Source: an uncultured Eubacteriales bacterium | Lineage (GTDB): Bacteria > Bacillota > Clostridia > Christensenellales > Aristaeellaceae | Direction of reading: 5' to 3' | Assembly (NCBI GenBank): GCA_902801165.1 | Contig: CADCHI010000008.1 | Span: 19,985 to 83,984 of the forward strand | Length of the DNA stretch: 64,000 bases | Shown here: positions 1 through 64,000 of the stretch, piece by piece | How positions within the stretch are numbered: position 1 is the first letter of the stretch | Layout: each line of letters begins with the position of its first letter | Notes under the pieces: generated by a model | Told to the model about the DNA's origin: nothing | Database searches by the model: none | Seen by the model: the letters and a program-made list of their open reading frames with translations, nothing else | Position numbers and translations under genes: made by a program

Positions 1-1022
1 TGCTCGGCTTCGCCGGCGAGGCCCGCCATGGCGCTGCCGGCGAGGTTGCCAAAGCTGAAACCGCTGGGGATGCGCCTGCTGAAGCCGCCGGGCAGTCCGC
101 CCGGGAAGCCGGCGCCGCCGGGGTTCTCGCCGGGCACCTGGGACGGGTCCGGCAGTTCAAAGGCCAGCTGCGCGGAGGCCGCTTCAATGTCTCCGGAGAG
201 GGCCTTGACGGCCAGCGTATAGCGGCCTGCGGCCAGCTCCTTCACCGGCAGGGCCAGGGTGGCCTCCGCCTGGCGGGATTTGAATACCTCCGCGCCGTCG
301 GGGCCGGTGATGAGGACGTCATAGGCGTCCCACGGGTCGCTCTGGGTCCAGCGGAAGGTGATGATCCCCTCGCCCAGGTCCGTGAAGTGGTACACGAGTG
401 CCTCGTCAGGCTGGGCCTCGGGGGATTCGACGCGAATCTCCAGCGCGGCGGGCTCCGGCGTGGGCTCGGGGGTCGGCTCCAGCGTGGGCTCGACGGTGGG
501 CTCGAGGCTGGGCTCCGGGGTCAGTTCGTCGGTGGGCTCGGGGGTTGGGGTTGGAGTGATCTCGGGAACATCGGTGGCGTCCGGCACGGGTGTGGGCGAG
601 GGTGAAACCTCGGGCTCATCCGGCGCGTCGGAACTGTCCGGCACGGGAGTGGGCGAAGGCGAGGCCTCGGGGTCATCCGGTTCGTCGGTGGCGTCCGGCA
701 CGGGGGTGGGCGAAGGCGAAACCTCGGGCTCATCCGGCGCGTCGGTGGTGTCCGACACGGGGGTGGGCGAGGCAGAGACCTCGGGTTCACCCGGTTCGCC
801 GGTGGCATCCGGAGAGGGCGAGACCTCGGGCGCGTCGGTGGCGTCCGTCACGGGGGACGGGGAGGGCGAAACCTCGGGATCGCCCGTGCCGCCGCCTTCC
901 GCTTCGTCGGCAAAGGCCGCCGTGGCGGCGGCGATGCCGGCGGTGACCGCGGCCAGCGCCATCAGCCCTGCCAGGACCAGGCAGAGCAGCCGCTTAGTCC
1001 TCAGGCGCTTCAGCTTCTTCAT
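1..1022 (-). CDS. Secreted Pro/Glu/Ser/Thr tandem-repeat protein, partial (runs off window start)
   Basis: The frame opens with ATG at 1022 (MKKLKRLRTKRLLCLVLAGL) and stays open to base 1, so the C-terminus lies outside. Residues 1-39 look like a signal peptide ending near AAFADEA. A low-complexity stalk follows, built from about six imperfect repeats of 18-22 residues around PEVSPSPTPVPDATDEPD, then shorter PTPEPT units. After residue about 190 there is a compact domain (LEIRVESPEA..., YHFTDLGEGIITFRWTQSDP) that resembles a small beta-sandwich, then a Gly/Pro-rich stretch. The start overlaps the 3' end of the upstream adaptor gene by 29 bases, so it is probably the last gene of the ABC operon. 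Function unknown; a cell-surface or secreted partner of the transporter is an inference. Confidence 0.72.
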   Translation of the reverse strand, partial: MKKLKRLRTKRLLCLVLAGLMALAAVTAGIAAATAAFADEAEGGGTGDPEVSPSPSPVTDATDAPEVSPSPDATGEPGEPEVSASPTPVSDTTDAPDEPEVSPSPTPVPDATDEPDDPEASPSPTPVPDSSDAPDEPEVSPSPTPVPDATDVPEITPTPTPEPTDELTPEPSLEPTVEPTLEPTPEPTPEPAALEIRVESPEAQPDEALVYHFTDLGEGIITFRWTQSDPWDAYDVLITGPDGAEVFKSRQAEATLALPVKELAAGRYTLAVKALSGDIEAASAQLAFELPDPSQVPGENPGGAGFPGGLPGGFSRRIPSGFSFGNLAGSAMAGLAGEAE

Positions 1023-2151
1023 AGTCCGTCACCTCTTCGGGCGCGTCCTCCGCCTCGTCGTCCTCCAGGGTGGTCACCACGGCGCTCATGCCGTAGCGGG
1101 TGTTGGCGTCGGGGGTGAAGTCGATGTACACGGTGTAGGTCACCGCCTGTTCGCCGGCGTCCATGCCGGAGGAAGTGGAGGCGTCCGCCACGGCGGAGAT
1201 CATGGAGATCGTGCCGGGGTAGGTGATCTCGTTATCCTGGTTCCAGACCAGCTCGATGCTCACCGGGTCGCCCACGGCGATGTCGCTCAGGCTGGCCTCT
1301 TCGATCTTGGCCTCGATGCGCATGGCGTCGGCGGGGTACAGCACCGCGGCCACGCTGTCCTTCTGGATGGGGCTGCCCTGCTGGGCGTTGACCTGATAGA
1401 CGATGCCGTCGATGTCCGCGGCGATGTCGCTGCCGCTCATGTACAGGCCGTCAAAGGCGCCGTCCAGGGTCTCGAAGAGCAGGTCGCCCCGCTGGACCTC
1501 GTCCCCCGCGGACACCGCGAAGGACACGATGCTGCCGTTGCCGGAGATGGCGGTGGGGTTCGCGCGGGTCAGCGTGCCGCGGCCGATGCGCTTGGAGGTG
1601 GTGTCCTTGTCGCCGCGGTAGACGTTCACGGTCTCGCCCACCAGGAACTCGCCGGAGAGCACCTTCACGGTGTAGTCGGTGCCCTGGATGGCGGTGATCA
1701 CGCCGGTGCCGGTGTGCTTGCCGTCGGAATAGCAGCTCAGGTAGACGCTCTCGCCCACGTGGACGAACTTGGTGTCCGTGGAGTTGTAGGCGTTCTCGGT
1801 GGAGGCGTCGATGGTGTAGACGCTCTCGCCCTCGATGTACATCACCGCGCCGTAGCGGCCGGAGATGGTGTCGGCGGAATCGCCGGGCTGGCCGAAGACG
1901 CCCGTGACGGTGCCGCTCTCGTCGGCGTAGACCTTCGTGGTGGACAGGCTGACCAGCACGTCTCCGGCGCTGACCCGCTCGCCGGACTCCACGGCCACCC
2001 GGGCCACGGTGCCGCCGATGGGGGCGTAGATCTCGTGGGTCTCGCTGGCGGTCACGGTGCCGTTCAGCGTGATGGTCTCCGCCAGCGCCACAGGCGCCAG
2101 CAGCAGGGCGGCGATGAGGAGGGCCGTAAGGGCTTTGCGAGTGAACTTCAT
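994..2151 (-). CDS. Secreted HlyD/RND-type adaptor (periplasmic adaptor-like) protein
   Basis: The 385-residue protein starts at ATG 2151, chosen because AGGAGG lies 8 bases upstream and the N-terminus is then a clean signal peptide (MKFTRKALTALLIAALLLAP, cleavage near ALA-E). The sequence after it (GTVTASETHEIYAPIGGTVARVAVESGERVSAGDVLVSL) is the lipoyl/barrel-sandwich half of membrane fusion proteins, with a second half around DIDGIVYQVNAQQGSPIQKDSV. The C-terminus is very acidic (EDDEAEDAPEEVTDYEEAEA). It is the second adaptor-like protein in this operon and lies 47 bases after the permease gene. Having two adaptors for one MacB-type pump is unusual. The adaptor role is inferred from family and context. 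Confidence 0.75.
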   Translation of the reverse strand: MKFTRKALTALLIAALLLAPVALAETITLNGTVTASETHEIYAPIGGTVARVAVESGERVSAGDVLVSLSTTKVYADESGTVTGVFGQPGDSADTISGRYGAVMYIEGESVYTIDASTENAYNSTDTKFVHVGESVYLSCYSDGKHTGTGVITAIQGTDYTVKVLSGEFLVGETVNVYRGDKDTTSKRIGRGTLTRANPTAISGNGSIVSFAVSAGDEVQRGDLLFETLDGAFDGLYMSGSDIAADIDGIVYQVNAQQGSPIQKDSVAAVLYPADAMRIEAKIEEASLSDIAVGDPVSIELVWNQDNEITYPGTISMISAVADASTSSGMDAGEQAVTYTVYIDFTPDANTRYGMSAVVTTLEDDEAEDAPEEVTDYEEAEAPED

Positions 2152-2198
2152 GGTGATGACCTCCTGACTTGGGGTGTGGGGGAAGGGGGGAATCGGGG

Positions 2199-3410
2199 TC
2201 ACATCGAGCGCAGCGCGTCGATGGGGTTCAGCTTGCTGGCCTTTCGGGCCGGGGCCCAGCCGAAGATGATGCCCACGGCGGCGGAGAAGCCCGCGCCCAG
2301 GGCGATGGCGCCCGGGGAGACGACGAAGGTGGTGCCCAGGACCTTGGAGAGGATCAGTGACAGCAGCAGGCCGAGCAGTATGCCCAGCGCGCCGCCGATG
2401 ACCGACAGCAGGAAGGATTCGATCAAAAACTGTATCTGGATCTGCCAGGGAATGGCGCCCAGCGCCTTCTTCAGGCCGATCTCCGTGGTGCGCTCGGTGA
2501 CGGTGGTGAGCATCATGTTCATGATGCCGATGCCGCCGACCACCAGGGCGATGGAGGCGATGCCCGCCAGCAGCGAGCTGACCATTCCCAGCATGGTCTT
2601 CATGGTCTCCTCGATGCTGGACATGTTCAGGATGCTGTAGCAGTCCTCCTCAAAGCTGAACATGGCGTCCAGCTCGGCCTCCAGGGCGTCGGTGGCGTCC
2701 TCGGAATCCACGCCGTCCTCCAGGTACACGGTGAAGGAGGTGATGACGTTGGCGTTGTTCAGCTTCAGCGCCGTGGTGTAGGGCACCAGGATGTCCGGGC
2801 TGCCGGTGAACAGCGTGGCGATGCTGGTGTCGCTGTCCTCGTCCAGCAGGCCCACCACCAGGAAGGGGATGCCGTTGACGTACAGGCTCTCGCCGATGGG
2901 GTCGATGCCGTAGAAGAATTCCTCCACCATGTCCGGGCTGATGAGGCACACGTGGGTCTTGTTGTCCTCGTCGGTGAAGTTGATGGCGCGGCCCCGGGTC
3001 AGGGCGTCGTCGTTCTGGCGGAAGTAGTAGGCGTTCTTGCCGGAGACGTTGACGCTGTCCTCGTAGCTGCCGCCCCGGGAGACCCGGGCGGTCAGGGACA
3101 CGCTGGGGGTGACGCCCTCCACGATGTCCATGGCGGACAGGGTGTTCAGGTCCTCCGGCGACAGGCCGGATTTTAGGTCGCTGCCGGTGACGGTGACCGT
3201 CAGCGTGCCAGCGCCCAGCTCGCTGAAGGAGTTGGTCAGGGAGCCGGAGAAGCCGTTCACGGTGGTGATCAGGGCGATGACCGCGGCCACGCCGATCAGT
3301 ATGCCCAGCACCGTCAAGAAGGAGCGCACGCGGCAGCCCAGGATGTTGGACAGCGACATCTTCACGCACTCGCCGATCATGATGAGGGTGGCCTTGATCG
3401 ATCTAAGCAT
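2199..3410 (-). CDS. MacB/FtsX-type ABC transporter permease
   Basis: This 403-residue membrane protein has the MacB layout: one N-terminal transmembrane helix (about residues 27-50, FLTVLGILIGVAAVIALITT), a large extracytoplasmic MacB_PCD domain (about 50-275), and three C-terminal helices with the FtsX signature GGIGIMNMMLTTVTERTTEI. MacB permeases are mechanotransmission proteins that drive export of peptides, macrolides or lipoproteins rather than moving substrate through a channel. It follows the ATPase gene and precedes the second adaptor. Its start codon lies inside a 21-base direct repeat shared with the end of the ATPase gene (see that entry). The substrate cannot be deduced. Confidence 0.9.
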   Translation of the reverse strand: MLRSIKATLIMIGECVKMSLSNILGCRVRSFLTVLGILIGVAAVIALITTVNGFSGSLTNSFSELGAGTLTVTVTGSDLKSGLSPEDLNTLSAMDIVEGVTPSVSLTARVSRGGSYEDSVNVSGKNAYYFRQNDDALTRGRAINFTDEDNKTHVCLISPDMVEEFFYGIDPIGESLYVNGIPFLVVGLLDEDSDTSIATLFTGSPDILVPYTTALKLNNANVITSFTVYLEDGVDSEDATDALEAELDAMFSFEEDCYSILNMSSIEETMKTMLGMVSSLLAGIASIALVVGGIGIMNMMLTTVTERTTEIGLKKALGAIPWQIQIQFLIESFLLSVIGGALGILLGLLLSLILSKVLGTTFVVSPGAIALGAGFSAAVGIIFGWAPARKASKLNPIDALRSM

Positions 3411-3532
3411 CGTTCGTGCCTCCTCCCATGTCGGCTGCCCCGCGGCGGAGCCGCGTCGCAGCTACGCGGGCCGGTGTCCTTCGGAACCGACGGCCGCTAG
3501 TCGTAGGCACCAGGAATGAAAGCAGGGAAAAG

Positions 3533-3557
<25 letters not shown>
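3407..3557. repeat. 21-bp direct repeat bracketing a 109-bp insert between ABC genes
   Basis: The sequence GCATCGTTCGTGCCTCCTCC(C) occurs at 3407-3427 and again at 3537-3557. The downstream copy is the 3' end of the ATPase gene (GGAGGAGGCACGAACGATGC, then stop) and the other is the RBS and start of the permease gene. A single copy would give a stop/start overlap, so the 109 bases in between look like an insertion or a segmental duplication that separated two once-overlapping genes. The insert is GC-rich and carries no gene. Confidence 0.75.
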
Positions 3558-4272
<715 letters not shown>

Positions 4273-4273
<1 letters not shown>

Positions 4274-5313
4274 CAGTTGCCCCTCTCCGGGCGGGTTCGG
4301 CTGCCGTCGCCGCTGCCGGACCAGTTGCCGCCGCCATTGCCGCTGCCGGACCAGTTGCCGCCGTTGTTGCTGCCGGGCCGGTTGCCCGTGTTGCCGCCCG
4401 GGCCGCCGGACTGGTTGAACTGCTGGCTCGAGAACATGCTCGCGAACAGGCCCGCGGCGGTCTGCTCGGTCTTCGCCTCGGCGTACACCACGTCGCCGTC
4501 CTGCAGGCCCTCGGCGATTTCGATATAGTTGCCGTTGCTCACGCCGGTGGTCACGTAGACCTGGGTCAGCTCGCCAGCCTCGTCCCGCATCCAGACGAAG
4601 GCCTGGTTGGTGAAGTCGAAGCTGAGGGCATCTACCTTCAGGATGACTACGTCCTCCGCCACCTCCGAGGGGATCGTGACGGTGACCTGCATGCCGGGCA
4701 GCACGCCCTCGTCCACGTCCACATAGGCCGTGGCGGTGTAGTAGGCCACGTTGCCGTTGGAGGAGGAGATGTAGTCGATGGCGTCCACCTTGGATTCAAA
4801 GGTCCGCTCCAGGGCCGTGACCGTCACGGTGCAGGCCTGGCCCACGCTGACCTCGCCGATGTCGTACTCGTCCACGCGGAAGGCCACCTTCATGTGGGAG
4901 AAGTCCGCGATCTGCACCAGGGCGTCGCCCTGGGACACCTCGTCGCCCTCCTCCACGCTCAGCACGTTCACCCGGCCGTCGAAGTCGGCGGTGACGGTCT
5001 GGCCGGTGGACAGGCGCAGCAGCTTCTGGTCCTCCTTCACGTCGTCCCCGGCGGCCACGTACAGCGTGCGTACCGTGCCGGAGCCGCTGGCTGTGTAGGA
5101 GGCGCTGTCCACCAGGCTCAGGTTGCCGCTGAAGCTCAGGGAGTTGGAGATGCTGCCCGTGGTGGCGGTGTAGCTGTCATAGGTCACGGTGTATTCCACC
5201 TTCAGTGAAAGATAGGCGTACAGGCCGACGCCGCCCAGGACCAGCAACAGGACCAGGAAGAGCAGTATCTTCCTGAGGATGCGCTTTTTGCGGGGCTTGC
5301 CGTTTTTGCTCAT
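4273..5313 (-). CDS. HlyD/MacA-like membrane fusion protein
   Basis: This 346-residue protein starts at ATG 5313 with AAAGGA upstream. A basic N-terminus (MSKNGKPRKKRILRKILLF) leads into a single membrane anchor (about residues 12-35), then a barrel-sandwich/lipoyl domain (SGTVRTLYVAAGDDVKEDQKLL, DFDGRVNVLSVEEGDEVSQG) and beta-barrel domains. The last 50 residues are a Gly/Asn/Ser/Trp-rich tail (GGNWSGSGNGGGNWSGSG), probably disordered. It is the first gene of the minus-strand export operon: adaptor, ATPase, permease, second adaptor, repeat protein. As in MacA-MacB systems it should contact the permease outside the membrane. Confidence 0.85.
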
Positions 5314-5550
5314 AGTGGTTAACGTCCTTTCTGCGGCCGCCTCCCCCGGTGCGGGGCAGGGCTGCGCGCTCTGCGGCGCGGAAGGCGCACATGGAAGCAT
5401 GCGCCTCGTTTGATGGTATTCATTTTAAACCGCAAACTTTAAACGAACATGAAAAACCGGCCGGCGTTTTAAAACAAAGTGTGAAGGTTTTAGAGTGTGT
5501 ATCTAAAATGAGGCATGTGCAGTTTCGAGCGGATTGGGCTGCATTTCAAG

Positions 5551-5594
5551 GCGATTTCCCGCAGGCTTAGTGGGGCTAAGTCAAGGGAAATCAA
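5551..5594. repeat. Intergenic nested hairpin
   Basis: GATTTCCC at about 5551 pairs with GGGAAATC at about 5587, and inside it CTTAG pairs with CTAAG. The element sits in the roughly 650-base gap (5314-5960) upstream of the ABC operon. That gap has no convincing gene; it also holds AT-rich sequence likely to carry the operon promoter and the two TTGAATCAG hairpins listed next. Confidence 0.5.
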
Positions 5595-5724
5595 CGCTGA
5601 GTGGGCGGGTTGGGTCCACGGGAGAAAGACCGGTGTCCACAGTTGAGATACTTTTACTGTTTTCATTTCGGATCAGAAAACAGTGCCCACAAAACAGGAG
5701 AACAACATCAGCATAATAAAGGAA

Positions 5725-5759
5725 GATTTCCAGCACTTGAATCAGCGGCGCTGGAAATC
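5725..5759. repeat. TTGAATCAG-loop hairpin repeat, copy A
   Basis: This 35-base unit has a 12-base left arm GATTTCCAGCAC, an 11-base loop TTGAATCAGCG and a 12-base right arm GCGCTGGAAATC (11 of 12 pairs). Two more units with the same loop and different stems occur at 5875-5909 and 49808-49842. The bases after it (GCGCTCAAGGCGGCAGCAGATG near 5805-5830) recur in the tandem array at 50021-50151. Confidence 0.8.
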
Positions 5760-5874
5760 GTCTCAGTGAAAGTGTATTCAATTGTGCCGGGAATCCCCTG
5801 CGCTCAAGGCGGCAGCAGATGGGGTTGAGCACTTTGAGCTTCTGCCCGAATAACCTACACTTTTTCCGAAGGAA

Positions 5875-5909
5875 AATCCCGTGCGCTTGAATCAGTGGCG
5901 CACGGGATT
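5875..5909. repeat. TTGAATCAG-loop hairpin repeat, copy B
   Basis: Left arm AATCCCGTGCGC, loop TTGAATCAGTG, right arm GCGCACGGGATT, a perfect 12-bp stem. It is followed by AGAAAGGCGGTAGC, also found after copy C at 49.8 kb, and then by GCCGGCACTGCCGGCCCCTGCGCTCAA, close to the unit of the 50 kb tandem array. Its position just after the stop codon of the minus-strand beta-propeller gene could let it act as a transcript end. Confidence 0.85.
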
Positions 5910-5960
5910 GTTAATAGAAAGGCGGTAGCTGGTGGAAGCCGGCACTGCCGGCCCCTGCGC

Positions 5961-7919
5961 TCAACAGATGCGGATGCCGTAGATGATGCTGCTGCGCGTG
6001 CCCACGACGATCATGTCGTCGAACACGGCGGGCGTGCCCTCGATGTTGCCCCGCAGCTCCACCTCGGCGGCGATGCTGCCGGTGAGTCCGTCCAGCAGGC
6101 GCAGCTTGCCGCTGGAGCTGCCCACCAGCACGTAGCCCTTGCCGGAGGCGGTGTACAGGCAGGTGGGGGAGGACCAGCCGTAGGTGCCCAGGGACTTGGA
6201 CCAGACGGTCTCGCCGGTCTGCTTGTCCAGGGCGTACAGCATGCCGCGGGTGTCCTTGGTGCGGCAGATGTGGAAGTAGACCAGGTTGGAAAGGTCCTGC
6301 TTGCCCACGGCGGGGGTGGCGAAGCCGCCGCCGCCGTTGTCGTCGTTCTGGTGGATGGGGTCGGAATCCCGCTTCCAGAGTAACTCACCGGTCAGGGCGT
6401 TCAGCTTGAACATCTGGCAGGTGCCGTTGTGGCCGCGCTTGTCCAGCTCGTTGGTGGCGTACAGGGCCACCACGCCGTCGGACTCGGGCTCGATCACCAG
6501 GGAGGCGTCGATATCGTCCTTGGCATCGAAGCTCCAGACCAGGCGCATGTCGTTCAGGTCCACGCACTGGATGATGCCGATGTTCGTAGCGAAGTAGACG
6601 TAGTTGTTGTAGACGGCGATGGAGTTCTCCGTGCCCACCTTGCCGCCGGCCGTCTGCTGGTAGACGTAGCGGGTGACCTTGGGGTCCACCGTGACCGCGC
6701 CGGTGTACTGCTGGGTGTTCAGCTTTACCTTGTAGAGCACGCCGTTCTCACCGGCGGTGATCATCGTGTCGGTATCGCCGTCCACCAGCGGGGAGCAGTC
6801 AAAGGCCTGCCACTTGCGGTAGGCGTGGGAATCCTTGCCGTTGATGAAGTACAGCTGCTTCTGGTCGATCAGGCTCCAGATGCGGGTGCCGCAGGCCACG
6901 CGCTTGCCGCCCACGTCGTAGATGCCCTGGCCGCAGTACAGCAGCGGTACGCCCCGGGGATCCACGGCCAGACTGCCCTTGATGGGCGCGCCGATGTTGA
7001 TGGACTTGCGGGTCTCCTCGCCGTCTGCCAGGTCCAGGAAGTAGATGTGGCCGTCCAGCGTGGCGTAGATGACCTCCGTCAGGCCCTCCTTCGCCTTCTT
7101 CGCGCGGTTGATGTTCATCTGGGCGCGCAGGTCCGTGGGCCAGCGCACCACGCTCGCCTGGCCGGTCCAGCCCACGCCGGACCACTCGTCCAGGCCGTGG
7201 ATGCGCTTCTTCCAGGCCACCAGCAGGTGGGAGGGGTTGTCGGGAATGACGCCGTAGCCGCCGCCGTCCCGATAGTTGCTGCCGCGGAAGGTGGTCACGC
7301 CCTCCAGCGTGGCGTACTGGGTGGAGGAGCCCATGTGGATCTGCCCCTCGGTGGTGGCGAACACGGTGCTCGCGCTCTCTTCAGAGAAGACCTCCGTGGT
7401 GCTCACCAGGTTGTTCACCGCCGGGTTCGCGTACTCCGCGCCCGGGGCCGCCATCTGGTGGTAGACCGAGTGCTCCAGGCCGTCGTCCGGCTTTTGCTCC
7501 GGGTCCGGCGCGGGCTCCAGCGTGGCCGTGGAGGCCGGCGTCGCCGGGACCTCCGTGGCGGGAACCTCCGTGGCCGGAATGTCCGTGGGCGCCAGCGTGT
7601 TCGTGGCCGTCGGGGCCTCCACGATGGCCGTCATCACGTCGCTGCCGCTGCCCTGGCCCACCTCCAGCGTGCCCATGGCCGGGGCCGCGATCTCGACCTC
7701 CGGGCCGGCTGGGACCGGCTTCGGGGAAAGGGCGGAGATGGCCAGCAGAGAGCCGCCGCCGATCACCGCCAGTATGCAGGCGGAGGCCGCCGCCGCGTTG
7801 ATCGTCCGGCGCGCCTGGGGATATCTCTTGTAAAAGCGGCGCAGGCTGCGCTGGATGCCCGCAGCCGGCAGCGCTCGCTTGGCGTTGCTCTTGCGTCCCT
7901 TGGTGTTGCTCGTGCTCAT
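5961..7919 (-). CDS. Membrane-anchored PQQ/beta-propeller repeat protein
   Basis: This 652-residue protein has a basic N-terminus, one transmembrane anchor (about residues 40-63, INAAAASACILAVIGGGSLLAI), a Thr/Pro/Glu-rich linker with ATEVPATEVPATPA (about 70-145), and then a long beta-propeller region. Propeller blades are marked by repeats such as VIYATLDGHIYFLDLADGEE, NYVYFATNIGIIQCVDLNDM, GMLYALDKQTGETVWSKSLG and GYVLVGSSSGKLRLLDGLTG, the PQQ/YncE-like blade pattern. It is probably an extracellular binding or scaffold protein; no catalytic residues are evident. The start at 7919 has only a weak RBS. It is transcribed alone, divergently from the cobalamin genes. Confidence 0.8.
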   Translation of the reverse strand: MSTSNTKGRKSNAKRALPAAGIQRSLRRFYKRYPQARRTINAAAASACILAVIGGGSLLAISALSPKPVPAGPEVEIAAPAMGTLEVGQGSGSDVMTAIVEAPTATNTLAPTDIPATEVPATEVPATPASTATLEPAPDPEQKPDDGLEHSVYHQMAAPGAEYANPAVNNLVSTTEVFSEESASTVFATTEGQIHMGSSTQYATLEGVTTFRGSNYRDGGGYGVIPDNPSHLLVAWKKRIHGLDEWSGVGWTGQASVVRWPTDLRAQMNINRAKKAKEGLTEVIYATLDGHIYFLDLADGEETRKSINIGAPIKGSLAVDPRGVPLLYCGQGIYDVGGKRVACGTRIWSLIDQKQLYFINGKDSHAYRKWQAFDCSPLVDGDTDTMITAGENGVLYKVKLNTQQYTGAVTVDPKVTRYVYQQTAGGKVGTENSIAVYNNYVYFATNIGIIQCVDLNDMRLVWSFDAKDDIDASLVIEPESDGVVALYATNELDKRGHNGTCQMFKLNALTGELLWKRDSDPIHQNDDNGGGGFATPAVGKQDLSNLVYFHICRTKDTRGMLYALDKQTGETVWSKSLGTYGWSSPTCLYTASGKGYVLVGSSSGKLRLLDGLTGSIAAEVELRGNIEGTPAVFDDMIVVGTRSSIIYGIRIC

Positions 7920-7968
7920 CGGTCTGTCATCCTATCATCCGAAAAATGTCTAAATTTTATCATATTTC

Positions 7969-7996
7969 ATTATACAGCATAGTTTTTGAACGACAA
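7969..7996 (-). promoter_or_regulatory. Sigma-A-type promoter for the beta-propeller gene
   Basis: On the minus strand TTGTCG (7996-7991), a 16-base spacer and TATAAT (7974-7969) lie about 50 bases before the start codon at 7919, in an AT-rich patch. Confidence 0.65.
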
Positions 7997-8098
7997 TTAC
8001 AAAAGTATTTCAATAGTATGAAACTCATGCCGGGCATGAGACCGGCGAAAAACCGCGTCCCGACGGGCCGTGGGACGATATTGCGCCGCCTCGAATAC

Positions 8099-8128
8099 TT
8101 GTAACCAGGGCGGCAGTTGTGCTATACT
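8099..8128 (+). promoter_or_regulatory. Promoter of the cobalamin operon
   Basis: TTGTAA at 8099-8104, 18-base spacer, TATACT at 8123-8128, giving a leader of about 65 bases before the cobB start at 8199. No cobalamin riboswitch signature (such as a GCCACTG B12 box) was seen in the divergent gap. Confidence 0.6.
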
Positions 8129-8198
8129 TATCTTGGCGTTTTGCGCCGCGAAGAGAACGAAGACGCCGCGCCGGAGGGCGCGGGGAGGAGGCCTGGAC

Positions 8199-9464
8199 AT
8201 GCGGATCATGCTGGCGGGAATCAGCAGCGGCTGCGGCAAGACCACGGCGTCGCTGGCGCTGATGGCGGCGCTGCGGCGGCAGGGAATGGCGGTGGCGCCG
8301 TTCAAGTCCGGCCCGGACTACATCGATCCCGGGTTCCACCGCGTGGCCTGCGGCAGGCCCTCCCACAACCTGGACGAATGGCTCTGCGCGCCGGAAAGCG
8401 TGCGGCAAATACTGGGCCTGGGCAGCGCCGGCGCGGACATCGCCGTGATTGAGGGCGCCATGGGCTTTTACGACGGCCTGGGCGGCGGCACCCAGTGCAG
8501 CGCCTACGCCCTGGCGAAACACACTGGCACGCCCGTGGTGCTGGTGGTGGACGCCTCCGGCAGCGCCGCCAGCGCGGCGGCCACGGCGCTGGGCTTCATG
8601 AAATACCGCCCGGACAACACCATTGCCGGGGCGCTGGTGAACCGGGTCTCCGGCGAGCGGCACTTCGAGCTGGTCCGCGAGGCCATGGCGGGCATCGGCC
8701 TGCCCTGCGTGGGCTGGATGCCCAAGGATGCGGGCCTGCACATGCCGGACCGCCATCTGGGCCTGGTGCCGGTGGAGGAGCGGCCCGAGGTGCGCGCGCA
8801 GATCGACCGCGCCGCCGACCTGATCCACATCGACCTGGACGCGCTGCGTCGGGTGGCCTCCCGGGCGGAGGCGATCCCCGAGCCGGCGCCGGACTGGCCG
8901 CGGCGCCTTTCGGGCCTGCGCATCGGCCTCGCGAAGGACGCCGCCTTCTCCTTTACCTACGAGGCGAACCTGATCGCCCTGCGGGGCATGGGGGCGGAGC
9001 TGGTACCATTCTCGCCGCTGGAGGATTTGGCGCTGCCAGAGGGGCTGGACGCCCTGTACCTGCCGGGAGGCTTCCCGGAGGTGTTCGAGGAGCGGTTGAA
9101 GGCAAACGCGGCCATGGCCCAATCGGTGCGGGACGCCGTCGAGGGCGGGCTGCGGGTCTACGCCGAGTGCGGCGGCATGCTGTACCTGGCGATGATCGGC
9201 GCGATTCCGCTGCGCTGGGAGATGACGGGCCGGCTGCAGCGCTTCGGCTACGTCACCGTGACTGACCGGGACGGCTATGCCTTCCCGGCCCATGAGTTCC
9301 ATCATTCGCTGGTGACGCCCACCGAGCCCCTGGATACCCGGTTCGAGGTGGCCAAGGGCGAGCGGCGCTACCGGGAGGGCTATCTATATAAGAACGTGCT
9401 GGCCGGCTATCCCCACATCCACTTCTTCGGCCGGCCGGAACTGGCAGAGAGGTTGTTTCTATGA
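8199..9464 (+). CDS. cobB: Cobyrinate a,c-diamide synthase
   Basis: This 421-residue enzyme is CobB/CbiA, which amidates the a and c acetate side chains of (hydrogeno)cobyrinate using glutamine and ATP. The N-terminal P-loop GISSGCGKTT (residues 7-16) and KSGPDYIDPGFH are typical of the synthetase domain. The C-terminal class I glutamine amidotransferase domain has the nucleophile Cys324 in YAECGGMLYL and a His in HEFHHS. ATG at 8199 is preceded by GGGGAGGAGG. It is the first gene of the cobalamin cluster and its stop overlaps the start of the next gene (ATGA). cbiA is the equivalent name used for anaerobic pathways. Confidence 0.93.
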   Translation: MRIMLAGISSGCGKTTASLALMAALRRQGMAVAPFKSGPDYIDPGFHRVACGRPSHNLDEWLCAPESVRQILGLGSAGADIAVIEGAMGFYDGLGGGTQCSAYALAKHTGTPVVLVVDASGSAASAAATALGFMKYRPDNTIAGALVNRVSGERHFELVREAMAGIGLPCVGWMPKDAGLHMPDRHLGLVPVEERPEVRAQIDRAADLIHIDLDALRRVASRAEAIPEPAPDWPRRLSGLRIGLAKDAAFSFTYEANLIALRGMGAELVPFSPLEDLALPEGLDALYLPGGFPEVFEERLKANAAMAQSVRDAVEGGLRVYAECGGMLYLAMIGAIPLRWEMTGRLQRFGYVTVTDRDGYAFPAHEFHHSLVTPTEPLDTRFEVAKGERRYREGYLYKNVLAGYPHIHFFGRPELAERLFL

Positions 9465-10456
9465 CGGTGGTGCACGGCGGCGACGTATGGCAGGGGGCTT
9501 CCCCGGACGAATATCTGGATTTTTCCGCCAACCTGAATCCCGAGGGCCCGCCCGACTGGGTGCTGAACGCCATGTCAACGGGGCTTCAACGCGCCCGCTA
9601 CTATCCCGATCTGCGGGGGCGCGGGGCCCGGGCGGGCATGGCCGCGCACCTTGGCCTGCCCGAGGACTGCGTGCTGGTCACCTCGGGGGGCATCGAGGCG
9701 GCGGCGCTGGCGAGCTTCGTGCCGGGCCGGCGCATCATCGCCCAGCCCACCTTCCAGGAGTATGGCCGCCTGTGCGATCCTCACGTGGACATCGCCCGGG
9801 ATGAACTGCGGGATTATGCCTTTGAGCGCGGGGACATCGTCTGGATTTGCAATCCCAACAACCCCACCGGCGAGGCCCTGGACCGGGAATCGGTGATCGG
9901 GCTGCTGGAGCGCGTCGAGGCCGCGGGCGGGCTGCTGGTGGTGGACGAGGCCTTCATCGAATACTGCCCGGAGCACAGCGTTGCGGACCTGGCGGCGAGC
10001 CGCGACCTGGTGGTGCTGGGGTCACTCACCAAGGTGCTGGCCATCCCCGGCATCCGGCTGGGCTATCTGGCCGCGAGGCCGGAGCTGATCGCGTGGCTGT
10101 CCGATGGGCTGCTGCCCTGGCGGATCAACTGCGTGGCCGAGGCCGTGGCGGAGGCGCTGCCGGGGCACGAGGCGGATTTTGAACAGACCCGGGCACTGAA
10201 CACCCGACGGCGGGCGGCGTTCGCGAAGGGCCTCTCGGTGCTGGGGGCGAAGGTATTTCCCTCCCACGCCAATTTCCTGCTGTGCGATTTCGGCAGGGAC
10301 ATGCGGCCCGCCGTCGAGCGGCTGAGGCGGGATAAAATCCTCGTTCGCCCCTGCGGCATGTTCCCGGGGCTGACCCACGGCCACGTGCGGCTGTGCGTGC
10401 GCACGGAGGCAGAGAACCGGCGGCTGATCGAGGCCCTGGGGAGGCTGGAGCGATGA
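9461..10456 (+). CDS. cobD: CobD-like threonine-phosphate decarboxylase (PLP)
   Basis: This 331-residue fold-type I PLP enzyme has DFSANLNPEGPP near the N-terminus, typical of L-threonine-O-3-phosphate decarboxylases that make aminopropanol phosphate for the cobalamin nucleotide loop. The PLP lysine is in SLTKVLAIPGIRLGYL, and WICNPNNPTGE is the conserved aminotransferase-like motif. Histidinol-phosphate aminotransferase is the close alternative, but the position between cobB and cobQ supports CobD. Its start overlaps the cobB stop by 4 bases and its stop overlaps the next start. It is slightly shorter than typical CobD (about 360). Confidence 0.85.
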   Translation: MTVVHGGDVWQGASPDEYLDFSANLNPEGPPDWVLNAMSTGLQRARYYPDLRGRGARAGMAAHLGLPEDCVLVTSGGIEAAALASFVPGRRIIAQPTFQEYGRLCDPHVDIARDELRDYAFERGDIVWICNPNNPTGEALDRESVIGLLERVEAAGGLLVVDEAFIEYCPEHSVADLAASRDLVVLGSLTKVLAIPGIRLGYLAARPELIAWLSDGLLPWRINCVAEAVAEALPGHEADFEQTRALNTRRRAAFAKGLSVLGAKVFPSHANFLLCDFGRDMRPAVERLRRDKILVRPCGMFPGLTHGHVRLCVRTEAENRRLIEALGRLER

Positions 10457-10845
10457 GCGAGAAGATCATTGCCGCCTGCGGCAACGACTGCGGGGCCTGC
10501 CCGCGGCACCTCCCAAAGACGGAGGACGAACTGAAAAGGACCGCCGAGCTGTGGATGCGGATCGGCTATCGGGATCACGTGGCTTCCGCCGAAGAGATGG
10601 CCTGCGCCGGCTGCATGCCGGAGAACTGGTGCCGCTACGGCGTCGTCGGGTGCGTCGCGGAGCGGGGCGTCGCCCACTGCGGGCGGTGCCCGGAGTATCC
10701 CTGCCCGAAAATCGAGGCGTGCTTCCGCGCCACAGAGGCCTTCCGCCCCGGCTGCGAGGCCGCCTGCGCCCCGGAGGAACTGGAGGCGCTGCAAAGGGCG
10801 TTCTTTGAAAAGCGGGAGAACCTGGAGGGCGACGCCCGCCGGTGA
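10453..10845 (+). CDS. DUF3795-type cysteine-rich protein
   Basis: This 130-residue protein has eleven or more Cys residues in DUF3795-like spacing: ACGNDCGACPRH at the N-terminus, CAGCMPENWCRYGVVGC in the middle and CGRCPEYPCPKIE after it. That arrangement suggests zinc or iron-sulfur binding, but the family has no settled function. The start overlaps the cobD stop (ATGA), so it is cotranslated with cobalamin genes. Whether it takes part in cobalamin chemistry or is a passenger cannot be told from sequence. Confidence 0.85.
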   Translation: MSEKIIAACGNDCGACPRHLPKTEDELKRTAELWMRIGYRDHVASAEEMACAGCMPENWCRYGVVGCVAERGVAHCGRCPEYPCPKIEACFRATEAFRPGCEAACAPEELEALQRAFFEKRENLEGDARR

Positions 10846-10869
10846 CCGCATCGACAGGAGTGAAGAGCT

Positions 10870-12381
10870 ATGCGAGGAAAGGTGATCATGCTCCAGGGCA
10901 CGGGCTCGTCGGTGGGCAAGTCCATGCTCTGCGCGGCGCTGTGCCGCATATTTAAGGAAGACGGACTCAGGGTCGCGCCCTTCAAAAGCCAGAACATGGC
11001 GCTGAACAGCTTCGCCACGAAGGAGGGGCTGGAGATGGGCCGCGCCCAGGTGGTCCAGGCCCAGGCGGCGGGCATCGAGCCCAGCGTGGAGATGAACCCG
11101 ATCCTGCTCAAGCCCACCAGCGACCGCAAGAGCCAGGTCATCGCCATGGGCAGGCCCCTGGGCAACATGAGCGCGGTGGAGTACCACCACTACAAGCCCA
11201 ACCTGCGCAAGCTGGTGAAGGACACCTACGACAGCCTGGAGTCGAAGGTCGACGTGGTGGTGATCGAGGGCGCGGGCAGCCCCGCGGAGATCAACCTGAA
11301 GGAGGGCGACCTGGTCAACATGTGGATGGCCGAGGCCGCCGACGCGCCGGTGCTGCTGGTGGGCGATATCGACCGGGGAGGCGTGTTCGCCTCGCTGTAC
11401 GGCACCATCATGCTGCTGGAGCCGGAGGAGCGCGCCCGCATCAAGGGCATGATCATCAACAAGTTCCGGGGCGACGTGAAGATCCTGGAGCCCGGGCTTC
11501 GGATGATCGAGGAAAAGGTGGGCATCCCCGTGGTGGGCGTGGTGCCCTGGACGGACGCCGACATCGAGGACGAGGACAGCGTGTCCGAGCGCTTCAACGC
11601 GGTCAGCGGCCGGGGCGAGATCACCGTGGCGGTGGCGCGGCTGAAGCACATTTCAAACTTCACGGACTTCCAGGCGCTGTCGCTGCACCCCGGGGTGACG
11701 CTGAAGTACGCCATGAGGCCGTCCGATTTTGAAGGCGCGGACGTCATCATCCTCCCGGGCACGAAGAACACCATCGACGACCTGATCGACCTGCGCAACC
11801 GGGACATGATCGCCCCCATCGTGCGCCATGCCCGGGCGGGCAAGCTGCTCATCGGCGTGTGTGGCGGCTACCAGATGCTGGGCCAGGTGCTGCGGGACCC
11901 CCACGGCGTGGAGTCCGCCGCGCCCGAGGTGGCGGGCCTGGGCCTGTTGGACATGGAGGTCGCCTTCCACCCGGAGAAGCGCACCGTGCAAGCCGAGGGC
12001 GAGCTCACCGGCGGGCCGGACTGGCTGGCCCCGCTGGGCGGCGCGCGGATCGAGGGCTACGAGATCCACTCCGGCGCGAACACCTTCGGCCCGGGCTGCC
12101 GGTTCTGGATGAAGAACGGCGACAACGACGGCGCCTGCAACGCCGCGGGCAACGTGCTGGGCACCTACCTGCACGGGCTGTTCGACGACGGCACGCTGGC
12201 GGACGCCGTGGTGCGCCGCGCCCGGGCGCTGAAGGGTCTGCCGGAGGAGACCGTCTCCGCCGAGCAGGCCGCCGTGAACATGGCCGCCTACCGCGAGCAG
12301 CAGTTCGACGTGCTGGCCAGGGCCGTGCGGGAGAGCCTGGACATGGACAGGGTATACCGGATCCTGAGGGGCGAGGAATGA
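10870..12381 (+). CDS. cobQ: Cobyric acid synthase
   Basis: This 503-residue enzyme (CobQ/CbiP) amidates side chains b, d, e and g of adenosylcobyrinate diamide. The start MRGKVIMLQGTGSSVGKSML carries the P-loop-like GTGSSVGKS, followed by FKSQNMALNS, both diagnostic. The C-terminal glutamine amidotransferase domain has Cys331 in IGVCGGYQML and a His in TYLHGLFDDG. The length matches the family. A GACAGGAG RBS precedes ATG 10870. It is 24 bases after the DUF3795 gene and its stop overlaps the start of the acetyltransferase. Confidence 0.95.
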   Translation: MRGKVIMLQGTGSSVGKSMLCAALCRIFKEDGLRVAPFKSQNMALNSFATKEGLEMGRAQVVQAQAAGIEPSVEMNPILLKPTSDRKSQVIAMGRPLGNMSAVEYHHYKPNLRKLVKDTYDSLESKVDVVVIEGAGSPAEINLKEGDLVNMWMAEAADAPVLLVGDIDRGGVFASLYGTIMLLEPEERARIKGMIINKFRGDVKILEPGLRMIEEKVGIPVVGVVPWTDADIEDEDSVSERFNAVSGRGEITVAVARLKHISNFTDFQALSLHPGVTLKYAMRPSDFEGADVIILPGTKNTIDDLIDLRNRDMIAPIVRHARAGKLLIGVCGGYQMLGQVLRDPHGVESAAPEVAGLGLLDMEVAFHPEKRTVQAEGELTGGPDWLAPLGGARIEGYEIHSGANTFGPGCRFWMKNGDNDGACNAAGNVLGTYLHGLFDDGTLADAVVRRARALKGLPEETVSAEQAAVNMAAYREQQFDVLARAVRESLDMDRVYRILRGEE

Positions 12382-12869
12382 GCGGAGACGTCCGTCTGGC
12401 GCCCATGACGGCGGAGATGTATCACGCCTATTTCCGGGAATACCGGAGCGACCCGGACCTGTGCCCGGACAAGGGCCGGTATGCGGATTTTGTCTACGAT
12501 CCCGATTGGGTGGACCGCTACATCCGGCGGCAGGCCGAGCGGAACCGGCTGTGCTTCGCCGTCATGAACGGGGAAGAGATGGTCGGGGAGCTGATCCTTC
12601 GGGACATCGAGCCCCGCGTCCGCGCGACCCTGAGCATCTCCATGAAGAACGCGGCCTGCAAGGACCGGGGCTTCGGCACCCGGGCGGAACAGCTGGCGAT
12701 CGGGTATGCATTCGACGTGCTGGACGTTCCCGCGCTCCACGCCGACGCCCTGCTGACCAACGCCCGCAGCCGCCACGTATTGGAGAAGGTGGGCTTTGAG
12801 CAGACGGGCGAGGACGGGACCTTCGCCTATTATCGGATTCTGAGAGAGAAACGGAAGGAGAAAGGCTGA
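12378..12869 (+). CDS. GNAT-family N-acetyltransferase
   Basis: This 163-residue protein starts at ATG 12378, overlapping the cobQ stop by 4 bases. It has the GNAT fold pattern: MVGELILRDIEP (beta 4), GFGTRAEQLAIGYAFDVLDV (acetyl-CoA pyrophosphate loop region) and NARSRHVLEKVGFEQTGED near the C-terminus, as in RimJ/RimL-like enzymes. The acceptor is unknown. Translational coupling with cobQ is visible, but nothing in the sequence ties it to cobalamin synthesis. Confidence 0.85.
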   Translation: MSGDVRLAPMTAEMYHAYFREYRSDPDLCPDKGRYADFVYDPDWVDRYIRRQAERNRLCFAVMNGEEMVGELILRDIEPRVRATLSISMKNAACKDRGFGTRAEQLAIGYAFDVLDVPALHADALLTNARSRHVLEKVGFEQTGEDGTFAYYRILREKRKEKG

Positions 12870-12904
12870 TTTGCAAAGCCCCTTGGGGCGCATGTCATGG
12901 ACAG

Positions 12905-12975
12905 GTCTTTTCGACGCGGCGTCATTCTGAGCGAAGCGGAGCCGCAGGCAAAGCGAAGTCGAAGAATCTGTTTGA
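12905..12975. repeat. Dispersed GTCATTCTGAGCGAAGC repeat
   Basis: Sequence around 12923-12970 reads GTCATTCTGAGCGAAGCG ... GCGAAGTCGAAGAATCT. A related copy at about 19852-19900 reads GTCATCCTGAGCGG ... GCAGTCGAAGGATCTT. This type of intergenic repeat is common in many bacterial genomes. It lies in the 177-base gap before cbiB, and open frame extending through it upstream of 13047 is not cbiB coding sequence. Confidence 0.6.
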
Positions 12976-13046
12976 CCGCGTTGATGACGGCGCCCTTGGG
13001 GCGAATGGCGCGGGCCAATGCCCCCGGCAAATCAGAACAGACGCAT

Positions 13047-14000
13047 ATGCCAACCCACATCCTCGCCCTGCTGGCCGGGGCGCTCATCGACCTGATCGTC
13101 GGCGACCCGGAGTGGTTCTACCACCCGGTGCGGCTGATCGGAAAGTACATCTCCTTCGCGGAAAAGTGGGCGAAGCGGGACAATCCCGCTTCCCGCACCC
13201 TGCGCCGCAGGGCGGTGCTCGTCGCCGTCTCCACGGTGCTGCTGACGGCCGGCGTCACGGCGCTGGTCCTGTACCTGCTGGGGCTGCTGGGCTTCTGGCC
13301 CCGCTTCATCGGCATGGCGCTGATCAGCTGGATGTGCCTGTCCGCACGGAACCTGGCCGACGAGGCCGAGGGCGTGCGCAGGGCCCTGGAGCAGTCGCTG
13401 GAGGCGGGCAGGAAGCGCGTGGGCCGCATCGTGGGCCGGGACACCGCGAACCTCTCCCGGCGGGAGATCCTCTGCGCCACCATCGAGACCGTGGCGGAGA
13501 ACCTCACCGACGGCGTGATCTCCCCGATGCTCTACCTGGCCCTGGGCGGGCCGGTGCTGGGCATGGCCTTCAAGGCCGCCAGCACGCTGGACAGCATGAT
13601 CGGCTACCTGGATGAGAAGTACCGGGACGTGGGCTGGTTCGCCGCGAAGGCGGACGACGTGTGGAACTACGTGCCCGCGCGGATCACGGCGCTGCTGATG
13701 TGCCTGGCCGCCTTCCCGCTGGGGCTGGACGGCGCGCGCGCCTTCCGCACCGTGCGGCGGGACCACGCCAACCACCTGTCCCCCAACTGCGCCTGGAGCG
13801 AGTCCGCCGCGGCGGGGGCGCTGGGCGTGCAGCTGGGCGGCGACCACGAATACTTCGGCAAGACCGTGCATAAACCCACCATCGGCGACAACCTGCGCCC
13901 GCCGGAGGGCGCGGACATCCGCAGGACGAACCTGCTGATGTTCGCCTCGGCGGGGCTGATGCTGGCGGTCATCGCCGCCGTCGGCCTGCTGGTCGGCTGA
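13047..14000 (+). CDS. cbiB: Adenosylcobinamide-phosphate synthase (CbiB)
   Basis: This 317-residue integral membrane protein joins adenosylcobyric acid to aminopropanol (phosphate), using the product of the CobD-like enzyme encoded upstream. The start MPTHILALLAGALIDLIVGD followed by PEWFYHPVRLIGKYI is the hallmark CbiB N-terminus; ETVAENLTDGVISPMLYLALGG and CAWSESAAAGALGVQLGG are further conserved blocks. Several hydrophobic helices are evident (about residues 5-20, 60-82, 88-105 and 295-315). ATG 13047 fits the family length; upstream in-frame sequence falls in a dispersed repeat. Confidence 0.93.
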   Translation: MPTHILALLAGALIDLIVGDPEWFYHPVRLIGKYISFAEKWAKRDNPASRTLRRRAVLVAVSTVLLTAGVTALVLYLLGLLGFWPRFIGMALISWMCLSARNLADEAEGVRRALEQSLEAGRKRVGRIVGRDTANLSRREILCATIETVAENLTDGVISPMLYLALGGPVLGMAFKAASTLDSMIGYLDEKYRDVGWFAAKADDVWNYVPARITALLMCLAAFPLGLDGARAFRTVRRDHANHLSPNCAWSESAAAGALGVQLGGDHEYFGKTVHKPTIGDNLRPPEGADIRRTNLLMFASAGLMLAVIAAVGLLVG

Positions 14001-14068
14001 AGGCAGACAACAAATAATAACGATATTCGGGCCCGGAAGACGGGCCGTATCCCCGGAGGTATCAACAC

Positions 14069-15448
14069 ATGAAGCATTATGACGTCATCATCATCGGCGC
14101 GGGCCCGGGCGGCATCTTCTCCGCCTGGGAACTGACGCAGAAGCGGCCCGACCTGAAGGTGGCCGTGTTTGAGTCCGGCAATCCCCTGGACAAGCGCCGC
14201 TGCCCCATCGACGGCAAGAAGGTGAAGGCCTGCATCAAGTGCCCCAGCTGCGCCATCATGAACGGCTTCGGCGGGGCGGGCGCCTTCTCCGACGGCAAGT
14301 ACAACATCACCAACGACTTCGGCGGCACGCTGTACGAGTACATCGGCCGGGACGAGGCCATGGCGCTGATGCGCTACGTGGACGAGATCAACGTCGCCAA
14401 CGGCGGCGCGGGCACGGCGCTGTACTCCACCGCCGGCACCCGGTTCAAGAAGCTGTGCATGCAGAACAAGCTGACGCTGCTGGAGGCCAGCGTGCGCCAC
14501 CTGGGCACGGACATCAACTACGTGGTGCTGGGGAACCTGTTCGAGGCGCTGAAGGACAGGGTGGACTTCTTCTTCAACACCCAGGTGGACGGCATCGAGG
14601 TCGTCGGCGCGGACGAGGGCTTCCGCGTGCGCTGGGCAGATGGGACCGCCGAGTGCCGCCGGTGCGTGGTGTCCGTGGGCCGCAGCGGCAGCAAGTGGAT
14701 GGAGCAGGTGTGCGGCGAGCTGGGCATCGGCACCAAGTCCAACCGCGTGGACCTGGGCGTGCGGGTGGAGCTGCCCGCCGTGATCTTCGCCCACATCACC
14801 GACGAGCTGTACGAAAGCAAGATCGTCTACCGCACGGAGAAGTACGAGGACCACGTGCGCACCTTCTGCATGAATCCCCGGGGCATCGTGGTCAACGAGA
14901 ACACCAACGGCATCGTCACCGTCAACGGCCACAGCTTCGAGGACGAGGCCCGCAAGACGGACAACACCAACTTCGCGCTGCTGGTGGCGAAGCACTTCTC
15001 CGAACCCTTCCGGGACAGCAACGGCTACGGCGAGAGCATCGTGCGGCTGTCCAACATGCTGGGCGGCGGGGCCATCGTGCAGCGCTTCGGCGACCTGGAG
15101 CGGGGCCGCCGCAGCACCCAGAAGCGCATCAACGAGGGCACGGTGAAGCCCACCCTGGCGGCTACCCCCGGCGATTTGAGTCTGGTGCTGCCCAAGCGCA
15201 TACTGGACGGCATCATCGAGATGATCTACGCCCTGGACAAGATCGCCCCCGGCACCGCCAACGACGACACGCTGCTCTACGGCGTGGAGGTCAAGTTCTA
15301 CAACATGGAGGTGGAGCTGGACCGCAACCTGGAGACCTGCCACAAGGGGCTGTACGTCATCGGCGACGGCAGCGGCGTGACCCACTCCCTGAGCCACGCC
15401 AGCGCCAGCGGCGTGTTCGTGGCCCGGAGGATCGCCGAGGGGCTCTGA
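14069..15448 (+). CDS. COG2509-type FAD-dependent dehydrogenase
   Basis: This 459-residue flavoprotein opens with the Rossmann motif VIIIGAGPGGIFSAWEL and has the block CIKCPSCAIMNGFGGAGAFSDGKYN, characteristic of uncharacterised COG2509 dehydrogenases, with Cys pairs that could carry redox chemistry or metal. C-terminal GLYVIGDGSGVTHSLSHASASG is the second FAD-binding motif. The RBS CCGGAGG precedes ATG 14069, 68 bases after cbiB on the same strand. The substrate is unknown; a role as a corrin or quinone reductase is possible but not shown. Confidence 0.85.
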   Translation: MKHYDVIIIGAGPGGIFSAWELTQKRPDLKVAVFESGNPLDKRRCPIDGKKVKACIKCPSCAIMNGFGGAGAFSDGKYNITNDFGGTLYEYIGRDEAMALMRYVDEINVANGGAGTALYSTAGTRFKKLCMQNKLTLLEASVRHLGTDINYVVLGNLFEALKDRVDFFFNTQVDGIEVVGADEGFRVRWADGTAECRRCVVSVGRSGSKWMEQVCGELGIGTKSNRVDLGVRVELPAVIFAHITDELYESKIVYRTEKYEDHVRTFCMNPRGIVVNENTNGIVTVNGHSFEDEARKTDNTNFALLVAKHFSEPFRDSNGYGESIVRLSNMLGGGAIVQRFGDLERGRRSTQKRINEGTVKPTLAATPGDLSLVLPKRILDGIIEMIYALDKIAPGTANDDTLLYGVEVKFYNMEVELDRNLETCHKGLYVIGDGSGVTHSLSHASASGVFVARRIAEGL

Positions 15449-15512
15449 CACATTAAAGGACGCCTGGAAGCTCTTTTCCCGTGAAACCGCGAATACAGAG
15501 GGGGAGAGATGT

Positions 15513-16520
15513 GTGAACGCCTATGAAAGAATGATGAACCGCATCGAGGGCAAGTCGGTGGACCGCCCGCCGAACATGAACATCGTCATGCTGTTCGCCG
15601 CCCGGGAGACCGGCCACAATTACGGGCAGGTCATCCGCAACGGTCGGCTGCTGGCCGAGGGCATGCTGCGCTGCTACGAGCGATACGGCCTGGACTGCCT
15701 GTGGACGATCTCCGACTCCGTGCGGGAGCCGGGGGACGTGGGCGCGGAGGTGGTCGTGCCGGAGAAGGGCGTGCCCTACTGCCCGGTGCCCTTCATCCGG
15801 GAGGCGTCCGACCTGTCCAGGCTGAAGCTGGTGGACCCCTGGGACGGCCCCGCCATGAGCGACCGGATCGAGTCCGTGCGGGTGCTGAAGGAGGCCGCCC
15901 GGGGCGAGGCCCCGGTGGTGGGCTGGGTCGAGGGCGCGTTTGCCGCGGCCTGCAACTTCATGGACGTGCAGCCCTTCCTGATGTTTTTGATGGAGGAGCC
16001 GGAGGCCGCCCGGGAGCTGCTGGACTACTGCTACGAGCTGGAATTGAAGTTCGCCCTGGCGCAGGTGGCCGAAGGCGCGGAGATCATCGGTGTCGGGGAC
16101 GCCGCCGCCTCGCTGATCGGGCCGAGGCTCTTTGACGCGTTCGCCTTTGAGTACGAGAAGCGTATGATCGAGGCGATCCACGCCGCCGGCGCGCGGGTGA
16201 AGCTGCACGTGTGCGGCAACATCAACCCGATTCTGGAGCAGACCACCCAGACCGGCACGGACATCCTGGACTGCGATCACATGGTGGACATGGCACGCGC
16301 CGGCGAACTGATGCGGGGCAAGGGCTGCGTCTGCGGCAACTTCAACCCGGTGACCGTGGCGCTGTACGGCACGCCCGAGGACGTCCGCCAGGCGTCGGTG
16401 CGCTGCGCGGAGATGGCCGAAAACAGCATCGTCGCCGCGGGCTGCGAGATCCCGCTGGACACCGACCCGGCGAACCTGCTGGCCGTGCACGAGGCGCTGG
16501 TCGGGCTGGAAAAGAAATGA
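15513..16520 (+). CDS. UroD-family (MtaA/CmuA-like) methyltransferase
   Basis: This 335-residue uroporphyrinogen-decarboxylase-fold protein resembles corrinoid methyltransferases rather than HemE. It has a zinc-site pattern His232-x-Cys234 (LHVCGN) with Cys274 in CVCGNFNPV, as in MtaA/MtbA. The GTG start at 15513 is chosen because GGGGGAGAG lies just upstream; ATG at 15531 is the alternative. It is the last plus-strand gene before the McrBC island and follows the cobalamin genes. Such proteins move methyl groups between a small thiol, folate or corrinoid protein. No corrinoid protein gene is adjacent. Confidence 0.8.
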   Translation: MNAYERMMNRIEGKSVDRPPNMNIVMLFAARETGHNYGQVIRNGRLLAEGMLRCYERYGLDCLWTISDSVREPGDVGAEVVVPEKGVPYCPVPFIREASDLSRLKLVDPWDGPAMSDRIESVRVLKEAARGEAPVVGWVEGAFAAACNFMDVQPFLMFLMEEPEAARELLDYCYELELKFALAQVAEGAEIIGVGDAAASLIGPRLFDAFAFEYEKRMIEAIHAAGARVKLHVCGNINPILEQTTQTGTDILDCDHMVDMARAGELMRGKGCVCGNFNPVTVALYGTPEDVRQASVRCAEMAENSIVAAGCEIPLDTDPANLLAVHEALVGLEKK

Positions 16521-16529
16521 TGCGGTGGG

Positions 16530-16549
16530 ATAAAGAGCGGCTCTTTTCG
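16530..16549 (+). terminator. Weak hairpin after the UroD-family gene
   Basis: AAAGAG, loop CGG, CTCTTT followed by TC. It is a short stem with a modest T run 10 bases after the stop at 16520, at the border where base composition drops into the AT-richer restriction island. Confidence 0.35.
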
Positions 16550-16623
16550 TTTCCCCGGGATTGCTTCTAAGATGCTTTGCTCGATTTGCAAATGCTTTGT
16601 TGTGTCACAAAAGGAGGCTAAGC

Positions 16624-18693
16624 ATGATCAATCAGAGCTTTCAGACGTTTATTGATCGGAGTATTCAAAAAGCCAGACAGATATGTCTTATCGACATCGA
16701 GAACAGGGATAATTTTGTAATAAAATATCCTCTAAGCAAGATCAAGGAACTGACGATTGAGGAATACTGCTTAGGAACAGAAAAGGCAAAAGAAAGTCTC
16801 AGCTATCTGATGGAATTTGGGGACATTGGATTTGGAATAGGCGGTGGAAGCGCGAGAAAGCATGGCGTTTATTTCAACAAAAGAGACAAATGCTATATGC
16901 ACGGGGCTGACCCCATAGCCGATGTGGATGAATTCTGGCCGAGATTCAGAGACCAGTTCTATAGATTTCTGGTTCTATCAGGCAATTCAGAAGTGCCCTT
17001 GGTTTTGGAAGATTATCCATTGTTGCAGGGAATGGCAATAGTTCTGACAAAGTATCTAAGCCTCTACTTCCCGCAGAAATACCTGACAGTCGGATCATCA
17101 AACGTGTTGAGAACCCTGATGGATTCATTAGGGTATTCTTACAATGGTTCGATGAGATGCCATCAACTGAATTTTGCGTTGAATGCTTCTTTGAGACGAG
17201 ATTATGAGGAACTAAAAAACGAAGACAGCGCAATCCTCGGGTATTTAGCGTGGGAATACATCGACGGAGAAAGAAAAAAGGTTCATAACAGAAGCGAAGC
17301 AGAAACCGAAAAGGGTTCCGGCCTCGGCGATGAAGATGTCAGGACAGTCCACTATTGGCTGTACGCTCCTGGACAAGGCGCATCCATGTGGGACCAGTTT
17401 TCCCGGGATGGCGTGATGGGAATCGGCTGGTACGAAATTGGAGACCTGTCTCGCTTTTCAACACGGGAGGAAATAACGGAGGAATTGCAGAAGGACAAGC
17501 CCGGGCAATCCTGTAAGAACGACTCGCTCGCTTTATGGCAGTTCTTGACGCAAATGCAGCCAGGGGATATCGTTTACGCCAAAAGAGGGCTCCATCAAAT
17601 TTTGGCCCGTGGTGTCGTTACCTCTGATTATGAATATGATCCTGGTTACAGTAACCATTATCCCAATATTCGGCGAGTGGATTGGCGACAGACGGAAATT
17701 CTGGAAAGATCTGAGAAGATTGTCCAGAAGACCTTGACGGATATTACGGCCATCACAGATTATGTGCGTGAACTGGAAGAATGGTTTGCGGACGGGGAAA
17801 ATGAAGGGGAGGACGATCCTGTTCGTCCGGCTGATCCGCCATACACCCCGGAACAGTTTTTAAAGGATGTATACATGGACAAGGCCAACTACGAAACATT
17901 GGTTGGCTTGGTTCGAAAAAAGAAGAATGTCATTCTCCAAGGTGCGCCTGGCGTAGGGAAAACATATACCGCTAAGCGCCTTGCCTATTCCATGATGGGC
18001 GAAAAAGATCAGGAGAGAATTATGATGGTGCAATTCCATCAAAGCTACTCCTATGAGGATTTTATCGAAGGTTTCCGTCCAGCCAGTGCAGGAAGTGGTT
18101 TTGAGATAAAGAAAGGCTCGTTCTATCTTTTCTGCCGGAAAGCAGCTGATGATCTTGAGCACGAGTACTTTTTCATCATTGATGAGATCAATCGTGGAAA
18201 TCTGAGTAAGATTTTCGGTGAGCTCTTTATGCTTATCGAGAGCGACAAGCGAGGGAATTCGCTACAACTCCTGTATTCAGACGAGAAATTCTCTGTTCCT
18301 CAAAACGTGTATATAATCGGCATGATGAACACGGCGGATAGGAGCTTGGCTATGCTGGACTATGCGCTGCGCAGGCGGTTTGCCTTCTTTGACATGGCTC
18401 CCAGCTTTGACACGCAAGGCTTCAGGGATTACCGCACCAGCCTTGCCAGTGAAAAGTTCAATCGACTTATAGCATGCACACAGCGGTTGAATGAAGAAAT
18501 TGTCAGGGATGAATCACTTGGCGAAGGATTCTGCATCGGGCACAGTTATTTTTGCAATTTTACTGAAGTGACAGATGCGGTGCTGGCTGGGATTGTGGAT
18601 TATGAACTCGCACCACTCTTAAAGGAATACTGGTATGATAATAGACCAAAAGCCCTCGACTGGATCAACCGACTGAAGGATGCAATAAAATGA
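16624..18693 (+). CDS. mcrB: McrB-like GTP-dependent restriction subunit
   Basis: This 689-residue protein is the motor subunit of a type IV (modification-dependent) restriction system. Residues 1-230 form an N-terminal domain I do not recognise. Residues about 240-370 (VHYWLYAPGQGASMWDQF, GIGWYEIGDLSRF, MQPGDIVYAKRG) look like an EVE/PUA-like modified-base reader. The AAA+ domain follows with Walker A GAPGVGKT at 440-447, Walker B FFIIDEINRGN near 515-525 and the McrB signature MMNTADRS at 567-574, linked to GTP specificity. AAGGAGG precedes ATG 16624. Codon use and base composition are clearly more AT-rich than neighbours, a sign of transfer. Confidence 0.92.
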   Translation: MINQSFQTFIDRSIQKARQICLIDIENRDNFVIKYPLSKIKELTIEEYCLGTEKAKESLSYLMEFGDIGFGIGGGSARKHGVYFNKRDKCYMHGADPIADVDEFWPRFRDQFYRFLVLSGNSEVPLVLEDYPLLQGMAIVLTKYLSLYFPQKYLTVGSSNVLRTLMDSLGYSYNGSMRCHQLNFALNASLRRDYEELKNEDSAILGYLAWEYIDGERKKVHNRSEAETEKGSGLGDEDVRTVHYWLYAPGQGASMWDQFSRDGVMGIGWYEIGDLSRFSTREEITEELQKDKPGQSCKNDSLALWQFLTQMQPGDIVYAKRGLHQILARGVVTSDYEYDPGYSNHYPNIRRVDWRQTEILERSEKIVQKTLTDITAITDYVRELEEWFADGENEGEDDPVRPADPPYTPEQFLKDVYMDKANYETLVGLVRKKKNVILQGAPGVGKTYTAKRLAYSMMGEKDQERIMMVQFHQSYSYEDFIEGFRPASAGSGFEIKKGSFYLFCRKAADDLEHEYFFIIDEINRGNLSKIFGELFMLIESDKRGNSLQLLYSDEKFSVPQNVYIIGMMNTADRSLAMLDYALRRRFAFFDMAPSFDTQGFRDYRTSLASEKFNRLIACTQRLNEEIVRDESLGEGFCIGHSYFCNFTEVTDAVLAGIVDYELAPLLKEYWYDNRPKALDWINRLKDAIK

Positions 18694-19745
18694 TTCCAGT
18701 TCAGAATATTTACTATATGCTGTCCTATGCTTTCAGAGCCTTGGAAAGTCAGGGGTATAGGTACATGGCAACAGAGAGCTTTCACAATGTTGCGGATCTT
18801 TGCGCCGCAATTCTGTGTAAGGGTGTCTCTCTGCAGATCAAAAGAGGACTTGGACGGGATTATCTGTCACAAACGGAACAGCTTTCAGCGTTGCGTGGGC
18901 GCATCGATATTCAGGATTCCATCAAAACGCAGTCTTTGATGAGGCAGAGACTTGTCTGTACATATGACGACTTTTCAGTCAATACATCTCTGAACCAGAT
19001 TGTCAAAACCACCATGGTGCTGCTTTTACATAGCAATATTGCGCCTGTAAGGAAGAAAGAAATAAGAAATCTTCTACCTTGCTTCGATGGGGTTGATTTA
19101 TTGGATATTCATACCATTGATTGGCATCCCCATTATAACCGGCAAAATGAAACCTACCGAATGTTGATCTCCGTTTGCAATCTTGTGGTAAAAGGACTTC
19201 TTCAGACAAATGAAGATGGAACATCGAGCCTTATGGATTTCCTGGACGAACAGAGGATGTGTCGGCTGTATGAGAAGTTCATACTTGAGTATTATCGAAA
19301 AGAATATAGTTGTTACGGCCTTTTTGCGAATGCCTCACAAATTCCGTGGCAGTTGGATGATGGCTTTGATGATATGCTTCCCATACTGCAAACAGATATT
19401 ATGCTGACGTATCAGGGAAAGGTGCTTATTATTGACGCCAAATACTATACCCAAACCACCCAGCAGCATTTTAATGTGAGGAGTGTGCATTCTGGTAATC
19501 TGAACCAGATTTTCACATATGTGAAGAATAAGGAGACGGAGCTTGCCGGTCAACCTCACGAAGTATCGGGTATGCTTCTTTATGCGAAAACTGATGAGGA
19601 GATATATCCCGACCATGAATATAAGATGAGTGGAAATCGGATTGCTGTTCGAACGCTGGATTTAAGTGGAGACTTTGATTCCATCAGAGCCCAGTTAGAT
19701 GCAATCGTGGAAAAATACCTGAATGCTCCTAAACTGCTACATTGA
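18690..19745 (+). CDS. mcrC: McrC-like restriction endonuclease subunit
   Basis: This 351-residue protein overlaps mcrB by 4 bases (ATGA). It has the McrC N-terminal region and a C-terminal PD-(D/E)xK nuclease core with Asp236 (LQTDIMLTYQG) and Asp249-Ala-Lys251 (VLIIDAKYY). It should assemble on the McrB hexamer and cut DNA carrying the modification that McrB recognises. No methyltransferase or specificity subunit is adjacent, as expected for type IV systems. It shares the low GC of mcrB. Confidence 0.92.
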   Translation: MIPVQNIYYMLSYAFRALESQGYRYMATESFHNVADLCAAILCKGVSLQIKRGLGRDYLSQTEQLSALRGRIDIQDSIKTQSLMRQRLVCTYDDFSVNTSLNQIVKTTMVLLLHSNIAPVRKKEIRNLLPCFDGVDLLDIHTIDWHPHYNRQNETYRMLISVCNLVVKGLLQTNEDGTSSLMDFLDEQRMCRLYEKFILEYYRKEYSCYGLFANASQIPWQLDDGFDDMLPILQTDIMLTYQGKVLIIDAKYYTQTTQQHFNVRSVHSGNLNQIFTYVKNKETELAGQPHEVSGMLLYAKTDEEIYPDHEYKMSGNRIAVRTLDLSGDFDSIRAQLDAIVEKYLNAPKLLH

Positions 19746-19763
19746 TCTCTGCAGAGATAAAAA

Positions 19764-19800
19764 AGCCGCCGCCCCGGTATTTTCGGGGGCGGCGGTTTTG
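19764..19800 (+). terminator. Intrinsic terminator after mcrBC
   Basis: CCGCCGCCCC, loop GGTATTTTC, GGGGCGGCGG followed by TTTTG, preceded by AAAAAAG. It lies 20 bases after the mcrC stop and could act in both directions, although the facing gene ends about 110 bases away. Confidence 0.8.
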
Positions 19801-19849
19801 CGATGCAAGAACAACCTACTGCGCTCTAATGACGTTGTTTACGCCTTGG

Positions 19850-19905
19850 CGTCGTCATCCTGAGCGGAATCGCGCAAGCGGTGCAGTCGAAGGATCTTCC
19901 TGTCT
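19850..19905. repeat. Dispersed GTCATCCTGAGCG repeat, second copy
   Basis: GTCATCCTGAGCGG at about 19852 and GCAGTCGAAGGATCTT at about 19887 match the arrangement of the copy at 12.9 kb. It lies at the downstream edge of the restriction island, between the mcrC terminator and the WG-repeat gene. Confidence 0.55.
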
Positions 19906-19913
19906 GTGGGGGC

Positions 19914-21278
19914 TTACCTTTCGATCTTATAGATGCTGGAGCCGGTGTACAGGCAGTCTCCGTCATAGACGGAGGCGGAGTAATCCAGCACGAAGTCGAC
20001 GACCTGGTTGCCGTGCCAATCCACGACGCCGTAGTTGCCCTCGGCGTTCTTCACCACCAGGTAGTAGCCGTCGGCCTGGGTCAGCTTGTTCTTGGTGGCC
20101 AGCTCGGTGACGTCCGGCAGCTGGGTGACGGTGCCGTCCGCGGCGACGATGGTCACGGCGCCGGTCATGTCGGTGGCGCCCAGGGTGCAGCCGAAGTAGT
20201 CCACGCTGTCGCGGTTGTACTGGATGGGGCAGGTCACGTTGCCTTCGGTGTCGATGTAGCCCAGCTTGCCGTCCTGCTCCACGCAGATATAGCCGTTGTT
20301 GATCACGTGCTTGGAGCCGTACATGTAGAAGTTGTCATAGGCGCAGGGAATCGTCAGCGCGCCGGTCTCCAGGTCATACAGGCCGGAGAGGGACTTGTTG
20401 TTCTCGTCCGTGTTGGCGACCCGGAAATAGTGGCCGTCCAGCAGGGTGGAGTAGATGATGCCGAAGGTCGGCGGGCAGACCTCCTCGCCCCGGTTGTTCA
20501 GGATGCCATACAGGCGGGAATCCCTGTCGTAGAAGGAGGTATAGCCGCCGTCCAGCTTGCTCAGGGATTCGTAGGCCTTGTCGCTGAGCTTCTCGCCGGT
20601 GACGGCGGAATACAGGGCCTTCGGGGAGAGCTCGTTGTCGCTCTTGACGATCAGCTCCGGGTCATAGGAGCTGCTCATCAGCGGCGTGACGGCGTTCATC
20701 TCGGTGTCATAGGCGGTGAGGACGCCGGCGCGGTCCTCCACCAGCAGCCAGTTCTCCAGGGTGGCGGAGGCGCTGGCGCGGTTCAGCTGGGCGCGCTCCA
20801 GGGTGCCCACCAGCTTCTTCTCGGGCAGGTAGAACACGTCGTTGCGCACGATGACGGCGTAGTCGTATTCGCCGAAGACCACGGTGTAGTCCGAGGCGTC
20901 CTTGTCGTTGGTGCCCTCCAGCACCACGCCGATGGCCCAGTTGGGGGACAGGACGTCGAAATCGCTGTACTCAAAGGGGGTCACGGCCTCGCCGGAGGCG
21001 GTCACCAGCGCGGAGGTGTTGAAGCCGCCCTCGTTGGTGGCCTCGTAGTAGCCCTCGCCTGCGTAGGACAGGTCGCCGAACTGGGGCTCCATCAGCACGT
21101 TGCCGGACAGGTCCACCAGGCCCTCCAGGCGGTCCACGGTGTAGGTAAAGGTGCCGGACCGGTCGGTGTCGCTGTCGGACATCCTGTCCGACTGGAACAG
21201 CGGGCCGGTGACCTCCGCCAGAGCGGCGGCGCCCAGCAGTAGGCACGCCAGAACCAGAGCCAGTATGCGCTTCATCAT
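19914..21278 (-). CDS. Secreted WG-repeat protein
   Basis: This 454-residue protein starts at ATG 21278, picked because AAGGAAG lies 8 bases upstream and gives a compact signal peptide (MMKRILALVLACLLLGAAAL, cleavage near ALA-E). The mature part is built from WG/KWG-like beta repeats: LVDLSGNVLMEPQFGDLSY, GILNNRGEEVCPPTFGIIY, LGYIDTEGNVTCPIQYN and YGVVDWHGNQVVDFVLDYS. Such repeats form open beta structures in surface proteins of unknown ligand. It appears to be a single-gene unit. No enzyme motif is visible. Confidence 0.8.
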   Translation of the reverse strand: MMKRILALVLACLLLGAAALAEVTGPLFQSDRMSDSDTDRSGTFTYTVDRLEGLVDLSGNVLMEPQFGDLSYAGEGYYEATNEGGFNTSALVTASGEAVTPFEYSDFDVLSPNWAIGVVLEGTNDKDASDYTVVFGEYDYAVIVRNDVFYLPEKKLVGTLERAQLNRASASATLENWLLVEDRAGVLTAYDTEMNAVTPLMSSSYDPELIVKSDNELSPKALYSAVTGEKLSDKAYESLSKLDGGYTSFYDRDSRLYGILNNRGEEVCPPTFGIIYSTLLDGHYFRVANTDENNKSLSGLYDLETGALTIPCAYDNFYMYGSKHVINNGYICVEQDGKLGYIDTEGNVTCPIQYNRDSVDYFGCTLGATDMTGAVTIVAADGTVTQLPDVTELATKNKLTQADGYYLVVKNAEGNYGVVDWHGNQVVDFVLDYSASVYDGDCLYTGSSIYKIER

Positions 21279-21405
21279 GGTAATAACTTCCTTTCTCATG
21301 CTCGCCTTTGCGGCGGCGGACCGTCTCGGGTCGCCGCCGCTGCCGTTTCATTATAAACCCGCCGCGCCTTCAAGTCAACGCGGCGGGGCGATTTCACGGG
21401 GAAAA

Positions 21406-22587
21406 TCAATACTTCATGATCTTCGGCGCGGCCCAGGCCGCCACCTTGTAGACCGGGTTCTCCAGCCGCTTCTTCACGTTGTCCAGCTGGTTGCGGATGT
21501 CGATGTGCTGGGGGCAGTGCTGCTCGCACTTGCCGCACTTGACGCACAGCCCTGCGTTGCTGCGCACCTTGCGCAGGGTGGTGCACATCATGTACTCCCG
21601 CATGCCGTTGAACATGCCGTCGGAGTAGCTGACGTTATAGGCGGCGAAGCAGGTGGGAATGTCCACGCCCCTGGGACAGGGCTGGCAGTAGCCACAGCCG
21701 GTGCAGCCCACCCGGACGCCCTTTTGGATGGCGGCCAGCACCCGGTCGAACAGGGCCAGCTCCTCGGCGCTGAGGGACACGGGCATGGCCTCGCTGGCCA
21801 CGCGGCAGTTCTCCTCCACCTGGCTGACGTCGTTCATGCCGGAGAGCACCACCGTCACCTGGGGGTGGTTCCAGATCCACCGCAGGCCCCAGTCGGCGGG
21901 GCTGCGCCGGGGCGTCGCCGCCTCGAACTCCTTCCGGGCCGCCTGGGGCAGGCCGCCCGCCAGCCGTCCGCCCCGCAGGGGCTCCATGATGACGACGGGC
22001 AGGCCCTTCTCGTGGGCGTAGTTGAGTCCCTCGATGCCGGCCTGGCTGTGCTCGTCCATGTAGTTGAACTGGATCTGGCAGAAGTCCCAGTCGAAGGCGT
22101 CCACCAGCGCCTTGAACTGCGCCGTGCCGCCGTGGAAGGAGAAGCCGATGTTGCGGATGGCGCCGGAGGCCTTGCGCTCGGCGATCCACTCCCGGATGCC
22201 CAGCTGGCACAGCCGCTCCCAGCTCTTGGCGTCGTTGAGCATGTGCATCAGGTAGTAGTCCACGTGGTCGGTCTGCAGGCGGGCCAGCTCCTCGTCGAAG
22301 AAGCGGGTGGCGTCCTCGATGCGCTTGACCCGGTACTGGGGCAGCTTGGTGGCGATGTTGAGCCTGTCGCGGCAGTGATACGCCTGGATGAAGTTGCCCA
22401 GGCACACCTCGCTGCCCGGGTAGATGTAGGCGGTGTCGAAGTAGTTGACGCCCTTCTCCAGGGCCAGGGCCAGCTCCTTGTTGGCCTTCTCCTGGTCGAT
22501 GGCGGCGCCGCGCTTGGTGAAGCGCATGCAGCCAAAGCCCAGCGCGGAGAGGGACTGGCCGTTTTGGGGATTGATTCTGTATTGCAT
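21406..22587 (-). CDS. Aldo/keto reductase fused to a 4Fe-4S ferredoxin domain
   Basis: This 393-residue protein starts at ATG 22587 with AAAGGAG upstream. The N-terminal TIM-barrel aldo/keto reductase has YFDTAYIYPGSE (Asp/Tyr of the catalytic tetrad region) and VDYYLMHMLND (His). From about residue 285 come Cys motifs CTGCGYCQPCPRGVDI and CVKCGKCEQHCPQHIDI, the latter a 4Fe-4S signature. This fused family is widespread in anaerobes and thought to reduce carbonyls with electrons passed through the clusters. The substrate is unknown. It has its own promoter. Confidence 0.9.
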   Translation of the reverse strand: MQYRINPQNGQSLSALGFGCMRFTKRGAAIDQEKANKELALALEKGVNYFDTAYIYPGSEVCLGNFIQAYHCRDRLNIATKLPQYRVKRIEDATRFFDEELARLQTDHVDYYLMHMLNDAKSWERLCQLGIREWIAERKASGAIRNIGFSFHGGTAQFKALVDAFDWDFCQIQFNYMDEHSQAGIEGLNYAHEKGLPVVIMEPLRGGRLAGGLPQAARKEFEAATPRRSPADWGLRWIWNHPQVTVVLSGMNDVSQVEENCRVASEAMPVSLSAEELALFDRVLAAIQKGVRVGCTGCGYCQPCPRGVDIPTCFAAYNVSYSDGMFNGMREYMMCTTLRKVRSNAGLCVKCGKCEQHCPQHIDIRNQLDNVKKRLENPVYKVAAWAAPKIMKY

Positions 22588-22626
22588 GGCGCGCTCCTTT
22601 GTCCAAATGGAATGTGGTTTTCGATC

Positions 22627-22655
22627 ATTATAGGGGATGCAGGCGGCTTTTGCAA
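22627..22655 (-). promoter_or_regulatory. Promoter of the aldo/keto reductase gene
   Basis: Minus strand TTGCAA (22655-22650), 17-base spacer, TATAAT (22632-22627), about 40 bases before the start codon. Confidence 0.75.
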
Positions 22656-22674
22656 GGGGGAAATGAAAGGGAAA

Positions 22675-23020
22675 CCGGGGGACGGGTTTTCGTGGCAGCA
22701 TGTCTCCAAAAGCCTTCCCCAATGGGGGACCGAACGCCTGGAAAACAGTCCTGTGGACTGTTTTCAGTGAGGTCGGGCCGGCAGGCCCCTGGGATGGTGG
22801 ATTTCGACAGAATAGCTTGCTATTCTGTCGAAAGACGGATGAGGTCGATAATTCATGAAGATAGGAAAAAGAGACCGAGGGACAGGTTTTCTTGGCGGCA
22901 TGTTTTCCGTATGATTGTCGCCGTGCTGCGCAACTCGCTGCGCTCGCTTGCCCGGCGACAATCAGCCGGGAACCCGCCGCAAAAATCCCGTCCCGACATG
23001 GGACATAACGAAAAGAATCC
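22675..23020. repeat. Two-hairpin dispersed repeat region (22.7 kb copies)
   Basis: The gap between the reductase promoter and the aminotransferase gene holds repeat elements and no gene. Hairpin I (22741-22765) is GAAAACAGTCC, TGT, GGACTGTTTTC, 11 perfect pairs. Hairpin II (22803-22832) is TTCGACAGAATAGC, TT, GCTATTCTGTCGAA, 14 perfect pairs, followed by GACGGATGAGGTC. A third stem (22913-22963) pairs GATTGTCGCCG with CGGCGACAATC. Flanks such as GGGACAGGTTTTCTTGGCGG and TCCCGTCCCGACATGG recur at 63.4-63.8 kb, where hairpins I and II appear in inverted orientation with compensating base changes. Confidence 0.85.
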
Positions 23021-23067
23021 ACGATATGTGTGAAGAACTATAATCCATTCAGAAATCTCCCACACAA

Positions 23068-23100
23068 ACAACGGGCGGAAGGCAATGCCTCCCGCCCGAA
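23068..23100 (-). terminator. Terminator of the argD-like gene
   Basis: The plus strand reads CGGGCGG-A-AGGC, AAT, GCCT-C-CCGCCCG. On the minus strand the stem is followed by a T-rich GTTGTTTGTG, 33 bases after the stop at 23133. Confidence 0.7.
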
Positions 23101-23132
23101 ACCTCCGGGGAATCGGAACACAAATCAAACTA

Positions 23133-24299
23133 TCACTCGGCGCAGGCGGCCTTGATGGTCTCGACGGCCTGCTTCAGCTGGTCCATGGGGATGTTCAGCG
23201 CGGGCAGCAGCCGCACGCGGTCCTTGGCGGTCAGGCAGAGCACGCCGTTTTCGATGCACTTGCTGACCACTTCACGGGCGGGCTTGACGGTCTTGATGCC
23301 GATCATCAGGCCCAGGCCGGAGACGGACTCGACGCCCGGGGCGCCGGTGAGGGCCTCGAAGATATAGGCGCTGCGCTGGCGCACGCCCTCCAGCAGGGCG
23401 TCGTCCATGCGCCTCATGATGCTCAGCGCGCCGGCGCAGGCGGCGGGGTTGCCGCCGAAGGTGGAGCCGTGGTCGCCGGGGCCCAGCGCGTTCTGCACCC
23501 GCTCGCCCAGCAGGCAGGCGCCGATGGGCAGGCCGCCGCCCAGGCCCTTGGCCGTGGACACGATGTCCGGCTGGATGCCGTACGTCATGTAGGAATAGAG
23601 CGCGCCGCTGCGGCCGTTGCCGGTCTGCACCTCGTCCACCATCAGGGGGATGCCGTTCTCGTGGGCGTAGTCCGCCAGGGCGTGGACGAAGTCCGCCTCC
23701 AGCGGCACCACGCCGCCCTCGCCCTGCACGCATTCGATCAGTATGCCGGCCACGCCCTTCTCCCGGTCGATGGCCTTCAGCGCGTCCAGGTCGCCCTTCT
23801 CGATGGACTCAAAGCCTGGCACCAGCGGCTGGTACAGCTCGTGGTAGTGGTCCTGGCCGGTGGCGGAGAGGGTGGCCAGCGTGCGGCCGTGGAAGCTGTT
23901 CTTCAAGGTCACGATGGTGTAGCAATCCGGGCCCTTCGCCTCCGCGGAATACTTGCGGGCCGCCTTGATGGCGCACTCGTTGGCCTCCGCGCCGGAGTTG
24001 CCGAAGAATACCTTCTTCATGCCGGTGCGCTCGCACAGCAGCTGGGCCAGCAAGGCGCAGGGCTCGGTGTAGTACAGGTTGGAGGCGTGGGGCAGCTTGC
24101 CCAGCTGCTCCGTCACGGCCTGAATCCAGGCGTCGTCGGCGACGCCGAAGCCGTTCACCGCGATGCCCGAGCCCATGTCGATGTAGCTCTTGCCCTCGGC
24201 GTCGGTCAGCAGCGAGCCCTTGCCCGAAACCAGCTCCACGGGAAAGCGGGCGTAGGTGTTCGCCACATAGGTCTTGTCGGTGTTCATCCAGTGCGTCAT
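23133..24299 (-). CDS. argD: Acetylornithine-type class III aminotransferase
   Basis: This 388-residue PLP enzyme belongs to the ArgD family: YIDMGSGIAVNGFG at the N-terminus, FFGNSGAEANECAIKAARK, LMVDEVQTGNGRSGALYSY and the PLP lysine in IVSTAKGLGGGLPIGACL. ArgD homologues transaminate N-acetylornithine and often N-acyl-diaminopimelate intermediates. Because the gene lies back to back with the dap operon, it may supply the N-acetyl-L,L-diaminopimelate aminotransferase step that is otherwise missing there. ATG 24299 follows GGGAGG by 8 bases; a TTG six bases upstream is the alternative. No other arginine genes are in the window. Confidence 0.85.
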   Translation of the reverse strand: MTHWMNTDKTYVANTYARFPVELVSGKGSLLTDAEGKSYIDMGSGIAVNGFGVADDAWIQAVTEQLGKLPHASNLYYTEPCALLAQLLCERTGMKKVFFGNSGAEANECAIKAARKYSAEAKGPDCYTIVTLKNSFHGRTLATLSATGQDHYHELYQPLVPGFESIEKGDLDALKAIDREKGVAGILIECVQGEGGVVPLEADFVHALADYAHENGIPLMVDEVQTGNGRSGALYSYMTYGIQPDIVSTAKGLGGGLPIGACLLGERVQNALGPGDHGSTFGGNPAACAGALSIMRRMDDALLEGVRQRSAYIFEALTGAPGVESVSGLGLMIGIKTVKPAREVVSKCIENGVLCLTAKDRVRLLPALNIPMDQLKQAVETIKAACAE

Positions 24300-24503
24300 G
24301 GTCAAAGCCTCCCTTGCGCAGGATAGCGTGTTTATAAATATACGACGATTATACAGTCAATAGCCCTGAAATGCAAGTTAAGAATGCTTTACATGCAATT
24401 GTATGTGCATAAAGATGCGAGTATGCTTCGGACACTCTTGTAAACAGTGTGCGAAAATACGGTTATTTTGCCGAATGCGGCCCATAATAGGCGGCGGGCG
24501 GGA

Positions 24504-24532
24504 TTGACAGCGCTGTCTTTTTGTGATAGCAT
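24504..24532 (+). promoter_or_regulatory. Promoter of the lysine operon
   Basis: TTGACA (24504-24509), 17-base spacer, TAGCAT (24527-24532), placed so that transcription starts just before the lysine riboswitch. Confidence 0.75.
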
Positions 24533-24559
24533 GACAGCACAACCGAATATTGCAATTAA

Positions 24560-24716
24560 AGGATAGAGGCGCAGCTGTCATCATTAGCGCTGGTGCAAGG
24601 CATCGCAAAGCCGTTGCCAGCCGTGAAAGGGGCCGCTGCCGAAGATGGAGAGGGCGGGCTTCGTCTGGGCAAACGGACAACATCCGTTTGACTGCCGCGT
24701 TTGTGGAGCGCTATGT
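24560..24716 (+). ncRNA. Lysine riboswitch (L box)
   Basis: The sequence follows the L-box order: GATAGAGGCGCAG at 24562, a GTGAAAGGGG segment near 24621, GCTGCCGAAGATGGAGAG near 24633, CGTCTGGGC near 24662, a CGGACAACATCCG hairpin, GACTGCCGC, and the closing TTTGTGGAGCGCTAT at about 24701-24714. It lies between a strong promoter and dapA. The 165 bases after it contain CCCCGCCGGGG-type stems followed by GATTTT that could act as the expression platform. Lysine binding should switch off the downstream lysine/diaminopimelate genes. Confidence 0.9.
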
Positions 24717-24881
24717 ATTAATTGTGCCTTTCCCCGCCGGGGCGTGTTCCCGGTCCGGGGCTGATTTTGACAAGGACACAGCGAATGCGGCGCGCATTGG
24801 CTGTTTGTTTTTAGCGAATTGCCGAGTGCCGCCGCGCAGGGCGATTGCAATAAGAGGAAATAACGCGCGAGGTGAAAGAAC

Positions 24882-25769
24882 ATGAAGAAGAACACCGTAT
24901 TTCGCGGCGCCGCCACGGCGCTGATCACGCCGCTGACCAACGATGGGGTCGACTACGCCGCCTTTGGCAAGCTGATCGACTGGCAGATCGAGCAGGGCAT
25001 CGACGCCCTGGTGATCGCCGGCACCACCGGCGAGGGCTCCACCCTGACCTACGACGAGCACCAGGAGGCCATCCGCTACGCCGTGGAGCGGGCTGCCGGC
25101 CGCGTGCCCATCATCGCGGGCACCGGCTCCAACGACGCCCGCCGCGCTGTCACCCTGTCCCGCTTCGCCTGCCAGGCCGGCGCGGACGCGCTGCTGGTGG
25201 TCACCCCCTACTACAACAAGGCCACCCAGAAGGGCCTGGTGGCCATGTATACCGCCATCGCCGACGCGGTGGACAGGCCCATCATCCTCTACAACGTGCC
25301 CTCCCGCACCGGCGTGAACATCGAGCCCGCCACCTACCTGGCGCTGGCCGACCACCCCAACATCGTCGGCATCAAGGAAGCCAACGGCAACATCTCCAAG
25401 ATCGTGGAGACCGCGGCCCTGGTGGGGGACAAGCTGGACATCTACTCCGGCAACGACGACCAGGTGGTGCCGGTGCTGTCCATGGGCGGCAGCGGCGTGA
25501 TCTCCGTGCTGTCCAACCTCCTGCCCGCCGAGACCTCTCGGATGTGCCACCGCTTCTTCGAGGGCGACGTGGCCGGCAGCGCCGAGATGCAGTGCGCGAT
25601 GCTGCCGCTGATCCAGGCCCTGTTCAGCGAGGTGAACCCCATCCCCGTCAAGGCGGCCATGGCGGCCATGGGCTGGTGCGAGAACATCCTGCGCCTGCCC
25701 CTGACGCCCATGGAGGAGGCCCACTGGCAGAAGCTGCGCGCCCTGATGGCGGAGCAGGGACTGGTTTGA
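24882..25769 (+). CDS. dapA: 4-hydroxy-tetrahydrodipicolinate synthase
   Basis: This 295-residue TIM-barrel enzyme condenses pyruvate with aspartate semialdehyde. Family motifs are GTTGEGSTL, YNVPSRTGVNI (catalytic Tyr) and IVGIKEANGNI (Schiff-base Lys). GAGGTGAAAGAAC precedes ATG 24882. It is the first gene behind the lysine riboswitch, followed on the same strand by dapB, dapH and a deacetylase. Confidence 0.96.
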   Translation: MKKNTVFRGAATALITPLTNDGVDYAAFGKLIDWQIEQGIDALVIAGTTGEGSTLTYDEHQEAIRYAVERAAGRVPIIAGTGSNDARRAVTLSRFACQAGADALLVVTPYYNKATQKGLVAMYTAIADAVDRPIILYNVPSRTGVNIEPATYLALADHPNIVGIKEANGNISKIVETAALVGDKLDIYSGNDDQVVPVLSMGGSGVISVLSNLLPAETSRMCHRFFEGDVAGSAEMQCAMLPLIQALFSEVNPIPVKAAMAAMGWCENILRLPLTPMEEAHWQKLRALMAEQGLV

Positions 25770-25803
25770 GAGTGTGGAGTTTGGAGTGTGGAGTTTGGAG
25801 TTA
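25768..25803. repeat. Short tandem repeat GTGTGGAGTTTGGA
   Basis: Right at the dapA stop the sequence GAGTGTGGAGTTTGGAGTGT repeats (two full units of about 14-16 bases plus a partial). It sits in the 126-base dapA-dapB gap, which otherwise contains only the dapB leader. Confidence 0.7.
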
Positions 25804-25895
25804 GATGTGCCGGATTGATCCCGGATCGGGGGGGAAAGAGGCACACGGAAGCTGACTGAAACATACTTCAACTCAATGGATACGGAGGCTTTGCC

Positions 25896-26630
25896 ATGGA
25901 TATTATCATCAACGGCGCGAACGGCCGCATGGGCCGGATACTGGCCGAGGCCATCGAGCAGTCCGGGACCCACAGGGTCGCGGCCAAGGTGGACGCGCGA
26001 TTCGCCGAGGGCGAGGGCCTGACTGCCCTCGAACAGTACGAAGGCCCGGCGGATGTGGTGGTGGACTTCTCCAACCACGCCGCCACGGCCCAGGTGATGG
26101 ACTACTGCGTCCGGCGCGCGCTGCCGGCAGTCATCGCCACCACGGGTCAGACCGAGGAGGAGCTGGCGCTGATCCGCGAGGCCGCGAAGGCCGTCCCGGT
26201 GTTCCTGTCGGCGAACATGTCCATCGGCGTGGCGCTGCTGGCGGACCTGGCGCGGCGCACGGCGGCGATGTTCCCGGAGGCGGACATCGAGATCATCGAG
26301 CGCCACCACAACCAGAAGCTGGACGTGCCCAGCGGCACGGCGCTGCTGCTGGCCCGGCGGATCTGCGAGGTCCGGCCCGGGGCGGAGCTGGTGGTGGGCC
26401 GGCATGAGAACGGCAAGCGCTCACCCCAGGAGATTGGCATCCACTCGCTGCGCTACGGCGGCGAGGTGGGCACCCACGAGATCATCATCGCCTCCGGCAG
26501 CGAGACCATCACCCTGAAGCACGAGGCGGAAAACCGCTCGCTGTTCGCCCGGGGCGCGCTGGCCGCCGCCGCCTTCCTGGCGGGGAAGGCCCCAGGCCTC
26601 TACGACATGCGCAGCATCATCGAGGAATAA
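25896..26630 (+). CDS. dapB: 4-hydroxy-tetrahydrodipicolinate reductase
   Basis: This 244-residue NAD(P)H-dependent reductase starts MDIIINGANGRMGRILAEAI, the dinucleotide-binding motif. The catalytic region IEIIERHHNQKLDVPSGTAL carries the His pair and Lys of DapB, and SLRYGGEVGTHEIIIASGSE is also conserved. It acts immediately after DapA. TACGGAGG lies upstream of ATG 25896. Confidence 0.95.
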   Translation: MDIIINGANGRMGRILAEAIEQSGTHRVAAKVDARFAEGEGLTALEQYEGPADVVVDFSNHAATAQVMDYCVRRALPAVIATTGQTEEELALIREAAKAVPVFLSANMSIGVALLADLARRTAAMFPEADIEIIERHHNQKLDVPSGTALLLARRICEVRPGAELVVGRHENGKRSPQEIGIHSLRYGGEVGTHEIIIASGSETITLKHEAENRSLFARGALAAAAFLAGKAPGLYDMRSIIEE

Positions 26631-26662
26631 ACCAGTTATAGATCTCATAAGGAGTGGAAGCC

Positions 26663-27355
26663 ATGAACGCGCAGGAGCTGATCAACTACATCGCCACCGC
26701 CCCGAAAAAGACGCCGGTGAAGCTGTATGTCAAGGAAAAGAGCCCCGTTGACTACGGCGCCGCGAAGGTGTTCGGCGCGGGGGACAAGATCGTGTTCGGC
26801 GATTGGGCCGAGCTCGCGCCGATCCTTGAGGCGAACCGGGACAGCATCGAGGACATCGTGATCGAAAACGACCGGCGCAACAGCGCCGTGCCGCTGCTGG
26901 ACATGAAGGGCATCCCCGCCCGCATTGAGCCCGGCGCGCTGATCCGCGAGAACGTGACCATCGGCGCGAACGCCGTGATCATGATGGGCGCGGTGATCAA
27001 CATCGGCGCGATCATCGGCGAGGGCACCATGATCGACATGGGCGCGGTGCTGGGCGGCCGGGCCACCGTGGGCAGGAACTGCCACGTGGGCGCCGGCGCG
27101 GTGCTGGCCGGCGTGATTGAGCCCGCCTCCGCGAAGCCCGTGGTGGTGGAGGACGGCGTGCTGATCGGCGCGAACGCCGTGGTGATCGAGGGCGTGCACG
27201 TGGGCGCGGGCGCGGTGGTCGCCGCGGGCGCCGTGGTGGTGGAGGACGTGCCGGCCAACATGGTCGTCGCCGGCTGCCCCGCCCGGGTCATCAAGGAAAA
27301 GGACGCGGGCACCACCCAGAAGACGGCCCTGGAGGCGGCGCTGAGGAACCTGTAA
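26663..27355 (+). CDS. dapH: Tetrahydrodipicolinate N-acetyltransferase
   Basis: This 230-residue enzyme acetylates tetrahydrodipicolinate in the acetylase branch typical of Bacillota. An N-terminal helical region is followed by a left-handed beta helix of hexapeptide repeats ([60 protein letters not shown]). The start at 26663 has AAGGAG 8 bases upstream; an in-frame GTG at 26654 is less likely. The gene lies 32 bases after dapB. Confidence 0.94.
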
Positions 27356-27436
27356 GGACGTCGATAAGTCCCAAAATACACCGGGCCGGTCTGCCGCGTT
27401 GCGGCGGATCGGTCCTTTGAACATCGGAGGCAGGAT

Positions 27437-28588
27437 ATGGAAAGCACCCTCGAAAGGGCCCGGGCGCTCGCCGGGGAGCTGGCGGCGCTGCGCCGGGCGT
27501 TTCACCGGCAGCCGGAGCTGGGAAACCGGGAATTCGCCACGGTGGCGCGGATCGAGGCGGTTCTGGACGGGCTCGGCCTGCCCCACCAGCGGCTGCTGGA
27601 CACGGCGGTGATCGCCCGCTTGGAGGGCGGGCGGCCAGGGCCGACGGCGGCGCTGCGGGCGGACATGGACGCCCTGCCGCTGACCGAGGCCACCGGCGCG
27701 GACTTCGCCTCCGAAGCGCCGGGGGTCATGCACGCCTGCGGCCACGACGTGCACATGGCCGCCGCCCTAGGCGCGGCGAAGCTGCTGTCGGAGCGGAAGG
27801 CGGAACTTCCCGGTGCGGTGGTGTTCCTCTTCCAGCCGGATGAGGAGGGCCGGGGCGGCGCGCGGCGGCTGATCGAGGCCGGGGCGCTGGAGGGCGTGGA
27901 CGCGGTGTTCGGGGCCCATGTGGCGCCCGACCTGCCCGAGGGCTGCGTCGGCGTGCGCTACGGCAAGTTCTACGCGGCGTCGAATACCTTCCGCGTGATC
28001 GTACACGGCAGGAGCTGCCATGGCGCGGTGCGGGAGCAGGGCGTCGACGCCCTGGGCGCGGCGGCGGAGCTGGCGGCGGCGCTGATCCGCCTGCCCGAGC
28101 GGCTGCCCGGCGAGCGCTGCGTGGTGTCCGTGGGCACCCTCCACGCCGGGACGGCGGAGAACGCCATCGCCGATCGGGCGGAGCTGGCGGGGATCATCCG
28201 CACCCTGGGGCCGGACGCGCGGCGGGCCGTGAAGGCGCTGTTCCGGGAGACCGTGGACGCGATCACGGCGGCCTGGGGTGCGACGGCGGAGGTGGAGCTG
28301 CGGGAGAGCTACCCCGGCGTGGTGAACGACGACGCCATGACCCGCCTCGTGGAGCGGGCCGCGCGGGCGGCGCTGGGCGACGGGGCCGTGAGGGTGATCG
28401 AGGCGCCCACCATGACCACGGAGGACTTCGGCGAGCTGTTGCTGGAAAAGCCGGGCAGCTTCTACCACGTCGGCGCGGGCTGCGACCTGCCGCTGCACAG
28501 CACGGCGTTCCTCCCCAGCGACGGCGCCGTGGTGACCGCCGCGGCGGTGCACGCCGCGGTGATCGAGGCGTTCCTGAGGGGCCGTTGA
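27437..28588 (+). CDS. M20-family amidohydrolase, probable N-acetyldiaminopimelate deacetylase
   Basis: This 383-residue M20D peptidase/amidohydrolase has the metal-ligand motifs of the family: HRQPELGNREF, LRADMDALPLTE, MHACGHDVHMAA and FLFQPDEEGRGGA, plus the dimerisation domain with HGRSCHGAVREQGVD. Homologues hydrolyse N-acetyl-L,L-diaminopimelate, hippurate or IAA conjugates. As the gene after dapH, the diaminopimelate role (dapL/ykuR type) is the best reading. ATG 27437 follows ATCGGAGGCAGGAT. It would complete the acetylase route together with the ArgD-like aminotransferase. Confidence 0.85.
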   Translation: MESTLERARALAGELAALRRAFHRQPELGNREFATVARIEAVLDGLGLPHQRLLDTAVIARLEGGRPGPTAALRADMDALPLTEATGADFASEAPGVMHACGHDVHMAAALGAAKLLSERKAELPGAVVFLFQPDEEGRGGARRLIEAGALEGVDAVFGAHVAPDLPEGCVGVRYGKFYAASNTFRVIVHGRSCHGAVREQGVDALGAAAELAAALIRLPERLPGERCVVSVGTLHAGTAENAIADRAELAGIIRTLGPDARRAVKALFRETVDAITAAWGATAEVELRESYPGVVNDDAMTRLVERAARAALGDGAVRVIEAPTMTTEDFGELLLEKPGSFYHVGAGCDLPLHSTAFLPSDGAVVTAAAVHAAVIEAFLRGR

Positions 28589-28701
28589 CCTGCCGAGGGA
28601 CAAACCTGTCGGAGCCGGGTTTTGCGGTTCGCCCCTGGCCGCGCCGTCGCGGACAGACCGGCGCCGGGGACGGCATTTGGGGGCGGGCATTCCGAACGAG
28701 G

Positions 28702-28730
28702 TTGACCTGGCCGGCTTTCTATTGTAGAAT
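28702..28730 (+). promoter_or_regulatory. Promoter upstream of mntP
   Basis: TTGACC (28702-28707), 17-base spacer, TAGAAT (28725-28730). The leader of about 130 bases to the mntP start is GC-rich with possible stems, but I do not see the GGGGAGUAG-type core of a yybP-ykoY manganese riboswitch. Confidence 0.7.
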
Positions 28731-28866
28731 AATGGTAATGGCGGACCGGATCGGGCCGCTTCGGAGCGATAACGCGCCTGGGCGCGGCATAGACTGGTCG
28801 TGCAGGCAGCGCGGCGGCGCGCCGTGAATCACCCGCGGCGGCGCGGCTTGGAGAGTGGATTGCAGC

Positions 28867-29460
28867 ATGAATGACGGCCTTGTCTTTGTCGCCAACAGCG
28901 CGCTGCTGGGCGTGGGACTGGCGATGGACGCCTTTTCGGTGTCCACGGCCAACGGATTGAACGACCCCGGCATGGGGCGCGGGCGGATGGCAAGCATCGC
29001 GGGAACCTTTGCCGGATTTCAGTTTCTGATGCCGGTGGTGGGCTGGGCCTGCGTGCGCACCATCGCCGAGGCCTTCGAGGCCTTCCAGCGGGTGATCCCC
29101 TGGATCGCCCTGGCCCTGCTGGGCTGGATCGGCGGCAAGATGCTGGCCGAGGGCCTCTCCCGGCGCGAGGAAGACGTGGGCGAGGGCGCCCGGCTGGGCG
29201 GCGGCACGCTGCTGGCCCAGGGAATCGCCACCTCCATCGACGCCCTGTCCGTGGGCTTCACCATCTCGGACTACGGCGCGGCCCAGGCGTTTGGGGCCGC
29301 GGCGATCATCGCGGCGGTGACGTTCGCGATATGTATCGGCGGGCTGAAGATCGGCCGGCGCTTCGGCACCCGTCTGGCCGGAAAGGCCTCCGTGCTGGGC
29401 GGCGCGATACTGATCTTCATCGGGCTCGAGATCTTCGTCCGGAGCCTGTGGGGCGTATGA
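28867..29460 (+). CDS. mntP: Manganese efflux pump MntP
   Basis: This 197-residue protein has six hydrophobic helices and two half-repeats containing the acidic motifs GLAMDAFSVSTANG and ATSIDALSVGFTIS, whose Asp residues are characteristic of MntP (formerly DUF204/YebN). It exports Mn2+ across the cytoplasmic membrane. Start at ATG 28867; GGAGAG lies about 12 bases upstream, a slightly long spacing. Confidence 0.92.
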   Translation: MNDGLVFVANSALLGVGLAMDAFSVSTANGLNDPGMGRGRMASIAGTFAGFQFLMPVVGWACVRTIAEAFEAFQRVIPWIALALLGWIGGKMLAEGLSRREEDVGEGARLGGGTLLAQGIATSIDALSVGFTISDYGAAQAFGAAAIIAAVTFAICIGGLKIGRRFGTRLAGKASVLGGAILIFIGLEIFVRSLWGV

Positions 29461-29470
29461 ATATGAAAGG

Positions 29471-29497
29471 CCGGAGCCGCAATAACGACTCCGGCAC
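29471..29497. terminator. Hairpin between convergent mntP and DUF378 genes
   Basis: GCCGGAG, 12-13 base loop, CTCCGGC, in the 53-base gap between two convergent genes. There is no strong T run, so it may be a bidirectional stem rather than an efficient terminator. Confidence 0.5.
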
Positions 29498-29513
29498 GCT
29501 CAACGGGGGCGGC

Positions 29514-29726
29514 TCAGCGGAGCTCGTCCGCCGCGCCGGCGCGCTCGCGGAACAGCAGCGATATGCACCACAGCGCGGCCACGCCCACGATGGTGTAGAT
29601 GACGCGGCTGACCGTCGCCGCCTGCCCGCCGAACAGATAGGCCACCAGGTCGAAGCGGAACAGGCCCACGAGCAGCCAGTTGATGCCGCCGATGATGTTC
29701 AGCACCAGAGAAGTGCGATCCAGCAA
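29514..29726 (-). CDS. DUF378 small membrane protein (TTG start)
   Basis: This 70-residue protein matches the DUF378/YuzA pattern closely: SLVLNIIGGINWLLVGLFRF, DLVAYLFGG, SRVIYTIVGVAALW. It has two transmembrane helices. No ATG is in frame; a TTG at 29726 with AAGGAG ten bases upstream is the likely start. An ATG just upstream (GAGATGGAT) is out of frame. Function unknown; the family is common in Bacillota. Confidence 0.8.
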   Translation of the reverse strand: MLDRTSLVLNIIGGINWLLVGLFRFDLVAYLFGGQAATVSRVIYTIVGVAALWCISLLFRERAGAADELR

Positions 29727-29855
29727 GGTTATCCATCTCCTTTTCCAGCCGGTGTTCCGGCGTGATGCTATTATCATGGGCGGTTTCGCGCAAATTATAC
29801 CGCTGGCGGAAGATTTTTGAAATTGACGACCCACCGAAGCAGAGGAGGCATACCC

Positions 29856-30656
29856 ATGAAGAGATTTCTGAGCAGGCTGATCGCGCTGGCGCTGGCCCTG
29901 ACGCTGATCTGCGCCGCCGCCCAGGCGGAGGTGCGGGCCACGGGCAACATCTGGCTGCGCACGGGCCCGGGACTGAGCTACGACCAGATCGACAGCTATC
30001 CCACCGGCTACTCCTTCCAGTACCTGGGGGAGACCAGCGTGGACGACCGCGGTGTCGCCTGGTACAAGGTGAGCACCGGCAAGCACACGGGCTGGGTGTC
30101 CTCCCGCTACTCCGAGCTGCGGGGCGAGACCGCCGCGCCGGCGGCGACGCCGACGCCCAAGCCCACTGCCGTGCCGCTGCCCGAGTTCACGGCAGCACCC
30201 GTACCGGACACCTGGATCTCCTTCGGGGGCACGCTCGAACCCACGCAGGCCCCCGGCGCGGCGCTGGAGCTCTCGGTGTACTATCAGGCGGACCTGAAGG
30301 ATTCCGCCGATGCGATCGGCCTGACCTCCTACCGGGAGGTGGTGTCCGAGGTGCCCAACCAGTACTACAACGACGCCGTGCTCCTTGCCGGGTACCAGAG
30401 CGTCGAGAACATCGTGGTCGCCGGCGCGGGCTATGCCGTGTTCGGCGTGACCGTCGGCATGTCCGAGTCCGAGGCCAGGGCCCGCCTGGACGCGGCGGGG
30501 CTGGACTTCCTGTCGGGCATGAACGGCATCGTCTACGAGCACCGGGCCCAGTCGAACGCCGGCTTCGTGGATGAGAACGGCCACGACTCCTGTATCAACC
30601 TGTGGATGCAGAACGGCGTGGTAAGCGAGATCGACTGGTCCACCTACACCGGCTGA
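29856..30656 (+). CDS. Secreted SH3b-domain protein
   Basis: This 266-residue protein starts at ATG 29856 behind AGAGGAGG. The signal peptide is MKRFLSRLIALALALTLICA, cleaved near AQA-E. Residues about 25-90 form a bacterial SH3 domain (GNIWLRTGPGLSYDQIDSYP, GWVSSRYSELRG) of the kind that binds cell wall peptides. A Pro/Thr linker (PTPKPTAVPLPEF) leads to a C-terminal domain (about 150-266) I do not recognise, with LSVYYQADLKDSADAIGL and FGVTVGMSESEARARLDAAG. Confidence 0.8.
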   Translation: MKRFLSRLIALALALTLICAAAQAEVRATGNIWLRTGPGLSYDQIDSYPTGYSFQYLGETSVDDRGVAWYKVSTGKHTGWVSSRYSELRGETAAPAATPTPKPTAVPLPEFTAAPVPDTWISFGGTLEPTQAPGAALELSVYYQADLKDSADAIGLTSYREVVSEVPNQYYNDAVLLAGYQSVENIVVAGAGYAVFGVTVGMSESEARARLDAAGLDFLSGMNGIVYEHRAQSNAGFVDENGHDSCINLWMQNGVVSEIDWSTYTG

Positions 30657-30733
30657 CGCAACGTGAACAAGCGGGCCGCCTCGCGCAGAGAATTGCGCAG
30701 CAGCCTCCGGCCTGTTGGCTTTGTCAACATCCT

Positions 30734-30773
30734 GGGCCGCCCCCGCAGTCGACCGACTGCAAAGGGGCGGCCC
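30734..30773 (+). terminator. Terminator between convergent genes
   Basis: GGGCCGCCCC pairs with GGGGCGGCCC, with an inner GCAGTC/GACTGC stem, followed by GCTTTCGTTTT. It can serve both the SH3b gene (plus) and the deacetylase gene (minus). Confidence 0.8.
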
Positions 30774-30799
30774 GCTTTCGTTTTGGCAGCCTGCCGGCC

Positions 30800-32053
30800 T
30801 CACGCCCTGCCCAGCAGCCTCCGCTGGGTGGTGGCGTCGGCCCTGCCGGTGGCCTCCAGGCCCTGGCTGCGCTGGTACGCGGCGACGGCGGCGGCGGTCT
30901 GGGCGCCGTAGTAGCCGGTGGAGGGGCCGCTCATGGTCAGGTAGCCCAGCTTGCGCAGCCGGTCCTGGAGCCTCAGGGCGGTCCAGGTGTATTCGCCCAC
31001 CTTCAGGGTGTGGTCGTCCCCGGCGCAGGTCCGCGGCGCGGGCATGGCCCGCTCGCTCAGCGGGGCGACCTCGTTCTCCGGCAGGCCCAGCAGCGCGTTC
31101 ATCGTCACCAGCTCATAGCCCTGCGCCACGGCCCAGGGGATGAAGGCGCGCAGCTTGGCGGTGTCGGCGTCGGTGGTGTGGAACAGGTAGATCTGCCCCG
31201 GGGCCAGCTTCCGCTTGATCTGGGCCAGGTCCGAGTCCGAGCCGGAGACGCTCCACTTGGCGATGCCCCGGTAGCCCAGCTGGTCCAGGTAGTCGTGGAT
31301 GCGCAGGTCGGTCTCGCCGTCCCCGCCCATCAGGCGCAGGAAGTGCTGTCGGTAGTCGGCGTTCAGCGCCTGGTTCAGCGCCGCGCTCTGCCGCCAGATC
31401 TCTCCGGCCATCTCCTCTTCCGGCAGACGGAAGATGCGGGCGTGGCTGTAGGTGTGGTTCTCGATCTCGTAGCCCAGCTCGAAGGCGCAGCGCCGCAGCA
31501 GCGCGGGCATGCCCGGCTTGGACAGGTTCTCGCCCACGGGGAACAGCGTCAGTTTGCCGCCGGCGCCCTCGGCATAGCCGACGATCTTGCGCAGGTTGGC
31601 AACCTGGTAGCAGTCGTCCACGGTGATGGCGATGCGCTTCGCGCCGGCGTCGCCCCGATAGTAGACCGGCAGCTTTGCCGGCTCCGGAACGGATTCCGGT
31701 TTGGCTTCCGGCTCGGGCTGCGCAGTGGGCTCCGGAACGGCTTCCGGCGCAGGCGCGACGGTGATCTTGAGGGTGGGTTCAACGGTGGGTTCCGCGTTTG
31801 GCGCGGCGGTGGCTGTCGGCGCGGTTCCGGCGGCGTCGGAGGTCGCCGGCCCGGGTAGCTGTGCCGCCTCCGGGAGGCGGGTCACCCTGTCCCCGGCGGA
31901 CTCCGGCGGCGTTTGGGCCGGGATGACCCTGGATATCAGTCCAACAGCCGCGGCGCAGAACAGGCACAGCGCCAGTGCGGCCAGTCCGGCGCGGCGGAGC
32001 CGGCCCTTCCGTGCCTGGGAGTCCCTTCGATCGGTGCGATGAATCTGCCTCAT
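30800..32053 (-). CDS. Polysaccharide deacetylase with C-terminal peptidoglycan-binding domain
   Basis: This 417-residue membrane-anchored protein has an N-terminal helix (about residues 20-45), a Thr/Pro/Glu-rich spacer, then a NodB-like deacetylase domain from about residue 130 with IAITVDDCYQ (metal Asp pair) and ENHTYSHARIF (HxxxH). The last 70 residues (LRLQDRLRKLGYLTMSGPST, AVAAYQRSQGLEATGRADA) are a PG_binding_1 domain. It probably trims acetyl groups from peptidoglycan or another wall glycan. ATG 32053 gives better RBS spacing (GGAGG plus 7) than ATG 32059. Confidence 0.87.
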   Translation of the reverse strand: MRQIHRTDRRDSQARKGRLRRAGLAALALCLFCAAAVGLISRVIPAQTPPESAGDRVTRLPEAAQLPGPATSDAAGTAPTATAAPNAEPTVEPTLKITVAPAPEAVPEPTAQPEPEAKPESVPEPAKLPVYYRGDAGAKRIAITVDDCYQVANLRKIVGYAEGAGGKLTLFPVGENLSKPGMPALLRRCAFELGYEIENHTYSHARIFRLPEEEMAGEIWRQSAALNQALNADYRQHFLRLMGGDGETDLRIHDYLDQLGYRGIAKWSVSGSDSDLAQIKRKLAPGQIYLFHTTDADTAKLRAFIPWAVAQGYELVTMNALLGLPENEVAPLSERAMPAPRTCAGDDHTLKVGEYTWTALRLQDRLRKLGYLTMSGPSTGYYGAQTAAAVAAYQRSQGLEATGRADATTQRRLLGRA

Positions 32054-32070
32054 GACCATTCCTCCCTGTC

Positions 32071-32099
32071 TTGACGCCCGGCGGGTTTCGATTTATACT
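32071..32099 (+). promoter_or_regulatory. Promoter for the pseudouridine synthase gene, long leader
   Basis: TTGACG (32071-32076), 17-base spacer, TATACT (32094-32099). The minus strand also carries TATAAA here, so divergent promoters probably overlap. The leader to the start at 32367 would be about 260 bases, GC-rich with several possible stems and no gene that I can support. Confidence 0.65.
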
Positions 32100-32366
32100 G
32101 ATACCAGTTGACGCCGCCGGCGGTTCAGCGCGCTTGCGGGAATGAGACGCAAAGTGACGGCCACAGGTTGCGCCACACGCCGCCGGAAATGTTTGTCACA
32201 ACGCGCGGGCGGCGCGTCCCGGGGCGCCGCGGTCTCCGATTTTCCGCGCGACGGTCACAGGCGAAGGATTCCGGAAACCAACGCGCTTTGCCGGGGACGA
32301 CGGCATCCGTCGCGGCGCGGTGTCGGGCGACAAATTGGAAAAATCTGGAAATTCGAGGAGCGAAAA

Positions 32367-33095
32367 ATGCGACTGGACAAGGCGGTGTCGCTGACGGGGA
32401 TGACCCGCAGCGAGGCGAGGAAGGCGATCGCGGCGGGGCGCGTCAGCGTGGACGGCCAGACGGCCCGGGACCCCGGGGCCCAGGTGGCGCCGGAGCAGGT
32501 GCGGGTGGACGGCGGCGAGCCGGTGCCGGTGGGGCCGCTGCACATCATGCTGAACAAGCCCGCGGGCGTGATCACCGCCACCGAGGATCGGCGGCTGCCC
32601 ACCGTGCTGGACCTGCTGCCGGAGGCGTTGCGCCGCCGGGAACTGGGCCCCGTGGGGCGGCTCGACCGGGACGTGACGGGCCTGGTGCTGCTGACCACCG
32701 ACGGCCAGCTGGCCCACCGGCTGATCTCTCCCCGCTGGAAAGCGGAGAAGCTGTACCGCGCCCGGTGCGAGGGGCGGCTGACCGAGGCGGAGGCCGAGGC
32801 CTTCGCCGGGGGAATCGAGCTGTCGGACTTCACGGCGAAGCCCGCCCGGCTGGAGATCCTGGAGGCGTCGGAGGAGGGCTCCACGGCGGACGTCGTGCTG
32901 ACGGAGGGCAAGTTTCACCAGGTCAAGCGCATGTTCGCCGCCGTCGGCCATCCGCTGGTCGCCCTGGAGCGGCTGCGCATCGGCTGCGTGACCCTCGACC
33001 CGGCGCTGGGGCCTGGGGAGTGGCGCGAGCTGACCGGGGAAGAGGCCCGGGGGCTGCTGGCGCTGTGCGGCATGGACGAAATTAATCTGAAATAG
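32367..33095 (+). CDS. RsuA/RluB-family pseudouridine synthase
   Basis: This 242-residue protein has an N-terminal S4 RNA-binding domain (MRLDKAVSLTGMTRSEARKA, GRVSVDGQTA) and the RsuA catalytic motif GPVGRLDRDVTGLVLLTTDG with the active Asp, then EGKFHQVKRMFAAVGHPL. It modifies uridine in rRNA, most likely 16S U516 (RsuA type) given its length. GAGGAG precedes ATG 32367. It is followed closely by another rRNA-modification gene. Confidence 0.92.
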   Translation: MRLDKAVSLTGMTRSEARKAIAAGRVSVDGQTARDPGAQVAPEQVRVDGGEPVPVGPLHIMLNKPAGVITATEDRRLPTVLDLLPEALRRRELGPVGRLDRDVTGLVLLTTDGQLAHRLISPRWKAEKLYRARCEGRLTEAEAEAFAGGIELSDFTAKPARLEILEASEEGSTADVVLTEGKFHQVKRMFAAVGHPLVALERLRIGCVTLDPALGPGEWRELTGEEARGLLALCGMDEINLK

Positions 33096-33108
33096 CAGGA
33101 GAATGGGC

Positions 33109-33699
33109 ATGTCTGAGCATTATTACACCGAAAACCCCACCTCCGGCCACGACGAGCGCCGGATCGCGCTGCGGGCGCTGGGGCGGGAGCTGACCTTTAC
33201 CACCGACGCCGGGGTGTTCTCCCGGGACGGGCTGGACCGCGGCACGGAGGTGCTGCTGGACGCGCTGCCGGAGCTGTCGGGCCGGGTGCTGGACCTGGGC
33301 TGCGGCTGGGGCGCGGTGGGCGTGGCCCTGGGGGCCAAATACCCGGCACTGGAGATCGTCATGACGGACATCAACCAGCGGGCGGTGGACCTGGCTCGGC
33401 GCAACCTGGCCGCCAACGGCGTGCGGGCAGAGGTGGTCCAGGGGGACGGCTTTGCGGCGGTGGAGGGGGCGTTCGACGCCATCATCACCAATCCGCCCAT
33501 CCGGGCGGGCAAGGCCGTGATCTACGGGCTGTTCGCCCAGGCTCGGGACTTTTTGAAGCCCGGCGGGGCGCTGTATATCGTCATCCGCAAGCAGCAGGGC
33601 GCGCCCTCGGCGCTGAAGTACCTGAAGGAGCTCTACGGCGACGCCGAGGTGATCGACCGGGGCTCCGGGTTCCACGTCATACGGGCCCGTCGGGCGTGA
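33109..33699 (+). CDS. RsmC-like class I SAM methyltransferase
   Basis: This 196-residue enzyme has SAM motif I VLDLGCGWGAVGVALG, motif II IVMTDINQRAVDLARRN and the catalytic NPPIRAGK, the pattern of the RsmC/RlmG 16S/23S guanine-N2 methyltransferases. The start at 33109 has AGGAGA 7 bases upstream; ATG 33103 is an alternative. It lies 13 bases after the pseudouridine synthase gene, so both form an RNA-modification operon. Confidence 0.9.
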   Translation: MSEHYYTENPTSGHDERRIALRALGRELTFTTDAGVFSRDGLDRGTEVLLDALPELSGRVLDLGCGWGAVGVALGAKYPALEIVMTDINQRAVDLARRNLAANGVRAEVVQGDGFAAVEGAFDAIITNPPIRAGKAVIYGLFAQARDFLKPGGALYIVIRKQQGAPSALKYLKELYGDAEVIDRGSGFHVIRARRA

Positions 33700-33742
33700 G
33701 AAAGAGGCTTTTTCGACCTGACTCCGACTCGGAGGTGATTCC

Positions 33743-35089
33743 ATGAAGCACGCTGTGATGATGGCTCTGCTCGCCCTGCTGGCGCTGGCCCTGGCCGGAT
33801 GCGCGGGCGGAAGGCAGGCGGCGGACGACGCCGCTTCGACGGCTGTGCCGGAGGCGGCTGTGACCGCCGCGCCGGAGGAAGCGGGGGAGGACCCTGCCGT
33901 GGAGACCGCGCAGCCGACCGGGGACGTCCCGATCGGGGAAGCGGAGGGGGTGGACGCCTTGATGAGCGACGCGGCGGTGCAGCTGCTGGCGGTGAACGTG
34001 GGCAAGGGCGACGCGCTGATCCTGAGGGTGGGGGAATACCTGTGCCTGATCGACACCGGCAAGCCCTGGGTCATGGGCCGTGTCAGCCGCGCGCTGGAAA
34101 TGATGTCGGCGGGCGGCGAGCTTCGGCTGGACGCGGTATTCATCACCCACACCGACGAGGACCACACCGGCGGCCTCACCTGGCTGACCGGGGGCGGCGG
34201 CGAGATGCCGCAGATCGAGGTGGAGAACTGGTGCGCCTCCGCCATGTACACCGGCGTGAAGGCGGACAAGCACCCCGTGGCAAAGGCCGCGACGGCCCTG
34301 GGCGCGGAGGTGCGCTGGCTCCGGCGGGGCGACGAGATCCCGCTGGGGGACACCGGCGCGGTGCTGAAGGTGCTGGCCCCGGTGTCGCTGTACAAGGACA
34401 AGGACGACAACAACTCCCTGGTGATGCTGCTGGAGAGCCCCGAGGGCAAAATGCTGCTCACCGGGGACATGGAGCTGCCGGAGGAGGCGGAGCTGCTGGG
34501 CTACGGCGACGACCTGTCCTGCGCGGTGCTGAAGGTGCCCAATCACGGCGACGACGACACCACCAGCGAGGCCTTTGCCCGGGCGGCGGGCGCGCAGCTG
34601 GCGGTGATCTCCACCGACAGCCAGGAGAAGCCCGGGACCCCGGATATCGACGTGGTCGGCCGCCTGGAGGCGGCGGGCAGCCGGGTCGTGGTGACCCAGG
34701 ACAGCGGCCTTGGCCTGCTGGTCACGCTGTCCGGCGGCGTCGCCTCGGTTCGGGACGTGCCCTTCGGCGCGCCGGCGGTCTCAGGCGTGTACATCGCGGA
34801 GGTGGACGCCTCCGACGACCGGATCGTGCTGGGCTGCAGCGGCGGCGAGGCCGTCGACCTGGCCGGCTGCTACCTCTACTCCGACCGGGGGGACGAGATG
34901 TACGCCTTCCCGTCCCACGGCGCGGTGCTCGAGCCGGGCAAATACCTGACCGTGGGCACCAACTCCACCGACGGGGACTTCGATCTGCTCTGGGACGACA
35001 AGAAGGTCGTCAACAAGAAGAAGACCGACGTGTTCTCCCTCTACGACAGCTGGGGACGGCTGATCGACCGCCGGGACAACGGCCTGTGA
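33743..35089 (+). CDS. Lipoprotein with ComEC/MBL-fold hydrolase and lamin-tail domains
   Basis: This 448-residue protein begins with a lipoprotein signal (MMALLALLALALAGC, lipobox LAGC). Residues about 75-330 form a metallo-beta-lactamase domain of the ComEC/Rec2 C-terminal type: LLAVNVGKGDALIL, FITHTDEDHTGG (HxxxDH-like), LTGDMELPEEAEL, VPNHGDDDT. The last 100 residues (GVYIAEVDASDDRIVLGCSG, AGCYLYSDRGDEM, ALEPGK-like VLEPGKYLTVGTN) look like a lamin-tail domain. It is probably an extracellular nuclease or phosphodiesterase. Confidence 0.85.
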   Translation: MKHAVMMALLALLALALAGCAGGRQAADDAASTAVPEAAVTAAPEEAGEDPAVETAQPTGDVPIGEAEGVDALMSDAAVQLLAVNVGKGDALILRVGEYLCLIDTGKPWVMGRVSRALEMMSAGGELRLDAVFITHTDEDHTGGLTWLTGGGGEMPQIEVENWCASAMYTGVKADKHPVAKAATALGAEVRWLRRGDEIPLGDTGAVLKVLAPVSLYKDKDDNNSLVMLLESPEGKMLLTGDMELPEEAELLGYGDDLSCAVLKVPNHGDDDTTSEAFARAAGAQLAVISTDSQEKPGTPDIDVVGRLEAAGSRVVVTQDSGLGLLVTLSGGVASVRDVPFGAPAVSGVYIAEVDASDDRIVLGCSGGEAVDLAGCYLYSDRGDEMYAFPSHGAVLEPGKYLTVGTNSTDGDFDLLWDDKKVVNKKKTDVFSLYDSWGRLIDRRDNGL

Positions 35090-35142
35090 AGCCCATGGCG
35101 GCATTCCGGGGAGGAGCGACACCCGCCCGCAAATCCAAAAAT

Positions 35143-35173
35143 GTGGCCCGCGATTGACGGCCAACGGGCTTTT
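35143..35173 (+). terminator. Possible terminator of the MBL lipoprotein gene
   Basis: GCCCG, 14-base loop, CGGGC followed by TTTTG. The stem is short, with an alternative TGGC/GCCA pairing. The stronger hairpin at 35204-35238 follows. Confidence 0.45.
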
Positions 35174-35203
35174 GCGTTATCAAATTGCGACTTTGCGCCA
35201 AAC

Positions 35204-35238
35204 AAACTCCGCGTATGTTATAATGATACGCGGAGTTT
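35204..35238 (+). promoter_or_regulatory. 13-bp hairpin whose loop is an extended -10 promoter
   Basis: AAACTCCGCGTAT (35204-35216) pairs perfectly with ATACGCGGAGTTT (35226-35238), followed by TATCTG. The loop GTTATAATG contains TATAAT at 35219-35224, preceded by TG one base away (TGTTATAAT, an extended -10). A weak -35 (TTGCGC, 35193) is upstream. The site can act as terminator for transcription coming from the left and as promoter for the gene at 35271. Confidence 0.7.
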
Positions 35239-35270
35239 TATCTGTATGACCATCACAAGGGGTGAACGAC

Positions 35271-36803
35271 ATGGCCTTGTTGCGCATAGGCGGTTTGAAT
35301 TCGGGGAAGCGGCGCGAGGAACTGCTCTCCAACTATGAGGGCGAGGAGCCCTACATGCCCGGCGGATATGAGACGCCCTACGACGGGGATGACCCCTATA
35401 TGCCGGAGGGCTATGAGTCGTCCTATGACGACGACCCGTATGAGGACGATTACGACGACGACTACGGCTACGAGGACGACTACGAGGGCGGCAGCCGCTA
35501 CGACGACGATTACGGCTATGACGAGGCCTACGGCTACGACGAGGACGGCTATCCCTACGACGAGGAGTACGACCGGGAGCCCTACTATGGCGACACGGAG
35601 TATGTCGGCGAGCCGGAGTATCCCGACGGGGCCCTGGGAAGCGCCCTGCGCTACATGGATGAAAACGACTGGGTGACCTGGTTGCTGCTGTTCCTGCTGC
35701 CCCCGGTGGGCATCTGGCTGCTGTGGCGCAGGCGGCGCTACAGCCAGAGCACCAACGCGGCCCTGACGGTGATCTCCCTGCTGTGGGTGGCCATACTGCT
35801 GGTGCTGCTGGTGGTGCGGCCCTTCCGGCCCCGCAGCGATACCACCATCACGCCCCAGCCCGTGGGGGCGGCCGCGGCCACCGAGGCCCCCGCGGAGGAG
35901 GAAGAGGCCCCCGTCGAGGAGGAGCCCGCCGCCGAGGTGGCTTCGCTGCTGACCAGCGAGGAGGTGGACGAGGCCAACGCGGTGTATGTAATCGCGGATG
36001 CGCCTTACTATCACCAGCAGGAGAGCTGCTCGTCCATTCCCGCCAACAGCACGGTGATCAAGACCTCCCGGAATGCCGCCATCGACAACAACCTGATGGC
36101 CTGCCCCTACTGCCTGGCCAGCCAGTACAGCGATGGCACCTGGGACCTGGTGTTCGTCAACGCCTCCACCGAGGACCGCAGCGGCCTGCAGGTCTACTGC
36201 TCGTCCTACAACAGCTACTTCCACACCAAGGAGGATTGCAGCGACATCGGCGGCACCGCCCACCAGGTGGGCTTGAAGGACGCCCTGCTGATGGGCCGCA
36301 CGGCCTGCCCGACCTGCTGCCCCGACGCGGCCAAGGACGTGTTCTGCACGGTGGACGGCACCTATTACCACGTGGACGACGAGTGCTCCGGCATGCGCAA
36401 CGCCAGCCATGTGACCTACGCCGAGGCGCGGGTGCTGGGCAAGAAGCGCTGCCCCACCTGCATCGGCGGCGAGGACGAGACCGAGCAGGCGGCGGTCTCC
36501 GGCTACTACGTCTACGCCACGCCCAAGGGCACCTACTACCACGTGAATCCCACCTGCTCCGGCATGAAGGACGCCGAACAGGTGCTGCTGTCGGACATGC
36601 TCCGCAGCAACCGCCCGCCCTGCCCGGTGTGCTGCGCCAACGCGGAGATGACCGTGTTCGCCGAGACCGGCAACCCCTACTACCACTCCTACGCCACCTG
36701 CTCCGGCATGACCAACGCTACCCCCGGCATACTGGTGAACGCCCTGGCGGCAGGGCTGACCCAGTGCCCCGAGTGCTGGACGCAGGGAACGGCGGAGAAC
36801 TGA
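35271..36803 (+). CDS. Membrane protein with acidic Tyr-rich repeats and five extracellular Cys/His repeats
   Basis: This 510-residue protein starts at ATG 35271 behind AAGGGGTG. Residues about 20-120 are extremely rich in Asp, Glu, Tyr and Gly (DDDYGYEDDYEGG type). Two hydrophobic segments (about 132-150 and 160-182) anchor it, followed by an acidic/Ala linker. Then come five repeats of about 45-75 residues with the pattern Y-[YF]-H-x5-C-[SA]-x-[MI] ... C-P-x-C: YYHQQESCSSI, YFHTKEDCSDI, YYHVDDECSGM, YYHVNPTCSGM and YYHSYATCSGM, each closed by CPYC, CPTC, CPTC, CPVC or CPEC. The His plus three Cys suggest metal binding. Single copies occur at the ends of many bacterial surface proteins; function unknown. 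Confidence 0.82.
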   Translation: MALLRIGGLNSGKRREELLSNYEGEEPYMPGGYETPYDGDDPYMPEGYESSYDDDPYEDDYDDDYGYEDDYEGGSRYDDDYGYDEAYGYDEDGYPYDEEYDREPYYGDTEYVGEPEYPDGALGSALRYMDENDWVTWLLLFLLPPVGIWLLWRRRRYSQSTNAALTVISLLWVAILLVLLVVRPFRPRSDTTITPQPVGAAAATEAPAEEEEAPVEEEPAAEVASLLTSEEVDEANAVYVIADAPYYHQQESCSSIPANSTVIKTSRNAAIDNNLMACPYCLASQYSDGTWDLVFVNASTEDRSGLQVYCSSYNSYFHTKEDCSDIGGTAHQVGLKDALLMGRTACPTCCPDAAKDVFCTVDGTYYHVDDECSGMRNASHVTYAEARVLGKKRCPTCIGGEDETEQAAVSGYYVYATPKGTYYHVNPTCSGMKDAEQVLLSDMLRSNRPPCPVCCANAEMTVFAETGNPYYHSYATCSGMTNATPGILVNALAAGLTQCPECWTQGTAEN

Positions 36804-36855
36804 CGGACAGCATAAACAGGCCTTTCGCGTTTCCGTGAAGAGCCGACAGAAACAA

Positions 36856-36892
36856 AGCCCCGGCCCGGATCATGCGATCCGGGCTGGGGCTT
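36856..36892. terminator. Bidirectional terminator
   Basis: AAGCCCCGGCCCGGATC, loop ATGC, GATCCGGGCTGGGGCTT, a near-perfect 16-17 bp stem with TTCTG on the plus side and TTTGTTTCTG on the minus side. It separates two convergent genes. Confidence 0.88.
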
Positions 36893-36908
36893 CTGTATGC
36901 GCTTTGAT

Positions 36909-37955
36909 CTACCAGGTGATGACCTCGCAGCCGTCCTCGGTGATGACCACCAGGTCCTCCACCCGCACGCCGAACTTGCCGGGCAGGTAGATGCCGGGCT
37001 CGATGGAGAAGATCATGCCGGGGCGGGTGATGGTCTCGCTGACGGAGGAGCAGTCCGGGAACTCGTGCTCGTCCAGGCCGATGCCGTGGCCGGTGCGGTG
37101 GGTGAAGTAAGGGCCGTAGCCGGCGTCCTCGATCACCTTGCGGGCGGCACGGTCGATGTCCTTCATCTTCACGCCGGGGCGGCAGGCGGCGATGCCCGCG
37201 CGGTTGGCGGCGGTGACGATGTCGTGCACCCGCTTCTGCTCGTCGGAGACCTCGCCGAAGTGCACGGTGCGGGTCATGTCGCTGCAATAGTGCTTCCACA
37301 GCAGGCCCACGTCCATGATCACGGTGTCGCCCTGCCTCAGGGGCGTGTTGTCGCTGTCGTGATGGGGCTCCGCGCCGTTCTTGCCGAAGCAGATCAGCGG
37401 CGTGAAGCTGGGGCCGGAGGCGCCCAGCTCCAGGGCGATCTTGTTGTAGAGGGACTGGATCTCCTTCTCGGTGACGCCCTCCTTAAGGGCCTGGCCGATG
37501 CGGGTGCAGACCTCCACGTTCATCCTCGAGCTGGTCCGCATCAGTTCCAGCTCCTCGGCGTCCTTGGTCAGGCGGGCGTCGTCCAGCGGCTGGCTGCCCA
37601 GGGCCGGGCGGATGTCCGGGCGCTGCTGCATCAGCCGGATGGTGAAGTGGCTGGGCCAGGTCTTGTCGATGCCCAGCGCGCCGGGCAGCATGTCCGGGGC
37701 CAGCACGGCGATGCAGTCGTCGGTGTCCTCGTACTCCACCATGGGCACGTCCGTCAGCCCCTGGAGGGCGAACATCTTGTTGGCGTACAGCTTCAGCGTG
37801 CCGTCGTCCTTCACGTGCAGCGCCAGCATGCGCTCGAAGGGCTCGCACCACACGCCGGTGAGGTAGAATACGTTGGCGGGGCTGGTGACGATCAGCTGGT
37901 TCAGCCCGCAGGCGTGCATGTTTTCAATGACCTTTTCGATTCTCTGGGTATTCAT
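36909..37955 (-). CDS. M24-family Xaa-Pro peptidase (prolidase type)
   Basis: This 348-residue pita-bread enzyme has a creatinase-like N-terminal domain and the catalytic domain with dinuclear metal ligands in VIMDVGLLWKHYCSDMTRTV (two Asp), FTHRTGHGIGLDEHEFPDC (His, Glu region) and MIFSIEPGIYLPGKFGVRVE (Glu residues). It removes N-terminal or C-terminal residues next to proline. AGGAGAATCGCCC precedes ATG 37955. Confidence 0.9.
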   Translation of the reverse strand: MNTQRIEKVIENMHACGLNQLIVTSPANVFYLTGVWCEPFERMLALHVKDDGTLKLYANKMFALQGLTDVPMVEYEDTDDCIAVLAPDMLPGALGIDKTWPSHFTIRLMQQRPDIRPALGSQPLDDARLTKDAEELELMRTSSRMNVEVCTRIGQALKEGVTEKEIQSLYNKIALELGASGPSFTPLICFGKNGAEPHHDSDNTPLRQGDTVIMDVGLLWKHYCSDMTRTVHFGEVSDEQKRVHDIVTAANRAGIAACRPGVKMKDIDRAARKVIEDAGYGPYFTHRTGHGIGLDEHEFPDCSSVSETITRPGMIFSIEPGIYLPGKFGVRVEDLVVITEDGCEVITW

Positions 37956-38072
37956 GGGCGATTCTCCTCGGTTAGTTTTGTTGAATTCGTGGGCTTGCGA
38001 GACCCCCGCGGCGCGGGGCCGAGGGGGTTCGGAGGCGCAGGCATCCCATCAAGGTGCCCCGGGCCGTCCGGC

Positions 38073-38537
38073 TCAGTCTTCCTTTGCCTCCGGCTGGTAG
38101 CGCTCCAGGGCCACGCCGCCCTCCTTGAGCATCTGCAGCGAGAACTCGTCGGGGTAGCCCTCTTGGTAGACCACGCGGGTGATGCCGGAGTTGACGATCA
38201 TCTTCGCGCACAGCACGCAGGGCTGGTGGGTGCAGTACAGCGTGGCGCCGTCGATGCTGCTGCCCAGCCGCGCCGCCTGGATGATGGCGTTCTGCTCCGC
38301 GTGCACGGCGTAGCAGATCTCGTGGTGGGTGCCCGAGGCGATGCCCAGCTTTTCCCGCAGGCACTCGCCCCGCTCCACGCAGGTCTTGATGCCCGCTGGC
38401 GCGCCGTTGTAGCCCGTGGTCACGATCCGCTTGTTCTTCACGATCACCGCGCCGATCTTCCGGTTCGGCTTGTAGCAGCTGGCCCACTGGGCGATGACCC
38501 CCGCCAGCTCCATGAACCGAGCGTCCCACTTGTCCAT
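38073..38537 (-). CDS. comEB: dCMP deaminase (ComEB-like)
   Basis: This 154-residue zinc cytidine/deoxycytidylate deaminase has the catalytic HAEQNAI motif and the zinc-binding PCVLCAKMIVNSGI; a further Cys/His near CYKPNRKIGAV fits the dCMP deaminase allosteric zinc region. It makes dUMP for thymidylate synthesis. ATG 38537 follows AGGAGGAAC. The name ComEB comes from its position in competence operons elsewhere; no competence genes are adjacent here. Confidence 0.9.
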   Translation of the reverse strand: MDKWDARFMELAGVIAQWASCYKPNRKIGAVIVKNKRIVTTGYNGAPAGIKTCVERGECLREKLGIASGTHHEICYAVHAEQNAIIQAARLGSSIDGATLYCTHQPCVLCAKMIVNSGITRVVYQEGYPDEFSLQMLKEGGVALERYQPEAKED

Positions 38538-38627
38538 GCGCGTTCCTCCTTCGCGTATCTGTCCCATTACCCTATTATTATAGTGCATCACGACGGGAAT
38601 TGCAACCGGATATGCCCCGCGCCGGCG

Positions 38628-39527
38628 TCAGTACTTCTTCCGGCCCACCAGCTTTTTCTGGTAGAGCACGCTGCCGGCGCGGTAGGCCATGGGCGTGACG
38701 CCCTTGAGGTGCTTGAAGCGCTGGATGAAGTGGCTGATGTCACAGAAGCCCAGTTCCTGGGCGATGCGCTCCACGGACCAGCCGGTGGTCTCCAGCAGGT
38801 AGCAGGCGTGGCTGATCTTGCGGTTCATCACGTACTTCGAGAAGGTGACACCGGTGGTCCGGGAGAACAGGCTGGAGAAGTAGGCCGGGTGGTAGCCGAA
38901 CACCTGGGAGATCTCCGTCAGCGTCAGCCGGTGATCGATGTTCTCGTCGATGTATTTCAGGATCTCGTGGTTCACGGAGCGCCCGCTGGCCTCCACGTCC
39001 ACCTGCTTGCACAGCGTGATCAGCGTGTTGTACAGCAGCAGGCTGATGGCGGGGCCGTCCTGCCGGGGCTGGTAGAGTATGGAGGTCAGCAGGTTGACCA
39101 CGTCGGTGAACACCGGACCGTCGTATATGGGCCCGCCCATATCCAGTATGTGGGAGGTCAGCTGGGCGCTGTTCCCGCCGGCGTACTCCACCCACACCAC
39201 GCCCATCGGGTCCCGCGGGTCGGAGGAGTACATGTGCCCCTCGTTGCTGGTCAGCACGAAGGCCTGCCGGGCGTGCACGGCGTGGGTATGCCCCCGGGTG
39301 GAGACCGAGCCCTGGCCGTGGAGCACGCAGTGGATCATGCTGTAGGGGTAGGTGTCGTCCCGGGTGATGAGGAAGTCCGAGGGCGTCTGCATGGCGATGC
39401 CCGCCCGGTTGACCTGAATGTACAGGTTGTTCGGGTCGATCTCCTGTGGCGCGATGTAAAAAAACTCATGGGGACAGGTGCCCACGATGTTGTTCTGCAG
39501 GTCGTCCGCATAGTAGTTCTTCCGCAC
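38628..39527 (-). CDS. AraC-family transcriptional regulator
   Basis: This 299-residue regulator has an N-terminal cupin-like sensor domain (about residues 20-170) and a C-terminal double helix-turn-helix (about 195-290): LTLTEISQVFGYHPAYFSSLFSR and WSVERIAQELGFCDISHFIQR, ending with FKHLKGVTPMAYR, the AraC signature. It is divergent from the ABC/methyltransferase operon starting at 39917 and is the obvious candidate to sense its substrate. Confidence 0.9.
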   Translation of the reverse strand: MRKNYYADDLQNNIVGTCPHEFFYIAPQEIDPNNLYIQVNRAGIAMQTPSDFLITRDDTYPYSMIHCVLHGQGSVSTRGHTHAVHARQAFVLTSNEGHMYSSDPRDPMGVVWVEYAGGNSAQLTSHILDMGGPIYDGPVFTDVVNLLTSILYQPRQDGPAISLLLYNTLITLCKQVDVEASGRSVNHEILKYIDENIDHRLTLTEISQVFGYHPAYFSSLFSRTTGVTFSKYVMNRKISHACYLLETTGWSVERIAQELGFCDISHFIQRFKHLKGVTPMAYRAGSVLYQKKLVGRKKY

Positions 39528-39916
39528 GCCGCGCCACCTCCGGCATCAAAAATATACATATTCGCCCTTTTCACGCCGCCGGGCCCCGGCAGATCCCTGG
39601 GGGAGCCGGCGGTGTTTCTTAACCTTGCCCGGGACAAAAATCGTGAGATTTGAGAATTCAGACCGGCGAATTGCGCAAATATCGCAGATTATTGAAATTA
39701 AGTTGCATACTACAAACTTAGCGGGAAATTGCCGGTGGAATTCCCAACACCTTAAAATTATACAGTTTCATCTTAGAAATGTCTATAGTATTTTCAGATC
39801 TTGTTTGCTATCATTGGGTTAAGGATTTAATAATGTGTGGGCGATTCGGCCTGCGCGCGGACGAGATGATTTCCGCCGAGAGCGGAGATTATATAAAAGT
39901 TAGGAGGAAACAAACC
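39528..39916. promoter_or_regulatory. AT-rich control region between the AraC gene and the importer operon
   Basis: This 389-base gap is much more AT-rich than its surroundings and holds no gene. A plus-strand promoter TTGCTA (39805-39810), 17-base spacer, TAATAA (39828-39833) can be read, giving a leader of about 80 bases to the binding-protein start. AraC sites presumably lie upstream (39640-39800), but I could not identify a direct repeat with confidence. TAGGAGGAAAC is the RBS of the first gene. Confidence 0.5.
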
Positions 39917-40918
39917 ATGAAGAAAATCATCGCAGCAGTTCTGGCCATCATGATGATCCTGTCGCTGGTTGCCGCCGTCGCCGAGGGCACCCCGAGGATC
40001 GCCTACGTGCCGAAGGTCATCGGCCAGCCCTGGTGGGATCACGTGCAGCAGGGCGTTGAGCAGTGGGCCGCGGACAACGGCATCGACGTCATCTACAAGG
40101 GCGGCACCACCGTGGACGCCGCGGAGCAGGTCCAGATCATGACCGACCTGGTGAACCAGGGCATCGACATCCTGTGCTTCTCCCCCAACGATCCCGACGC
40201 CTGCGAGGAGATCTGCAAGCAGGCCCGCGAGAAGGGCATCATCGTCATCGCCACCGAGGCCTCCGGCATGGAGAACGTGGACTATGACATCGAGGCCTTC
40301 GACGAGGCCGGCCTGGGCGCCTTCCTGATGGACGAGCTGGCCGCTCAGATGGGCGAAGAGGGCGAGTACATCACCATGGTCGGCTCCATGACCATGGAGT
40401 CCCAGAACAACTGGGCCGACGCCGCCGTGGCCCGCGCCGAGGAAGCCTATCCGAACCTGGTGCTGGTGGACGACAAGCGCGTTGAGGACAACTCCGACGC
40501 TCAGGAAGCCTACAACCTGACCATGCAGCTGAAGGAGAAGTATCCGAACCTGAAGGGCATTCTGGGCACCGGCTCCTTCGACGCTCCCGGCGCTGCCCGC
40601 GCCATCGAGGAAATGGGCCTGACCGGCCAGATGTTCGCCATCTCCGTGGCCATGCCCGCCGAGGTCTCCGACTACCTGATCAGCGGCACCCTGAAGTCCG
40701 TCGCCCTGTGGGACGCTTCCGTCACCGCGAAGGTCCAGCTGAACTGCGCCATGGCGCTGTTCAACGGCCAGGCCGAGAAGATCGAGGAAGGCACCGACCT
40801 GCTCGAGGAAGGCTATCACTCCGTGCACATCGCCGACAACGGCAAGGGCAAGGATTTCATCTATGGCGACGGCTACCTGGCGGTCACCGTGGACAACTGG
40901 GAGTCCTTCGGCTTCTAA
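39917..40918 (+). CDS. Sugar ABC transporter substrate-binding protein (rhamnose/AI-2-like)
   Basis: This 333-residue type I periplasmic-binding-fold protein has a signal peptide (MKKIIAAVLAIMMILSLVAA, cleavage near AVA-E) without a lipobox Cys. The mature start (TPRIAYVPKVIGQPWWDHVQQG, VDAAEQVQIMTDLVNQGIDI) resembles RhaS/LsrB-type receptors for rhamnose or autoinducer-2. It is first in an operon with an ATPase and two permeases and is followed by a stable hairpin at 40954-40979. The ligand is unknown; the methyltransferase and mutarotase-like genes downstream suggest a methylated sugar or similar compound. Confidence 0.88.
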   Translation: MKKIIAAVLAIMMILSLVAAVAEGTPRIAYVPKVIGQPWWDHVQQGVEQWAADNGIDVIYKGGTTVDAAEQVQIMTDLVNQGIDILCFSPNDPDACEEICKQAREKGIIVIATEASGMENVDYDIEAFDEAGLGAFLMDELAAQMGEEGEYITMVGSMTMESQNNWADAAVARAEEAYPNLVLVDDKRVEDNSDAQEAYNLTMQLKEKYPNLKGILGTGSFDAPGAARAIEEMGLTGQMFAISVAMPAEVSDYLISGTLKSVALWDASVTAKVQLNCAMALFNGQAEKIEEGTDLLEEGYHSVHIADNGKGKDFIYGDGYLAVTVDNWESFGF

Positions 40919-40953
40919 TTCGAATATTACAAGCCTCGAATCCCGAAACCGAG

Positions 40954-40979
40954 CGAGGCAGGGAAGTTTCCCTGCCTCG
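40954..40979 (+). terminator. Stable hairpin after the binding-protein gene
   Basis: CGAGGCAGGGA, short loop, TCCCTGCCTCG, 11 perfect pairs, without a strong T run. Such hairpins between a binding-protein gene and its transporter genes usually stabilise the upstream mRNA and give partial readthrough. Confidence 0.65.
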
Positions 40980-41079
40980 TTCACGTAACTAATCCAATGT
41001 GAACGCTGATGGGGTCGCGGCGCGCCGCGCCGGGACGCCATCAGCGGTTACGAAACTACAAGCAAGGAGCAATGCAGCC

Positions 41080-42564
41080 ATGTCCGAATACCTGCTTCAA
41101 ATGACCGGGATTGACAAGCGCTTTGGCGGCGTGCACGCGCTGGACAACGTCAATTTCGCGGTCAGGCCCGGCAAGGTCATGTGCCTGGCCGGCGAAAACG
41201 GGTGCGGCAAGTCGACCCTGGTGAAGATCATCTCCGGCGTGTATACCCGCGACGCCGGCGAGATCACCTTCGAGGGCCAGCCCATCCACCACATCACCCC
41301 CGCCGAGGCCACCCGCCTGGGCATACAGGTCATCTATCAGGACCTGTCCATCTTCCCGAACCTGACGGTCATGGAAAACCTGGCCATCAACAGCGAGATC
41401 ACCGCGGGCCGGAAGATCGTCAACCGGAAGCGTTGGGAGCAGACGGCCCGGGAGGCCCTCTCCAAGATCGGCTACGACATCGACCTGTACGCCAAGATGG
41501 GCGACCTCTCCGTGGCGGACAAGCAGCTGGTGGCCATCTGCCGCGCGCTGCTGTTCAACGCCAAGCTGATCATCATGGACGAGCCCACCACGGCCCTGAC
41601 CAAGAAGGAGGTCGACGCGCTGTTCAAGACGGTGCGCCAGCTGCGGGATTCCGGCATCGCCATCATGTTCATCAGCCACAAGACGGAGGAGATCTTCGAG
41701 ATCTCCGACGACGTGTGCATCATGCGCAACGGCAAAAACGTGTACTCCGGCGAGACGAAGGATTTGACCAAGCGCGACTTCACCTTCTACATGACCGGCC
41801 GCGAGCTGGTGGACGACTACTTCGTGCCTACCAACATCTCCGAAAAGCCCGTGCTGCAGGTGGAGCATTTGACCTGGAAGGGCAAGTACGAGGACGTCAG
41901 CTTCGACCTGCGCAAGGGCGAGATCCTGGGCATCACCGGCCTGCTGGGCTCCGGCCGCACGGAGCTGGCCCTGAGCCTGTTCGGCCTGGGGAAGGTGGAC
42001 GGCGGCACCATCGCGCTGAACGGGAAGCCGGTGAAGATCACCTCGCCGATCCAGGCCCAGAAGCTGCGCATCGGCTACGTGCCGGAGGACCGGCTGACCG
42101 AGGGCCTGTGCCTCAGGCAGCCCATCGCCGACAACATCATGCTGTCGTCGCTGAAGCAGCTGACCCGGGCGCTGGGCACCATCCGCCACGACGAGCTGTT
42201 CGACAAGTCCAACGAGTGGGTGAGCAAGTTCTCCATCGCCACCGACGACGCCCACAAGCACGCCTCCACCCTCTCCGGCGGCAACCAGCAGAAGATCGTG
42301 CTGTCCAAGTGGCTGAACAACGACCTGGACGTGTTGATCCTCAACGGCCCCACCGTGGGCGTGGACATCGGCGCCAAGCAGGACATCCACGCGCTGGTGC
42401 ATGAGCTGGCGAACCAGGGTCTGGCGGTCATCATCATCTCCGACGACCTGGCGGAGGTGGTGGTCAACTGCAACCGGGTGATCGTCATGAAGGACGGCCG
42501 GCTGGTGGGCGAGATGACCGGCGACAGGATCACCGAGGACAACATCCTCGATATCATTCGATAA
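41080..42564 (+). CDS. Sugar ABC transporter, dual ATP-binding protein with degenerate second site
   Basis: This 494-residue RbsA-like protein has two nucleotide-binding domains. The first has Walker A GENGCGKST and Walker B LIIMDEPTTAL. Its signature region LSVADKQLVAICRAL is the variant usual in this family. The second has GLLGSGRTELA, the signature LSGGNQQKIVLSKWL, but a Walker B read as LILNGPTVGVDIG, so the Asp and the catalytic Glu are replaced by Asn and Gly. ATG 41080 follows AAGGAGC. It powers the two permeases encoded next. Confidence 0.92.
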   Translation: MSEYLLQMTGIDKRFGGVHALDNVNFAVRPGKVMCLAGENGCGKSTLVKIISGVYTRDAGEITFEGQPIHHITPAEATRLGIQVIYQDLSIFPNLTVMENLAINSEITAGRKIVNRKRWEQTAREALSKIGYDIDLYAKMGDLSVADKQLVAICRALLFNAKLIIMDEPTTALTKKEVDALFKTVRQLRDSGIAIMFISHKTEEIFEISDDVCIMRNGKNVYSGETKDLTKRDFTFYMTGRELVDDYFVPTNISEKPVLQVEHLTWKGKYEDVSFDLRKGEILGITGLLGSGRTELALSLFGLGKVDGGTIALNGKPVKITSPIQAQKLRIGYVPEDRLTEGLCLRQPIADNIMLSSLKQLTRALGTIRHDELFDKSNEWVSKFSIATDDAHKHASTLSGGNQQKIVLSKWLNNDLDVLILNGPTVGVDIGAKQDIHALVHELANQGLAVIIISDDLAEVVVNCNRVIVMKDGRLVGEMTGDRITEDNILDIIR

Positions 42565-42576
42565 GGAGGCGCGGAC

Positions 42577-43596
42577 ATGAATACGGCAAAGCTGAAGCGC
42601 ATGACGCGCAGGACTGAATTTTACATGCTCATCGTGCTGATCCTGCTGATCGCGCTGGTGCAGGTGCGCTCGGGCGGCAAGCTGATCGCGCTGCCGGGGG
42701 TGTTCACCCGCCTGAACGTCACGGTGCTGCGCACGATGGTGGTGGACGGCATGTTCGCCATGTGCTCGCTGGTGGTCATGATCTCCGGCGGCTTCGACCT
42801 GTCCTTCCCGGCCATCGCGGCCCTGTCCTACTCGCTGACCACCACGCTGTGCCTCAACAACGGCTGGTGCCAGAGCAGCCCCATCGCGGGCCTGCTGCTG
42901 GCCATGGCCATCGGCTGGGTGCTGGGCATGCTGAACGGGTGGATCATTTCCAACTTCAAGCTGAACACGATGATCGTCACCCTGGGTACGCAGACCTTCT
43001 TCACCGGCATCTCCATGGGCCTGCTGAAGCTCAAGGAGATCACCTCCACGCTGCCCGAGGGCTTCAAGGCCTTCGGCAAGCTGTACATCTTCGAGAGCGC
43101 CGACCCGGCCAGCGGCATCCGCTTCACCCTGTCGGCCATGGTGCTGTTTTTGATCGCGCTGTGCGCCATCGTGTCGTTCATACTGAACAAGACGATGTTC
43201 GGCCGGGCGCTGTACGCCATCGGCGGCAACGAGGTCTCCGCCGAGCGCGCCGGCTACAACGTCAAGCGCACCAAGTTCCTGCTGTACTCCGCGGTAGGCG
43301 CGCTGGCGGGCTTCATCGGCATGATCCGCGTGTGCATGGAGAGCCAGTCCATCCCCAAGGCCATGGTGGGCAAGGAGATGACCATCATCCCCGCCGTGAT
43401 CCTGGGCGGCGCTTCGATCTACGGCGGCGAGGGCACGGTGTTCGGAACCGTGGTGGCCGTGGGCATCATCTCCCTGGTCTCCAACTCCATGCTGATCCTG
43501 GGCATCGACACCTACTGGCAGCAGTTCTTCAACGGCCTGGTGATTCTGGTCGGCGTCACCGTGTCGGCCCTGCAGGCCAAGCGCCAGAAGCATTAA
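42577..43596 (+). CDS. Sugar ABC transporter permease (RbsC-like), first
   Basis: This 339-residue integral membrane protein of the BPD_transp_2 family has eight to ten hydrophobic helices. Typical blocks are MISGGFDLSFPAIAALSYSL, MLNGWIISNFKLNTMIVTLG, YAIGGNEVSAERAGYNVKR and IPAVILGGASIYGGEGTVFG. It lies 12 bases after the ATPase gene with AAGGAGG upstream and forms a heterodimeric channel with the next permease. Confidence 0.9.
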   Translation: MNTAKLKRMTRRTEFYMLIVLILLIALVQVRSGGKLIALPGVFTRLNVTVLRTMVVDGMFAMCSLVVMISGGFDLSFPAIAALSYSLTTTLCLNNGWCQSSPIAGLLLAMAIGWVLGMLNGWIISNFKLNTMIVTLGTQTFFTGISMGLLKLKEITSTLPEGFKAFGKLYIFESADPASGIRFTLSAMVLFLIALCAIVSFILNKTMFGRALYAIGGNEVSAERAGYNVKRTKFLLYSAVGALAGFIGMIRVCMESQSIPKAMVGKEMTIIPAVILGGASIYGGEGTVFGTVVAVGIISLVSNSMLILGIDTYWQQFFNGLVILVGVTVSALQAKRQKH

Positions 43597-43609
43597 GGAG
43601 GGCGACGCA

Positions 43610-44614
43610 ATGAAACCGAAGACGCTTGAAAAGCACAGCTATACCTTTATGCTGCTGGGCCTGATGGCCGTGGTGCTGCTGTTCTTCACGGTCCTGAAGG
43701 GCGCGATGCTGTGGAAGGGCGACGTATGGCTGGGCATCGCCATGCAGTTCCCGGAGTACGGCGTGGTGACGCTGGGCTTGATGTTTTGCTTCATCTGCGG
43801 TAAGATGGATATGTCCTTCATGGCCCTGGGCGATTTCGCCACCATCATGGCCGTGCAGTACATGGCCGCCCACGCGGACAGCCCCGCCGGCGGCGTGATC
43901 CTGGTGGGCATACTGATCGCCCTGGGCATCGCCGTGGTGGGCGGACTGATCAACGGCCTGCTGGTCAGCGAGCTGGACATCCCGCCGGTGATGGCCACCA
44001 TCGCCATGCAGTTGGTCTGGACGGGCCTGTCCGTGGCCCTCACCAGCGGCAACACCGTCAAGGGCCTGCCGGCCCTGTACACGGAGATCGGGCACAAGTA
44101 CCTGCTGGGCTTCCTGCCCGTGCCGCTGCTGATCTTCCTGCTGATCTTCGCGCTGTGCTGGTTCCTGCTGAACCACACCGTGTACGGCGAGAAGCTGTAC
44201 ATGGTGGGCACCAACATCAAGGCGGCCCAGTTCTCCGCCATCAACACCAAGCGCATGGTGGTGGGCACCTACGTGCTCTGCGACGTGATCTGCTGCATCG
44301 GCTGCCTGCTGATGGTCAACACCATGGCCAGCGCCAAGGCCGATTACGGCACCAGCTACGTGATGCGCTGCATACTGATCCTGGTGCTGGCGGGCGTGCT
44401 GCCGGACGGCGGCATGGGCAAGATCGGCAACGTGCTGATCGCCATCGTCACCATCCAGATCATCGCCACCGGCGTGAACATGTTCCCGAACCTGAACACC
44501 TACTACGCCAGCCTCATCTGGGGCGGCCTGCTGCTGGTGGTGCTGGTGCTGAACACCCGCATGGGCCAGGGCGGCCTGTTCGGGCTGAAGCTGCCGCGGG
44601 CGAAGAAGGCCTGA
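43610..44614 (+). CDS. Sugar ABC transporter permease (RbsC-like), second
   Basis: This 334-residue membrane protein belongs to the same family as the preceding permease: CFICGKMDMSFMALGDFATI, GLINGLLVSELDIPPVMATI, YMVGTNIKAAQFSAINTKR, LILVLAGVLPDGGMGKIGNV. Family motifs are somewhat more diverged than in the first permease. Two different permeases, as here, are typical of the rhamnose and AI-2 importers. AAGGAGGGCG precedes ATG 43610. Confidence 0.9.
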   Translation: MKPKTLEKHSYTFMLLGLMAVVLLFFTVLKGAMLWKGDVWLGIAMQFPEYGVVTLGLMFCFICGKMDMSFMALGDFATIMAVQYMAAHADSPAGGVILVGILIALGIAVVGGLINGLLVSELDIPPVMATIAMQLVWTGLSVALTSGNTVKGLPALYTEIGHKYLLGFLPVPLLIFLLIFALCWFLLNHTVYGEKLYMVGTNIKAAQFSAINTKRMVVGTYVLCDVICCIGCLLMVNTMASAKADYGTSYVMRCILILVLAGVLPDGGMGKIGNVLIAIVTIQIIATGVNMFPNLNTYYASLIWGGLLLVVLVLNTRMGQGGLFGLKLPRAKKA

Positions 44615-44693
44615 GGACCTTCGGGGCGGCGCAATTGGGCCCCGATCCAAAAGTGATAAACAGAAAATATATGAAAACGGGAGGAGCTTCGTT

Positions 44694-45743
44694 ATGAACA
44701 GCCTGGAGAGATTCTACAAGACCATCGCCTATGAGCCGGTGGACCGGCCTGCCTGCTGGATGGGCGACCCGACGCCGGAGGAAGCGGAGAAGCTCTGCAA
44801 GTACTACGGCGTGGCGAACACCAGCGAGCTGAAGAAGGTCGTCGGCGACGACTTCTACGCGGTGGAGATTCCCTATCATTCCCCGACCTGCAACGCCATC
44901 TTCGCGGCGTTTGACTGGTACATGAACGGCACCAACGTGGACACCGAGCATCGCACGCTGACGGCGGACGGCTGCTTCGCCCAGTGCGAAGACCTGGAGG
45001 ACGTGGAGGCCGTGAACTTCCCCTGGCCGGACCCGGAGAAGTACATCGACCCGGAGCTGTGCCGCAAGCTGGTGGACGAGGCCCCCGAGGGCAAGACCGT
45101 CATGGGCATGCTGTGGGCCTGCCACTTCCAGGACACCTGCGCCGCCTTCGGCATGCAGACGGCCCTGATGAACATGGTCGCCGAGCCGGAGATGGTGCAC
45201 TATGTGGACGACCACATCGTGGCCTTCTACGAGAAGGCGCTGCGCATCTTCCTGGAGGCCACCAAGGGCAAGGTGCACGCCCTGCTGATCGGCGACGACG
45301 TGGGCAGCCAGCGCGGCCTGATGATCAGCCCGAAGCTGGTCAGCGAGTTCGTCGTTCCCGGCGCGAAGAGGCTGATCGAGATCGCCCACAGCTATGGCGT
45401 GAAGATCGTGTATCACTCCTGCGGCAGCATCGTGGACGCCATCCCGCTGCTGATCGAGGCGGGTGTGGACGCCATCCATCCCATCCAGGCCAAGGCCGCC
45501 GGCATGCAGCCGGACAACCTGAAGGAGAAGTTCTACGGCAAGGTGGCCTTCTGCGGCGGCGTGGACACCCAGGACCTGCTGCCCTTCGGCACGCCTGAGC
45601 AGGTGGCCGCCAAGGTGCGCGAGCTGCGCACCATCTTCCCCACGGGCCTGATCGTCTCGCCCAGCCACGAGGCCCTGCAGGCCGATGTGCCGCCGGAGAA
45701 CGTGAAGGCGCTGTTTGAAGAGGCGGGAAAAATATACGAATAA
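44694..45743 (+). CDS. UroD-family (MtaA/MtbA-like) corrinoid methyltransferase
   Basis: This 349-residue uroporphyrinogen-decarboxylase-fold protein carries the zinc ligands expected for thiol or corrinoid methyltransferases: His241-x-Cys243 (YHSCGSI) and Cys287 (FCGGVDTQ). HemE-type substrate arginines are not evident at the N-terminus (ERFYKTIAYEPVDRPACWMG). It lies in the importer operon, 79 bases after the second permease, and before a methyltetrahydrofolate methyltransferase and a corrinoid activator. I infer that it takes a methyl group from the imported substrate or passes one to a corrinoid protein. Confidence 0.82.
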   Translation: MNSLERFYKTIAYEPVDRPACWMGDPTPEEAEKLCKYYGVANTSELKKVVGDDFYAVEIPYHSPTCNAIFAAFDWYMNGTNVDTEHRTLTADGCFAQCEDLEDVEAVNFPWPDPEKYIDPELCRKLVDEAPEGKTVMGMLWACHFQDTCAAFGMQTALMNMVAEPEMVHYVDDHIVAFYEKALRIFLEATKGKVHALLIGDDVGSQRGLMISPKLVSEFVVPGAKRLIEIAHSYGVKIVYHSCGSIVDAIPLLIEAGVDAIHPIQAKAAGMQPDNLKEKFYGKVAFCGGVDTQDLLPFGTPEQVAAKVRELRTIFPTGLIVSPSHEALQADVPPENVKALFEEAGKIYE

Positions 45744-45748
45744 TTATG

Positions 45749-45771
45749 GACGGGGGAGCAAGCTCCCCCGC
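45749..45771 (+). terminator. Perfect short hairpin after the UroD-family gene
   Basis: CGGGGGAG, CAA, GCTCCCCCG immediately after the stop codon at 45743. There is no T run, so it is probably a processing or attenuation stem within the operon. Confidence 0.55.
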
Positions 45772-45787
45772 CATTGCCACCCCCTCA

Positions 45788-45955
45788 CAGATTCACCTGA
45801 AATCGCAGGCGATTTCCGGGCGGTGAATCTGCAAGGTTGAAATTTTCTCTCCGGATAAACGGGTTTTTCCTGCGAGAAAATTTTCCGGACCCGCCGCACA
45901 TGTCGCCGGGTCCGATCGAAGGTCGGAGGAGCTGGCCGCCCCTCCGACACCTCCC
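45788..45955. repeat. Four consecutive hairpins inside the operon
   Basis: The 246-base gap before the mutarotase-like gene is nearly all stems. First, CAGATTCACC pairs with GGTGAATCTG, with GAAATCGC/GCGATTTC inside (45788-45831). Second, GAAATTTTCTC pairs with GAGAAAATTTTC. Third, CGGACCCG pairs with CGGGTCCG. Fourth, GTCGGAGG pairs with CCTCCGAC, ending near 45951. The flanks (CCCCCTCACAGATTCACC, and GGGAGGTGTCGGAGG on the minus strand) have the look of a dispersed intergenic repeat rather than a riboswitch. Confidence 0.7.
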
Positions 45956-45989
45956 GCAAGTTAGTGGACAGGATATGGAGGAATGTGAT

Positions 45990-46316
45990 ATGCTGCTGCG
46001 TTTCGGTCAGATGATCAAGGTCAAGCCGGACGGGTTGGAGGCCTACAAGAAGTGGCACGCGAACCCGATGCCGGGCGTCAATGAGATGATCAAGGAGTGT
46101 CACCTGAAGAACTACTCCATCTACAGCCGCGGCGACTGGCTGTTCGCCTACTTCGAGTACGACGGCGACGACTTCGACGCGGACATGGCCAAGATGGCCG
46201 CCGACCCCAACACCCAGGCGTGGTGGGACGTGGTGAAGCCCCTGATGCAGCCCCTGGAGGACCGCAAGGAGGGCGAGTTCTGGTCGGACATGGAAGAAGT
46301 CTACCACCTCGACTGA
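45990..46316 (+). CDS. L-rhamnose mutarotase-like (RhaM/DUF718) protein
   Basis: This 108-residue protein aligns along its length with RhaM: an N-terminal beta strand, YKKWHANPMPGVNEMIKECH (Tyr and His of the active site region), NYSIYSRGDWLFAYFEYDGD, an adjacent Trp pair in TQAWWDVVKPLM and the C-terminal MEEVYHLD. RhaM interconverts the anomers of L-rhamnose. ATG 45990 has GGAGGA 8 bases upstream. Its place in this operon supports a sugar-like substrate for the importer. Confidence 0.85.
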   Translation: MLLRFGQMIKVKPDGLEAYKKWHANPMPGVNEMIKECHLKNYSIYSRGDWLFAYFEYDGDDFDADMAKMAADPNTQAWWDVVKPLMQPLEDRKEGEFWSDMEEVYHLD

Positions 46317-46355
46317 CAGACAGAACCATCAATACGAATCAAAGGAGACAGCGCT

Positions 46356-47165
46356 ATGATTATCATCGGTGAAAAGATCAACGGTTCCATTCCTGCCGTG
46401 GCCGACGCCATCGCGCGCCGCGACGCGGAGTTCATCAAGCAGCGCGCCCGCATCCAGGAAGAGGCCGGAGCGACCTTCATTGACTGCTGCGCCTCCGTGC
46501 CCGAGGCCGAGGAGGTCGAGACCCTGCACTGGATGATCGACTGCATCCAGGAGGTCACCGACCTGCCCATCTCCGTGGACAGCCCCAGCGCCGCCGTGCT
46601 GGCGGAGGCCTGGAAGTTCTGCAAGCGCCCCGGCCTGTTCAACTCCGTTTCCGGCGAGGGCGACAAGATGGACATCATCTTCCCGATCATGGCCGAGAAC
46701 AAGGGCTGGCAGTGCATCGCCCTGTGCTCGGACGACACCGGCATCCCGAAGAACGCCGCCGACCGCCTGAAGGTGTTCGACAAGATCATGGCCAAGGCCA
46801 AGGAGTACGGCATCAGCCCCAGCCGCCTGCACATCGACCCGCTGGTGGAGATGCTCTGCACCTCCGAAAACGGCATCGAGACCAACGAGGAGGTCATCTC
46901 CACCGTGCGCGAGCGCTATCCCAGCATCCACATCACGGCGGCGGTCTCCAACATCTCCTTCAACCTGCCGGTCAGGAAGATGGTGAATCTGGGCTTCACC
47001 GTGCTGGCGATGAAGGCCGGCCTGGACAGCGCGATCCTCGACCCGACCAACCGGGACATGATGGGCGTCATCTACGCCACCGAGGCGCTGCTGGGCCTGG
47101 ACGACTACTGCATGGAGTACATCTCCGCCTATCGCGAGGGCCTGTTCGGACCGAAGAAGGACTGA
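46356..47165 (+). CDS. Methyltetrahydrofolate:corrinoid methyltransferase (pterin-binding fold)
   Basis: This 269-residue protein has the dihydropteroate-synthase-like TIM barrel of AcsE/MtvA-type enzymes: IIIGEKINGSIPAVADAI at the N-terminus, EEAGATFIDCCASVPEAEE, LPISVDSPSAAVLAEAWKF, NSVSGEGDKMDII, and SRLHIDPLVEMLC. Such enzymes move methyl groups between methylcobalamin on a corrinoid protein and tetrahydrofolate. In this operon it would be the second methyltransferase, sending methyl groups into the folate pool. AAAGGAGACAGC precedes ATG 46356. Confidence 0.92.
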   Translation: MIIIGEKINGSIPAVADAIARRDAEFIKQRARIQEEAGATFIDCCASVPEAEEVETLHWMIDCIQEVTDLPISVDSPSAAVLAEAWKFCKRPGLFNSVSGEGDKMDIIFPIMAENKGWQCIALCSDDTGIPKNAADRLKVFDKIMAKAKEYGISPSRLHIDPLVEMLCTSENGIETNEEVISTVRERYPSIHITAAVSNISFNLPVRKMVNLGFTVLAMKAGLDSAILDPTNRDMMGVIYATEALLGLDDYCMEYISAYREGLFGPKKD

Positions 47166-47217
47166 TACCGCTGACGGCGGCCGCCGGCCCGCCGTCGGGG
47201 CCGGGGACCGGCCGATT

Positions 47218-47283
47218 GCAGGGGCGACGGTGTCGCCCGCCGAGGGGCTTTTCCCTCCGGCGGACGCGCATCGGCGCCCCTGC
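47218..47283. repeat. GC-rich nested inverted repeat
   Basis: GCAGGGGCG (47218-47226) pairs with CGCCCCTGC (47275-47283), with an inner CGCCGAGGG/CCCTCCGGCG stem. It lies in the 213-base gap between the folate methyltransferase and the corrinoid activator genes. Confidence 0.6.
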
Positions 47284-47317
47284 GGCGCATTTCGGGCCGC
47301 GTACAGCGCTGGGACTG

Positions 47318-47346
47318 TTGGCTTTTTCTACGGGATGTGCTATGAT
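47318..47346 (+). promoter_or_regulatory. Promoter of the corrinoid activator gene
   Basis: TTGGCT (47318-47323), 17-base spacer, TATGAT (47341-47346), 33 bases before the start at 47379. The activator and DUF2284 genes can therefore be expressed apart from the importer. Confidence 0.65.
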
Positions 47347-47378
47347 GGTACAAAGCAAATTCGGACGGGGGATGTGCC

Positions 47379-49094
47379 ATGGATTACAAGGTACGGTTTG
47401 AACCCGAAGGCCGGGAGGTCGCCGTGCGGGCGGGGACGACGCTGCTCGAAGCCCGCATCGCGGCGGGCCTGCCCACGGACGCGCCCTGCGGGGGCAGGGG
47501 GACCTGCGGCAAGTGCGCCTGCGAGGTGCGCGCGCCGGGCGAGGCAAATTGGCGTGAGGCCCTCATGTGCCAGACGGCGGTGCAGGGCGACCTGGAGGTC
47601 CGGCTGCCGGAGAGCGGCCGCCTTCGCGTGCTGATGGACGGCACGGGCGAGCCCGTCCGCCGCTGGAACCCGATGGTCCGGGCCGTGAAGCTGACGGTGC
47701 CGCCCTGCGAGAAGGGCGACCGGGCCTCCGACTGGGACCGCCTGGCGGCGGCGCTGGACGCGCAGGGCTTCCCGGTGCGGGAAGTCAACCTGGCGGTCTG
47801 CGCCGGACTGGGCAGGCTGCTGGCCAAGCGCCGGGGCGAGGTGTGGGCCGTGGTGAGCGACGGGCACGTGCTCGAGGTGCGGGCCGATCCGCCGGAGGTC
47901 TACATGGCGGCCTTCGACCTGGGCACCACTTCCATCGCGGGCTACCTGATCCACGTGAACGGGCGGAGCGTGCCCGTGGCCGAGGGTATGCGCAACCCCC
48001 AGGCCCAGTACGGCGGGGACGTGATCTCCAGGGCGGACTGGGCGCTGAACAACGGGGTGGAGGCGCTGGCTGAGTGCGCCAGGGGCGCGCTGGACGCGCT
48101 GATCCGGCGGATGTGCACCGAAGCCGGGGTCTCCTGGGAGCGGGTGTACGCCGTCTCCCTGGCGGGCAACACGGCCATGCACCACCTGTTCCTGGGCATC
48201 GCCCCGGACTCGCTGGTGAAGGCACCCTACAACCCCACCGTCAGCGGCCCGCTGGCGCTCAGGGCGTCGGAGTACGGGCTGCACGCCCATCCCGAGGCGC
48301 TGCTGTTCGCCCTGCCGGTGATCGGCGGCTTCGTCGGCGCGGACACCGTGGCCTGCCTGCTCAGCGGCGACTGGCTGAACCGGGAGAAGCTGACGCTGAT
48401 GATCGACATTGGCACCAACGGCGAGCTGGTGCTGGGCAATCGCGACCGGCGCGTCGCCTGCTCCACCGCGGCGGGCCCCGCCTTCGAGGGGGCGAAGATC
48501 GCCTGCGGCATGCGCGGCGCGGACGGCGCCATCGACCACTTCTGGCTGGAGGACGGCGCGCTGCGCTGGCACGTGATCGGCGAGGGCGCGGCGAAGGGCC
48601 TGTGCGGCTCCGGCCTGGTGGACCTGGTGGCGGCGCTGCTTGCCCGGGGAGACATCGACGCCACGGGCCGGCTGGAGGATGGCGACAAATTCGACATCGG
48701 GGATACCGGCGTGTACCTGACCCAGAAGGACATCCGGGAGGTGCAGCTGGCGAAGGCGGCCATGGCCGCGGGCCTGCGGCTGATGGCCGGACGCCTGGGC
48801 GTTCAGATCGACCAAATCGAAGAGGTGGACATCGCCGGGGCCTTCGGCAACTATATCAACCCGGACAGCGCCTGCGCCATCGGGCTGCTGCCTGCCGAGC
48901 TGCGGCAGGCCATCGTGCCGGTGGGCAACGCCGCCGGGGCGGGGGCCCAGCTGGCGCTGACGGACGCCGGGGTGTGGGCGCAGGCGGCGGAGCTGGCGCG
49001 GAGCACCGAGTTCCTGGAGCTGGCCACGCTGCCGGAGTTCCAGGAGGAATTCGTGGAACAGCTGAACTTCGGCGACGACGACGAGGACGAATAG
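47379..49094 (+). CDS. RACo-type corrinoid activation protein (2Fe-2S, ASKHA ATPase)
   Basis: This 571-residue protein has an N-terminal 2Fe-2S ferredoxin domain with Cys37, Cys43, Cys46 and Cys64 (CGGRGTCGKC, MCQT), a middle linker domain, and a C-terminal actin-like ATPase domain from about residue 175 (FDLGTTSIAGYLIHVNGRSV, DIGTNGELVLGNRDRR, EEVDIAGAFGNYINPDSA). RACo proteins use ATP to reduce inactive cob(II)alamin on corrinoid proteins back to cob(I)alamin. Its presence implies a corrinoid protein partner, not encoded nearby. The C-terminus is acidic (GDDDEDE). Confidence 0.93.
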   Translation: MDYKVRFEPEGREVAVRAGTTLLEARIAAGLPTDAPCGGRGTCGKCACEVRAPGEANWREALMCQTAVQGDLEVRLPESGRLRVLMDGTGEPVRRWNPMVRAVKLTVPPCEKGDRASDWDRLAAALDAQGFPVREVNLAVCAGLGRLLAKRRGEVWAVVSDGHVLEVRADPPEVYMAAFDLGTTSIAGYLIHVNGRSVPVAEGMRNPQAQYGGDVISRADWALNNGVEALAECARGALDALIRRMCTEAGVSWERVYAVSLAGNTAMHHLFLGIAPDSLVKAPYNPTVSGPLALRASEYGLHAHPEALLFALPVIGGFVGADTVACLLSGDWLNREKLTLMIDIGTNGELVLGNRDRRVACSTAAGPAFEGAKIACGMRGADGAIDHFWLEDGALRWHVIGEGAAKGLCGSGLVDLVAALLARGDIDATGRLEDGDKFDIGDTGVYLTQKDIREVQLAKAAMAAGLRLMAGRLGVQIDQIEEVDIAGAFGNYINPDSACAIGLLPAELRQAIVPVGNAAGAGAQLALTDAGVWAQAAELARSTEFLELATLPEFQEEFVEQLNFGDDDEDE

Positions 49095-49214
49095 TGGAAG
49101 GCTTGAAAACCGCCCGGCGCGACGCCGGACGGAGATCGGCCTTGGATTACTTGGCGCGCAGAGCCCGCGACAATGCCGCCGCGGGCCGGGACCATCATGA
49201 CAGGGGGGTATCGC

Positions 49215-49754
49215 ATGCTGGATTTTGAACGCCTCGAGGCGCTGGCGTCGGAGGTGGGCTTCACCCACGTCGCGCCGCTGGACGCGGCCACCATCGTGCT
49301 CAGGGACGAGGTGCGGGACATGTGCGTCGCCAATACCTGCGGCGCCTATGGCAAAAACTGGAGTTGTCCGCCCGCCTGCGGCGAGCTGCCGGCGCTGCGC
49401 GAACAGGTGGGCCGCTATCGCGCGGGCATACTGGTGCAGACGGTGGGGGAGGTGGAGGACTCCCTGGACTTCGAGGGCATGATGGAGGCCGAGGCTGAGC
49501 ATAAGCGCCACTTCGCCGAGCTGCACGAGAAGCTGCTGGAGCAGTGGCCGAACCTGCTGGCGCTGGGGGCGGGCACCTGTACCCGCTGTGCCAAGTGCAC
49601 CTATCCCGACGCGCCTTGCCGCTTCCCCGATAAGCGGGTGTCCTCCATGGAGGCCTATGGCATGCTGGTGGTGGACACCTGCAAGGCCAATGGCATGGAA
49701 TACTACTACGGCCCCCAGGCCATCGCCTATACCAGCTGCTTCCTGCTGGAGTGA
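49215..49754 (+). CDS. DUF2284 metal-binding protein
   Basis: This 179-residue protein has the DUF2284 cysteine pattern: MCVANTCGAYGKNWSCPPACG near residue 40, and GTCTRCAKCTYPDAPCRFPDK near residue 125, compatible with an iron-sulfur or zinc site. Genes of this family often sit beside corrinoid methyltransferases; their role is not established. ATG 49215 has GGGGGG six bases upstream. It is the last gene of the corrinoid group. Confidence 0.85.
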   Translation: MLDFERLEALASEVGFTHVAPLDAATIVLRDEVRDMCVANTCGAYGKNWSCPPACGELPALREQVGRYRAGILVQTVGEVEDSLDFEGMMEAEAEHKRHFAELHEKLLEQWPNLLALGAGTCTRCAKCTYPDAPCRFPDKRVSSMEAYGMLVVDTCKANGMEYYYGPQAIAYTSCFLLE

Positions 49755-49807
49755 CGGGGGGCCTCAAACCGAATTGAGTTATGGAAAACCCAACCCGAAC
49801 CTACGAA

Positions 49808-49842
49808 AATTCCCGGCGCTTGAATCAGTGGCGCCGGGAATT
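49808..49842. repeat. TTGAATCAG-loop hairpin repeat, copy C
   Basis: Left arm AATTCCCGGCGC, loop TTGAATCAGTG, right arm GCGCCGGGAATT, a perfect 12-bp stem with the same loop as copy B at 5875. AGAAAGGCGGTAGC follows it, again as in copy B. Confidence 0.88.
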
Positions 49843-50020
49843 GATTTAAGAAAGGCGGTAGCAATTGGGGTTGAGCGCACTGCGCTCAGAGGTGCCGGGA
49901 ATTGCCATCGGGAGAGCTTCAATCCTCTCACGCTGTTCCAACGCATCCGGGCCGCCCATGATCTACGGGCGGCCCGGATGGCTGCACAGTTCGGCAGTAA
50001 AAGAAGATGAGTGCCTTGCA

Positions 50021-50151
50021 CTCAAAGGCGGCAGCAGATGGTCGCCGGCCCTGCCGGCCTTGCGCTCAAAGGCGGCAGCAGATGGTCGCCGGCCCTGCCG
50101 GCCTTGCGCTCAAAGGCGGCAGCAGATGGCCGCCGGCCCTGCCGGCCTGCG
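50021..50151. repeat. Three tandem 44-bp repeats
   Basis: The unit CTCAAAGGCGGCAGCAGATG GTCGCCGGCC CTGCCGGCCT TGCG occurs at 50021-50064, 50065-50108 and 50109-50151 (last one a base shorter, one C/T change). GGCCGGCAGGGCCGGC-type internal pairing makes each unit a hairpin. The motif also appears near 5805-5830 and 5935-5965, next to TTGAATCAG hairpins. The rest of the 49755-50160 gap holds no gene. Confidence 0.9.
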
Positions 50152-50160
50152 CTCATCGAC

Positions 50161-50982
50161 TTAGTCGATGACGCCGCCCTCGACCACCAGGTTGTCGGGA
50201 TCGACCGCGTCGCCGTAGACCTCCTTCAGGGTCGCTTCATAATCGGCGTGGAAGAACTGCTCCTCAGCCAGCTTTTCGATCTCCTCGTTGATGTAGGCCA
50301 GCACGGTGTCGTTGCCCTTCTGCACGGCGGGGGCGATGGTGTCCAGGCTGCCCAGGCTCTCGATGCCCACGGTGAAGCCGGGGTTCTCAAGGGCCCACGC
50401 CAGCACCTCGGTGTTGTCGGTGGACAGGGCGTCTCCGCGGCCGTCCAGCAGGGCGTTGAAGGTCTCGGTGTAGGTGTCGAACTTCAGCAGGTTCACGTCG
50501 GGCTCGTTGGCGGTGAACCAGGTCTCGGCGGTGGTGCCCTTGGAGACGATCAGGGTCTTGCCCCGCAGGGTCTCGATGTCGGTGATCAGGGCGTCGTCCG
50601 GGCTCACCACGCCCAGGGCCACCTTCATGTAGGGCAGGGCGAAGTCGACGACCTCCGCGCGCTCGGGGGTGACGGTGAAGTTCGCCAGGATGATGTCCAC
50701 CTTCGCGCTGGTCAGGTATTCCACGCGGTTCGGGGCGTCCACGCTCACCAGCTCCAGCTCCACGCCCAGGTCCTCCGCCAGGCGGCGGGCAAAGTAGACG
50801 TCGTAGCCCTGGTATTCGCCGTTCTCGTCCACATATCCGAAGGGCTTCTTGTCGGAGAACACGCCGATGGTCAGCTTGCCGCTCTCCACGATCTCATCCA
50901 GATTGCGCGCCTGGGCGTCTGCCAGGGCGGCGGGAATCAGGGCGATGGCCAGAACCAGAATCAGTGCAAACAGCTTCTTCAT
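50161..50982 (-). CDS. Amino-acid ABC transporter substrate-binding protein (family 3; predicted cystine/cysteine)
   Basis: This 273-residue protein has a signal peptide (MKKLFALILVLAIALIPAAL, cleavage near ALA-D) without a lipobox. The SBP_bac_3 motifs are GKLTIGVFSDKKPFGYVDEN, GYDVYFARRLAEDLG, LTSAKVDIILANFTVTPER, ALPYMKVALGVV and LRGKTLIVSKGTTAETWF. Its transcript has its own strong promoter, a Cys-rich leader ORF and a terminator (51024-51252). On that basis I predict a sulfur amino acid, most likely cystine, as ligand; sequence alone says only polar amino acid. Its partner genes lie directly upstream on the same strand. Confidence 0.88.
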   Translation of the reverse strand: MKKLFALILVLAIALIPAALADAQARNLDEIVESGKLTIGVFSDKKPFGYVDENGEYQGYDVYFARRLAEDLGVELELVSVDAPNRVEYLTSAKVDIILANFTVTPERAEVVDFALPYMKVALGVVSPDDALITDIETLRGKTLIVSKGTTAETWFTANEPDVNLLKFDTYTETFNALLDGRGDALSTDNTEVLAWALENPGFTVGIESLGSLDTIAPAVQKGNDTVLAYINEEIEKLAEEQFFHADYEATLKEVYGDAVDPDNLVVEGGVID

Positions 50983-51023
50983 GATGATTTCTCCCTTTCA
51001 ATGGAATTCAATGTTATTATATA

Positions 51024-51066
51024 AACAGAAAGAGCGGAATGCCGGCCAGCGCCGTCCATTCCGCTC
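51024..51066 (-). terminator. Attenuator-type terminator before the binding-protein gene
   Basis: On the minus strand GAGCGGAATG (51066-51057) pairs with CATTCCGCTC (51041-51032), followed by TTTCTGTTT. It lies after the leader ORF and 40 bases before the start codon at 50982, inside the transcribed leader, so it must be read through for expression. An upstream pair, GGTTAT (51115-51110) with ATAACC (51077-51072), ends just before the terminator arm and could form an alternative fold. Confidence 0.85.
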
Positions 51067-51094
51067 CGTCTGGTTATATCTCCCTCGGCCCCAA

Positions 51095-51181
51095 TCAGGA
51101 CACGACGGCATAACCGACAGGCACAGGGCGGCACTGACGGCACATACAACACATGCGAATGTTCGCGCTGCTGCGGGTCAT
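51095..51181 (-). CDS. Cys-rich 28-residue leader peptide (attenuator ORF 1)
   Basis: ATG 51181 follows AAAAGGAGG by 7 bases, one of the best RBSs in the window. The frame runs 28 codons to TGA at 51097-51095 and begins MTRSSANIRMCCMCRQC, with Cys at positions 11, 12, 14 and 17 and Met at 10 and 13. It sits between a perfect promoter (51252-51224) and an intrinsic terminator (51066-51024). A run of Cys codons in a translated leader is the layout of an amino-acid attenuator, here for cysteine. A second leader of the same length and start (MT-R) precedes the permease genes at 53610. Confidence 0.78.
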   Translation of the reverse strand: MTRSSANIRMCCMCRQCRPVPVGYAVVS

Positions 51182-51223
51182 GCGACCGCCTCCTTTTACC
51201 TATCATCTTGGTTGGTTGTGGAC

Positions 51224-51252
51224 ATTATATGCCGGGTGAAGGAGGTTGTCAA
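51224..51252 (-). promoter_or_regulatory. Consensus sigma-A promoter of the binding-protein unit
   Basis: Minus strand TTGACA (51252-51247), exactly 17 bases, TATAAT (51229-51224), a perfect match to consensus. Transcription should start near 51217, about 36 bases before the leader ORF. Confidence 0.92.
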
Positions 51253-51267
51253 TGGGTTTACCGTTTT

Positions 51268-52032
51268 TTAATCTTTCGGGGGCTGGCGCACCGCGTCGAA
51301 CTCGAAGGAGGCCAGGAACTGGCGGGCGCGGTCGGTCTCCGGCGCGTGGAAGAACCGCGCGGGCGGGGCGTCCTCCAGCACACTGCCGCCTTCCAGGAAG
51401 ATCACCCGGTCGGCGACGGCCTCCGCGAAGCGCATCTCGTGGGTGACGATCAGCATGGTCATGCCGTCGCGGGCCAGGTCCAGCACCACGTTCAGCACCT
51501 CGCGGACCATCTCCGGGTCCAGGGCGGCGGTGATTTCGTCCAGCAGCAAAAGCCTCGGGTGCATCAGCATGGCCCGGACCAGCGCGACGCGCTGCTTCTG
51601 GCCGCCGGAGAGCTGCCGGGGCAGGGCATGGGCCCTGTCTGCCAGGCCCACCCGGGCCAGCGCCTTTTCCGCCTCGGCCTCCACCTGGGCGCGGGGCTGC
51701 TTCAGGGCCTGCACGGGCCCCAGGGTCAGGTTGCCCATCACGTCCATGTGGGGGAACAGGTCGTAGCTCTGGAACACCATGCCCACCTGCCGGCGCACCT
51801 TTACCAGGTCCGCCGCGCCGTCGATGCGCGCGCCGTCCAGCAGGATCTCGCCGCCGTCGGGGCGCTCCAGGCCGTTGATGCAGCGCAGCAGCGTGGACTT
51901 GCCGCAGCCGCTGGGCCCCACCACGACGATGACCTCGCCCTCGCGCATGGCGAAGGACACGTCCTCCAGCACGCCGGTGCCGTCAAAGTGCTTGCGCAGG
52001 TGTCTGACCTCGAGGATGGGCTTGTCATTCAT
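51268..52032 (-). CDS. Polar amino-acid ABC transporter ATP-binding protein
   Basis: This 254-residue protein resembles GlnQ/TcyC: Walker A GPSGCGKST, Q-loop VFQSYDLFPHM, signature LSGGQKQRVALVRAML, Walker B LLLDEITAALDPEMV (Ile where Pro is usual) and switch His in IVTHEMRFA. ATG 52032 is chosen for GGAG spacing of 8 bases. It is the last gene of the permease-permease-ATPase unit; the 85 bases after it hold the promoter of the binding-protein unit. Confidence 0.93.
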   Translation of the reverse strand: MNDKPILEVRHLRKHFDGTGVLEDVSFAMREGEVIVVVGPSGCGKSTLLRCINGLERPDGGEILLDGARIDGAADLVKVRRQVGMVFQSYDLFPHMDVMGNLTLGPVQALKQPRAQVEAEAEKALARVGLADRAHALPRQLSGGQKQRVALVRAMLMHPRLLLLDEITAALDPEMVREVLNVVLDLARDGMTMLIVTHEMRFAEAVADRVIFLEGGSVLEDAPPARFFHAPETDRARQFLASFEFDAVRQPPKD

Positions 52033-52060
52033 GATCATCACTCCAGATTGTTGTGAAAAG

Positions 52061-52729
52061 TCAGCTCCACTTCTTTTCCAGCCGTCCCGCCGCCAGGGAG
52101 ATGGGCCAGCAGGCGATGAAGTAGAGGAAGAACACGGCGGCGTAGACCCAGATCGCACCCTGGGGGGCGTCGTAGCGGGCGGCGTCGATGATCTGGCTGC
52201 CCACCTTCAGCACCTCCACCACGCCGATCAGCATCACCAGGGAGGTGGTCTTGATCATGCGGGTGGTCAGGTTGATGGCCTGGGGAACCAGCCGCCGGGC
52301 CGCCTGGGGCAGCAGCACGAAGCGCCAGCACTGGGCCCGGGTGAGCCCCAGGGCCGCGCTGCTCTCCCGCTGGTGGACGGGGATGGAGGTGATGGCGCCG
52401 CGCACCAGGTCGCCCATCTCCCCGGCACCCCAGAAGGTGAACACCGCCACCGCGGCGGTCTCGCCGGAGATTTGCAGGTTGAAGGCCTTCGCCAGGCCGA
52501 AATAGACCAGGAACAGGAGCACCAGTTGGGGAACGATGCGGACGGTCTCCAGCCAGAGCCGGAAGAAGGCCTTCAGCACGGGGTTTTTCAGCGTCATCAG
52601 CGCGCCGACCACCAGGCCCAGGGCGATGGAGAGCGCCACGGACACCAGCGACAGCTTCAGCGTGACGCCGAGGCCGCCCAGCAGCCGCCGCAGGTTATTG
52701 CCCCTGAACAGAATTGCCAAATCCTGCAT
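52061..52729 (-). CDS. Polar amino-acid ABC transporter permease, second
   Basis: This 222-residue HisM-type membrane protein starts MQDLAILFRGNNLRRLLGGL behind AAGGAGG. It has LGVTLKLSLVSVALSIALGL and LVRGAITSIPVHQRESSAALGLTRAQ, the EAA loop that contacts the ATPase, and about five helices. Its start overlaps the 3' end of the first permease gene by 35 bases. Confidence 0.92.
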   Translation of the reverse strand: MQDLAILFRGNNLRRLLGGLGVTLKLSLVSVALSIALGLVVGALMTLKNPVLKAFFRLWLETVRIVPQLVLLFLVYFGLAKAFNLQISGETAAVAVFTFWGAGEMGDLVRGAITSIPVHQRESSAALGLTRAQCWRFVLLPQAARRLVPQAINLTTRMIKTTSLVMLIGVVEVLKVGSQIIDAARYDAPQGAIWVYAAVFFLYFIACWPISLAAGRLEKKWS

Positions 52730-53369
52730 AGCGCAGCCTCCTTTCCAACAGAGAAAAGGCGATGGAGAGCGGCAGCAGTAGCGCTAGGTAGGCCACCGTC
52801 AGCATCAGCAGTGCCTCGTCCGTCTTGTAGTACATGCCGATCAGGTCCTTGGCGACGTACATCAGGTCCGCCAGGGCCACGGCGCTGAACACGCTGGTCT
52901 CCTTGATCAGGAAGATGGCGTTGGCCCCGATGGCGGGAATGGCCGTGGCCAGCGCCTGGGGCAGGATCACGAACCGCAGGTTTTGCAGCGTGGTCAGCCC
53001 GAGGCACATGCCGGACTCCGCCTGCGCCTTGTCCACCGCCTCCAGGCCGCTGCGCAGCGCCTCCGCCATGTAGGCCCCGCCCAGGAACGTCAGGCCCGTG
53101 ATGGCGCAGGCCTCCGCGCTCAGCTTGACGCCCACCTTCGGCAGGCCGAAGTACAGGAAGAACAGCTGGACCAGCAGCGGCGTGTTCCGCGCCAGCTCGA
53201 TGTAGGCGGCGGCGATCTGCCTCAGCACCGGCACGCGAAAGTACCGCGCGAGGCAGCAGAGCACGCCCACGGCCAGCGACAGCAATATGCCGATGGCGCC
53301 GATGCGCAGCGTCAGCCCCGCGGCCTTGACGTACATGGGCGCGAAGCGCTGGATAAAGTCGAAATCCAT
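52695..53369 (-). CDS. Polar amino-acid ABC transporter permease, first
   Basis: This 224-residue HisM/GlnP-type permease starts at ATG 53369 (MDFDFIQRFAPMYVKAAGLT) behind GAAAGGACTG. It has AYIELARNTPLLVQLFFLYF and the EAA loop GLEAVDKAQAESGMCLGLTT. It is the first gene of its unit, about 110 bases after the leader terminator at 53478-53508, and pairs with the next permease. Open frame upstream of 53369 runs through the regulatory leader and is not coding. Confidence 0.92.
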   Translation of the reverse strand: MDFDFIQRFAPMYVKAAGLTLRIGAIGILLSLAVGVLCCLARYFRVPVLRQIAAAYIELARNTPLLVQLFFLYFGLPKVGVKLSAEACAITGLTFLGGAYMAEALRSGLEAVDKAQAESGMCLGLTTLQNLRFVILPQALATAIPAIGANAIFLIKETSVFSAVALADLMYVAKDLIGMYYKTDEALLMLTVAYLALLLPLSIAFSLLERRLRYAGFGNSVQGQ

Positions 53370-53477
53370 GGGTTCAGTCCTTTCGGAGTTCGTCGGGTGC
53401 CTGTGAAGGGCCCCGGGAGGGTGGACGCCCCGGTCTATGCTATGCCGCCGCGCCGGGCGCGCGTGCGGCCCGTGGGT

Positions 53478-53508
53478 TATGAAAAGAGCGGCCCCTTCGG
53501 GCCGCTCT
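53478..53508 (-). terminator. Attenuator-type terminator before the permease genes
   Basis: Minus strand AGAGCGGCCC (53508-53499), loop GAAG, GGGCCGCTCT (53494-53485), then TTTTC. A textbook intrinsic terminator placed 15 bases after the stop of leader ORF 2 and 115 bases before the first permease start, so it must be bypassed for expression. Confidence 0.88.
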
Positions 53509-53523
53509 CTTACGAAGCGCGCA

Positions 53524-53610
53524 TCATTGCGGGCGGCGTCCGGGCATGGCAAAGCAGGCTGCCATGCAACACGCAGCCACACCCACGCGCAGGCCGATCC
53601 TCGCCGTCAT
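53524..53610 (-). CDS. Cys-containing 28-residue leader peptide (attenuator ORF 2)
   Basis: ATG 53610 has GGGAGG 8 bases upstream; 28 codons end at TGA 53526-53524. The peptide begins MTARIGLRVGVAACCMAACF, with Cys at 14, 15 and 19 and Met at 16. Length, the MT-R start and the Cys-Cys-Met run match leader ORF 1 at 51181. It lies between a strong promoter (53671-53643) and an intrinsic terminator (53508-53478). An ATG eight bases earlier opens another frame but sits too close to the RBS. Confidence 0.72.
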   Translation of the reverse strand: MTARIGLRVGVAACCMAACFAMPGRRPQ

Positions 53611-53642
53611 GCGCCATGCCTCCCTTGCCTTATGATGGTAAA

Positions 53643-53671
53643 AGTATAGCGCGGGGGGAGGGGGCTGTCAA
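53643..53671 (-). promoter_or_regulatory. Strong promoter of the amino-acid permease unit
   Basis: Minus strand TTGACA (53671-53666), 17-base spacer, TATACT (53648-53643), one mismatch from consensus. The layout promoter, leader ORF, terminator, gene is the same as at 51.2 kb. Confidence 0.9.
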
Positions 53672-53734
53672 TGCGTGGTGTGTTAATTCGTTAGAGTGAT
53701 GATAGGGGGCAAGGCAACAGGGAAGAGGGAAGAA

Positions 53735-53830
53735 GGAGAGGCAACAGGCAATAGGCAACAGGCAACAGTCAGAATGCCGGGGAACAGCGATGGAATGGGA
53801 AGAGGGATTAGGAATTAGAAATTAGGGATT
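53735..53830. repeat. Low-complexity GGCAACAGGCAATA and GGATTAGGAATTAGA repeats
   Basis: GGCAACAGGCAATAGGCAAC near 53741-53766 and GATTAGGAATTAGAAATTAG near 53807-53832 are short imperfect tandem repeats. The gap 53700-54219 has no supportable gene; it holds these and the hairpin array that follows. Confidence 0.7.
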
Positions 53831-54008
53831 AGAAACAGCTGGACAGAATGACGGAGGACGAAAGGAAACAGCGAAGTGGAAAACTATCAGAATACAAACA
53901 GCTGCCGCCGCTTCTGTTCCGACTTTGCGGAATGAACGCGGCAGCAGCAATTCCTGTTGCCTGTTGTCTGATTGTCCGTTGGACTTGTGTAGAGAAACAG
54001 GAAGGTGT

Positions 54009-54227
54009 CGACAATCGTCAGTAGATTAGGAAAACGGAACGTTTTCCGGGTCGGTGGCTCCCGAAGGGTAAGACACCGACAATCGTCAATAGATTAGGAA
54101 AACGGAACGTTTTCCGGGTCGGCGACGCCTTACTGGCGGCGTCGACAATCGTCAATAGATTAGGAAAACGGAACGTTTTCCGGGTCGGTGGCTCCCGAAG
54201 GGTAAGACATCGACAATCGTCAATAGT
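54009..54227. repeat. Array of three and a half 46-bp repeats with alternating hairpins
   Basis: The unit CGACAATCGTCAATAGATTA GGAAAACGGAACGTTTTCCG GGTCGG is at 54009-54054 (one change), 54077-54122 and 54143-54188, with a partial copy at 54211-54227 that overlaps the stop of the DUF4234 gene. Each unit holds the hairpin GGAAAACG, GAA, CGTTTTCC. Spacers of 20-22 bases make a second hairpin with the unit ends (GTCGGTG/CACCGAC, or GTCG-GCGACGCC/GGCGGCGTCGAC). Spacers 1 and 3 are nearly identical, which rules out a normal CRISPR array. Confidence 0.88.
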
Positions 54228-54666
54228 TATTGATCACCACGGTGGGGTTGCCGGCGGGGACGGCGTTCCCGGCGGGAACGGTGCCGTGGGTGCGGTTGTA
54301 TTCCGCGCACAGCTTGTTCAGGCCATCCAGCATCTGGTGCAGGGCCACGAAGGGGCCGACGATGATCAGCGCGCCGAGCAGGTTCCACAGCAGCACGGAG
54401 GAGCCCGTGGTGTTGTTGGGGATGCCCCGTCTCTGGCAGTTCATGGAGATGCGCTCGCCGACGCCGTACATCCAGACGAAGCCGTAGATGCCGAGGGTCA
54501 GGAAGGAGAACACGATCACGGCCAGCAGGCCGCGGGTGTGCTTTCCGTCGCCCTCGCAGACGATGTTCATGTCCCTGGCGTAGCTGTGGTAGAAGTACAG
54601 GCCGTAGATGCCGAAGGTGATGGCGGTGAGAAGAATGAACTTCAACAGGCTGCGATTGGTTTTCAT
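54220..54666 (-). CDS. DUF4234-type small membrane protein
   Basis: This 148-residue protein starts at ATG 54666 behind CGGAGGG. It has three to four hydrophobic segments with the DUF4234 pattern: FILLTAITFGIYGLYFYHSY, AVIVFSFLTLGIYGFVWMYG, and ALIIVGPFVALHQMLDGLNK. The tail (GTVPAGNAVPAGNPTVVINN) is polar. Function unknown. A minus-strand promoter TTACAG (54784-54779), 18 bases, TATAAT (54760-54755) lies upstream. Confidence 0.85.
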   Translation of the reverse strand: MKTNRSLLKFILLTAITFGIYGLYFYHSYARDMNIVCEGDGKHTRGLLAVIVFSFLTLGIYGFVWMYGVGERISMNCQRRGIPNNTTGSSVLLWNLLGALIIVGPFVALHQMLDGLNKLCAEYNRTHGTVPAGNAVPAGNPTVVINNY

Positions 54667-54754
54667 GATGATCCCTCCGTTTTTGTCGGGGCCGGCGGCG
54701 CCGAACCGACCGTTCGGCCCTGCGCCGCTCACTCGCGCCCCTCAACTTGGCTCT

Positions 54755-54784
54755 ATTATACCGGCGGGATCCGGGTATCTGTAA
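54755..54784 (-). promoter_or_regulatory. Promoter of the DUF4234 gene
   Basis: TTACAG, 18-base spacer, TATAAT on the minus strand, about 90 bases before the start codon. Confidence 0.6.
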
Positions 54785-54884
54785 TCGGGAGTTTTCGCGG
54801 TACTGCGATGGGGAGGAATCGCGCTGGAAGGGCAACAAAAATCCCCGCGCTTGTGCGCGGGGAGAATGGTATGCTGTTCTGCAA

Positions 54885-56921
54885 TCAGTTCAGAACCCGG
54901 CGGCCCCAGGAGAAGGTGCGGTTGTAATAGCCGCTGGCCAGGGTGCTGATGATGACCGTGCTGCCGCTGGAGGAGGCGTGGATGAACTTGCCGCCGCCCA
55001 GGTAGATGCCGGTGTGGTCGCTCAGGTCGTCATCGGAGACGGTGTCAAAGCAGACGACGTCGCCTCGCTTGAGCTCGGTGATGGAGATCTTGGGAAGGCT
55101 GCTGTCGTAGCCCTGCTTGTAGGCGGAGTCCTTCAGCTTGATGCCGATGCGCAGGAAGCTCCAGTAAACCAGGCCGGAGCAGTCAAAGCCGGGGGGATTG
55201 TCGTCCTTGGTGTAGCCGCTGCCGTAGATGTAGGGCTTGCCCAGCTGGGTCTGCGCCCTGTAGATCACGTACTCCAGCTTCTCGGCGTTGGTCATGTTGG
55301 GGCTGTACTGGGTGGTGTTGGAGTCGACGTTTTCGTTGCTCTCCGGCAGGGAGACGTTCACGCCCTTGACCTCCAGGCGGGCGGTGGCCTTCTTGCCGTT
55401 GAAGGCGGTGGCGGTGATGGTCGCCTCACCGGCGGCGATGGCGGTCACCACGCCGGTGTTCGCGTCGATTGTGGCCACGGCGGGGTTGCTGCTGGCGAAG
55501 GTGACGGTGCCGCCCGTGCCCTTGGGCAGGGTAATCTTGAACTGGTTCGACTGCCCCATGGACAGAGAGCCCTTCGTGGGGGAGATGGTCAGCTTGGAGG
55601 GCGCCTTCTTGACCGTGACCTTGCACTGGGCGGTCTTGCCGTTGTGGGTGTTGGCGGTGATGGTGCAGGTGCCCTTCTTGACGCCGGTGATCTTGCCGGT
55701 GGAATCCACCTTGGCGACCTTCTTGTTGCTGGTCGTCCAGGTGATCTTCGTGGCGCAGCTGGTTTCGCCCGCGGGGGGAGTCAGTTCCGCGCCCAGGTTC
55801 GCGTAGACCTCCTTCACGCCGACGGTGATGGAGGAGGCGTTCAGGGCGATGGCCGCGGGAGCGGCGGAGACGGTGACGGTGGCCTGGGAGGAGATTCCGT
55901 TGTGGGTGACGGCCGAGACGACGACCGCGCCCTTGCTGAGGCCGGTGACCTCACCGGTGATGTTGTCCAGGGAGATGATCCCGCTGTTTCCGGAGGCGAT
56001 GGCGTAGGTGACCGCCGCCTCGGTGACGCTGCCGTCCGCGGCCAGTGCCGTGGGGTTGAGGCTCAGCTTCTGGCCCGTGGCGATGCTGATGTTGTCGCTG
56101 CTGAAGCGGAGCGCCGCGGGCGCCGCCATGACGGAGACCTTGCAGGTGCCCTTCTTTCCATTGAATGCCTTGACGGTGATGGTGGCCGTGCCGGGGCTCA
56201 CCGAGGTGACCCGGCCGGTGGCGTCCACCGTGGCCACGGCGGGGTTGCTGCTGGTGTAGGTCAGTGTGCCGGAGGCGGTCTTCTTGGTGAGGCTGACGGA
56301 CAGCTGGCCGGACATGCCGCCCTCGCTGAGCGCCATCGTGGAGGGGCTCACGGAGACCTTCTTGGGCGCCTTCATGACGGTGACGTTGCAGGCGACCTCT
56401 TGGCCGTTTTCCATCTGGGCGTAGACGGTGGCGGAGCCCTTCTTGACGCCGGTGATCTTGCCGGTGGCGGCGTCCACCTTGACATATTTTTTGTTGCTGG
56501 TCCGCCAGGTGACCGCCGGCAGGGGGCTACCCGCCGGAACGGCGCTGACGGTCAGGCCGGTGAAGACCTCCTTGACGCCGATGGTGATCGCGCTGCTGCT
56601 GAGCTGGATGCCCGTCGCGGCGGCGAGGACCTCGGCGCCCTCGTCCGGGGCGAGGACCCCCGCGTCCGCCGGCTCCGCGATTTCCACGGGAGCGGCGGCT
56701 TCGGTCGGGACCTCCTCGGCTGCCTGCGCGGGTTCGGTGTTTTCCATTCCCTCTATTACAAGGCCTGTGTCGCCGGCATCCTCCGCCGGGACGGCCTCCA
56801 TATCCACGGATTCATTGACGACCGTCGATTCACCGGACTCCGCCAGCGCGGGGGAGAGGGATCCCAGAGCTGATGTGCCGCACAACAACAGTGCCAGCGC
56901 GATGCATGACCATCGTTTCAT
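54885..56921 (-). CDS. Secreted cell-wall hydrolase: Ig-like (BIG2) repeats plus NlpC/P60
   Basis: This 678-residue protein has a signal peptide (MKRWSCIALALLLCGTSALG, cleaved near ALA-E), an acidic Ala/Glu/Pro region, then five bacterial Ig-like (BIG2) domains between about residues 100 and 535. Each ends with a KxxGxxxATVYA-like strand (GKITGVKKGSATVYAQMENG, GRVTSVSPGTATITVKAFNG, GKITGVKKGTCTITANTHNG). The C-terminal NlpC/P60 domain has Cys581 in PPGFDCSGLVYWSF and His in DHTGIYLGGGKFIHASS. It probably cleaves peptidoglycan stem peptides while the Ig-like domains hold it to the surface. Confidence 0.92.
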   Translation of the reverse strand: MKRWSCIALALLLCGTSALGSLSPALAESGESTVVNESVDMEAVPAEDAGDTGLVIEGMENTEPAQAAEEVPTEAAAPVEIAEPADAGVLAPDEGAEVLAAATGIQLSSSAITIGVKEVFTGLTVSAVPAGSPLPAVTWRTSNKKYVKVDAATGKITGVKKGSATVYAQMENGQEVACNVTVMKAPKKVSVSPSTMALSEGGMSGQLSVSLTKKTASGTLTYTSSNPAVATVDATGRVTSVSPGTATITVKAFNGKKGTCKVSVMAAPAALRFSSDNISIATGQKLSLNPTALAADGSVTEAAVTYAIASGNSGIISLDNITGEVTGLSKGAVVVSAVTHNGISSQATVTVSAAPAAIALNASSITVGVKEVYANLGAELTPPAGETSCATKITWTTSNKKVAKVDSTGKITGVKKGTCTITANTHNGKTAQCKVTVKKAPSKLTISPTKGSLSMGQSNQFKITLPKGTGGTVTFASSNPAVATIDANTGVVTAIAAGEATITATAFNGKKATARLEVKGVNVSLPESNENVDSNTTQYSPNMTNAEKLEYVIYRAQTQLGKPYIYGSGYTKDDNPPGFDCSGLVYWSFLRIGIKLKDSAYKQGYDSSLPKISITELKRGDVVCFDTVSDDDLSDHTGIYLGGGKFIHASSSGSTVIISTLASGYYNRTFSWGRRVLN

Positions 56922-56989
56922 AAGCTACAGACGCCTCCATATCTCGATAAAAGCAATGTATAACTTCCTATTTTTCCACTATTGGTTAT

Positions 56990-57019
56990 ATTTTACCATA
57001 GGCGACACCTTATTGTCAA
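56990..57019 (-). promoter_or_regulatory. Promoter of the NlpC/P60 gene
   Basis: Minus strand TTGACA (57019-57014), 18-base spacer, TAAAAT (56995-56990), about 65 bases before the start at 56921. Confidence 0.75.
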
Positions 57020-57047
57020 CATTCTGTAATATTTATACGTGAAGAAT

Positions 57048-57143
57048 CCGTGGCAAAACCACGGGTTTTAAGTTGATTTTATGTGAAAGGAGGGCGATAA
57101 ATGCATAGCGGCGTCCGCCGCCGGGCGGCATTATGCATTTTTA
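57048..57143 (+). other. Two hairpins and a 48-codon ORF of doubtful status
   Basis: CCGTGG, CAAAA, CCACGG followed by GTTTTA (57048-57070) and AAATGCATA ... TATGCATTT followed by TT (57099-57142) are terminator-like stems in the 387-base gap before the liv operon. Between them AAAGGAGGGCGATAA leads to ATG 57101, opening a frame of 48 codons to 57247 (MHSGVRRRAALCIF...). The start codon is part of the second stem. The ORF may be a leader peptide or chance; no match to a known family is recognised. Confidence 0.35.
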
Positions 57144-57251
57144 CCGGCACAAATCTGCAAAAATACGCCGGAAATGTCCGTCATACGCGGAATTATGTGG
57201 AGGGGACGCAGAGATATGGAGTGAATATTGCAAAATTAAACGTTTGAGGGC

Positions 57252-57280
57252 TTGCTTTTCCCGGCTAAAGTATGTATAAT
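57252..57280 (+). promoter_or_regulatory. Promoter of the liv operon
   Basis: TTGCTT (57252-57257), 17-base spacer, TATAAT (57275-57280), 28 bases before the livK start. Confidence 0.8.
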
Positions 57281-57308
57281 ATTCACATCAAAAAAGGAGG
57301 GTATTCCC

Positions 57309-58457
57309 ATGAAAAAGGTATTGGCAATCGTTCTGGCAATGATGCTGGTTTTCTCCGTGGCCGCCATGGCCGAGACCGTGAAGATCGGCGTGTTTGAGCC
57401 CGCCTCCGGCGACAGCGGCGCCGGCGGAAAGCAGGAGATGCTGGGCATGCAGTACGCCAACAAGGAGACTCCTACCGTCGAGATCGGCGGCGTCGAGTAT
57501 GACGTCGAGCTGGTCTACGCCGACAACGGTTCCTCCACCGACAAGGCGCCCTCCGCGGCCCAGAACCTGGTTTCCGAGGGCGTGAGCGTGGTGCTGGGCT
57601 CCTACGGCTCCGGCGTCTCCATCGCCGGCTCCCAGTATTTCGCGGACGCGAACATCCCCGCCATCGGCGTCACCTGCACCAACCCGCAGGTCACCGCGGG
57701 CAACAGCCACTACTTCCGCATCTGCTTCCTGGATCCCTTCCAGGGCACGGTCCTCGCGAACTACGCTTCCAAGGAGCTGGGCGCCAAGACCGCTTACTGC
57801 CTGGGCGAGCTGGGCAACGACTACGACCAGGGCCTGCTGACCTACTTCAAGCAGGCGTTCGAGGCGCTGGGCGGCACCGTCGTGACCGAGAGCTTCCCCA
57901 CCAACACCGCTGACTTCACGTCCTACCTGACCAACGCGGCCATGTACTCCGCGGACGTGTTCTTCTGCCCGGTGTCCATCGCCTACTCCACCCAGATCGT
58001 GCAGCAGGCCGCCAGCCAGGGCGCGACCTTCCCGATCCTGGGCTCCGACACCCTGGACAGCAACGTCGTGGCCAACGCCGCGAAGGGCACCAACGTGCAG
58101 GTCATCATCACCACCTTCTATCAGGAAGGCGCTTCCCCCGAGTTCGACGAGGGCTTCAAGGCCTGGCTGAACGAGGATGCCGAGGCCATGACCAACAACG
58201 GCGGCAACGACATGATCTCCGCCGTGTCCGCCATGGGCTATGACGCCTACTACACCGCCCTCGAGGCCCTGAAGGCCGCGGGCTCCACCGACTCCGCTGC
58301 CGTGATGGCCGCGCTGCCCGGCGTGACCCTGACCGGCGTGTCCGGCGCCATCGCCTTCGACGAGGTCGGCGACGCCATCCGCAATTCCGCCTTCATCAAG
58401 AAGATCAACAACGAGACCGGCGACTGGGAGTTCGTGACCGAGCAGACCGTCGAATAA
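57309..58457 (+). CDS. livK: Branched-chain amino-acid ABC transporter substrate-binding protein
   Basis: This 382-residue Leu/Ile/Val-type receptor has a signal peptide (MKKVLAIVLAMMLVFSVAAM, cleavage near AMA-E) and no lipobox. Mature sequence VKIGVFEPASGDSGAGGKQE, PSAAQNLVSEGVSVVLGSYG and IAYSTQIVQQAASQGATFPI are LivK/LivJ-like. GGAGGG precedes ATG 57309. It heads a complete liv operon; the exact ligand (branched-chain amino acid, or other small compounds such as urea or amides in related systems) is not certain. Confidence 0.92.
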   Translation: MKKVLAIVLAMMLVFSVAAMAETVKIGVFEPASGDSGAGGKQEMLGMQYANKETPTVEIGGVEYDVELVYADNGSSTDKAPSAAQNLVSEGVSVVLGSYGSGVSIAGSQYFADANIPAIGVTCTNPQVTAGNSHYFRICFLDPFQGTVLANYASKELGAKTAYCLGELGNDYDQGLLTYFKQAFEALGGTVVTESFPTNTADFTSYLTNAAMYSADVFFCPVSIAYSTQIVQQAASQGATFPILGSDTLDSNVVANAAKGTNVQVIITTFYQEGASPEFDEGFKAWLNEDAEAMTNNGGNDMISAVSAMGYDAYYTALEALKAAGSTDSAAVMAALPGVTLTGVSGAIAFDEVGDAIRNSAFIKKINNETGDWEFVTEQTVE

Positions 58458-58474
58458 TCTGGAATGTCCCCTCT

Positions 58475-58500
58475 TCGGCGGAGGCCAACGCCTCCGCCGA
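58475..58500 (+). terminator. Stable hairpin after livK
   Basis: TCGGCGGAGGC, loop CAAC, GCCTCCGCCGA, 11 perfect pairs, followed by TATTTAGG. It resembles the stem after the sugar-binding-protein gene at 40954 and probably limits readthrough and protects livK mRNA. Confidence 0.65.
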
Positions 58501-58514
58501 TATTTAGGTTAACA

Positions 58515-58675
58515 CGAATAATTGAGAATTGATAATTGAGAATTGAAAATAGCGGTACAAATCCTGACGGATTTGCTTGAACCTGTTCCGGTTCAAACGC
58601 CGCTGGCCGCAGCGCCGTCCAACGCGGCAGCCGGTAGACCAATTCCCAATTCTCAATTCTCAATTCTCAATTTCT
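58515..58675. repeat. Inverted AATTGAGAATTG repeats
   Basis: AATTGAGAATTGATAATTGA near 58519-58548 and the inverse AATTCTCAATTCTCAATTCT near 58645-58672 bracket about 100 bases. The arms can pair over about 30 bases. The gap between livK and livH contains this element and the livH RBS but no gene. Confidence 0.75.
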
Positions 58676-58702
58676 ATTTTCATCGACAAGGAGCGTTCCC
58701 CT

Positions 58703-59626
58703 ATGTGGAGTACCGTTTTCCCCTACCTGCTCTCGGGCATTTCAGTGGGCGGGCAGTACGCGCTGATCGCCATCGGCTACACGATGGTCTACGGCATACT
58801 GCGCCTCATCAACTTCGCCCACGGCGACGTGTTCATGGTGGCGGGCATCATCATGGTGTACATGGCGGCCAGCGGCGTGCCGCTGTGGCTGTGCATCCCT
58901 CTGGTGCTGCTGTTGACGGCGCTGATCGGCTTCGTGATCGAGCGGGTGGCCTACAAGCCCCTGCGCACCGCGCCGCGCATGAGCGCCATGATCTCGGCCA
59001 TCGGCGTCAGCTACACGCTGCAAAACCTGGTGCTGTACATCACCGGCGGCCTGAACCAGATCTATCCCACCATCCCGTGGATCTCCGACTCGGTGACGAT
59101 CTTCGGCGCGACCACCAAGATGGTCACCGTCATCACGCCCTTTTTGACGCTGGCGCTGGTGGTGGCGCTGGTGATGCTGATCAACCACACCAAGATCGGC
59201 ATGGCCATGCGCGCCGTCTCCCGCGACTTTGAGACCAGCCAGCTGATGGGCATCAAGATCAACCGGGTCATCTCCACCACCTTCGTCATCGGCACGTTCC
59301 TGGCCGGCGTGGCCTCGTTGCTGTACTTCACCAACTACACCACGGTCATCCAGACCTCCGGCGCGATGCCGGGCCTGAAGGCCTTTGTGGCGGCGGTGTT
59401 CGGCGGCATTGGCTCCATTCCTGGCGCGGTGGTGGGCGCGTTCATCATCGGCATCGCGGAGAACATCATCAAGGGCCTGGACATCATACTGTTCAAGGCG
59501 GGCATCGTCTCCGGCCCCCTGGGCCTGGCCACCTTCTCCGATGCCTTTACCTTCGCGCTGCTGATCATCATACTGGCCGTCAAGCCCACGGGCCTGTTCG
59601 GCGAGAAGATTACGGACAAGGTGTAA
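58703..59626 (+). CDS. livH: Branched-chain amino-acid ABC transporter permease LivH
   Basis: This 307-residue membrane protein starts MWSTVFPYLLSGISVGGQYA behind AAGGAGCG. LivH hallmarks are ALIAIGYTMVYGILRLINFAH, GDVFMVAGI, MAMRAVSRDFETSQLMGIKI and FVAAVFGGIGSIPGAVVGAF. It forms the channel with LivM. Confidence 0.94.
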   Translation: MWSTVFPYLLSGISVGGQYALIAIGYTMVYGILRLINFAHGDVFMVAGIIMVYMAASGVPLWLCIPLVLLLTALIGFVIERVAYKPLRTAPRMSAMISAIGVSYTLQNLVLYITGGLNQIYPTIPWISDSVTIFGATTKMVTVITPFLTLALVVALVMLINHTKIGMAMRAVSRDFETSQLMGIKINRVISTTFVIGTFLAGVASLLYFTNYTTVIQTSGAMPGLKAFVAAVFGGIGSIPGAVVGAFIIGIAENIIKGLDIILFKAGIVSGPLGLATFSDAFTFALLIIILAVKPTGLFGEKITDKV

Positions 59627-59639
59627 GGAGGCGGATGAC

Positions 59640-60755
59640 ATGAACAGGAAAAAAATCGATTCCGCGACCATCATCTCCGCCGTGATCGTGCTGGCGCTGT
59701 ACGTGGCGGTGTTCGTCGCGGAGCAGTTCATCCCGGCCACCTCCATGCTGTTTACGGTGTTGAAGAAGGGCGCGACCTACGCGCTGGTGGCGGTCTCCAT
59801 GAACCTGTTGAACGGCTTCACGGGCATCTTCTCCCTGGGCCAGGCGGGCTTCATGCTGATTGGCGCCTACGTCTACGGCATCTTCACCATCCCGGTGCTG
59901 TCCAGGATGGACGTGTACCAATACTATAACGGCGGCCTGGTGCAGTTCACGCTGCCGGTGTTCATCGCCATGATCCTCTCGGGCCTGGCGGCGGCGCTGT
60001 TCGCCTTCCTGATCGGCCTGCCGGTGCTGCGGCTCAAGAGCGACTACCTGGCCATCGCCACGCTGGGCTTCGCGGAGATCATCCGCGCCCTGTTCCAGTG
60101 GGACAAGCTGGGCCCGATCACCAACGGCTCGAACATGCTGCGGCTGTTCCCCACCTTCAACGACTTCAACATCCGCGGCGCGGACGGCCAGGTGGTGGTC
60201 TACCTGTCCACGCTGGTGCCGCTGCTGATCTCCGGCGTGTGCATCGGCGTCATCATCCTGCTGATCAACTCCACCTTCGGCCGCGCGCTGCGGGCCATCA
60301 AGGACGATGAGATCGCCGCGGAGGCCATGGGCATCCGCCTGGCCAGCCACAAGCGCCTGGCGTTTTGCATCTCCTCCTTCTTTGCGGGGGTGGGCGGCGC
60401 GATGCTGGCCATGTACCAGACCACCGTGCAGGCGAAGTCCTTCACCACCGCCATGACCTATGAGATCCTGCTGATCGTCGTCATCGGCGGCATCGGCTCC
60501 GTCACCGGCAGCTGCATATCGTCCTTCCTGTTCGTGGCCTGCTCCGAGTGGTGGCTGCGCTTCCTGGACCAGAAGCAGATGATCGGCACGTTCGAGGTGC
60601 CGCTGCTCAGGAACGGCTTCCGTCTGGTGGTGTTCTCCATCATCATCATGGTCGTGGTGCTGTTCTTCCGCCAGGGCATCATGGGCACAAAGGAATTGCC
60701 AGACTTGATACGCGGCCTTCGGGGCAAGAGGGCGAAGGGAGGTGCCGATAAATGA
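59640..60755 (+). CDS. livM: Branched-chain amino-acid ABC transporter permease LivM
   Basis: This 371-residue membrane protein has MNLLNGFTGIFSLGQAGFML, YLAIATLGFAEIIRALFQWD, RALRAIKDDEIAAEAMGIRL and EILLIVVIGGIGSVTGSCIS, the LivM pattern, with about ten helices. AAGGAGGCGG precedes ATG 59640, 13 bases after livH. Its stop overlaps the livG start (ATGA). Confidence 0.94.
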   Translation: MNRKKIDSATIISAVIVLALYVAVFVAEQFIPATSMLFTVLKKGATYALVAVSMNLLNGFTGIFSLGQAGFMLIGAYVYGIFTIPVLSRMDVYQYYNGGLVQFTLPVFIAMILSGLAAALFAFLIGLPVLRLKSDYLAIATLGFAEIIRALFQWDKLGPITNGSNMLRLFPTFNDFNIRGADGQVVVYLSTLVPLLISGVCIGVIILLINSTFGRALRAIKDDEIAAEAMGIRLASHKRLAFCISSFFAGVGGAMLAMYQTTVQAKSFTTAMTYEILLIVVIGGIGSVTGSCISSFLFVACSEWWLRFLDQKQMIGTFEVPLLRNGFRLVVFSIIIMVVVLFFRQGIMGTKELPDLIRGLRGKRAKGGADK

Positions 60756-61678
60756 GTGAAAACGTATTGCACATCGAGCACCTGACCATGCGCTTCGGCG
60801 GCGTCGTGGCCGTGAACGACCTGAGCATGGACATCAACAAGGGCGAGATCGTTGCCCTGATCGGCCCCAACGGCGCGGGCAAGACCACCGCCTTCAACAT
60901 GGTCACCGGCGTGTACACCCCCACCGAGGGCAAGGTGACGCTGCTGGGCAAGGACATCACCGGCAAGCGGCCGGACGAGATCACGAAGCTGGGCATCGCC
61001 CGGACCTTCCAGAACATCCGCCTGTTCTCGTCGATGACGGTGTTTGAGAACGTGTTGACCGCGCGGCACCTGCGCCGCACCAGCAACTTCCTGACGGCCA
61101 CCTTCCGCCTGAACCTGGCCGAGGAGCGGAAGATGCGGGCGGAGACCGAGGCGCTGCTGCGCGAGGTGGGCCTGTACGAGCTGAAGGACGAGATGGCCAC
61201 CAGCCTGCCCTACGGCAAGCAGAGGCTGCTGGAGATCGCCCGCGCGCTGTCCACGAACCCGAGCCTGCTGCTGCTGGACGAGCCGGCGGCGGGCATGAAC
61301 CCCCAGGAGACCGAGGAGCTGGGCGCGTTCATCAAGCAGATCAAGGAGAAGTTCGACCTGACGGTGTTCCTGATCGAGCACCACATGAACCTGGTCATGG
61401 GCATCTCCGACCGCATTTACGTCATCGACTTCGGCAAGCAGATCGCCGAGGGCACGCCTGCCGAGGTGCAGGACAACCCCGCCGTCATCGCCGCCTACCT
61501 GGGCGTGGAAGAGGAAAGCGATCTTCCCTCGGAAGAACCGACGGAGGCGCGGGGCGCGGAAAAGGGAAGCGGTCTTCCCCTGGAAGACCCGAGGGCGAGC
61601 GCATCGGCTGCGCCGCCCGAAGCCCGCGGCCCGCAGAAGGCGGAGACGCGGGGCGCGGAAAAGGAGGTCGACCAATGA
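60752..61678 (+). CDS. livG: Branched-chain amino-acid ABC transporter ATP-binding protein LivG, with C-terminal extension
   Basis: This 308-residue ATPase has Walker A GPNGAGKTTAFN, RTFQNIRLFSSMTVFENVL and Walker B LLLLDEPAAGMNPQE. The signature position reads SLPYGKQRLLEIARAL, as usual in LivG. The normal protein ends near AYLGVEEE at about residue 252. The remaining 55 residues (EARGAEKGSGLPLEDPRASA and similar) are a low-complexity extension with internal repeats (ARGAEK occurs twice, TRGAEKE once), as if an intergenic repeat had been translated. Start and stop overlap neighbours by 4 bases each. Confidence 0.93.
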   Translation: MSENVLHIEHLTMRFGGVVAVNDLSMDINKGEIVALIGPNGAGKTTAFNMVTGVYTPTEGKVTLLGKDITGKRPDEITKLGIARTFQNIRLFSSMTVFENVLTARHLRRTSNFLTATFRLNLAEERKMRAETEALLREVGLYELKDEMATSLPYGKQRLLEIARALSTNPSLLLLDEPAAGMNPQETEELGAFIKQIKEKFDLTVFLIEHHMNLVMGISDRIYVIDFGKQIAEGTPAEVQDNPAVIAAYLGVEEESDLPSEEPTEARGAEKGSGLPLEDPRASASAAPPEARGPQKAETRGAEKEVDQ

Positions 61679-62397
61679 GCGGCATGCTGAAGGTGAAGGA
61701 CCTGCGGGTCAACTACGGCGGCATCGAGGCGCTCAAGGGCATCAGCTTCGATGTGGAGCAGGGCCAGATCGTCACCCTGATCGGCGCCAACGGCGCGGGC
61801 AAGTCCACCACGCTGCGGGCCATTTCGGGCCTGGTGAAGACTGCCAGCGGCGCCATCAACTTCCTGGGCCGGGACATCATCCCCTTCAACGCCCAGCAGG
61901 TGGTGGCCGAGGGCATCGCCCTGGTGCCCGAGGGGCGCCGGGTATTCGACAACCTGACGGTGCTGGAGAACCTGAAGATCGGCGCCTACCTGCGCACCGA
62001 CAAGGAGGAGATCGAGGCCGGCATCGAGGATATCTACCAGCGCTTCCCCCGCCTGAAGGAGCGCGAATGGCAGCTGGCCGGCACCCTGTCCGGCGGCGAG
62101 CAGCAGATGCTGGCGGTGGGCCGGGCCATGATGGCGCGCCCCAAGCTGCTGATGATGGACGAGCCGTCCCTGGGCCTGGCCCCGCTGGTGGTGAAGGACA
62201 TCTTCTCCATCATTCGGGAGCTGAAGAGCGAGGGCATCACGATCCTCTTGATCGAGCAGAATGCCAACGCCGCCCTGCGCTGCGCCGACCAGGCCTACGT
62301 GCTGGAGACCGGACGGATCACCATGTCCGGCACCGGTGAGGAGCTGCTGGCGGACCAGCGCGTGCGGGACGCCTACCTGGGCTCCACCGCGCGCTGA
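61675..62397 (+). CDS. livF: Branched-chain amino-acid ABC transporter ATP-binding protein LivF
   Basis: This 240-residue ATPase has Walker A GANGAGKSTTLRAI, signature LSGGEQQMLAVGRAMM, Walker B LLMMDEPSLGLAPLV and IEQNANAALRCADQAYVLE near the C-terminus, all typical of LivF. It is the last gene of the livKHMGF operon. Confidence 0.95.
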   Translation: MSGMLKVKDLRVNYGGIEALKGISFDVEQGQIVTLIGANGAGKSTTLRAISGLVKTASGAINFLGRDIIPFNAQQVVAEGIALVPEGRRVFDNLTVLENLKIGAYLRTDKEEIEAGIEDIYQRFPRLKEREWQLAGTLSGGEQQMLAVGRAMMARPKLLMMDEPSLGLAPLVVKDIFSIIRELKSEGITILLIEQNANAALRCADQAYVLETGRITMSGTGEELLADQRVRDAYLGSTAR

Positions 62398-62429
62398 GCG
62401 CGGGTCGATTGCTGCCGCACAATACCATC

Positions 62430-62533
62430 GGCTCCCTGCCCCCACAGATTCGAGGGGCAGGGAGCCGCGCAGGTTCAAAAGCCTTCCTTTTAACGACACC
62501 ATCCGCCTGCCCCGGTCAGCATGGGGCAGGCGG
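62430..62533 (+). terminator. Two GC-rich hairpins after livF
   Basis: GGCTCCCTGCCCC (62430-62442) pairs with GGGGCAGGGAGCC (62454-62466), 13 perfect pairs. Then CCGCCTGCCCC (62503-62513) pairs with GGGGCAGGCGG (62523-62533), 11 perfect pairs. Both share the CTGCCCC/GGGGCAG core. T runs are weak (CCTTCCTTTT lies between them), so they end the operon only as strong stems. Confidence 0.6.
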
Positions 62534-62657
62534 ATGCCTTTGATGCGGGGATATTTCCGCGCCACGGAAAAAGCGAAATACAGGACGGCGAAAGAGGCAT
62601 GTACAATAGAGTCATCAAAGGGAACGCAAGCGGTCCCGATCGAAGGAGGAACTCACG

Positions 62658-63224
62658 ATGATGTACAATGCCAATGTCAATGAAAACCGGGCCAATCCCG
62701 CGATGGGTGAAAACAACGTCCAAACCTTCAAGCGCTTCGATTGCTCCAAGACCCAGATGGTCATGTACTGTATCAGCGCCTCACTGATGGCGTTCATGGG
62801 CATGTACTTCCTGATGCTGAACACGGAGGCGTCCAAGAATGTCTTCCACGTGACTAAGACGCTCTTCGGCAACTACTGGGAGGCCGACGGCATGGCTTGG
62901 GCCCTGTGCGTGATTGCCATCGTCGGCTGCATCATGATGACCATCCAGGGCGCCGGGCTGCGCAAGCACACGCTGCTGGTGACCGATGAGGGCGTCTCCG
63001 GCTTCACCACCGGGCGATACGGCTTCCAGCATGAGCGGTTCAACCTGGCCTGGAACCAGCTGCTGGAGGCGCGCAAGCGCCCCGCCAACCAGGTGGAGCT
63101 GAAGGGCACCGATTGCAGCTATATCGTCTGTCTGGGCGACAACCGCGGCGCGGTGGAAATGATCCAGCGCATGCTGAACGAGCACCGGGCGGAGCCCAAG
63201 GTCTCCAGCTTCCATCCGCATTGA
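62658..63224 (+). CDS. Small two-helix membrane protein of unknown function
   Basis: This 188-residue protein begins MMYNANVNENRANPAMGENN behind AAGGAGGA. Two hydrophobic segments (about residues 35-55 and 80-98, MVMYCISASLMAFMGMYFLM, ALCVIAIVGCIMMTIQGAGL) are followed by a soluble C-terminal part (HTLLVTDEGVSGFTTGRYGF, FNLAWNQLLEARKRPANQVE) that resembles a small PH-like bacterial domain. I do not recognise a family with confidence. A TACAAT -10 at 62602-62607 may drive it. Confidence 0.75.
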   Translation: MMYNANVNENRANPAMGENNVQTFKRFDCSKTQMVMYCISASLMAFMGMYFLMLNTEASKNVFHVTKTLFGNYWEADGMAWALCVIAIVGCIMMTIQGAGLRKHTLLVTDEGVSGFTTGRYGFQHERFNLAWNQLLEARKRPANQVELKGTDCSYIVCLGDNRGAVEMIQRMLNEHRAEPKVSSFHPH

Positions 63225-63384
63225 TCGGACCTGCAGGCTGTGAGCCTGGCCGGGAACGGGAGAACAAATGGAAGATCAGTGGCAGGTTCTTCGAATGTGA
63301 TTTCGGAGAACCTGCCGCCGGTTTTGGGATTGGCAGGGGATGAAAGGAGTTATCCATATATTGGGTGTAATGATTAATAGGGGA

Positions 63385-63835
63385 GAAACAAGGGACGGAT
63401 TTTCTTGGCGGCAATCAGCCGGGAACCCGCCGGAAAAAATTCTGTCCCGACATGGGTCGCAGCAAATAGAACAGACGATGTGAGTGGAGCAGCAACCTTG
63501 TGCGGTATACGACCTCATCCGTCTTTCGACAAAATTGCAAGCAATTTCGCCGAAATCCACCTTCCCCAAGGGGTCTGCCGACCCGATCTGCGCTGAAAAT
63601 TGTCCACCGGACAATTTTCCAGGCGCTTGATCCCCCAAAGGGGAAGGCTTTGGGAAGTTCCTCTATCGCTGTTCCCCATCGGAACCTGCCGCAAAAAATC
63701 CGTCCCGACATGGAACGCAGCAAATAGAACAGACGGTGTGAGTGAAGCAGAGCCTTTGCGTAGCAAATAACCTCATCCGTCAGCCCTTCGGGCTGCCACC
63801 TTCCCCAAAGGGGAAGGCTTTGGGCAGTTCATATA
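63385..63835. repeat. Two-hairpin dispersed repeat region (63.4-63.8 kb copies)
   Basis: Two related copies begin with TCTGTCCCGACATGG (63434) and TCCGTCCCGACATGG (63700), each followed by CGCAGCAAATAGAACAGACG and, further on, CCTCATCCGTC. In the first, TTCGACAAAATTGC/GCAATTTCGCCGAA (63525-63554, 12 of 14 pairs) and GAAAATTGTCC/GGACAATTTTC (63595-63619, 11 perfect pairs) correspond to hairpins II and I at 22.7 kb. In the second the first stem is replaced by AGCCC, TTC, GGGCT. CACCTTCCCCAAAGGGGAAG follows. The 63225-63930 gap holds these repeats and no gene. Confidence 0.85.
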
Positions 63836-63932
63836 TCGATGTTTCCTACTGAAAGAACCCATTAATCCAAATAATTTATGGAAATCCTTCTAAAGACCAA
63901 TATCTGTGACGGATGTGTGATAGTGGCGGTGC

Positions 63933-64000
63933 TATACTTGAGCCATCAAAGAGAGAAACACAGAAAACACAGAGACGAAGTCGAAGGAGGACGAATCCAT
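63933..64000 (+). promoter_or_regulatory. -10 element and RBS of a gene starting at the window end
   Basis: TATACT at 63933-63938 and GAAGGAGG at 63983-63990 are followed by ACGAATCC and a terminal AT at 63999-64000. If the next base is G, a gene starts here with ideal spacing. No clear -35 is seen. Confidence 0.6.

Follow-up and report, generated by a model that had tools for sequence, protein, structure and literature searches.

A cysteine-codon leader peptide as a probable transcription attenuator of an ABC cysteine importer in uncultured Clostridia

Results

Organization of the importer operon and its leaders

On the minus strand of a 64,000-nucleotide window from an uncultured Eubacteriales bacterium, a short cysteine-rich reading frame and an intrinsic terminator (together, leader 1) precede the binding-protein gene of an ABC importer operon. 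Leader 1 very likely regulates the binding-protein gene of an ABC cysteine importer by ribosome-mediated transcription attenuation, with charged tRNA-Cys as the signal sensed, and it probably lets these uncultured gut Clostridia make more importer when cysteine is short. Computation established the parts and how well they are conserved, the competing pairings, the bias in codon choice, and the relatives of the regulated gene. The operon runs in the order leader 2, permease 1, permease 2, ATPase, leader 1, binding protein, and its features, in window coordinates, are as follows.

53643..53671, minus strand: leader 2 promoter TTGACA-17-TATACT, consensus score 11/12
53524..53610, minus strand: leader peptide 2 ORF, MTARIGLRVGVAACCMAACFAMPGRRPQ plus stop
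53485..53508, minus strand: leader 2 terminator hairpin, dG -22.0, then TTTTC
52695..53369, minus strand: ABC importer permease gene 1, the operon's first; start codon picked by eye
52061..52729, minus strand: ABC importer permease gene 2
51268..52038, minus strand: ABC importer ATPase gene; start codon picked by eye
51224..51252, minus strand: leader 1 promoter TTGACA-17-TATAAT, sigma-70-type, consensus score 12/12 (TTGACA 51252-51247, TATAAT 51229-51224, 17-nt spacer)
51189..51194, minus strand: leader 1 ribosome-binding site AGGAGG
51095..51181, minus strand: leader peptide 1 ORF, MTRSSANIRMCCMCRQCRPVPVGYAVVS plus stop; 28 codons, ATG 51181, TGA 51097-51095
51131..51151, minus strand: leader 1 control region; Cys codons 11 and 12 are TGT TGT, 14 and 17 are TGC
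51097..51135, minus strand: predicted antiterminator 5' side, left free by a ribosome stalled with Cys12 in its A site (assumed footprint, 13 nt)
51026..51072, minus strand: leader 1 intrinsic terminator hairpin, dG -31.7; its 5' arm doubles as the predicted antiterminator 3' strand
51018..51025, minus strand: leader 1 interrupted T-tract, TTTATATA
50161..50982, minus strand: probable cysteine-type family-3 solute-binding protein gene (regulated gene), PF00497, ATG 50982

A first-pass annotation, made from the letters of the window, had already read the region as a cysteine-sensing, ribosome-mediated attenuator, and this reading is largely supported by the conservation, the alternative folds, and the substrate described below. 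Its promoter is present where it had been placed, and the ribosome-binding site that it reported lies at 51194-51189, upstream of the leader ATG.

No Rfam family scores above its gathering threshold at 51018-51252, and the T-box family RF00230 has no window match at gathering score. In the best 80 of 379 related loci, a search by pattern only found no T-box-like motif before the importer, the sole match (in L062) lying far downstream; T-box or riboswitch control was thus looked for at the importer, by Rfam and motif pattern, and not found. The sole window match at Rfam gathering scores is a lysine riboswitch (RF00168, 72.4 bits) at 24556-24721 on the plus strand. Directly downstream of the binding-protein gene, at 50010-50160, are repeat units CTCAAAGGCGGCAGCAGATGG..CGCCGGCCCTGCCGGC, and similar words occur in the same place in another same-genus locus (L012); at 54035-54182 on the minus strand, three identical terminator-like hairpins CGGAAAACGTTCCG, each followed by TTTTCCTAAT, are spaced 66 and 68 nt apart.

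The regulated gene

The binding protein matches PF00497, the family-3 solute-binding proteins. Among solved proteins, it is closest to 1xt8 (E 1.6e-84) and 2yjp (E 2e-78), the next match falling to 8e-35; according to excerpts of the respective papers, 1xt8 is the cysteine-binding protein of Campylobacter jejuni (PMC4757695) and 2yjp an L-cysteine binding protein of Neisseria gonorrhoeae (PMC7170509). No NCBIfam match reaches its cut-off, and these matches leave the substrate undecided. By its relation to these receptors, the protein is probably of the L-cysteine type. The first-pass annotation had predicted cysteine as the substrate from the leader codons, and the two closest solved relatives are in keeping with this; gene and leader therefore agree, from independent evidence.

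Leader 1 is conserved in the same-genus loci

The binding-protein gene was searched for in 60 genomes, the window's own included (E ≤ 1e-40), and was found in 19, of which 18 are among the 28 genomes of the genus (G000 to G027) and one is from another genus of the family; all counts of 18 same-genus loci include the window locus. The promoter is unchanged in 18/18, in both hexamers and spacing. The initiation signals of leader 1 are also present and kept across these loci, with a Shine-Dalgarno (SD)-like sequence ahead of a start codon that is ATG, or GTG in L011 and L013. The core C-C-M/F-x-R is common to the Cys leaders of all same-genus loci (MKRSAMNQIMCCMCRQRRPLPCRSI and MFTIQSCMCCMCRGRRPSTCRPS are examples), and the N-terminal codons before it differ in sequence and in number. 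All 18 loci retain Cys 11 and 12, and 16 retain Cys 14 (Arg in L010, Ser in L020); position 17 is Cys in 3 loci and Arg in 15. Hence the first-pass annotation was right about four Cys residues (11, 12, 14, and 17) in the 28-codon ORF, but the last of them is not conserved. The alignment of related loci that it proposed as a check came out as it had expected: ORF, Cys pair, and terminator are kept in 18/18, and the N-terminal codons vary.

In L020, about 380 bases separate the leader from the gene, and leader, hairpin, and promoter are still there. The locus from the other genus of the family (L024) has the leader MLGWTMCCCMFSLGCPSRRVLCLR. When the window sequence 51217-50983 was folded, its energy was 4.8 standard deviations below that of dinucleotide shuffles, none of 200 being as stable. 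In four loci (L015 to L018), an SD-like stretch and a start codon (ATGATG or ATGGCG) occur between the terminator and the binding-protein gene, as if a further short ORF stood there.

Terminator and predicted antiterminator

The terminator hairpin forms in 18/18 same-genus loci, with dG from -27.7 to -42.8, and a consensus fold of the 18 loci has compensatory double changes, with pairing kept, at 15 of 19 pairs. The automatic finder chose a longer hairpin containing it in L007, L018, and L020, and its choice was wrong or absent in L024 and for leader 2 of L027, L030, and L031. The terminator of the first-pass annotation was thus recovered, at 51072-51026 ahead of the binding-protein ATG, with the qualification that its tail is an interrupted T-tract, a trait found throughout the window's subgroup.

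Stalling was modeled with a ribosome assumed to cover 13 nt, counted from the first base of the A-site codon. When Cys12 occupies the A site, the RNA left free as far as the hairpin apex is predicted to pair the leader with the terminator 5' arm in all 18 loci, with 15 to 27 cross pairs (counts that are inflated in L007, L018, and L020 because the longer hairpin was taken) and dG from -27.5 to -48.7; a ribosome at the stop codon leaves 0 cross pairs in all 18. In this model, then, every same-genus locus has an antiterminator that shares the terminator 5' arm and would be available only on stalling at the control codons. That of the window is predicted to have 19 pairs (51135-51115 with 51048-51072), and the GGTTAT/ATAACC stem offered earlier as a candidate (51115-51110 with 51072-51077) proved to be one part of this longer pairing.

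Compared with mononucleotide shuffles of the leader, the stalled context is among the most stable 5% in 16 of the 18 loci, the exceptions being L009 (21/200 shuffles as stable) and L012 (17/200). The number of cross pairs alone is unexceptional, that of the window being matched by 31/200 shuffles, and covariation in the antiterminator consensus is modest (double changes at 5 of 13 pairs; covariation term, -0.43). Swapping leaders and terminators between subgroups did not consistently weaken the pairing and revealed no consistent specificity.

Folding with the first part of the leader occluded, a further check proposed at first pass, succeeded in that stalled and completed states differ as predicted in 18/18, but at equilibrium the terminator wins in both. 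Its probability is 0.98 to 1.00 in 17 of the 18 loci even when stalled (0.82 in L018), and equilibrium folding does not separate the two states in these loci; since the terminator wins in every state, any readthrough switch must be kinetic. We therefore consider a crude step-wise estimate, with 14 hidden nucleotides assumed, of how much of the 3' arm has emerged before the terminator is favored. The terminator is favored later when the ribosome is stalled than when it is at the stop codon in 18/18 loci, by 1 to 9 nt; for the window the values are 13 nt and 4 nt, with an estimated decision point of 8. Among 17 loci (L009 has no T-run by the pattern used and was left out), the stalled value lies beyond the rough decision point in 12, equals it in 3, and falls short of it in 2. 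In the same model, the window leader without any ribosome behaves like the stalled state (13 nt).

Choice of cysteine codons

Control codons 11 and 12 are TGT in 35 of 36 same-genus cases. Ten window genes contain 64 TGC and 3 TGT codons, and the importer genes of 8 same-genus records contain 52 and 1, respectively. A cruder count over mechanically chosen ORFs of 5 same-genus records gave 44 TGT and 109 TGC, a weaker bias that possibly reflects spurious ORFs. Because the genus sequences are related, no probability is given for the TGT bias. Outside the genus, ten binding-protein leaders from the best 80 of 379 loci have 36 TGT and 9 TGC, and the ORFs of the loci that hold them have 115 and 246; the 12 first-permease leaders from the same 80 loci have no evident TGT bias of that kind, and their loci mostly use TGT freely.

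Other cysteine genes of the genome

The phenomenon is wider than the first-pass annotation described, with a second leader at the operon head, a third before cysK, and Cys leaders at related importers elsewhere. Eight same-genus loci, the window included, were examined for leader 2, and a Cys-Cys pair stands in 7 of them (L028 is without it); the antiterminator of leader 2 is not convincing, being no better than shuffles, 177/200 of which are as stable.

Outside the importer operon, Cys leaders were sought before cysK, cysE, and cysS. The cysK gene is preceded by the leader MRRASFMHLSRACYMDRCCCRGRMPRFSCL (L125, G000:C7), with promoter-like and terminator-like sequences, and the stalled-state fold of this leader is matched in stability by 1/200 shuffles. 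The cysK search took in 22 of the 28 genomes of the genus; a Cys leader occurs in 7 of 30 loci inspected, that is, in 7 of the 19 that belong to the genus and in none of the 11 that belong to other families of the order. An ORF immediately upstream in L125 is presumably an Rrf2-type regulator. Two same-genus cysK loci that lack a Cys leader (L131 and L132) have promoters holding CCTATTGAC and GAATAGGAAT- or GATAGGAAT-like words, which look like a repressor site and, as we take it, resemble a CymR box. Before cysS, a T-box match ends 77 nt upstream (84.8 bits, E 8.5e-19, under the Rfam cut-off of 93); T-box matches elsewhere in the genome number 17, of which 4 are above cut-off. No Cys leader was found within 450 bases before the likely start of cysE. 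Pattern matches at C6 and C19 were set aside, as they read like ordinary genes. The second leader at the operon head and the third before cysK suggest that uptake and synthesis of cysteine share control here.

Cysteine leaders beyond the genus

From a scan of public genomes, the best 80 of 379 confirmed loci were used. Eight of them, all with the leader, are closely related to the window and seem to come from assemblies already represented among the 18 genus loci. Of the other 72, 24 met the leader criterion, and 22 (after the binding-protein matches of L086 and L096 were dropped as chance-like) have a Cys-cluster leader with a good SD sequence at a related importer. It stands before the binding protein in 10 and before the first permease gene in 13, one locus having both; L037, whose first-permease match is doubtful, is counted through its other leader. 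Within these 80 loci, outside-genus leaders include MKQQMMMCCCMCGSLRPSRRELCLR (L036), MINVPINSFIHNTCCCKCCSCQSE (Herbinix, L034), MKEIMNRNNKIHNDIKSCCCMCIFCFTE (Anaerocolumna sedimenticola, L071, before the first permease gene), and MLCCCCCCNKTFIDKNKIAISAPDFFY ("Candidatus Avacidaminococcus," L098); Herbinix and Anaerocolumna belong to the Lachnospiraceae and "Ca. Avacidaminococcus" to the Negativicutes. Looser criteria bring more leaders, for example in the Peptoniphilus record L086. A search of 396 genomes of the order yielded 7 new same-family importer loci at E ≤ 1e-90, with a Cys leader in one (L165) and none in six.

Among the best 80 of 379 loci, Cys clusters in SD-preceded short ORFs occur in 17 of 70 first-permease upstream regions, versus 0.15 per shuffled set; for other residues, the counts are 7 versus 0.1 for Met, 8 versus 5.2 for Leu, and 8 versus 5.9 for Arg. 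For binding-protein upstream regions, they are 12 versus 0.5 for Cys, 9 versus 0.2 for Met, 13 versus 2.3 for Glu, and 11 versus 1.0 for Phe, where the shuffle control is unclean (it is clean for the first-permease regions), probably because the stretch overlaps the ATPase gene. Met clusters accompany Cys clusters in many leaders of L033 to L063 (e.g., MMMCCCMC) and share one ORF with them in 9 of 11 binding-protein cases from the best 80 loci. Before other ORFs of at least 200 amino acids in the same records, a Cys-cluster leader was found in 0 of 233, ORFs that were picked mechanically and of which some may be spurious. A chance origin of leader 1 was rejected on conservation, shuffles, and this control.

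The stalled fold of outside-genus binding-protein leaders beats shuffles in 5 of 7 tested (L033, L036, L040, L041, and L045; ≤5/200 as stable) and does not beat them in L042 (48/200) and L051 (129/200), L035, L037, and L044 having been left out; in leaders such as L036 and L041, the RPS codons are part of the paired strand. Results for nine first-permease leaders are mixed, 0 to 89 of 200 shuffles being as stable.

Discussion

In the mechanism that we propose, leader 1 would be translated, and a ribosome supplied with ample cysteine would pass the TGT codons and reach the stop codon, where it would cover RNA of the would-be antiterminator, so that the terminator at 51072-51026 would form and transcription would stop. 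When Cys-tRNA is short, the ribosome would stall at Cys 11 or 12, so that the RNA beginning at 51135 would stay uncovered and could pair with the terminator 5' arm (51072-51048) as the latter is synthesized. By this pairing, formation of the terminator would be put off until RNA polymerase had passed the termination point and could read into the binding-protein gene. Stalling, kinetic antitermination, and the response to cysteine are what we infer from the computed parts.

The Cys-rich peptide could itself be the sensor, its nascent CCxC binding metal or reacting to redox and thereby stalling or releasing the ribosome. Sensing of metal or redox by nascent Cys residues has reportedly been proposed for copper-responsive upstream ORFs; the CCMCR core is kept as protein within the genus, and in the best 80 of 379 loci Met clusters are enriched as well (7 of 70 first-permease genes versus 0.1 in shuffles) and share the ORF with a Cys cluster in 5 of those 7. 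However, the genes under control, a probable cysteine importer and cysK, are not metal genes, the first-permease leaders of other lineages in those 80 loci share Cys runs with no evident common motif, and the codons conserved past the Cys cluster fall on the predicted antiterminator strand, so that we give this explanation a small chance. A slighter one goes to an attenuator that reads general translation speed or initiation, for instance under antibiotics, with cysteine incidental: drug-responsive leaders with terminators are common in Bacillota, but Cys has the largest excess over shuffles at first-permease genes (17 versus 0.15, best 80 of 379 loci), and the downstream genes concern cysteine.

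Two further explanations keep the hairpin or the leader but give it another role. Control of binding-protein translation instead of transcription termination has a parallel in mycobacterial cysteine genes, which an excerpt of PMC13236596, citing Canestrari 2020, describes as under translation attenuation; we think it very unlikely here, as a stable hairpin with a T-rich tail and compensatory variation lies upstream of the gene's own RBS. The position of the hairpin between two operon genes would suit an ordinary terminator of the upstream ATPase gene accompanied by a fortuitous short ORF, but a consensus promoter, kept in 18/18, follows the ATPase stop (51268) and precedes the hairpin, and the ORF with its Cys pair is likewise kept in 18/18, against 0/233 for control ORFs, which leaves hardly any room for this explanation. 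Attenuation by a ribosome stalled for want of charged tRNA-Cys is the reading that we retain.

Beyond the window, we lean toward a broader proposal, that Cys leader-peptide attenuation is widespread in Bacillota cysteine import and has evolved repeatedly. Several lineages have Cys-run leaders, unlike one another, before the binding protein or at the operon head: the Lachnospiraceae (Anaerocolumna and Herbinix, for example), one Negativicutes record, and, if the criteria are loosened, a Peptoniphilus. In certain genomes these leaders and that of cysK may make up one cysteine regulon under leader control, in which a single operon has two attenuators one after the other and the rare codon TGT serves to sharpen the response. 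With TGT control codons amid TGC-biased genes, nature provides a clean test of the idea that attenuators are tuned by rare control codons. The attenuator model makes a simple prediction that laboratory strains could test, the leader could serve in anaerobes as a natural reporter of how far tRNA-Cys is charged, and two independent lines assign a probable substrate to an uncharacterized importer.

At amino-acid genes, Bacillota are known above all for T-boxes and riboswitches. T-boxes are treated in PMC2494555, drawn on here in excerpt. A literature search, with most subscription journals outside its reach, recognized no Cys leader attenuator for a Bacillota transporter, and leader 1 is probably a new, Cys-specific case of ribosome-mediated transcription attenuation. 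With the his-type attenuators of Escherichia coli, as excerpts of PMC9413887 present them, it has in common a short ORF, tandem control codons, a terminator, an alternative antiterminator, and a predicted dependence on ribosome position; it differs in using Cys, in regulating an importer component, and in its Clostridia host. Rli60 of Listeria is likewise a Bacillota ribosome-mediated transcription attenuator whose terminator is more stable than its antiterminator (-17.1 and -10.3 in the part of PMC5864092 consulted) and which works nonetheless; according to the same part, it senses branched-chain amino acids, belongs to a biosynthetic operon, and was demonstrated experimentally. The His leaders predicted in Bacillota (excerpts of PMC9413887 and PMC2965389) also come from comparative genomics and have runs of one control codon, but these are for histidine and precede the his operon or the hisS and hisZ genes.

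Among cysteine leaders, uORFC-8-2 before cysS of Rhodobacterales similarly combines two tandem Cys codons and a terminator with inferred ribosome-mediated attenuation, as given in excerpts of PMC8632094; unlike leader 1, it is alphaproteobacterial, precedes cysS, and is dominated by UGC, whereas the cysS of the window genome has a T-box-like leader instead. The cys operons of mycobacteria and Propionibacterium and the bifidobacterial cbs also have a Cys-run leader before cysteine genes, but in the portion of PMC1262725 used these actinobacterial leaders have no conserved terminator and precede biosynthetic genes. An importer leader kept in 18/18 same-genus loci, with unlike forms elsewhere, suggests that translation-coupled sensing is commoner in Bacillota than recorded.
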